Shown here one piece after another: positions 1-24,209 of a stretch of 24,209 nt of DNA (the first letter of the stretch is position 1; each line of letters opens with the position of its first letter). The stretch covers positions 1 through 24,209 of IMG/VR virus record IMGVR_UViG_3300043427_001060; one strand, given 5' to 3'. The position numbers were made by a program, and so were the translations under genes. The notes under the pieces were generated by a model. That model did no database searches. It had not been told where the DNA came from and saw nothing but the letters and a program-made list of their open reading frames with translations. The stretch comes from a virus.

Positions 1-2
1 CG

Positions 3-392
3 GCGGCATTCCAGCGGGCGCAGACCGACGAGCGATGCGTGGCGGACATGTTCAAAAACGAAGGCTTTCACGTCAAGGCGGCCAAGACCAACGTCATCTC
101 GGCACGGCTGGCAGCCGTTGAGCAGTATCTGACACGCATCGTGGACGGCAAGGCGGCGATGCTGTTCAACCCCGAGGGGGCAGGGCCGCTCATCCAAGCC
201 ATGCGGGGCAAGTACCGCTACCGGGTGTCCACCAAGGGCGAAGTGGACGACAAGCCGGAGAAAAGCCACCCGTGGTCGGACGTGGCGGACGCGCTGCAAT
301 ACCTTTGCTTACACGCCGACAACGGCGCGATCTTCGGTCGCACTACAAACAATAGACGGGAAATCAAGAAAGTGCGTTACCATTACGCCTGA
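3..392 (+). CDS. Terminase large subunit, C-terminal part (partial at the left edge)
   Basis: This is the end of the packaging motor protein, which pumps DNA into the prohead and cuts the concatemer. The reading frame is open from base 3, so the gene begins outside the window and about 129 residues remain. What is visible fits the RNase H-like nuclease domain: a segment with WSDVADAL near the end, where terminases carry a late metal-binding Asp, preceded by a region on selecting a 'packaged' strand (FNPEG, YRYR). The ATP-binding motifs lie upstream and are not seen. Its position directly before the portal gene is the usual packaging order and supports the call. An internal GTG at 39 could open a shorter frame, but the reading continues upstream without a stop. 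The call rests on the short conserved C-terminal block and context. Confidence 0.75.
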   Translation, partial: AAFQRAQTDERCVADMFKNEGFHVKAAKTNVISARLAAVEQYLTRIVDGKAAMLFNPEGAGPLIQAMRGKYRYRVSTKGEVDDKPEKSHPWSDVADALQYLCLHADNGAIFGRTTNNRREIKKVRYHYA

Positions 393-394
393 TC

Positions 395-402
395 TGTTAG
401 CA
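395..402 (+). promoter_or_regulatory. Intergenic TGTTAGCA motif before the portal gene
   Basis: TGTTAGCA lies in the 23-base gap between the terminase stop and the portal start. The longer form CTGTTAGCAT (394-403) recurs exactly at 2738-2747, and the 8-base core recurs at 12887-12894, all in intergenic gaps on the + strand. Function is unknown. A weak -10-like TCTAAG follows, but I see no matching -35 element here. The ribosome site AAGGG (406-410) sits just after it. Confidence 0.35.
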
Positions 403-415
403 TCTAAGGGATACC

Positions 416-2554
416 ATGCTTGGACTACCCGCCCCCAACCAGAGCGCAGTGCAGCCGGTTGCACCGGCTCCCACCATGTCCATCGGCGGCTTCATGCCCG
501 TGGCGAGCGCCGCACAGTTGGAGGCGGAGGACAAGAAGGCCGCTGCCATCGGCCAGCAGCAGGCTCCCATTCAGGGGCTCGCGCAGCACGTGCGCGGGGT
601 GTGGCAGGTAGCGCGCACCTCCAAGGAACAGACGGTCGAGCCGAGACTCCTTGCTAACCTGCGGGTGCGTCGGGGCGAGTACGACCCCAATGAACTTGAG
701 GAAATCCGCAAGCAGGGCGGCTCCGAGATTTACATGATGATCGGCTCGACCAAGTGTCGGGCGGCGGCGTCTTGGCTGCGCGACGTCATGGTGGCGGTGC
801 GGGACGAAAAGCCGTGGACGCTCATGCCCACGCCGATCCCCAACATGTCGCCGCAGATCATCGAGGAGGTCAAAGCCAAGGCCACCCAGATGCTGGCGCA
901 GTACATGATGGCCACGGGGCAAATGCCCGACGAGGCGACGCTGCGGCAGATTCTCACCCAGATGCGCGACGAGTTCATCGTCCAGCTCCGCGACGAGGCG
1001 GTCAAGAAGTCCGAGCGCATGGAGGAGAAGATGGAGGACCAGCTCCTAGAGGGCGGGTTCCTGAAGGCGCTCAACGAGTTCATCGACGACATCACCACCT
1101 TCCCCACCGCGTTCATCAAGGGGCCGGTGATCCGCCGCAAGCCGCGCCTGAAGTGGGAGCAAGACCCGCTGACCGGCGAGTACAAGCCGAACTTCTCGGA
1201 TGACCTCGTGGTGGAGTGGGAGCGGGTGAGCCCGTTCGACATGTACCCGCATCCGGCGATGACGGACATCAACGACTCCATGCCGCTGATCCAGCGGCAC
1301 CGGCTGACACGCAGCCAGCTCAACGAGCTCATCGGGGTCGAGGGCTACGACGACGCCGCCATCCGGGCGGTGATCGACGAGTACGGCAAGGGCGGCCTGC
1401 GCGAATGGCTGATGGTGGACACCTCGCGGGCGCAAGCCGAGGGTCGCAATACCGTCTACGCCATGACCAACAACGAGGGCACCATCGATGCGCTTCAGTT
1501 CTTCGGCCCGGTGCCGGGGTCGATGCTGCTCGACTGGGGCATGACTGAGCAGCAGGTGCCGGAGAAGTCCAAGGAGTACCACTGCGAGGTCTGGCTGATC
1601 GGCCACTGGGTCATCAAGGCCGTGCTGAACTTCGATCCGCTGGGTCGCAAGCCGTACTACGCCTCGTCCTACGAGCGCGTGCCCGGGGTGTTCTGGGGCA
1701 ACAGCGTGGTGGACCTGTGCAAGGACAGCCAGAAGATGTGCAACGCCGCTGCGCGGGCACTCGCCAACAACATGGGCATCGCCAGCGGCCCGCAGAGCTA
1801 CATCAACGTGGACCGTCTCCCCGCCGGGGAGGAAATCACCGAGATGTACCCGTGGAAAATCTGGCAGGTCACGTCCGATCCGATGGGCTCCGGTGGCGAT
1901 CCGATCAAGTTCTTCCAGCCCAACATGTACGCGCAAGAGCTGATGGCGATCTTCCAGCAGTTCAGCGTGCGCGCCGACGAGGACACGGGCATTCCGCGCT
2001 ACATGACGGGCGAGTCGCCCTCGGGCGGGGCGGGTCGGACAGCGTCCGGCCTGTCCATGCTGCTGGGCAATGCCTCGAAAACCATCAAACACGTGGTCTC
2101 CAACGTCGATCTGGACATCGTCAAGCCGGTTCTGGAGCGACTTTTCGACCACAACATGATGTTCGCCGACGACCCCGAGCTCAAGGGAGACGTCCAGATT
2201 GTGGCGCGTGGCGCTACAAGCATCATGCTCAAGGAATCGGCGCAGGTTCGCCGCAACGAGTTCCTCGCAACGGTCGCTCAGAACCCGGTTTTGAGCCAGA
2301 TCGTGGGCATGGAGGGCATCGCAACCCTGTTGCGCGAGTCCGCCAAGACGCTGGACATGCCAAATGTGGACAAGATCGTGCCAAATCTTGACAAAGTGAA
2401 GCTCATGCAGATGCTTCAGGCCAATTTGCAGGCGGCACAAGCCCAGAGTCAGGGTCAGGAGGCCGAAAAATCGGCTTCTCGGCCCAACAACAGTGGTCAG
2501 GAACTCACTAACGGAGCTCCGGTCACTGATAACTTCAGCCCACAACCCCAGTAA
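416..2554 (+). CDS. Portal protein (head-tail connector)
   Basis: The product forms the dodecameric ring at the unique capsid vertex, through which DNA enters and leaves, and which docks terminase and then the tail adaptors. At 712 residues it matches the long portal class of short-tailed phages (P22 portal is about 725). The segment EDTGIPRYMTGE near residues 520-530, followed by a glycine-rich GGAGRTASGLSML stretch, is typical of this portal group, as is the early segment about exclusion of 'MMIGSTKCRAAASWLRD'. The C-terminus is Gln/Ala-rich and probably helical. The start has AAGGG at 406-410, six bases upstream. It sits between terminase and scaffold, the canonical place. The family call is firm; closeness to any named phage cannot be judged here. 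Confidence 0.88.
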   Translation: MLGLPAPNQSAVQPVAPAPTMSIGGFMPVASAAQLEAEDKKAAAIGQQQAPIQGLAQHVRGVWQVARTSKEQTVEPRLLANLRVRRGEYDPNELEEIRKQGGSEIYMMIGSTKCRAAASWLRDVMVAVRDEKPWTLMPTPIPNMSPQIIEEVKAKATQMLAQYMMATGQMPDEATLRQILTQMRDEFIVQLRDEAVKKSERMEEKMEDQLLEGGFLKALNEFIDDITTFPTAFIKGPVIRRKPRLKWEQDPLTGEYKPNFSDDLVVEWERVSPFDMYPHPAMTDINDSMPLIQRHRLTRSQLNELIGVEGYDDAAIRAVIDEYGKGGLREWLMVDTSRAQAEGRNTVYAMTNNEGTIDALQFFGPVPGSMLLDWGMTEQQVPEKSKEYHCEVWLIGHWVIKAVLNFDPLGRKPYYASSYERVPGVFWGNSVVDLCKDSQKMCNAAARALANNMGIASGPQSYINVDRLPAGEEITEMYPWKIWQVTSDPMGSGGDPIKFFQPNMYAQELMAIFQQFSVRADEDTGIPRYMTGESPSGGAGRTASGLSMLLGNASKTIKHVVSNVDLDIVKPVLERLFDHNMMFADDPELKGDVQIVARGATSIMLKESAQVRRNEFLATVAQNPVLSQIVGMEGIATLLRESAKTLDMPNVDKIVPNLDKVKLMQMLQANLQAAQAQSQGQEAEKSASRPNNSGQELTNGAPVTDNFSPQPQ

Positions 2555-2564
2555 GGAGCTTCTG

Positions 2565-2720
2565 ATGAAGAAAATGGTCAAGCCGCCCATGCCGATGGGC
2601 AAAAAGATGGGCAAAGCCCCCGGCTACAAGGCGGGCGGAGCCGTGTTCAAGCCCTGCGCAGGCTGCAAGAACCCCAAAGGGTGCGCTGCCGCCGGTAAGT
2701 GCATGGCCAAAGGCAAATAA
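2565..2720 (+). CDS. 51-residue Lys-rich mini-protein with a four-cysteine motif
   Basis: A tiny gene placed between portal and scaffold. The ATG at 2565 follows AAGGAG (2553-2558), six bases upstream, which decides the start; the frame is open further upstream but that part is out-of-frame portal sequence. The protein has 13 lysines and no acidic residue, so it is strongly positive. Cysteines at 31, 34, 40 and 46 form C-x2-C-x5-C-x5-C, a spacing that could hold a zinc ion. A Met/Lys/Pro/Gly-rich head (1-20) precedes a YKAGG motif. Small basic YKxGG proteins occur near capsid genes in aquatic phages, as I recall, but I know of no assigned function. Nucleic-acid binding, perhaps inside the capsid, is inference. 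Confidence 0.7.
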   Translation: MKKMVKPPMPMGKKMGKAPGYKAGGAVFKPCAGCKNPKGCAAAGKCMAKGK

Positions 2721-2723
2721 TTG

Positions 2724-2760
2724 TTGACAACACCACACTGTTAGCATATACAATCCGAAC
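2724..2760 (+). promoter_or_regulatory. Sigma70-like promoter abutting the next start codon
   Basis: TTGACA (2724-2729, a perfect -35 consensus) is followed after 17 bases by TATACA (2747-2752); an alternative -10 is TACAAT (2749-2754) with a 19-base spacer. The TGTTAGCA motif (2739-2746) lies directly against the -10. Transcription should begin near 2759-2761, at or just before the ATG at 2761, so the message would have almost no leader. This is the best host-type promoter seen in the window. Confidence 0.6.
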
Positions 2761-3012
2761 ATGCTGACAAAGCCGACCGACAAGGAGCTTCTGGCCCTTG
2801 CAAGACTCTCAAGGTCGGATGATGGCAAGATTTTGATGGAGTACATGGCGCGAGCCAAACAGGAAGTAGTGGACAAACTCGTGACGGTAGACGCCGACTC
2901 GATGATCCGCCGCCTGCAAGGACGCGCCGAGGCTCTAAACGATTTGGCTGAGGCGTTGGAGACCGCTCCCGACCTCGTTTTGAAACTTGAACACCGAGCT
3001 CGCAGCCGGTAA
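2761..3012 (+). CDS. Conserved-type small phage protein between portal and scaffold
   Basis: An 83-residue charged, probably all-helical protein. Residues 1-35 (TDKELLALARLSRSDDGKIL) resemble small proteins that short-tailed phages carry between portal and scaffold genes; the rest, including an 'EALNDLAEALETAP' segment, is likely helical. No catalytic motif is seen. No Shine-Dalgarno sequence precedes the ATG (the upstream bases are ACAATCCGAAC), which is unusual in this window where most genes have AGGAG; the promoter just upstream could yield a leaderless message. A later start would lose the conserved-looking N-terminus. A role in head assembly is inferred only from position. Confidence 0.75.
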   Translation: MLTKPTDKELLALARLSRSDDGKILMEYMARAKQEVVDKLVTVDADSMIRRLQGRAEALNDLAEALETAPDLVLKLEHRARSR

Positions 3013-3020
3013 GGAAAACC

Positions 3021-4019
3021 ATGGGACTTCCCGCACAAATTCAGCAACAGCTCGACGCTGCTGAAGCAATCCAGAAACAGTTGGCCCAGCCCCCCGAGGC
3101 TGAGGCGGAAACGAAGGACACCGAGCCCGCTGAAGAAGCGAAAGAAACCCCGTCTGTCGAAGTTGCGACTGAGCCTGCCCCGGCGGTAGAGCCCAAGAAC
3201 GACGAATACGGCCTGTTGGAGCAGCGATATCGCTCGCTGCAAGGCATGTGGCAAAGCGCCAATGCCCGCTTGCAGAAGGCTGAAGCTCAGAACTCTGAGC
3301 TCGCCGAGAAACTGCAAGAAGCCATCGACAAGCTGGAAAAAGTCGCTCAGGCCAAACCCGCAGAGCCTAAGCCGTCGTCGCTGGTGACAGACAAAGACGC
3401 TGAAGCATTCGGCACTGATTTGATTGATCTGGCCCGCAGGGTCGCCAAAGAACAATTTGGCGAGCGCGAACAGCAACTGCTGGGCGAGATTTCGGCACTG
3501 AAGCAACACCTCGCGGCGCAGGACCAGAAACTCGGGTCCGTAGCGCAATCTCAGGTGGTGTCCGCTCAGGACCGCTTCTACGGCGCGCTGGACTCCGGTC
3601 TGCCGCAGTGGGAGTCGATCCAAGGCACCCCCGAGGCGCAGCAGTGGCTCCAGACCCGTGTTCCGGGCACCCGGACGACGTGGAATGACGCTCTGCTTGC
3701 TGCCGCGCAGGAGTTCGATGCGCCTCGTGCACTTGAAGTGTTCGAGACCTTCCTCGCGCTGCACCCGCAGCTCGATGCGCGCAAGAAACAGGTTGCTCCG
3801 GACCAATCGAAGAAGGCTGAGCTCCAGCGACAGGTAGCGCCGTCCAAATCGGCGTCTGCTCCTGCGGCTTCTACGGGCAAGAAGACCTACTCGGCGGCGG
3901 AATACTCCTCCGAGATGGATCGAGTGGTTCGTATGAACAAGGCACGGCAGTACGACGACGCGACGGCACTTGAGCGAGAACTCGATGCCGCGTTGAGTGA
4001 GGGGCGAGTGACCCCCTGA
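3021..4019 (+). CDS. Scaffolding protein
   Basis: The product is expected to guide assembly of coat subunits into a prohead and then leave. The 332 residues show the composition of scaffolds: a Glu/Ala/Pro-rich N-terminal third (about 24-60), a long Gln/Lys/Glu/Ala helical stretch that should form coiled coils (about 70-180, with a heptad-like 'ARLQKAEAQNSELAEKLQEA'), and a basic C-terminal part rich in Lys/Arg. Location immediately before the coat gene is the standard scaffold place. The start ATG at 3021 follows TAAGGAAAA eight to nine bases after the previous stop. No protease motif is seen, so a self-cleaving scaffold is not indicated. Sequence conservation of scaffolds is low, so the call rests on composition and order. 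Confidence 0.8.
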   Translation: MGLPAQIQQQLDAAEAIQKQLAQPPEAEAETKDTEPAEEAKETPSVEVATEPAPAVEPKNDEYGLLEQRYRSLQGMWQSANARLQKAEAQNSELAEKLQEAIDKLEKVAQAKPAEPKPSSLVTDKDAEAFGTDLIDLARRVAKEQFGEREQQLLGEISALKQHLAAQDQKLGSVAQSQVVSAQDRFYGALDSGLPQWESIQGTPEAQQWLQTRVPGTRTTWNDALLAAAQEFDAPRALEVFETFLALHPQLDARKKQVAPDQSKKAELQRQVAPSKSASAPAASTGKKTYSAAEYSSEMDRVVRMNKARQYDDATALERELDAALSEGRVTP

Positions 4020-4025
4020 TGCGCG

Positions 4026-4047
4026 GCTCCTAAGCTAAGGAGCTTTT
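4026..4047 (+). promoter_or_regulatory. Hairpin holding the coat gene ribosome-binding site, with T4 tail
   Basis: GCTCCT (4026-4031) pairs perfectly with AGGAGC (4038-4043) around a six-base loop, and TTTT follows (4044-4047). The 3' arm contains the AGGAG (4038-4042) that should bind the ribosome for the ATG at 4051. The element could act as a weak terminator after the scaffold gene, as an RBS-masking switch, or simply as a processing or stabilising stem. Confidence 0.5.
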
Positions 4048-4050
4048 GTC

Positions 4051-5049
4051 ATGGCAACCGTAACCGCAGGTGCACTGTATCCCGTTTCGAGCAGCGGCAC
4101 CTTCCCCAACGCTAACTTCACGACCAACCCGGCGTACTCCGGTACGTTCATTCCGACCGTCTGGTCTGGCAAGCTGAACGCCAAGTTCTACTCTGCCACC
4201 ACCTTCGGTGACATCGCCAACACCAACTGGCAAGGCGACATCGGCAACATGGGTGACAAGGTCATCATCAACAACATCCCGACGCTGAACGTCTCGGATT
4301 ACACCGCCGGTACGGCCCTGACCTATCAGGTGCCCACCCCGGATACCATTGAGCTGTCCATCGACAAGGGCAAGTACTTCGCTTTCCAAGTGAATGACGT
4401 GCTTGAGTATCAGGCCAAGCCGAACCTGATGGAGATGTTCTCCACCGATGCAGGCAACCAGCTCAAGATCAAGGTGGATACCGACTGCTGGCTGGGCGTG
4501 TTCAATCAGGCCGCTGCCGCCAACGTGGGTGCTACCGCTGGTGCTCTGTCTGGTGCCTACAACATGGGTACCGACGCTGCTCCGGTGTCGCTGACCTCGG
4601 GCAACATTCTGTCCTTCATCACCTCGATGGCCACCATCCTCGATGAGCAGAACATCCCCGAGACCGACCGCTGGCTGGTGATTACCCCCGCCGAGCGTCA
4701 ACTGCTGATGAACAGCAACCTCGCACAAGCCCAGTTCATGGGCGACAGCGAGTCGGCGCTGCGCAATGGCCGTATCGGTCGCATCGACCGCTTCACCGTG
4801 TACCTGAGCAACCTGCTGCCGCGTGCTGCACTTGACCAGAACTACACCGGCGGTGCGGACGCTGGCAAGCCGAAGCGTCACACGATCCTTGCTGGTCACA
4901 AGTCGGCGTTCACCTTCGCGTCGCAGATCAACAAGGTCGAGACGGTCCGTAACCCCAACGACTTCGGTGACTTCATCCGTGGTCTGATGGTGTACGGTCG
5001 CAAGGCTGTCAAGACCGAGGCGTTCACCACCGGCATCATCGCCGGTTGA
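4051..5049 (+). CDS. Major capsid protein
   Basis: The 332-residue product should form the icosahedral shell. Its length, the N-terminal Ala/Thr/Ser-rich region, the segment FIPTVWSGKLNAKFY followed by 'TTFGDIANTNWQGDIGNMGDKVIINN', and 'SIDKGKYFAFQVNDVLEYQ' are typical of the HK97-fold coat group found in short-tailed and related phages of aquatic bacteria. A further segment, 'ETDRWLVITPAERQLLM', is common near the A-domain of such coats. Position after the scaffold gene confirms it. AGGAG sits eight bases before the ATG, within a hairpin. The gene ends in tandem stops, TGA TAG. Codon use is more strongly biased to C/G third positions than in neighbours, as expected for a very highly made protein. 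Confidence 0.9.
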   Translation: MATVTAGALYPVSSSGTFPNANFTTNPAYSGTFIPTVWSGKLNAKFYSATTFGDIANTNWQGDIGNMGDKVIINNIPTLNVSDYTAGTALTYQVPTPDTIELSIDKGKYFAFQVNDVLEYQAKPNLMEMFSTDAGNQLKIKVDTDCWLGVFNQAAAANVGATAGALSGAYNMGTDAAPVSLTSGNILSFITSMATILDEQNIPETDRWLVITPAERQLLMNSNLAQAQFMGDSESALRNGRIGRIDRFTVYLSNLLPRAALDQNYTGGADAGKPKRHTILAGHKSAFTFASQINKVETVRNPNDFGDFIRGLMVYGRKAVKTEAFTTGIIAG

Positions 5050-5055
5050 TAGGGC

Positions 5056-5077
5056 GGGGCGGGGTAACACCCGCCCC
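5056..5077 (+). terminator. GC-rich hairpin after the coat gene (terminator or mRNA stabiliser)
   Basis: GGGGCGGG (5056-5063) pairs perfectly with CCCGCCCC (5070-5077) around a GTAACA loop, six bases after the coat stop codon. The U-run (CTTTT, 5085-5089) comes only seven bases later, so it may act as a partial terminator or as a 3' stem that protects the coat message. The next gene's AAGGAG (5090-5095) begins right after the U-run. Confidence 0.6.
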
Positions 5078-5101
5078 ATCTGATCTTTTAAGGAGAACGC
5101 A

Positions 5102-5476
5102 ATGGCTTTGAGCAGCTTTAGCACCGCGTATCGCGGCGTTTGGTCGGGCACGGACGACGCTGTCGTCGTCAGCGGTATCACTGTTGCCGCTGGTAACAAC
5201 AGCCAAGCTCTGGCTGTCGCCCTGACCGGCGAAGTCAACCTGATCGGCACTTCCTCTGCCACCGCTTCTACCGGCGTGCGTCTGCCCGCTGGTACGAAGG
5301 CCGGTGACATGGTGGTCGTGCACAACGGCGGCGCTAACACCACTCTGGTGTACCCGGCGACCGGCGGCAAGATCGACGCGCTGAGTACGGATGCTGGCTT
5401 CAGCATGACTACCGGCAAGAAGGCCGTGTTTGTCGCCACAAGCGACAAAAACTGGGTCGCCATTCTTAGCGCGTAA
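5102..5476 (+). CDS. Putative head decoration or small virion beta-protein
   Basis: A 124-residue protein rich in Ala, Gly, Thr, Val and Ser, with alternating hydrophobic stretches that suggest an all-beta fold. The C-terminal half (about residues 60-124) reads 'GDMVVVHNGG...LVYPATGGKIDAL...GKKAVFVATSDKNWVAIL', a pattern also seen in phage decoration proteins and in C-terminal fibre domains; the end of the fibre protein at 8184-10301 has a loosely similar run. AAGGAG lies six bases before the ATG. It is flanked by hairpins at 5056-5077 and 5480-5508, so it may be expressed as its own short unit with the coat gene. Decoration is the preferred role by size and position; a head-fibre role is the alternative. 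Confidence 0.6.
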   Translation: MALSSFSTAYRGVWSGTDDAVVVSGITVAAGNNSQALAVALTGEVNLIGTSSATASTGVRLPAGTKAGDMVVVHNGGANTTLVYPATGGKIDALSTDAGFSMTTGKKAVFVATSDKNWVAILSA

Positions 5477-5479
5477 CCT

Positions 5480-5510
5480 GAAACACCCGGATAGAATCCG
5501 GGTGTTTCTT
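5480..5510 (+). terminator. Strong intrinsic terminator after the head genes
   Basis: GAAACACCCGGAT (5480-5492) pairs perfectly over 13 bases with ATCCGGGTGTTTC (5496-5508) around the three-base loop AGA, followed by TT. The A-run in the 5' arm and the T-run in the 3' arm make it look bidirectional. It starts three bases after the 5474-5476 stop codon and separates the head genes from the adaptor genes. Confidence 0.85.
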
Positions 5511-5524
5511 CATCTGGGGCCGCT

Positions 5525-6193
5525 ATGGGAACCGTAACCGCCAAGACCATCATCGACCGGGCGACTGTCTTGTTGCAGGACGTGACCAACGTGCGTTGGC
5601 CGCGTGCCGAGCTTCTCGATTGGACTAACGAGGCGCAACAGTACATCGTTACCGTCAAGCCGGGTGCTAACGCGAAGGTAACCAACGTCACCCTGCCTGC
5701 GGGCTCCTATCAGACGCTGCCGTCTGATGGCGCGTCTTTGCTTGACGTGCCGCGCAACACCACCGGGCGCGCAGTGCGCCTGATCACGCGAGAGATTCTC
5801 GACGCGCAGTTGCCGACGTGGCATGCCGCCACGCAGAGCAATACCGTGACGCATTACGTGTACGACTCGAACGTACCGACGTCGTTCTACGTCTACCCGC
5901 CGAGCAACGGCGCGGCTTCGGTGCAGGTCATGTACGCGGCGACGCCGGCCGTGATGGTCACCGAGAACGACACGATTTCGCTCAACGACTTCTACGCACC
6001 CGCGATGGTCAACTATGTCGTGTTCCGCGCCTACAGCAAGGACACCGACTACACCTCCAACGCTAACGCAGCGGCGTCGTACTACCAGATTTTCAAGGAC
6101 TCGCTGGCGGGCAAGCAGGCGTTCGAGCAGGCCACTGACCCCAACACCGCGCTTGCGCCGATGAACCCTAACGTCGCGGCGAGCACCAAATGA
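5525..6193 (+). CDS. Head-tail adaptor-like protein 1
   Basis: A 222-residue protein in the position where short-tailed phages encode the ring that docks under the portal. Residues 1-35 ('TAKTIIDRATVLLQDVTNVRWPRAELLDWTNEAQ') look like the helical start of adaptor/gatekeeper proteins, with the 'RWP..ELL.W.N.A' pattern; the middle is beta-rich (residues about 50-140) and the end helical ('YYQIFKDSLAGKQAFEQATDPN'). This matches a widely seen phage adaptor family in architecture. The ATG at 5525 lies after the terminator with no clear AGGAG ('GGGGCCGCT' precedes), so translation may be modest. The next gene overlaps by ATGA. Confidence 0.7.
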   Translation: MGTVTAKTIIDRATVLLQDVTNVRWPRAELLDWTNEAQQYIVTVKPGANAKVTNVTLPAGSYQTLPSDGASLLDVPRNTTGRAVRLITREILDAQLPTWHAATQSNTVTHYVYDSNVPTSFYVYPPSNGAASVQVMYAATPAVMVTENDTISLNDFYAPAMVNYVVFRAYSKDTDYTSNANAAASYYQIFKDSLAGKQAFEQATDPNTALAPMNPNVAASTK

Positions 6194-6831
6194 GTCTCCA
6201 GTCGTTCGATACGCTGATGCAAGACGTCGTGATGTACGCTCCGAGTTGCCCGGAGTTCACGGCGCTGCACTGCATTCGGGCCGCCACCATCGACTTCTGC
6301 AACGAGACCCTGTGGTGGCGCTACGAAGGCGACCCCATCCCGGTGGAAGCCGACGAGCAGGTGTACACGCTCGAAGTGCCTAACGGCGCGGAAGCAGTAG
6401 CGATTTGCGCCGCGTTCTACGACAACATGCCGCTGCCGCCGATGGGCTTTGCGGGGCGCAGCAAGTGGACGATGCGCGACTACGACTCTCGCTACGGCGC
6501 TCCGGTGTTCTACACCCAAGAGACCCCGGGCGAAATCAAAGTTCTGCCGGTGCCCGACAGCAACTCGACCGGCGAGCTTGTCGTTACCGTAGCGGTTCGC
6601 CCGAAGCGGGATGCCACCAGCGCGGATCGCGACATGATGGACCGTTACGAAGACCCGATTATCAACGGCGCTCTGGCCCGCATCTACGCGATCCCGAACC
6701 AACCGTTTACGAACCCCGAGATGGCGCTGATGCGGCAACGTATGTTCCGCGAAGGCATTGTCGCAGGCAAGATTGATGCTAACAAGTCCCTGACGACGGC
6801 ATCACTCCGAGTTCAACCCCGTCGCCCATAG
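6190..6831 (+). CDS. Head-tail adaptor-like protein 2
   Basis: A 213-residue protein that starts inside the stop of the previous gene (ATGA, 6190-6193), so the two are translationally coupled. The N-terminus ('FDTLMQDVVMYAPSCPEFTALHCIRAATIDFCNETLWW') is a helical segment common in phage adaptor or nozzle-ring proteins, followed by a beta-rich middle and a helical end with 'DRYEDPIINGALARIYAIPNQPFTNPEMA'. Similar size and alpha-beta-alpha arrangement to its upstream neighbour suggest a related fold, although sequence identity looks low. It probably forms the second ring of the short tail. The stop TAG overlaps the AGGAG of the next gene. Confidence 0.65.
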   Translation: MSLQSFDTLMQDVVMYAPSCPEFTALHCIRAATIDFCNETLWWRYEGDPIPVEADEQVYTLEVPNGAEAVAICAAFYDNMPLPPMGFAGRSKWTMRDYDSRYGAPVFYTQETPGEIKVLPVPDSNSTGELVVTVAVRPKRDATSADRDMMDRYEDPIINGALARIYAIPNQPFTNPEMALMRQRMFREGIVAGKIDANKSLTTASLRVQPRRP

Positions 6832-6839
6832 GAGCAATC

Positions 6840-7244
6840 ATGGCTGGCTTTTCTACTTACCTTGCAAACTCTGTCGCAGCGTACACGCTGAACGGCAGCC
6901 CCATCGTCTCGATCTCCGGGCGCTATTTCGCGCTGTTCACGGCGGACCCGACCGATGCTTTCACCACCGCCAACGAAGTGTCGGCAGCGTGGTATGCGCG
7001 TCAGTCCACGGGTGCTTTCTCGGCCCCGTCCAGCGGCGTGACGTACAACCTCAACACCGTGCAGTTCCCGGCAGTGACCGGCGCTCCGGTGACGATTACG
7101 CACATCGGCATCGTGGACGCGGTGACGGGCGGCAACCTGCTGTATTCGCAGGCGCTGACCACCCCCAAGACGCTCAACATCAACGACGTGTTCGTCATCT
7201 CCAACGGTGTCGGCACGGGTGATTGCACCATCACGTTCCTGTGA
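6840..7244 (+). CDS. Small tail/fibre-base protein (Gp80-like pattern)
   Basis: A 134-residue, beta-rich protein. It shows the pattern of a common small phage protein annotated as a tail fibre component: a start like 'FSTYLANSV', then 'YFALFTADPTD', a middle 'AWYARQSTGAFSAP', and a repeated-looking end 'ITHIGIVDAVTGGNLLYSQALTTPKTLNINDVFVI'. The VTHxGIxDAxTGGNLL signature is the most recognisable part. The ATG at 6840 has AGGAG (6830-6834) six bases upstream. It is followed by a GTGA overlap with the next gene. A role at the base or side of the tail is inferred from family and order. Confidence 0.65.
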   Translation: MAGFSTYLANSVAAYTLNGSPIVSISGRYFALFTADPTDAFTTANEVSAAWYARQSTGAFSAPSSGVTYNLNTVQFPAVTGAPVTITHIGIVDAVTGGNLLYSQALTTPKTLNINDVFVISNGVGTGDCTITFL

Positions 7245-7891
7245 ACTCTGCTGCCCTCAACAGCTTTGCGATCAACGGGGCACCCGTCGATGCGGTCGTC
7301 CGCTCGGCGGTCCTCGCCAATGTTGTTGCCCAGATCACAGCGCACCCGCGCGTCTGGGCTCGGGGGCTGCTTGATCAGGCGTTTGAGGTTGCAGCCTCGA
7401 CGTCTTTTGCCGGTAAGGTATTCCGGCGCTCACTGGTCAGTGTTGCCAACGAAGCGTCGCTGTTCTTCGGCATCAAGAACTACACGACTCAGCCGACGGC
7501 GTACACCGTTCGTGCTGACATCGTGGCAGGTGGCGAAGCGGTAGAGCGAGAGTTAATTAGCAACCCCCTGACATGGGCGAACTCGCTGCTTGTGACGGTG
7601 TCGGGCAGTGTCGTGGCGAGATCACCCGTCAGCGCCGCACCTCAAGCAAGCATAGTTGCCAACGACTCGACGCGCATTGCGGTGTACGCGCCAGTTGCAT
7701 TTGGAGCGCAGGCGGCTGTCGCGGTGGGCGGGTATTCCTTTGCGAACGTGCGCGACACGACTAATTTGGTTGTGCGGGCGCTGGTCAACGTCGATCCTGA
7801 CATCGCACGCCAGATTCCGTACGACGAAGATACGGTTGACGAACGTACAATCATCGTTGGGCGAGAGGATCGCCTCCTCTATGTGAGCTGA
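7241..7891 (+). CDS. Virion structural protein of unknown type
   Basis: I do not recognise this family with certainty. I place the start at GTG 7241, which forms GTGA with the stop of the previous gene (7242-7244); an upstream in-frame TTG at 7223 would overlap that gene by 22 bases. The product is about 216 residues, beta-rich, with many Val/Ala/Ser. The last 25 residues ('IPYDEDTVDERTIIVGREDRLLYV') match a motif often found at the C-terminus of small phage structural proteins encoded next to fibre genes (DERT-x-V-x-x-EDR-x-x-x-V). It is sandwiched between two probable fibre-base proteins, so it is likely part of the tail-fibre attachment. Confidence 0.6.
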   Translation: MNSAALNSFAINGAPVDAVVRSAVLANVVAQITAHPRVWARGLLDQAFEVAASTSFAGKVFRRSLVSVANEASLFFGIKNYTTQPTAYTVRADIVAGGEAVERELISNPLTWANSLLVTVSGSVVARSPVSAAPQASIVANDSTRIAVYAPVAFGAQAAVAVGGYSFANVRDTTNLVVRALVNVDPDIARQIPYDEDTVDERTIIVGREDRLLYVS

Positions 7892-7893
7892 CC

Positions 7894-8184
7894 ATGGCAA
7901 TTCTTGGAACATTCACGCAGCAGCCCAACGAAGTCTTGGACTACGACATCGACTTTTCGCAGTGGCTGCCCGAGGCGGACATTGTCGATTCCGTGGTGCT
8001 AACCGTTGCGCCCAGCATGCCTACACCGCCTTCGTACGCCATTGCTCCGAACTCGGAGCGCGTCAAGGTGTGGGTGTACGCCGGAGGCACCAACGGCCAG
8101 ACCTACAAATTTACTGTGCGGGCAACGACTAACGACTTGCGGGTCAAGGAAGCCGAGTTCCGCGTTCGCATTAAGGAAGTGTGA
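7894..8184 (+). CDS. Fibre-tail adaptor-like small protein
   Basis: A 96-residue protein resembling a family annotated as phage fibre-tail adaptor. Its pattern is W/F..QP.EVLDYDIDFSQWL, a Pro-rich middle, 'VKVWVYAGGTNGQTYKFTVRATT' and 'EAEFRVRIKEV' at the end, consistent with a single beta-sandwich (immunoglobulin-like) domain. No strong ribosome site precedes the ATG, which follows the previous TGA by two bases, so reinitiation is likely. The stop overlaps the fibre start (ATG 8184). Location directly before the fibre gene agrees with a role linking the fibre to the tail. Confidence 0.7.
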   Translation: MAILGTFTQQPNEVLDYDIDFSQWLPEADIVDSVVLTVAPSMPTPPSYAIAPNSERVKVWVYAGGTNGQTYKFTVRATTNDLRVKEAEFRVRIKEV

Positions 8185-10301
8185 TGGCAAACAAGCAACT
8201 TTTTGTCAACAACTTCGAGTCCACGTTCATTGCGAACGTCAAGAGCGCCGCCGAAACCGGCACGCCTGCCACGGAGCTCGACTACGGCATTCTGCGCCTG
8301 AACACGGGTGCGGCAGCGTACCTGACCAACCCGACTGCTGGCGACTACTACCTGCTGACGGCGTACAAGCGGTCGGGCTCGGTGGAGTCCAACGTCGAGA
8401 TTCTGAAGGTCACGGCGATTGACAACTCGATCATCAACGAGTGCCGCATTACCGTGCTGCGGGCGCAGGAAGGCACGTCCGCGCAAGCGTACGTCCCGGG
8501 CGACTACATCAGTCTGCGTTTCACCAAGGGCGGGGCGGATAACTTCGTGCAGCAAGCCGACATCGGCGCGGCAGTGCAGGCGTACGACGGCGACCTCGCG
8601 GCCATTGCGGCGCTCTCGACCAACGGCATTCCGAAGAGAACGGCAGCCAATACGTGGGCGATTGCGACGGCGGGCACCGACTACCTGTCCCCCGCTGACA
8701 TCGGCACTGCCGTGCAGGCGTACGACGGCGATCTGGCCTCTATCGCAGGTATCGCCGCTACCGACGGCATTCTGAAGAAGACGGCGGCTAACACGTGGTC
8801 GATGGCGACTGCGGGTACCGACTATATTGCACCCCCGACCGGCACGGCGCTGCTGAAGGCCAACAACGGCGGCGCACTGGCGAACGCCGTGGCCGGCACT
8901 GACTATGTCGTGCCTTCGGCGCTGACGAGCTACGCCCCGCTGGCTTCCCCGGCGTTGAGCGGCACCCCCACTGCACCTACGGCAGCGGCGGACACGAACA
9001 CCACTCAAGTTGCTACCACCGCCTATGTTGTCGGTCAGGCCAGCAGCGCAAGCCCCGCCATGAACGGCTCGGCAACGGTAGGCACCTCGCTGCGTTATGC
9101 GCGGGCCGACCACGTCCACCCAACCGACACCAGCCGCGCACCGCTGGCCTCCCCGACGTTCACCGGCACCCCCGCAGCGCCGACCGCAGCGACTAACACC
9201 AACACGACGCAGCTCGCCACGACAGCGTTTGTGCTCGGGCAGGGTAACAGCACTGCGGGCACCATTGCCATGAACGGCACGCAGGCGGCGGGCTCGTCCA
9301 ACCTGTACGCCCGGGCCGACCACGTCCACCCGACAGACACGAGCCGCGCTCCGCTGGCCTCGCCGACCTTCACCGGCACCCCGGCGGCACCGACGGCAGC
9401 GGTAGACACCAACACCACGCAGCTCGCCACGACCGCTTATGTGGTGGGGCAGGGCTACCTGAAGTCTGCGACCGCATCGAGCACCTACGCCCCGCTGGCA
9501 TCTCCGGCCCTGACCGGCACCCCGACTGCGCCGACGGCGGCGGTGGACACCAACACCACGCAGGTCGCAACGACGGCGTATGTCGTGGGACAGGGCTACC
9601 TCAAGTCGGCCACGGCAGCCAGCACCTACCTTGCGCTGACCGGCGGCACGCTGACCGGCAGCCTGACCTTCAGCGGGGCAAGCCGCCGCATCATCGGCGA
9701 CTTCAACAACGCCACGCAGACCAACCGCACGCTCTTTCAGGGCAGCGTAACTAACGGGAACACGCAAGTTGGCGCCATCCCGAACGGCACCTCTACGCAG
9801 GCTGCCTACGTCGTACATAACAACTCCGACCCGACCAACACATCGACGGCTGCGCTGAGCATCAACTCAACCGAGGCGACGATCAGTTCCGCCATCAACG
9901 GATCGGGAACCTACCTTCCGCTGATTGCCCAGACCGGCGGCGCAAACAGGTTGACGTTCGGTGCTTTGGGCGGCGCTGATCTTGCCACTGGCCTGCGCGA
10001 AGCCCGCGTGGCAATGGGCGCAAACGACATCGACGTGCGCTCCGGCAACTACTTCACCAAGACCATCAGCGGCGCTACGACCCTGACTGTCAGCAACGTC
10101 CCGGCAGCGGGCACGGCAGCGAGCTTCATCCTCGACCTGACCAACGGTGGCAGCGCCGCGATCACTTGGTTCTCTGGCGTGAAGTGGGCGGGCGGTACTG
10201 CGCCGACGCTGACTTCGGCTGGCCGTGACGTGCTGGGCTTCTTCACGCACGACGGCGGCACGACGTGGACGGGTCTCCTGCTGGGCAAGGACGTTAAGTA
10301 A
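8184..10301 (+). CDS. Tail fibre protein with tandem repeats
   Basis: A 705-residue fibre, probably trimeric, likely involved in host recognition. The start is ATG 8184, with AAGGAAG seven bases upstream, rather than the in-frame GTG at 8181. Residues 1-115 form an anchor-like N-terminal domain. Then come two copies of 'ADIGxAVQAYDGDLAxIA' plus 'RTAANTW...ATAGTDY', four copies of a 'PLASPxxxGTPxAPTAAxxTNTTQxATTAxVxGQ' unit (DNA 8931-9606), and two 'YARADHVHPTDTSR' blocks (HxH at 9111-9119 and 9321-9329), a motif often found in fibre shafts. The last 120 residues, ending 'FFTHDGGTTWTGLLLG', form a compact beta tip. The next gene starts on the last base of the stop (TAATG). Confidence 0.88.
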   Translation: MANKQLFVNNFESTFIANVKSAAETGTPATELDYGILRLNTGAAAYLTNPTAGDYYLLTAYKRSGSVESNVEILKVTAIDNSIINECRITVLRAQEGTSAQAYVPGDYISLRFTKGGADNFVQQADIGAAVQAYDGDLAAIAALSTNGIPKRTAANTWAIATAGTDYLSPADIGTAVQAYDGDLASIAGIAATDGILKKTAANTWSMATAGTDYIAPPTGTALLKANNGGALANAVAGTDYVVPSALTSYAPLASPALSGTPTAPTAAADTNTTQVATTAYVVGQASSASPAMNGSATVGTSLRYARADHVHPTDTSRAPLASPTFTGTPAAPTAATNTNTTQLATTAFVLGQGNSTAGTIAMNGTQAAGSSNLYARADHVHPTDTSRAPLASPTFTGTPAAPTAAVDTNTTQLATTAYVVGQGYLKSATASSTYAPLASPALTGTPTAPTAAVDTNTTQVATTAYVVGQGYLKSATAASTYLALTGGTLTGSLTFSGASRRIIGDFNNATQTNRTLFQGSVTNGNTQVGAIPNGTSTQAAYVVHNNSDPTNTSTAALSINSTEATISSAINGSGTYLPLIAQTGGANRLTFGALGGADLATGLREARVAMGANDIDVRSGNYFTKTISGATTLTVSNVPAAGTAASFILDLTNGGSAAITWFSGVKWAGGTAPTLTSAGRDVLGFFTHDGGTTWTGLLLGKDVK
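8931..9606 (+). repeat. Tandem repeat block in the fibre gene
   Basis: Four in-frame copies of a roughly 38-residue unit (PLASP...GTP.APTAA...TTQ.ATTA.V.GQ) begin near 8931, 9137, 9347 and 9484. Between copies 1-2 and 2-3 lie insertions with the block 'RADHVHPTDTSR' (9103 and 9313 onward), nearly identical in DNA. Such direct repeats allow the shaft to change length by recombination. Confidence 0.85.
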
Positions 10302-12316
10302 TGTCGGCTAAGAACATCGTGATGGCTGCGGCGGGTAACTCCGCCGCCATCCAGTACGTCGGCGGCTACGCGGCTGGCTTTGCTGGCAGCACCACGGGTC
10401 AGTCTGTCTCTCTGACCTCGCTTACCGGCGGGATCGCCTCGGCCCCGGCGGCAGACGATCTGGTGATCGTGTACTACGGCGTGTCCACGCTTAGTGCGGA
10501 TATTGCGATTGGCGTTGACACCGCCGGGTACACCGAGGTCGCTGAACTGTTCCAAACCGACCTAAGCGCCGCGAACCTGTCGGTCAGCTACAAGGTCATG
10601 GGCAGCACGCCAGACACCACCGTCACGGTGTCGTCGTCTAACCAAATTACCTACCACCGCGCAGTCGCAATCCAAGTGTGGCGCGGCGTGGACAAAATTC
10701 TGCCGCTGGATGTGGCCCGCACGACGGCCACTGGTGCCAACTCAATTCTGTGCAACCCACCGTCAATCACGCCATCGACGGCGGGGTCTGTCATTGTTGC
10801 AGGAGGTGTTGGCGCGGCAGGATCAACGAACAACATTGTGTTCTCAAGCTCAGACCTGTCCAGCTTCTTAACTGCCGGGTCTGCTATAGGCAGCGCCTAC
10901 AACGCAAACATCGGCCTTGGCTACAAGACGTGGACGAGCGGCGCGTTTGACCCTGCTGCGTTCACCATCAACACATCGGACAACACAGGTTGGTCGTGGG
11001 CCGCCGTTACCTTGGCGCTGCGCCCGAACCAGAACCAACCCGGCCCGCTGCTGATCTCGCAAGCCAGCACGCAGAACACTTCCAGCGGCACAACGCTGGT
11101 CATCAACAAGCCGACCGGCACCCGCGAAGGCGACCTGATGGTTGCCATCATGGGTTACGGCGCCAACAGCCAAGGAACTTGGACGGGCGCCACCGGCTGG
11201 ACGGAGGTAGCCGACCTCAACGAAGGCAGCGGGCACCGGGTTGCCTACAAAGTTGCGGGGGCATCAGAGGGCGCAAGTTACACGTTCACCTGCACCAACA
11301 GCGACCTTCTTGGCGGCACCATCCTGACGTACCGTAACGCGGCATACGACACCATCGGGTCGTTCAGCGCCCTTGCTACTGGTGGTTCGGCCATTACGGT
11401 GCCAGCGGTCACACCGACCGCCAACTACTCTGAGATCGTGCTGTCGCTGATGGATCAGGGGGCGTCAGCTACTTGGCCCGATCAGACAGGGTTTTCGCAA
11501 CTGGCCGTAAACGCTGATGCAAACGCCCCGTCGTGGCGCATCTTTGGCAAGAACGCGCTATCGGATGCCAACGTCAGTTCTGGGGCGGTTGCGACCGATT
11601 CAAGCGCCACCTTGGGCGAAACGTCTGGCATTCAGTTGTCGATCAAGCCCGCTGCTTCGTACACCAAGTACGCGCAATACATTGCCAGCACAAGCGCCAC
11701 GGGAAATGCGGCCGCTAGTCTTGCAGTAAATACCCCTGCGTGCGTACCCGGAAACCTTCTGTTGTTTGTCGTGACCGTCGGAATTTCTACCGCCACCAGC
11801 CTCACGGTATCCACTCCCAGCGGCTGGACGCTGCTTGCGGGAAACAGCACAGACACGACCGCGTATCAGCCGGGAATGTATGTGTTCTATCGCGTGGTGG
11901 ATGGTAGCGAGGCTGCGTCTTACACGGCCACACCAAGCAGCACAGCGGCCATGTGCGGTTCGATTGTTTCGCTTGCCGGGGTTGACGTTTCAACTCTGAC
12001 CGCAGGCACTACGGGCACGGGCTCGGCCACGACCAGCATCACGGCAACCGGGGTGACGGCTACAGCAAACGGCATCTTGCTGTACTTGGGCTGTCAGGCA
12101 AACAGCAACCAAGGCCCGGTGACGTTCACGCCGCCTTCCGGCATGACTGAGGCGGTGGATGTGGCGCAAGACGGCGCAAGCATCGACTCAACGCTCGAAA
12201 TTGCCTACCAAGAAGGCTTGACCGCAGGTGCGACCGGCAACAAGACAGCAACTGCCAGCGCCAACGCCGGTACTAACCGCTACCGCGCCATCCTCGTCAC
12301 CGTCGGCGCACTGTAA
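10301..12316 (+). CDS. Tail fibre or receptor-binding protein of three related beta domains
   Basis: A 671-residue protein built of three diverged copies of a roughly 210-residue unit: about residues 14-242, 250-448 and 455-671. Each copy has a (D/N)-L-(V/M/L)-(V/L) strand after an 'xGD/PAD/PGN' turn, a 'GWT/GYT-E/L-(V/L)-A' motif, a 'YKV/YRV-xx(G/A)SE/T' strand ('SYKVMGST', 'AYKVAGASEG', 'FYRVVDGSEA'), then a strand leading to an 'xxRG/RN/AGVD' loop. The protein is Thr/Ser/Ala/Gly-rich, with no catalytic motif seen. It follows the fibre gene with one base of overlap and precedes a fibre-assembly-like gene, so it is probably part of the adsorption apparatus, possibly binding surface polysaccharide. 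That binding role is inference from fold style only. Confidence 0.75.
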   Translation: MSAKNIVMAAAGNSAAIQYVGGYAAGFAGSTTGQSVSLTSLTGGIASAPAADDLVIVYYGVSTLSADIAIGVDTAGYTEVAELFQTDLSAANLSVSYKVMGSTPDTTVTVSSSNQITYHRAVAIQVWRGVDKILPLDVARTTATGANSILCNPPSITPSTAGSVIVAGGVGAAGSTNNIVFSSSDLSSFLTAGSAIGSAYNANIGLGYKTWTSGAFDPAAFTINTSDNTGWSWAAVTLALRPNQNQPGPLLISQASTQNTSSGTTLVINKPTGTREGDLMVAIMGYGANSQGTWTGATGWTEVADLNEGSGHRVAYKVAGASEGASYTFTCTNSDLLGGTILTYRNAAYDTIGSFSALATGGSAITVPAVTPTANYSEIVLSLMDQGASATWPDQTGFSQLAVNADANAPSWRIFGKNALSDANVSSGAVATDSSATLGETSGIQLSIKPAASYTKYAQYIASTSATGNAAASLAVNTPACVPGNLLLFVVTVGISTATSLTVSTPSGWTLLAGNSTDTTAYQPGMYVFYRVVDGSEAASYTATPSSTAAMCGSIVSLAGVDVSTLTAGTTGTGSATTSITATGVTATANGILLYLGCQANSNQGPVTFTPPSGMTEAVDVAQDGASIDSTLEIAYQEGLTAGATGNKTATASANAGTNRYRAILVTVGAL

Positions 12317-12325
12317 GGAAGAACC

Positions 12326-12880
12326 ATGTACGCAAAAGTCAACGGCCAACAACTCGTTCAGTACCCGTATAACCTGAATCTGCTGAAGGCGGAATACCCG
12401 GACACCAGCTTCCCGGCCAGCATGACGGATGATCAGTTGACTGAGTTCGACATCGTCCGCGTCGTGGTTACCAGTCAGCCCTCTCACGATCCGCTGACTC
12501 AGTCGGTCGATCAGGCGCAGCCTGCGTTTGTGGCCGAGCGGGACCGCTGGGAGCAGCAGTGGACGGTGCGCGCCGCCACGGCAGAGGAGATCGCCTCCCG
12601 CAAGCAAGCTCTGCAAAACGACGTTGTGCGTCAAACCCAGCAGCGCCTCGACGACTTTGCCCGCACCCGCAATTACGACGGCATCCTGTCAGCCTGCACC
12701 TATGCCACCAGCACGGTGCCCAAGTTCCAAGCCGAAGGCCAGTATTGCGTCGAGGCCCGGGACGACACGTGGGCGACCCTATACACCTTGCTGGCCGAGG
12801 TTGAGGCCGGTACCCGACCGATTCCGTCGGGTTTTTCCGACATTGAGCCTGAACTGCCTGTACTTGCGTGGCCTGTTTGA
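12326..12880 (+). CDS. Tail fibre assembly (chaperone-like) protein
   Basis: A 184-residue protein of the type that phages encode right after a fibre gene and that helps fold or attach it, or forms a minor virion part. The N-terminal segment ('VQYPYNLNLLKAEYPDTSFP') has the YPY..L....P.TSFP signature of this group, and the Gln/Glu/Arg-rich region at about residues 60-110 ('ERDRWEQQWTVRAATAEEIASRKQALQ') matches the DUF4376-like C-terminal part. AAGGAAG at 12316-12322 precedes the ATG. It ends just before a 34-base gap that opens the lysis genes. The family is heterogeneous, so whether it is a chaperone or a structural protein is open. Confidence 0.75.
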   Translation: MYAKVNGQQLVQYPYNLNLLKAEYPDTSFPASMTDDQLTEFDIVRVVVTSQPSHDPLTQSVDQAQPAFVAERDRWEQQWTVRAATAEEIASRKQALQNDVVRQTQQRLDDFARTRNYDGILSACTYATSTVPKFQAEGQYCVEARDDTWATLYTLLAEVEAGTRPIPSGFSDIEPELPVLAWPV

Positions 12881-12886
12881 GCATAA

Positions 12887-12894
12887 TGTTAGCA
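12887..12894 (+). promoter_or_regulatory. Intergenic TGTTAGCA motif before the lysis genes
   Basis: The same 8-base core found before the portal gene and the 83-residue gene lies in the 34-base gap before the GTG at 12915. A CATAAT (12882-12887) overlaps its first base and could be a -10 element, but no good -35 is visible. Function is unknown; the recurrence at unit boundaries suggests regulation. Confidence 0.3.
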
Positions 12895-12914
12895 AGTAGA
12901 CGGAAAGTGTTGCA

Positions 12915-13169
12915 GTGGGTACCTCTCGTGTTATCAAGATCGGAGACGCTCTCAGCCAGTTGCTGAACGTGGCGTTCTGGCCGCGACATCACGAAACCAC
13001 CGCAAACGAGTCTCTGTCGGGGCGGGCGTACCGCCAAAAGTGGGTCAAGACCCAGAAGTTCTTGGACTGGGTGTTCAGCCCGTGGGAACAAGAGCATTGC
13101 CGCCTCTCTCATGAGGCAGACGTGCGCCGTGCGGCGCAGTTCCTAAACGCAGAGAAAGCTAGGAAATGA
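12915..13169 (+). CDS. Small conserved phage protein at the head of the lysis genes
   Basis: An 84-residue protein starting at GTG 12915 with GGAAAG (12902-12907) seven bases upstream. The pattern 'NESLSGRAYR..W......LDWVF....HC..S...E..R' belongs to a small protein often found next to holin and endolysin genes in phages of proteobacteria, including 'ISARAYR' and 'W..HCR' blocks. There is no transmembrane segment and no signal peptide. Function is unknown; an accessory role in lysis timing is suggested only by company. It overlaps the holin start by ATGA (13166-13169). Confidence 0.7.
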   Translation: MGTSRVIKIGDALSQLLNVAFWPRHHETTANESLSGRAYRQKWVKTQKFLDWVFSPWEQEHCRLSHEADVRRAAQFLNAEKARK

Positions 13170-13438
13170 GCCCGCAAGAGCATGCCGTGAGCACAGTAGA
13201 CACCACCATGGCTGCCGTGGGCAGCAAAGCAACCTACGCAGGCGCGACCACGACGGTCGGGGCGTGGTTCCTCTCCTCCGAGTTTGGCGTCCTGATGGGC
13301 GTTCTGATCGGTATCGTCGGCGTATCCATCCAGTGGTACTACAAGCACAAGCTGACGATGGCCGAGATTCGCTACAAACAAGAACAGAACGAACGCGAAA
13401 AAGAGGCTCACGAGCGCCTGATGGGCCGCCGTCGGTGA
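13166..13438 (+). CDS. Holin (pinholin-like)
   Basis: A 90-residue membrane protein expected to trigger lysis. Residues about 18-37 are moderately hydrophobic and rich in Ala, Gly, Ser and Thr, like a signal-anchor-release first helix; 40-58 form a strong transmembrane segment; 59-90 is a charged tail rich in Lys/Arg/Glu/Gln. That layout matches class II holins and in particular the phage 21 pinholin, which works with a SAR endolysin such as the one in the next gene. AGGA lies before the ATG at 13166. A second Met at residue 15 (13208) could give a shorter form, as holin/antiholin pairs do, but its ribosome site is weak. The endolysin gene starts one base after its stop. Confidence 0.75.
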   Translation: MSPQEHAVSTVDTTMAAVGSKATYAGATTTVGAWFLSSEFGVLMGVLIGIVGVSIQWYYKHKLTMAEIRYKQEQNEREKEAHERLMGRRR

Positions 13439-13439
13439 C

Positions 13440-13901
13440 ATGGGCCTCAACCGGGTCAACATCGCCGCGCTCGCCCTGAGCGCATCGGCTTTGGTGGGCA
13501 TCGTGACCCACGAAGGCTGGAGTGACGTGGCGTATACCCCCGTGCCCGGGGACGTGCCGACCATCGGGTTTGGCACCACCGAGGGGGTGAAGATGGGCGA
13601 CTCCATCACCCCGATCAAAGCCCTTGCCCGCGCCTTGCAAGACGTGCAGAAGTTCGAGGGAGCCCTCAAGCAGTGCGTCGAGGTGCCCTTACATCAGCAC
13701 GAGTACAACTCGTATGTTTCATTGAGTTACAACATCGGCAGCAGCGCCTTCTGCGGCAGCACGCTGGTGCGCAAGCTCAATGCGGGTGACTACGACGGGG
13801 CGTGCAAGGAAATCTTGCGCTGGAACAAGTTCAAGGGGCGCGAGCTGCGCGGCCTCACGATCCGCCGAGAAGCGGAATACCGAACCTGCATAGGACAGTG
13901 A
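13440..13901 (+). CDS. SAR endolysin (lysozyme, GH24-type muramidase)
   Basis: The 153-residue product should cut peptidoglycan between MurNAc and GlcNAc. Residues 8-22 (IAALALSASALVGIV) form a weak, Ala/Ser/Gly-rich N-terminal helix of the signal-anchor-release kind, exported by Sec and released when the membrane is depolarised. The active-site region follows at once: E25 in THEGW, then Y32, D38 and T41 in GDVPTIGFG. The classic Asp expected nine residues after Glu is Pro34, so D38 may serve instead. 'EYNSYVSLSYNIG', 'FCGSTLVRKLN' and 'RGLTIRREAE' are further lysozyme blocks. Cysteines at 79, 105, 122 and 150 could form disulfides that control activity. Confidence 0.88.
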   Translation: MGLNRVNIAALALSASALVGIVTHEGWSDVAYTPVPGDVPTIGFGTTEGVKMGDSITPIKALARALQDVQKFEGALKQCVEVPLHQHEYNSYVSLSYNIGSSAFCGSTLVRKLNAGDYDGACKEILRWNKFKGRELRGLTIRREAEYRTCIGQ

Positions 13902-13903
13902 CC

Positions 13904-14404
13904 ATGTGGTACCTGCTGAACCCCAAAGTCTGGATTGCAGCCGTGCTTGTGGTGGTTCTGGCAGGTACGCACTTCTCGGCCTATCGGTCCGGGCGCAGCC
14001 ACGTATTGGCCGCGTGGAACAAGGAAAAGGCCGAGCTTACGGCCAAGGCGTTCGACGCCGAACGCGCAGCGCGCACCAAGGAACAGGCGCTGGTGGTTCA
14101 GCGCCAACAAGCGGAGAAACGCTATGTTGAAGAAAAGCGCAAAGCGGCTACTGCCGCCCTTGCTAGTCAGTCTGCTCTTGACAGCCTGCGCCACGCCCTC
14201 GACGAGCGTGATCGCGCCATTGCCGCCGCAGATTCCGCCACCTCCGCCCGAGCTAATGGAGGAGCCCGACTTGAGCGTGACTTACTCGGAAGTTGTGCAA
14301 CGGCTCTTACAGAGCTGGGTGCAGAAGCTGACCGACTGGAAGCGAGGATCGTAGGACTCCAGTCGTACGTCAAGCAGGTATGCCTCAAGCAGCAAACCCC
14401 GTAG
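13904..14404 (+). CDS. Rz: Inner-membrane spanin Rz
   Basis: The 166-residue product is the inner-membrane half of the spanin, which fuses inner and outer membranes in the last step of lysis of Gram-negative hosts. Residues about 9-26 (VWIAAVLVVVLAGTHFSA) form one N-terminal transmembrane helix; residues about 35-110 are a Lys/Glu/Ala/Gln-rich coiled coil in the periplasm. The start at ATG 13904 follows the endolysin stop by two bases; the frame is open upstream to 13802, but that extension reads through endolysin sequence and would destroy the N-terminal anchor. The C-terminus overlaps the next gene by 25 bases. The Rz1 gene lies wholly inside it. Confidence 0.85.
   Translation: MWYLLNPKVWIAAVLVVVLAGTHFSAYRSGRSHVLAAWNKEKAELTAKAFDAERAARTKEQALVVQRQQAEKRYVEEKRKAATAALASQSALDSLRHALDERDRAIAAADSATSARANGGARLERDLLGSCATALTELGAEADRLEARIVGLQSYVKQVCLKQQTP
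14124..14354 (+). CDS. Rz1: Outer-membrane spanin lipoprotein Rz1, nested in Rz
   Basis: A 76-residue lipoprotein encoded in another frame entirely inside Rz. It has a basic start (MLKKSAKR), a hydrophobic stretch (9-19), a lipobox ending in Cys22 (LLLTAC), and a proline-rich region (residues 32-42, with PPPPPP), all hallmarks of Rz1. GCGGAG (14111-14116) lies seven bases before the ATG at 14124, which decides the start over the long upstream open frame. It should be anchored in the outer membrane by lipid and bind Rz to span the periplasm. Residues 50-76 are possibly helical. This nested arrangement is well known from lambda. Confidence 0.9.
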   Translation: MLKKSAKRLLPPLLVSLLLTACATPSTSVIAPLPPQIPPPPPELMEEPDLSVTYSEVVQRLLQSWVQKLTDWKRGS

Positions 14405-14790
14405 AGCCAGAGCACGCCGAGCGGTTCGAGCAGTTCTTGCTTCAGTGGCAGGAGAAGCTAAACCTTAAAGATTGGCGGATCAACCTGTCGCCCGTTCGTC
14501 ACAAGGGCGTGATGGCCGTCGTCTACAAAATGGACTTCGAGCAGCGCCAAGCCACCATCCGGCTTGGGTTCGACTTCGGCAGCGATGCCGTCGATGACGT
14601 CTCGCTAGAGGCGACCGCGCTGCACGAGCTACTGCACATCATGTTGTGTGAATTGATGGAGCTGGCCAAAGAAGCCAGCACGCAGGGCGATCCTTTGCGC
14701 AGCGCGGAGCATCGCGTCATTAACACTCTGGAGCGCCTGTTGGTGTTGGAGAAGATAAGTCATGGTGAAACCCGTCCTCAACGAAAGTGA
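14380..14790 (+). CDS. HExxH zinc-metallopeptidase-like protein
   Basis: A 136-residue protein with an ALHELLHIML helix: H82, E83 and H86 form the HExxH zinc-binding and catalytic motif, in a hydrophobic setting typical of gluzincin/SprT-like folds. A third ligand could be E110 or H111 in 'SAEHRVINTLERL' near the C-terminal helix. The N-terminus has 'LNLKDWRINLSP', then a beta-rich segment (40-65), resembling the mini-metalloprotease layout of phage proteins of unknown substrate. The ATG at 14380 lies inside the Rz 3' end with only a weak AGG upstream, and the stop at 14788-14790 overlaps the next gene by 29 bases. Substrate and role are unknown; no signal peptide suggests it acts in the cytoplasm or virion. 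Confidence 0.65.
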   Translation: MPQAANPVEPEHAERFEQFLLQWQEKLNLKDWRINLSPVRHKGVMAVVYKMDFEQRQATIRLGFDFGSDAVDDVSLEATALHELLHIMLCELMELAKEASTQGDPLRSAEHRVINTLERLLVLEKISHGETRPQRK

Positions 14791-15742
14791 GTTCATAAGC
14801 CTGTGGCAGCAGCTCGGCTCGCCTCGGGAGATCGCTAAGTTGCTCAACATAACCGAACGGGCCGTGTACGACCGCCGCGCCCGACTGGAGCAGCGCGGAG
14901 TCGTCTTGGCGACAACGAGCGAGAAGGGGACCAAGTACGCGCTAGAGACGGCCCAGATGGTGGTCAATTCGCGCCGCGACGTCATCCGCTTCAACATCAG
15001 CGACGGAGTCATCCTCGTGGGCAGTGACGCGCACTACAGCCCCGGCCACGTGCCGGTGGCGCACAAGGCGCTGTGCAATTTGCTAGTCGATCTCAAGTCG
15101 GAGGTCAGGGCGGTCATACTTAACGGCGACATTCTTGACGGCGGCATGGCATCGAGACATCCCCGGATTCGCTGGAAAAAAGCCCCGACCATCCATCAAG
15201 AACTGGAGGCGGTCAAGGAGCGACTCGGCGACATCGAGAAGATTCGCCCGGGCGGCTGCAAACTCATGCGCACCTATGGCAACCACTGCGCCCGCTTTGA
15301 GACCCGGCTGTCCAACCAAGTGCCCGAGTTCGAGGGCATCCAAGGGTTCCTGCTGCGCGACCACCTGCCGCACTGGGAGGACAGCGAGCGCATCGACATC
15401 AACGACGATTGCGTGGTGATCCACGATTGGCATGCCGGGGTGCACAGCGGCTGGAACGATGTCCTCAAGGGCGGCTGCCACACGGTGACCGGCCACACTC
15501 ACGAACTGTCGGCCAAGGCGCACAAGGGGTTCAAGAACACCCACTACGGCATCAAGACCGGAATGCTGGCTGACGAGTGGCAAGACGAGTTCTCCTACCG
15601 CCAGAGCAAGCCGGGGTTCAACTGGGCGTCGGGTTTCGCGGTCCTCACGTGGAAGAACGGGATGCTGCTGCACCCTGAGTTTTGTGCGGTGCGGGACGAC
15701 GGCAACGCCTACTTCCGGGGCAAGCTGTACGCAACGCCATGA
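14762..15742 (+). CDS. Calcineurin-like metallophosphoesterase with N-terminal helix-turn-helix
   Basis: A 326-residue protein. Residues about 15-45 ('GSPREIAKLLNITERAVYDRRARLEQRG') look like a DNA-binding helix-turn-helix. The rest carries the metallophosphoesterase signature: D89 and H91 in SDAH, D123 and D126 in NGDILDGG, N174 and H175 in YGNH, H221 (and H224) in IHDWHAG, and H245/H247 in TGHTH. These would bind two metal ions and cleave phosphomono- or diesters. GGAG (14748-14751) lies before the ATG at 14762. Similar genes occur in many phages; their substrate is not known to me. Adjacency to the HExxH gene and to membrane/lysis genes is a feature of this window. The helix-turn-helix plus enzyme makes nucleic acid a plausible substrate; that is inference. 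Confidence 0.85.
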   Translation: MVKPVLNESEFISLWQQLGSPREIAKLLNITERAVYDRRARLEQRGVVLATTSEKGTKYALETAQMVVNSRRDVIRFNISDGVILVGSDAHYSPGHVPVAHKALCNLLVDLKSEVRAVILNGDILDGGMASRHPRIRWKKAPTIHQELEAVKERLGDIEKIRPGGCKLMRTYGNHCARFETRLSNQVPEFEGIQGFLLRDHLPHWEDSERIDINDDCVVIHDWHAGVHSGWNDVLKGGCHTVTGHTHELSAKAHKGFKNTHYGIKTGMLADEWQDEFSYRQSKPGFNWASGFAVLTWKNGMLLHPEFCAVRDDGNAYFRGKLYATP

Positions 15743-15882
15743 GCGGCTGGCTCATCATCGCCACGGGGCTGGCTTACGCTTGGGTAGCCGTCGAGCAGGC
15801 GTCCAAGGGCAACGTCAACATGACCATCGTCTACGCCGGGTACGCCTTCAGCAATATCGGCCTGTACCTCATGGCAAAGTGA
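15739..15882 (+). CDS. Small two-helix membrane protein
   Basis: A 47-residue protein starting inside the previous stop (ATGA, 15739-15742). It has two hydrophobic segments, about residues 4-17 (WLIIATGLAYAWVAV) and 27-44 (MTIVYAGYAFSNIGLYLM), with the polar link EQASKGNVN. I recall similar small proteins in other phages ('VAVDQ..KGN...A..F.GYAFSN.GL'), but no established function. It may tune the holin, or be part of a late membrane function. The same frame is open further upstream but that reading overlaps the phosphoesterase gene, so the ATGA start is favoured. Confidence 0.7.
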   Translation: MSGWLIIATGLAYAWVAVEQASKGNVNMTIVYAGYAFSNIGLYLMAK

Positions 15883-15883
15883 C

Positions 15884-15955
15884 TAGCTAACAAACGCCGG
15901 AGTTACATATAATCTATAAACCTCCGCCCGGGATCATCCCCATGGAAAGACGCTC
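15884..15955 (+). promoter_or_regulatory. Possible promoter before the nozzle-like gene
   Basis: The 73-base gap holds a perfect TATAAT (15908-15913), with an overlapping TATAAA at 15915-15920. The best -35 match is TAGCTA (15884-15889, 3 of 6 bases) with an 18-base spacer, so this would be a weak or factor-dependent promoter. GCTAACA (15886-15892), the reverse complement of the TGTTAGC core seen elsewhere in gaps, lies at the -35 position. The ribosome site GGAAAG is seven bases before the next ATG. Confidence 0.4.
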
Positions 15956-18160
15956 ATGACGATTCTCTCCACCAAAGTGTTCGGCGGCGAGATTCCACGG
16001 ATTCCTGCCGACAAGTTGCCCGCCAACAATGCGCAAGAAGCGGTCAACTGCAACTTCGCGTATGGAGAGCTGCGTCCGACCAAAGGCACCTTCTTGCTGC
16101 GCAACCTTGCCAACGCGGCCAAGGCACTGTTCAGCCTTGAAGGAGTGCGTTTCGCTTCGTGGACCAACCGCACCAAAGCGTGGCGCGGCCCGGTCATTGA
16201 CGACCAGTTCAGCCGCTTCTACTACACGGCAGAAAACGGCGGCTTCCGCGTAGCGCAGCACACCCTGCTTGGCACCAACGGCGGCGAACCGGCGACCAAC
16301 TACGCCGTGGGCGTACCCCCGGTTGCAGCGGCCCCCACCTACGTGCTGGAGGACCGGACGACCCTGCCCGACTACCCGAATGCGTCAGTGCGCCTGTACA
16401 GCTATTACGAGCAGAACGGAGCGCGTTTCGAGGAAACGCAGATTTCCAACTTCACCACGGTAAAGGCTTTCCGCGAGTACACCTTCACCGCTGCTGCTCC
16501 AGTCAACACGACGCCGACGGGCAGCGCGTCGAACACGGTGACGATCACGTCGCTGACGTACCAGCAAAACACCGGGACGATAACGGACCCCGCGTATGTG
16601 TCCAACACGATCAGCGTAGACCCGCCAGCGGCGGCAACTCTTGAGGACTCGTCCACGGTCGTAGTGGGCGGCACTGTCTACGGCAGCGTCACCTCGATCA
16701 CGCCCCAAGGAAAAGCCCCAACCACCCCGGGCGCGATTCTGGAAGGGCGCAACACGCAGGTGGGCGCGTCTACCCCGGAAACGGCTCGACTGGGCGTGCG
16801 GCTCGAAGTGGTTGACACGGTTAAGAACGCCACGCTGTTTACACTCTCGACGACCGACGGCGGCACCTCGACTCGCTCGGAAGTGGTTCCCGGCGGCGTG
16901 GATGCAACCCTGAGCAAGAACGGCACGACCGCAAACGCTTGGAGGCTTGTACTGAACTACGGCGTCTTGAGCACCCGGGCGTACGTGGTGACGATGGTCA
17001 ACAACTGGAACGAGGAGTCCAAGCCATCGCCGCCCGTGGTGGTCAGCCCGACGTACCTGCAAAGCGTAAGACTCACGTTCACTCCGCCGTCGTTTACGGG
17101 CTACGTGCCTTGCACGCGCTTTCGCATGTACCGCTCGACCGGGACGGGCGACTACCTGTCGCTGACTACCACGCCCCAGTTCTTCAGCGGAACCTCGGTC
17201 ACCTACACCGATGCGGCGTCTACGATCACTCAGACGGACGCCATCTTGGAGTCCACCGGCTGGGATTTGCCGCCCACCAACCTGCGCGGGCTGACGCTGT
17301 TGCCCAACGGGTTCTTCGCCGCGTTCAACGGCAACACGCTGTACTTCAGCGAGCCGTACCGCCCGTGGGCGTGGCCGTATGCGATGACGTTCCCGGTCAA
17401 CCTCGTGGGCATGCGCTCCATCGAGAACTCGCTGGTCGTCACGACGCTGACCTATCCGTTCATGGTATCGGGCGTACACCCGGACGCGATGACGCAGGCT
17501 CAACTCAGCACGTCGCAAGCGGGCGTCTCGGATCACGGCATGTGCGTGGTGGGCAACACGGTCGCGTACATCTCGAACGACGGCATCGCCGTGATCGACG
17601 GCTACAACGTGGACCTGAGCCTGAGCCAGAAATTCTGGACCCGCGAAGTCTGGCGTCAGCAGTTCGGGACGGTGCTCTCCCAGTTGGAGCTGGCCTACCA
17701 CGACGGCGCAGTGGTGTGCGGCGCTTCGACCGCAGGAAAGATGTGGGAGCTGCGCATCGACGCCGAAGGCGGCGGCAACCTGAGCAAACTGGACAGCACC
17801 ACCCGAGCCGATGCGCTGTACGTCCTCCCGGCGTCTGACCAGCTCTACCTGATGCAAGGCACCGGCCTGTACCAGTACAAGGGCGGCAGCGACGTGACGT
17901 ACACGTGGCACAGCAAAGAGTTCATCCTGCCTAAGCCGATCAACTTCGGAGCGGGGTACATCAACACAACGGGTCCGGTGACTCTGACGCTGTACGCCGA
18001 CGGCGTGCAGTGGGGCTCGCCCATGACGTTTACGGCCCCGAGCTACTTCCGCGTCGCTTCGGGTAGCAAGAGCCTGCGCTGGTCGTACAAGCTATCGGGC
18101 ACCGGGATCGTGAAGGAAATTTCTATCGCCGAGACCATGAGCGAGCTGCGCGATGTCTGA
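15956..18160 (+). CDS. Large tail structural protein, nozzle-like
   Basis: A 734-residue protein beginning 'MTILSTKVFGGEIPRIPADKLPANNAQEAVNCNFAYGELRP', a start found in a group of short-tailed-phage proteins that I place with the tail nozzle (T7 gp12/P22 gp10 position). Most of it is beta-rich; residues about 480-600 ('HGMCVVGNTVAYISNDGIAVIDGYN') read like blades of a propeller, and residues about 150-320 include Thr/Val/Ser-rich inserted domains. It lacks tape-measure features. GGAAAG lies before the ATG at 15956; a possible promoter lies in the gap upstream. The next gene overlaps its end by eight bases. Structural identity is likely; the nozzle assignment is moderate because it rests on style rather than alignment. 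Confidence 0.6.
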   Translation: MTILSTKVFGGEIPRIPADKLPANNAQEAVNCNFAYGELRPTKGTFLLRNLANAAKALFSLEGVRFASWTNRTKAWRGPVIDDQFSRFYYTAENGGFRVAQHTLLGTNGGEPATNYAVGVPPVAAAPTYVLEDRTTLPDYPNASVRLYSYYEQNGARFEETQISNFTTVKAFREYTFTAAAPVNTTPTGSASNTVTITSLTYQQNTGTITDPAYVSNTISVDPPAAATLEDSSTVVVGGTVYGSVTSITPQGKAPTTPGAILEGRNTQVGASTPETARLGVRLEVVDTVKNATLFTLSTTDGGTSTRSEVVPGGVDATLSKNGTTANAWRLVLNYGVLSTRAYVVTMVNNWNEESKPSPPVVVSPTYLQSVRLTFTPPSFTGYVPCTRFRMYRSTGTGDYLSLTTTPQFFSGTSVTYTDAASTITQTDAILESTGWDLPPTNLRGLTLLPNGFFAAFNGNTLYFSEPYRPWAWPYAMTFPVNLVGMRSIENSLVVTTLTYPFMVSGVHPDAMTQAQLSTSQAGVSDHGMCVVGNTVAYISNDGIAVIDGYNVDLSLSQKFWTREVWRQQFGTVLSQLELAYHDGAVVCGASTAGKMWELRIDAEGGGNLSKLDSTTRADALYVLPASDQLYLMQGTGLYQYKGGSDVTYTWHSKEFILPKPINFGAGYINTTGPVTLTLYADGVQWGSPMTFTAPSYFRVASGSKSLRWSYKLSGTGIVKEISIAETMSELRDV

Positions 18161-19856
18161 AGTCTCCAAGTACACCGGCAGCATTCCGCCGCTGCACACC
18201 ATCAAGGACAACGACACCCGTCGGGTTCTGGAGGCCATTGTCAACGGCTGGCGCACTCGCAACGGCGAGACCAAGCCCGATTCGGACGAGCGGTTCATCA
18301 CCAAGGGCGAGCTGGAGAAGCTCGTACAGGACGTCAACAGCGGGTACTTTGCACCCGGCGGCGCAGGGTACGACCTCATCACCAATCCGCCCGATGGGGT
18401 CACGACCGGCGTGCAGAAGTACGTCAACGACCTGCTAAACCAAACCACGCTGGACATCCTCAACAACCGGCTGTGGACGGTTCTGGGCCAGCGCATTCCG
18501 ATCATCGACATCCCCAACCTGTTTACGCGGGTGGGCACCACCGAGACAATAGTTCGGAACGAGATTGAGGAGCGTAAGACCGCTGATACAGCCATCGTCA
18601 CTCAAGTCGATGCTATCGGGGCGCGAGTCGGCACGACGGAAGCGGGTATCTTGACTGAGCAGACCGTCCGTACCAACTCCGACAACGCACTGGCTTCGGC
18701 GATCAACACCATCTGGGGTGCGGTGGGCAGCGCCTCGGCGTTGGTGCAAGGGGGCAGTGAGGTGGTGGTTAACTCCAACGCGGGTTCCGCCGTCAACTGG
18801 AACCAAGTCCAGTCTGCGATCCGCGACCCACTTACTGGAGAGGTCATCAACACGGCAGCGGTGCGGCAAGAGTCCAAGACGTTTGCGGACAAGGTCACAA
18901 GCCGCCTGAGCGCGGAATACACCGTCAAGCTGGAGACCGGTGGATGGGTGTCCGGCTTCGGTCTGATTTCTGACACCAACCTGAACTCGGGCGCGACGTC
19001 CTCCGCGTTCATCATCCGCGCTGACAAGTTTGCCATTGGTTCGCCGAGCTTTGGCGGCGCGAGTACGGCAAAAGTCCCATTCAAGGTCTACACCACACCC
19101 ACAGTGGCCCCCGATGGCAAGACGACGATCCCGGTCGGCGTGTACATGGACACCGCCTTCATCGGCGACGGCACTATCGGCACGGCAAAAATCGGTCAAG
19201 CGCAGATAGACACGCTACGACTGGCGGGCGAGTCCGTCACGATCACCCGCTCGCTAGGGGCGGGTTCTGACGCGGCACCCTACTACTGGACGCAAGAAGA
19301 AACCATCATTTCGTACCAAGACGTCACCGTCCCGAACTTGGGCACCTTCGTGGAAGGCGGGGTTACCAAGTACTACAAACAGAAGTTCGCGGTCACCGGG
19401 CTTCAGAACATCTACCCGGTTCCGGGGTATTCCTCGTCCCCCGCCGTGTCTTGGATTTTGCGCGTCTCGTGCATCAACAACAACGAGTTCTACAGTAACT
19501 GGAACGCAGGCCAAACCTACAACATAAACGACGTCGTTCAACACAACGTCAAGTACAAAATTAGCGCGAGTGGCACCGCCACGACGAGCTTCCGAAAGAT
19601 ATTTCGGTCCAAAGTCAACGGCAATACGTTCCCGCCCACCGATCCCGTGTACTGGACCGACACTACAGCCTTGGCCGAAGCCGGTGTCAGTGTCGGGGGC
19701 GGCGGCACATTTACGGGAACGATTGGCTATATCGAGCTGGAGCCGGGGTCGTATCGGTTCGCGTTCGGCGTGTTTTTTGACGTCATAACTGGGGGGTCTA
19801 CCCGAAACGGGTTAAACACGACTCTTAACGCCCTTTTGCAAGCGGCAAAGCGATGA
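18153..19856 (+). CDS. Tail fibre/tip protein with gpJ-type domain and carbohydrate-binding-like segment
   Basis: A 567-residue protein. Residues 1-120 are likely an attachment domain; 125-185 form a helical stretch with heptad-like 'TETIVRNEIEERKTADTAIVTQVDAIGARV'. Residues about 255-365 (YTVKLETGGWVSGFGL, IIRADKFAIGSP, then MDTAFIGDGTIGTAKIGQAQID) match the domain known from the C-terminus of lambda gpJ-like tip proteins (DUF1983). Residues about 449-502 (NWNAGQTYNINDVVQHNVKYKI...PVYW) resemble the WxxxxxYxxGDxVxxxxxxY module of small carbohydrate-binding domains. The last 50 residues are beta-rich. The start overlaps the previous gene; the next starts by ATGA. Host-surface contact is the likely role. 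Confidence 0.75.
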   Translation: MSEVSKYTGSIPPLHTIKDNDTRRVLEAIVNGWRTRNGETKPDSDERFITKGELEKLVQDVNSGYFAPGGAGYDLITNPPDGVTTGVQKYVNDLLNQTTLDILNNRLWTVLGQRIPIIDIPNLFTRVGTTETIVRNEIEERKTADTAIVTQVDAIGARVGTTEAGILTEQTVRTNSDNALASAINTIWGAVGSASALVQGGSEVVVNSNAGSAVNWNQVQSAIRDPLTGEVINTAAVRQESKTFADKVTSRLSAEYTVKLETGGWVSGFGLISDTNLNSGATSSAFIIRADKFAIGSPSFGGASTAKVPFKVYTTPTVAPDGKTTIPVGVYMDTAFIGDGTIGTAKIGQAQIDTLRLAGESVTITRSLGAGSDAAPYYWTQEETIISYQDVTVPNLGTFVEGGVTKYYKQKFAVTGLQNIYPVPGYSSSPAVSWILRVSCINNNEFYSNWNAGQTYNINDVVQHNVKYKISASGTATTSFRKIFRSKVNGNTFPPTDPVYWTDTTALAEAGVSVGGGGTFTGTIGYIELEPGSYRFAFGVFFDVITGGSTRNGLNTTLNALLQAAKR

Positions 19857-20197
19857 AACTCGTCAACGCAATCAGAGTAGACCAAGACGGCTACGTCGAG
19901 GAATTTCGCCAGTTCGAGGAGCAAGCCCCCGAGGACTGGATTGACATCGGCGACCAGCCGCTGATCTTCAACTCGTACCGAAAGAAGTACGTCGATGGCG
20001 TCGTCATCGACGCCGAGTCGATCATCAAGGTCACCTACGAAACCCGCCGCCAGAACGAGTACCCGGCCATTGGCGACCAGCTCGACGCGCTGTGGAAGGA
20101 ATTCGGCCCGGGGGCCAAGACCCCGGAAGCCAAGGCTATGTACCAAGCGGTGCAAGAAGTCAAGAACAAGTACCCAAAAGAGCCTAACAACAAGTAG
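19853..20197 (+). CDS. Probable fibre-assembly or accessory protein
   Basis: A 114-residue protein that begins inside the stop of the fibre/tip gene (ATGA, 19853-19856). The N-terminal half reads like a small beta domain ('NAIRVDQDGYVEEFRQFEE', 'WIDIGDQPLIFN'); the second half contains 'RRQNEYPAIGDQLDALWKEF' (residues 65-84), a motif R...YP.I..QLD.LW shared by small phage proteins that follow fibre genes, and ends in a helix with 'YQAVQEVKNKYP'. That arrangement mirrors the pair at 10301-12880 in this window. Whether it is a chaperone, a fibre tip, or a minor virion part is open. It ends ten bases before the next start. Confidence 0.65.
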   Translation: MKLVNAIRVDQDGYVEEFRQFEEQAPEDWIDIGDQPLIFNSYRKKYVDGVVIDAESIIKVTYETRRQNEYPAIGDQLDALWKEFGPGAKTPEAKAMYQAVQEVKNKYPKEPNNK

Positions 20198-20207
20198 AAT
20201 CTGTGGT

Positions 20208-20690
20208 ATGACTCGTGGTCAGATGTTCGCAACTGTTTGCCGGGGCAACCGCAGCGCCGAGGATTTCCTCGCGCTGATCTGTGACATTGCCCACACGTGG
20301 GACGACCTGATCGACAAAGACGTGACGGTTGACGACCCCACAATCAACGACGTGTTCTACTCGGCGATGGTCATGCTGCCGCGCAACGAGTTCTACCGGG
20401 CCAACTTCGATCTGCTGCACCCGCTGGTCATCTCCGCCATCGACAACTGGAAAGTTGCGAACATCCTCGAAGCGACGGATGACGCGGGCGACAAACGGAT
20501 TGCTTTCATCTCGCGCAGCAGCTACGTCAACGTGGCGTTGCAGGTTGCCCACCTGATTGGCGGGCCGGTCTGGGCGGCGGAGATTGGTCCTGAGTTGCGC
20601 AGGTTTGTCCACGGCGAAGGCTGGGACGCCTACCTAGCGAGTCTCGAAGCTGAAAAGGCTGCCCGGGCGCAGCGTTCTCAAGGAGATTGA
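20208..20690 (+). CDS. Conserved helical phage protein with two DDxxD motifs
   Basis: A 160-residue protein, largely helical. I place the start at ATG 20208, because the upstream part of the open frame is a shadow of the previous gene; the ribosome site is weak. 'AHTWDDLIDKD' gives a DDLID motif at residues 32-36, and 'DDAGD' lies at 91-95, followed by a helix. Such paired Asp-rich motifs, facing each other in an alpha bundle, recall isoprenoid/terpene synthases, but the spacing (59 residues) and small size are not those of known enzymes. A related phage family with 'H.WDDL.D' and 'LPRN.FYRA.F' blocks is known to me only as hypothetical. It sits between the fibre partner and the internal virion genes and ends near AAGGAG of the next gene. 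Confidence 0.7.
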   Translation: MTRGQMFATVCRGNRSAEDFLALICDIAHTWDDLIDKDVTVDDPTINDVFYSAMVMLPRNEFYRANFDLLHPLVISAIDNWKVANILEATDDAGDKRIAFISRSSYVNVALQVAHLIGGPVWAAEIGPELRRFVHGEGWDAYLASLEAEKAARAQRSQGD

Positions 20691-20691
20691 T

Positions 20692-22083
20692 ATGTGTGGT
20701 GGCGGCGGCGGTCAACGCGGTCTTGAGCAAGAGGAAAAAGACCTACTGGCGATGCAGACCCGGGTTGCCGAGCAAGGCATTCAGGGACGCACAGAAGCCA
20801 TGGGGGGCTTCCGAGGCTTCGTCGAGCGAGGCCAAGGCATGGGCTCCATCCTCAACCAGAATCTGGAAGCGGATCGGTTCGCCGAGGACGCAACAGCCAG
20901 TTTTGCCAATGCCCAGCGCATGCGCGACGCGCAGATGGCGTCGATGGGTGTGAACCCCGCCGACCCGCGCTACCAGCGGGGCCGAGACATCTCGGGCACT
21001 GGCATGGCTGCCCAGACGGCTGCCGGGATGAACCAAGCCCGCGCCGGGGCTCGTGCAGAAGGTCTGAAACTCGAAGGCGCTGGCTACGCCGGTCTCGCCG
21101 GTTTTGATCCCGCTCAGTCTCTCAGCAGCATGGGCCAGACCCTTGCCAGCGCCAACAACCGCGCAGCGCAGGCCGATGCGGCACGGGGTCAGGCTTACGG
21201 TCAACTGGGCAGCGCCGCGATGTACGGCCTTGCCAACGCCGACAAGCTGGAAAAGGGCTGGAACACGGTCGCGGGCTGGTTCAATGCTGCCGACGGCGGC
21301 ATGGTCCCCTCGTATGCCGAAGGCGGGGAAGTCCGTGGCATCCAGCGTTATGCGCAAGGCGGCAACGTGTACGACCAAGCCATGGCCGATGTGAACAAAG
21401 CCGGTCAAGGTGTCTCGGCTCGTCAGGCCGCCCCCAACCCGCAGCCGCAAGTGAGCCCGACAACGGCAACCAAGCTCGCCAAGACGATGGTGGACAAGGC
21501 CGCTGGCAGTGCTCTGGGCTACGGGGCCGCCACCCCCGGCGTGTCGATGGGTAGCCAGCAGGCGGCCATGCTCGCCGACCAGACAGGCGTTTTCGGAGCT
21601 CAGGGTCTTAAGCTGACCGCCGATGCTGCGGCCACTGCTACGGGTCTCGGCGAAGCCGGTGCGGCTACTGCCGCCGGTCTTGAGGCTGCCGGTGCGGCTG
21701 GTGCCGCTGGTGCTGCGGGTGCCGGTGCGGGTGCTGCGGGTGCTGCCGGTACGGGTCTCGCCACGGGTGCTGCGGGTGCTTCTGCTGCTCTGGGCGCGGC
21801 TGCCACGGCGCTGCCGTTCCTCCTGCCGCTGGCGGCTCTCGCGGCCCTGAAGGATGGCGGTCCGGTCGGCATCGGTCGCAAAGCGATGGGCGGCAAAGCG
21901 GTGAACCCCAAAGGCGGCAAAGTCTCCGGCCCCGGCGGCCCGAAGGACGACATGGTGCCTGCCTACCTCTCGCCCGGTGAGTTCGTCCTGCCGGTGGGCG
22001 CAGTGAAGAAGTACGGACTGGATCGCTTGGAGAAGATGCGCCAAGAGGGTCTGGAATTTGAGAAACAACGCGGCATCGCGTAA
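20692..22083 (+). CDS. Putative internal virion/ejection protein, Ala/Gly-rich
   Basis: A 463-residue protein that starts with MCGGGGG. Residues 1-200 are helical and polar, with Gln/Ala/Arg-rich runs. A glycine-hinged section (203-228) holds the motif 'GGMVPSYAEGGEVRG'. Residues about 311-387 are almost entirely Ala, Gly, Thr and Leu, and run into a hydrophobic 'LPFLLPLAALAAL' segment that could insert in a membrane. The end (about 415-441) has 'DDMVPAYLSPGEFVLP', a motif common at the C-terminus of phage internal or tape-measure-type proteins. Together these fit a protein ejected with DNA to form or line a channel. AAGGAG precedes the ATG at 20692. The next gene begins after a nine-base gap. 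Confidence 0.65.
   Translation: MCGGGGGQRGLEQEEKDLLAMQTRVAEQGIQGRTEAMGGFRGFVERGQGMGSILNQNLEADRFAEDATASFANAQRMRDAQMASMGVNPADPRYQRGRDISGTGMAAQTAAGMNQARAGARAEGLKLEGAGYAGLAGFDPAQSLSSMGQTLASANNRAAQADAARGQAYGQLGSAAMYGLANADKLEKGWNTVAGWFNAADGGMVPSYAEGGEVRGIQRYAQGGNVYDQAMADVNKAGQGVSARQAAPNPQPQVSPTTATKLAKTMVDKAAGSALGYGAATPGVSMGSQQAAMLADQTGVFGAQGLKLTADAAATATGLGEAGAATAAGLEAAGAAGAAGAAGAGAGAAGAAGTGLATGAAGASAALGAAATALPFLLPLAALAALKDGGPVGIGRKAMGGKAVNPKGGKVSGPGGPKDDMVPAYLSPGEFVLPVGAVKKYGLDRLEKMRQEGLEFEKQRGIA
21622..21852 (+). repeat. Low-complexity Ala/Gly codon repeat
   Basis: About 230 bases encode residues 311-387 of the Ala/Gly-rich protein. The DNA consists of near-identical GCTGCGGGTGC/GCTGCCGGTGC units, prone to slippage and so to length change. 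The longest uninterrupted part is about 21661-21790. Confidence 0.75.
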
Positions 22084-22092
22084 GGAGAAAGC

Positions 22093-22371
22093 ATGGTTAC
22101 CGTCAAGGAACTGATCGCCAAGTACAACGCCGAGGAAGTCGGCGGGCGACTGATTGCCGTCGTTAACGGCAAGAAGGAATACATCGCCACCATGGAGAAC
22201 GGCGGTTTCATCCTGACGCCCATCGGCCTGCGGCTGGAGCAGGAAAGCGAGAACGTGGTGAAGGAAGTCGTGGTTCCGCAACCCGCCGCCCCCGCCGAGA
22301 AACCCAAGCGTCGCGCCAAGAAAGAAGCCGACGCGGACACCGACGACCTGTTCGCAGGCATCGACGATTGA
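22093..22371 (+). CDS. Small phage protein with basic patch and acidic tail
   Basis: A 92-residue protein of unknown family. Residues 1-12 look helical (VTVKELIAKYN); 13-50 are likely beta ('GGRLIAVVNGKKEYIATMENGGFIL'); then an Ala/Pro-rich linker, a Lys/Arg patch (KPKRRAKK, near 70-77) and an acidic end (ADADTDDLFAGIDD). This bipolar layout suggests a linker or cargo partner rather than an enzyme, but that is only inference. AAGGAG precedes the ATG (22083-22088). It lies between two probable internal virion genes, and a terminator follows immediately. Confidence 0.65.
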   Translation: MVTVKELIAKYNAEEVGGRLIAVVNGKKEYIATMENGGFILTPIGLRLEQESENVVKEVVVPQPAAPAEKPKRRAKKEADADTDDLFAGIDD

Positions 22372-22376
22372 TCGCT

Positions 22377-22394
22377 CCCCCGCAAGGGGGTTTT
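22377..22394 (+). terminator. Intrinsic terminator (GCAA tetraloop)
   Basis: CCCCC (22377-22381) pairs with GGGGG (22386-22390) across a GCAA tetraloop, followed by TTTT (22391-22394). It starts six bases after the stop of the previous gene. The stem is only five pairs but all G-C and closed by a stable GNRA loop. Read-through must occur or a second start is needed, because the next gene begins at 22411. Confidence 0.75.
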
Positions 22395-22410
22395 GCTTTA
22401 GGGGTTCGAG

Positions 22411-23994
22411 ATGAGCATTGTCAACTTCGGGAACTTCGCTGGCGGCCTGATGCGCGGCCACATGGCAGCCCAAGACGAGCGTCGCAAGGAAGAGGATCAG
22501 GAGTTCCAGAAGGAGCAGCGCAAGCAGTGGCGCGAGGAGCAGGAACGCCAGAAGCGCATCCGTGAAGGCATCGCGGGCGTCAAGCGGCCCGGAGCTGAGA
22601 CCGCCCGCACGCAGTTCATGGCCCCCGGCATCGACGGCGACGAGGCTATCCCCGGCGCGTTTAACGTGACGCAGCAAACGGACGCCGATTACTACCGCCA
22701 GTTGGGCGACGTGTACGCCCGCGAAGGTATGGTGGAGCAGGCTGAAGGCATGCGCGACCGGCTGTTCAATCTGGGGCAGCGCCAGTACCAGACGGGGCAG
22801 CAGAACCGCACTCTGACCCAGCAGCAGGCAGCCGATGCCGCGTTGGCCCGCCGCGCGACGATGATCAAGGAACTTCAGACGGACATGCCGGGGTTCCTCA
22901 CCCGGTACGCACCGATGTTCAACGCCGACCAGATCGGCGGAGACAAGTTCAAAGGTTCACAGGTGGCGTTTGCCTCGACCCCCAACGGTCAGACGGGCTA
23001 CATCATATCCCCCGATGGCAAGACCACGTCGCAGTTCCCGGTGACGCAGCAGTCCCTCATGGAGATCATCAACGGCCTGACCGACGCCGAGCTCAGTGCA
23101 GCTTCGCCCGAGCAGTATTCGGCTGCCGTTGCCCGTGGCATTCAGCGCGAGCAGGCGGCAACTGGACGAATCACGGCCAACGCGGCGCAACGCAATGCCG
23201 AGACCATGGAGCGGTATCGCAGCGACGTCGTCAGCAAGCCGACGTTCATGCAAGACGGTTCGGGCCGCGTTCTCGCGATGTCGTCGGACGGCACCCGCGT
23301 ACTGGGAACCTACGGCAACCCGCGCCCCGACTCCGCCTCGGCGGCGCTCAACCGCCCCAACGTCCGCACCGCTACGATCAACGTGCCGGACCCGACCACG
23401 GGCAAAGTCAGCAAGGTGCCGATCAACGTCGTCACTCAGCTTGGCGCGAACAACGTGCCGAAGGTCGCGGCCTACACCATGGACGGCAAGCCGATCACCG
23501 ACAACAAACTGTTGAGCCAACTGGCGGCGGGTGACTCTGCTCTGCCCGACAATCCCGTCAAGGCTCGCTACGAGGCGATCCGCCAGTCGGTGCTGGGGAA
23601 CAAGAACCTTGACGCCATGGAGATCAACAAGCAGTTGGCGCAGATCGACCAGATGGAGAACTTCGACATCATTCGCATGCAGGTACCGAACCTCAAGCCC
23701 GAGGAGCGAGTGCCCGAGCTGCGCAAGATCGTTGGCATGTTCCCGCCGGAGAAGCTGCGCGAACTCGGCTTTACCGCCGTGGAGATTACCCAAGCCATGA
23801 AGCCTGCTGCGCTTGCGCAGCCCAAGGCCAACGCCGGTTTCGGCGGCTCGGCGACCAATTCGGCGGCTCCGGCCAACCCCACGACGAACATGCTGCGCGA
23901 TCAGGTTCGCGGGCTCACTCGCCCGCCGCAAGAGCCGGTTGACGTGCGTAGCCTCCAGCCGACCCCTGTTCCTTACGGTGTACGCCCCTTCTAA
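22411..23994 (+). CDS. Putative internal virion protein, long helical
   Basis: A 527-residue protein. Residues 20-55 are a highly charged helix (RRKEEDQEFQKEQRKQWREEQERQKR) likely to form a coiled coil. The rest has Gln-rich segments (about 125-155), a mixed alpha/beta middle and a Pro/Ala/Asn-rich tail. No transmembrane segment, no enzyme motif. It does not resemble a lysozyme, so no peptidoglycan-cutting domain is seen. Position between the Ala/Gly-rich protein and the next large gene fits an ejection-complex component, as T7 gp14-16 or P22 gp7/16/20 are grouped. Weak AGGGG lies before the ATG at 22411; the next gene has its own AAGGAAG. Confidence 0.6.
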   Translation: MSIVNFGNFAGGLMRGHMAAQDERRKEEDQEFQKEQRKQWREEQERQKRIREGIAGVKRPGAETARTQFMAPGIDGDEAIPGAFNVTQQTDADYYRQLGDVYAREGMVEQAEGMRDRLFNLGQRQYQTGQQNRTLTQQQAADAALARRATMIKELQTDMPGFLTRYAPMFNADQIGGDKFKGSQVAFASTPNGQTGYIISPDGKTTSQFPVTQQSLMEIINGLTDAELSAASPEQYSAAVARGIQREQAATGRITANAAQRNAETMERYRSDVVSKPTFMQDGSGRVLAMSSDGTRVLGTYGNPRPDSASAALNRPNVRTATINVPDPTTGKVSKVPINVVTQLGANNVPKVAAYTMDGKPITDNKLLSQLAAGDSALPDNPVKARYEAIRQSVLGNKNLDAMEINKQLAQIDQMENFDIIRMQVPNLKPEERVPELRKIVGMFPPEKLRELGFTAVEITQAMKPAALAQPKANAGFGGSATNSAAPANPTTNMLRDQVRGLTRPPQEPVDVRSLQPTPVPYGVRPF

Positions 23995-24003
23995 GGAAGC
24001 CCG

Positions 24004-24209
24004 ATGCCGCTCGACCTGTCGCAACTGAGGGCAACCCCGTTTAGCGCGGGGGTAGACCAGAAGCCAAAACGCAACCCGATCAGTGCCGGTCTGTCTGCCG
24101 GTGTCGATTCGTTGCAGGGGCTCGGCTACAGCGCACTGGCTGCGGGTGCGGACGCTCTCGGTTTCGGCGGGGCTACGGACTGGGCGCTTGAGCAGGCGGC
24201 GCAAAACGA
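24004..24209 (+). CDS. Start of a further virion gene (partial at right edge)
   Basis: About 68 residues are visible from ATG 24004, with TAAGGAAG (23993-24000) just upstream. The start reads 'MPLDLSQLRATPFSAGVDQKPKRNPISAGLSAGVDSLQGLG', then 'ALAAGADALGFGGATDWALEQAAQN'. The GVDSLQGLGYSALAAGADALG segment is a pattern that I recall from the N-terminus of very large phage proteins encoded at this place, ejected or with fused enzymatic domains. The rest of the gene lies outside the window, so no function can be set. Confidence 0.6.
   Translation, partial: MPLDLSQLRATPFSAGVDQKPKRNPISAGLSAGVDSLQGLGYSALAAGADALGFGGATDWALEQAAQN

Follow-up and report, generated by a model that had tools for sequence, protein, structure and literature searches.

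In phage genomes, a small predicted peptidase (HEX, named for its HExxH motif) is coupled to a helix-turn-helix metallophosphoesterase (HTH-MPE, here MPE): among 98 clusters of HEX-bearing contigs, seven end within 900 nt downstream, and in all 91 with at least 900 nt the next gene, on the same strand, encodes an HTH-MPE (best 80 relatives per scan). This coupling is the solid result of our analysis, and the pairing is kept while partners are exchanged on either side; the substrate that we assign to it is putative. At a probability of roughly 0.45, we propose that HEX and MPE are a co-translated protease-nuclease pair acting on DNA with bound or crosslinked protein.

The cassette was analyzed in the window, a 24,209-base virus record from IMG/VR that is itself a record fragment (Table 1). 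Our ORF calls agree exactly with the three overlapping genes proposed in the first-pass annotation, with overlaps of 25 (Rz/HEX), 29 (HEX/MPE) and 4 bases (MPE/TM), and Pfam or PHROG matches back the lysis genes upstream (holin, endolysin, Rz and Rz1). Its descriptions of the products also hold: the first protein carries HExxH at residues 82–86, the second combines the usual metal ligands, invariant in its aligned relatives, with an HTH that matches HTH_23 below the gathering score, and the third (TM) is a 47-residue membrane protein in which two hydrophobic stretches, the putative helices, can be read.

Table 1. Features of the cassette and its lysis-side neighbors in the window
Feature	Position	Strand	Evidence and remarks
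Holin	13166..13438	+	Pfam Phage_holin_2_4, E 3.7e-10; context
Endolysin, phage lysozyme	13440..13901	+	Pfam Phage_lysozyme, E 6.7e-38; context
Rz-like inner-membrane spanin	13904..14404	+	phrog_312, E 1.7e-15; context; last 25 bases shared with HEX
Rz1-like spanin, in another frame within Rz	14124..14354	+	phrog_456, E 3.5e-4; lipobox read from sequence; context
HEX, 136-aa minimal zincin, predicted gluzincin-type peptidase	14380..14790	+	ORF; AlphaFold2 model; nearest folds minigluzincins and Spartan
HExxH motif, HEX residues 82-86	14623..14637	+	In 141/142 distinct HEX sequences, the remaining one a fragment
E110-H111 of HEX; E110 candidate third zinc ligand	14707..14712	+	Invariant in 50/50 alignment rows; topology as in the zincin core of PMC5512222
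MPE, 326-aa HTH-metallophosphoesterase, predicted DP1/Mre11-like fold	14762..15742	+	phrog_221, E 9.3e-20; AlphaFold2; VIA-align
N-terminal HTH of MPE, residues 12-47	14795..14902	+	Pfam HTH_23, E 3.8e-4, below gathering score
Predicted calcineurin-like phosphoesterase core of MPE, residues 82-320	15005..15721	+	Invariant metal-ligand motifs; fold matches
TM, 47-aa two-helix membrane protein	15739..15882	+	13-member alignment; present in 80/91 HEX modules

Alignment scans of IMG/VR returned at least 561 candidate relatives of HEX, at least 596 of MPE and at least 573 of TM, from which we analyzed the best 80 per scan, together with 80 from a scan with divergent HEX; loci with shared sequence were merged (335 loci into 188 clusters), and ORFs were called mechanically. 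The HEX and MPE proteins of the window recur unchanged in one IMG/VR contig (L006), and the window MPE is 73–74% identical to those of loci L007 and L008. By tblastn against 50,697 phage records, HEX was found in MW202879 only and MPE in five records. The gene order in MW202879, an assembled phage genome (holin, M15 endolysin, HEX, MPE, TM, "stabilization protein"), is the same as in the window. One scan of genome contigs for host prophages gave one relative, located on a Prosthecobacter MAG contig. Purifying selection acts on HEX, MPE and TM, which are real genes: dN/dS is 0.04–0.29 across six pairs of loci for each of the three; these values and the same order in independent contigs indicate that the arrangement is more than chance.

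HEX is an undescribed family of predicted peptidases within a known superfamily: it had no match in Pfam, PHROG or NCBIfam, and modeling predicts a peptidase that is a minimal zincin of the gluzincin type. The AlphaFold2 model (pLDDT 88.3; alignment A6, 50 rows) runs from an N-terminal helix through three strands to the HExxH helix (residues 73–98) and a second C-terminal helix (103–129), so that the motif is predicted to sit on the first of the C-terminal helices and E110, 24 residues past its second His, on the second. The model agrees in topology with the zincin core of PMC5512222, where the corresponding Glu is a zinc ligand. Structural matches to the model were selecase (Z 7.2), TTHA0227 (6.7), proabylysin (5.9), projannalysin (5.7), Spartan (6mdw, 5.4), Wss1 (4.3) and IrrE (3.4), the best of them lying within the range that the tool calls common, as do 6mdw and 5ln5 (Z 4.3); the top Foldseek match had an E-value of 3e-3 with low TM-scores. 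The minigluzincins (selecase, projannalysin and proabylysin) resemble HEX in having a core of about 100 residues with an N-helix, a small sheet, the HExxH helix and another helix after it, and they are its best zincin match both by structure and by sequence profile (best PDB entry 4jix, E 0.063); unlike them, HEX is phage-borne, tied to an HTH-MPE and without a significant sequence match. The fold predicted for HEX may also be similar to the minimal one of Spartan and Wss1, the SprT/WLM proteases of DNA-protein crosslinks. Their third zinc ligand is a His, from which the Glu of HEX differs, a point against the protease-nuclease reading. Sequence does not support HEX as a SprT protein, as the Pfam SprT-like model found 1 of 51 HEX members (E 0.13) and a profile comparison with the SprT-like partner family introduced below aligned 18 columns at 14% probability. 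Pfam Peptidase_M78 (PF06114) gave weak matches to 14 of the 51, with E-values of up to 1 and 0.026 as the best. PMC4559962 groups Wss1 and Spartan with the minigluzincins.

MPE is classed by its motifs and its phrog_221 match as a calcineurin-like metallophosphoesterase; Pfam Metallophos_2 matched below the cut-off. The metal-ligand motifs D89xH91, GD123xxD126, GNH175, H221 and GH245xH247 are invariant in 89 aligned rows (alignment A7, the window plus 88 of 105 listed relatives). The best VIA-align match of its AlphaFold2 model (pLDDT 87.9) was PolD DP1 (Z 15.4, 3.6 Å over 221 residues), and further fold matches, at Z 12.8–14.5, were the polymerase delta B-subunit, Vps29/YfcE, LpxH and Mre11 (12.9). 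From this predicted DP1/Mre11-like fold we infer nuclease activity; Vps29, YfcE and LpxH, which score 13–14, make the fold a promiscuous one and count against a nuclease. DP1, a 3'-5' exonuclease, and Mre11/SbcD share the calcineurin-like core and metal motifs with MPE, from which they differ in that MPE has its own N-terminal HTH and is 11–16% identical to them. No DP2 or Rad50/SbcC gene was seen beside MPE in the window, a fragment in which such an absence is uninformative. In one relative (L122:4780-6717), the MPE is 645 aa long and has an intein-like insert directly behind the catalytic GNH motif, with Cys first, LAGLIDADG-like motifs, and Asn last before Cys.

A lack of co-occurrence elsewhere, part of what the first-pass annotation named as refuting it, is not what we see, with HEX beside an HTH-MPE in 91 of 91 clusters. 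The HEX and MPE genes are tightly spaced: the distance between them falls within -35 to +7 nt for all 94 type-A pairs, and 79 of these overlap. Of the 91 HEX-paired MPEs, 88 are of the window type and three belong to other lineages. One of the three (L023, also fetched as L260) is a different phrog_221 branch (E 5e-52), and the other two (L024 and L025) are phrog_704 proteins annotated as "DNA repair exonuclease" (E 3e-129 and 4e-120). The phrog_704 phage phosphoesterases, like MPE, join an HTH to a metallophosphoesterase, and they are a different lineage that replaces the window-type MPE behind HEX at these loci. The phrog_704 gene of L025 matches 2020 phage records; such a phosphoesterase lies in the replication region of E. 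coli phage Lidtsur, and in RcSalem it follows the spanins, with no peptidase beside it. The HEX tree places the window HEX with those of L023, L024 and L025 (support 100/88 and 99/96), on long branches for which the program warns of false joins; all four share a one-residue insertion, and three of the four share another. The window HEX groups with these three although the window MPE is of the common type, and the HEX family has thus been joined to three lineages of predicted nuclease. An HTH is present in each of the MPE lineages found with HEX, those of L023 and L024 resembling LysR-type HTHs.

Strict adjacency and overlap, and an HTH in every paired lineage, are also what would be seen if HEX cleaved its neighbor, switching the HTH-MPE (or a repressor) on or off. 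In the ImmA/ImmR and IrrE/DdrO protease-repressor pairs, ImmA acts on ImmR, and IrrE on DdrO, by cleavage. There, too, a small zincin adjoins an HTH protein, and the weak Peptidase_M78 similarity of HEX points the same way, as does the argument of PMC5512222 that zincins process phage polypeptides. IrrE, however, is a weak fold match of HEX, and the HTH partner of HEX is an enzyme rather than a stand-alone repressor. HEX-less MPEs (rows L002–L004), moreover, retain the N-terminal region that holds the HTH. Furthermore, peptidases unrelated to the zincin can take its place beside MPE, unlike in the ImmA/ImmR and IrrE/DdrO pairs, and partners that span zincin and proteasome-like families fit a shared substrate better than a single cleavage site. 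We regard processing of the neighbor as the main rival and as unlikely.

The exchange on the protease side was seen in a corrected tally of 159 MPE clusters (best 80 per scan), of which 95 have HEX, 31 a SprT-like gene, 5 an HslV-like gene, 2 other zincins and 24 none, with 2 at contig ends; the locus with the interrupted MPE (L122) was counted as HEX, and L176 as another zincin ORF. No MPE in these 159 clusters has two kinds of peptidase. A peptidase is thus adjacent in 133 of the 157 MPE clusters with room, a proportion inflated by the HEX queries, and absent in 24, which counts against the protease-nuclease reading. In clusters fetched by MPE queries alone, and with L122 again counted as HEX, a peptidase was adjacent in 41 of 61 (19 HEX, 15 SprT-like, 5 HslV-like, 2 other; 20 had none), and 2 more lay at contig ends. 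Among HEX-less MPE clusters, 33 of 64 have an HExxH ORF directly beside MPE, compared with 11 of 289 other long ORFs at the same loci that have an HExxH ORF of 60–180 aa beside them (HEX itself in four of the 11), a difference with a Fisher p of 1.5e-19 computed on clusters that are related rather than independent.

The main alternative partner is a SprT-like family of about 115 aa, encoded downstream of MPE, mostly overlapping it by 4 nt, or upstream, overlapping it by 1 nt. L171 and L178 pass the cut-off of the Pfam SprT-like model, L002 matches it below the cut-off, and a PDB search with the family profile gives a weak match to Spartan (E 0.85). In MW202674 (L002), the SprT-like gene (15966-16310) is unannotated and has 4 bases in common with the phosphoesterase gene at the 3' end of the latter. 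SprT-like proteins have been reported in mycobacteriophages (PMC12363180). Five MPEs have an HslV/proteasome-like partner (phrog_1040, E 1e-24 to 5e-32), with Pfam Proteasome above the cut-off in L119 only. SprT-like, HslV-like and TM genes also occur with no MPE nearby, which counts against the protease-nuclease reading. Many loci without a peptidase (L139, L153, L156, L161 and L166) have, upstream of MPE, a gene for an 88–98-aa protein that overlaps the MPE start.

TM is a looser partner. It is present in 80 of 91 HEX modules and absent from 11, it overlaps MPE by 4 nt at 59 of the 76 junctions measured, and 24 of 130 TM clusters have no HEX, MPE, SprT-like or HslV-like gene within 1.8 kb; some phages with TM, P19250A for one, have neither HEX nor MPE. 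The single translated unit of three genes suggested in the first-pass annotation therefore stands for the coupled zincin and HTH-MPE and is too strong for TM, and the robust unit is the protease-MPE pair. TM had no match in NCBIfam and a best E-value of 0.03 against PHROGs. In P19250A, a cultured Methylophilaceae phage, a SprT-like gene (L335:36954-37301) adjoins the holin gene while TM lies elsewhere, and no MPE was found with the profiles used. At four loci (L187:6144-6581, L235:6009-6575, L188 and L193), HslV-like peptidase genes adjoin a 47-aa TM, with no MPE in the fetched stretch. Behind one phrog_704-type MPE (L024:7535-7771) lies a gene for a 78-aa hydrophobic, membrane-like protein, with a 4-base overlap, which the TM profile did not match.

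HEX modules sit with lysis rather than replication genes, which counts against a substrate of DNA and protein. PHROG matches around HEX loci (122 of 148 listed neighbors) are mostly endolysins, spanins and holins, whereas among the neighbors of HEX-less MPEs (116 of 146 listed) there are fewer lysis genes and several endonuclease families, with Holliday junction resolvase-like and Ref-like ones among them, which speaks for the protease-nuclease reading; both sets leave out contig-end rows and doubtful antisense ORFs. A lysis-type gene lies within 3 kb in 50 of 55 HEX clusters and in 15 of 39 HEX-less MPE clusters, in a sample biased by queries that all came from HEX loci. This proximity, and the presence of LpxH among the fold matches of MPE, would suit a lysis or envelope accessory, with the envelope as the target of HEX and TM and a lipid or wall phosphate as that of MPE; the HTH, the lack of a signal peptide in HEX or MPE as read by eye, and the recombination genes near HEX-less MPEs make such a role very unlikely. 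Nor do we favor a plain virion or lysis component, given the HEX-less figure and the finding that no such family convincingly matches HEX, MPE or TM, which agrees with the first-pass view that the cassette has no expected part in virion or lysis. Directly 3' of the cassette in the window lies the gene for a 734-aa internal virion protein (phrog_511, E 1.7e-87), a late position that might indicate processing of a virion protein or an injected enzyme pair; the gene after the cassette varies among relatives, and we give this explanation little credence. The place near late genes, the swappable parts and enzyme classes able to act on signals would also fit counter-defense, in which MPE would remove a nucleotide signal or defense nucleic acid and the protease a defense protein. 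PADLOC found no match for the three window proteins, DNA enzymes are among the nearest folds, and strict pairing under strong purifying selection is less expected of a shuffled anti-defense island, so we consider counter-defense improbable.

Because partners are exchangeable while the pairing of an HTH nuclease-like enzyme with a small peptidase is kept, a substrate made of DNA and protein is the common denominator that we favor, and the persistence of the partnership when one member is swapped suggests that the two clear or process protein-bound DNA together. Removal of bound or crosslinked protein is proposed from the SprT-like family that holds the peptidase place beside other MPEs and from the Spartan-like fold predicted for HEX, and the late position next to lysis genes suggests cleaning before packaging. 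The HTH would bring the DP1/Mre11-like phosphoesterase to DNA, where MPE would cut or trim strands while HEX, as a small zincin, would degrade the protein part in the manner of the cellular Spartan/Wss1 proteases; the pair would thereby clean or mend the phage DNA after replication, ahead of packaging or in its course, with TM perhaps anchoring the complex in the membrane. Our data show the gene structure, its conservation, the strict HEX-MPE coupling, the partner exchange, and the predicted folds and catalytic residues; for this protease-nuclease pair we infer both enzymatic activities, the shared substrate, the timing and the purpose.

More tentatively, as something possible rather than probable, the loci may represent an unnamed, modular phage DNA-decontamination system in which an HTH-tethered DP1/Mre11-like nuclease works late in infection with any small protease (gluzincin, SprT-like or HslV-like) encoded in its operon, ridding phage DNA of proteins that are crosslinked or tightly bound to it. 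Our literature search, with most subscription journals outside its reach, found no report of an HTH-phosphoesterase paired with unrelated small proteases. Such a system, if real, would amount to a minimal viral version of the repair that Mre11 and Spartan carry out in cells. If protein-bound DNA is indeed what the pair acts on, phages would possess a compact crosslink-clearing route of their own, and the many phage phosphoesterases annotated simply as "metallophosphoesterase" or "DNA repair exonuclease" would gain a testable function.
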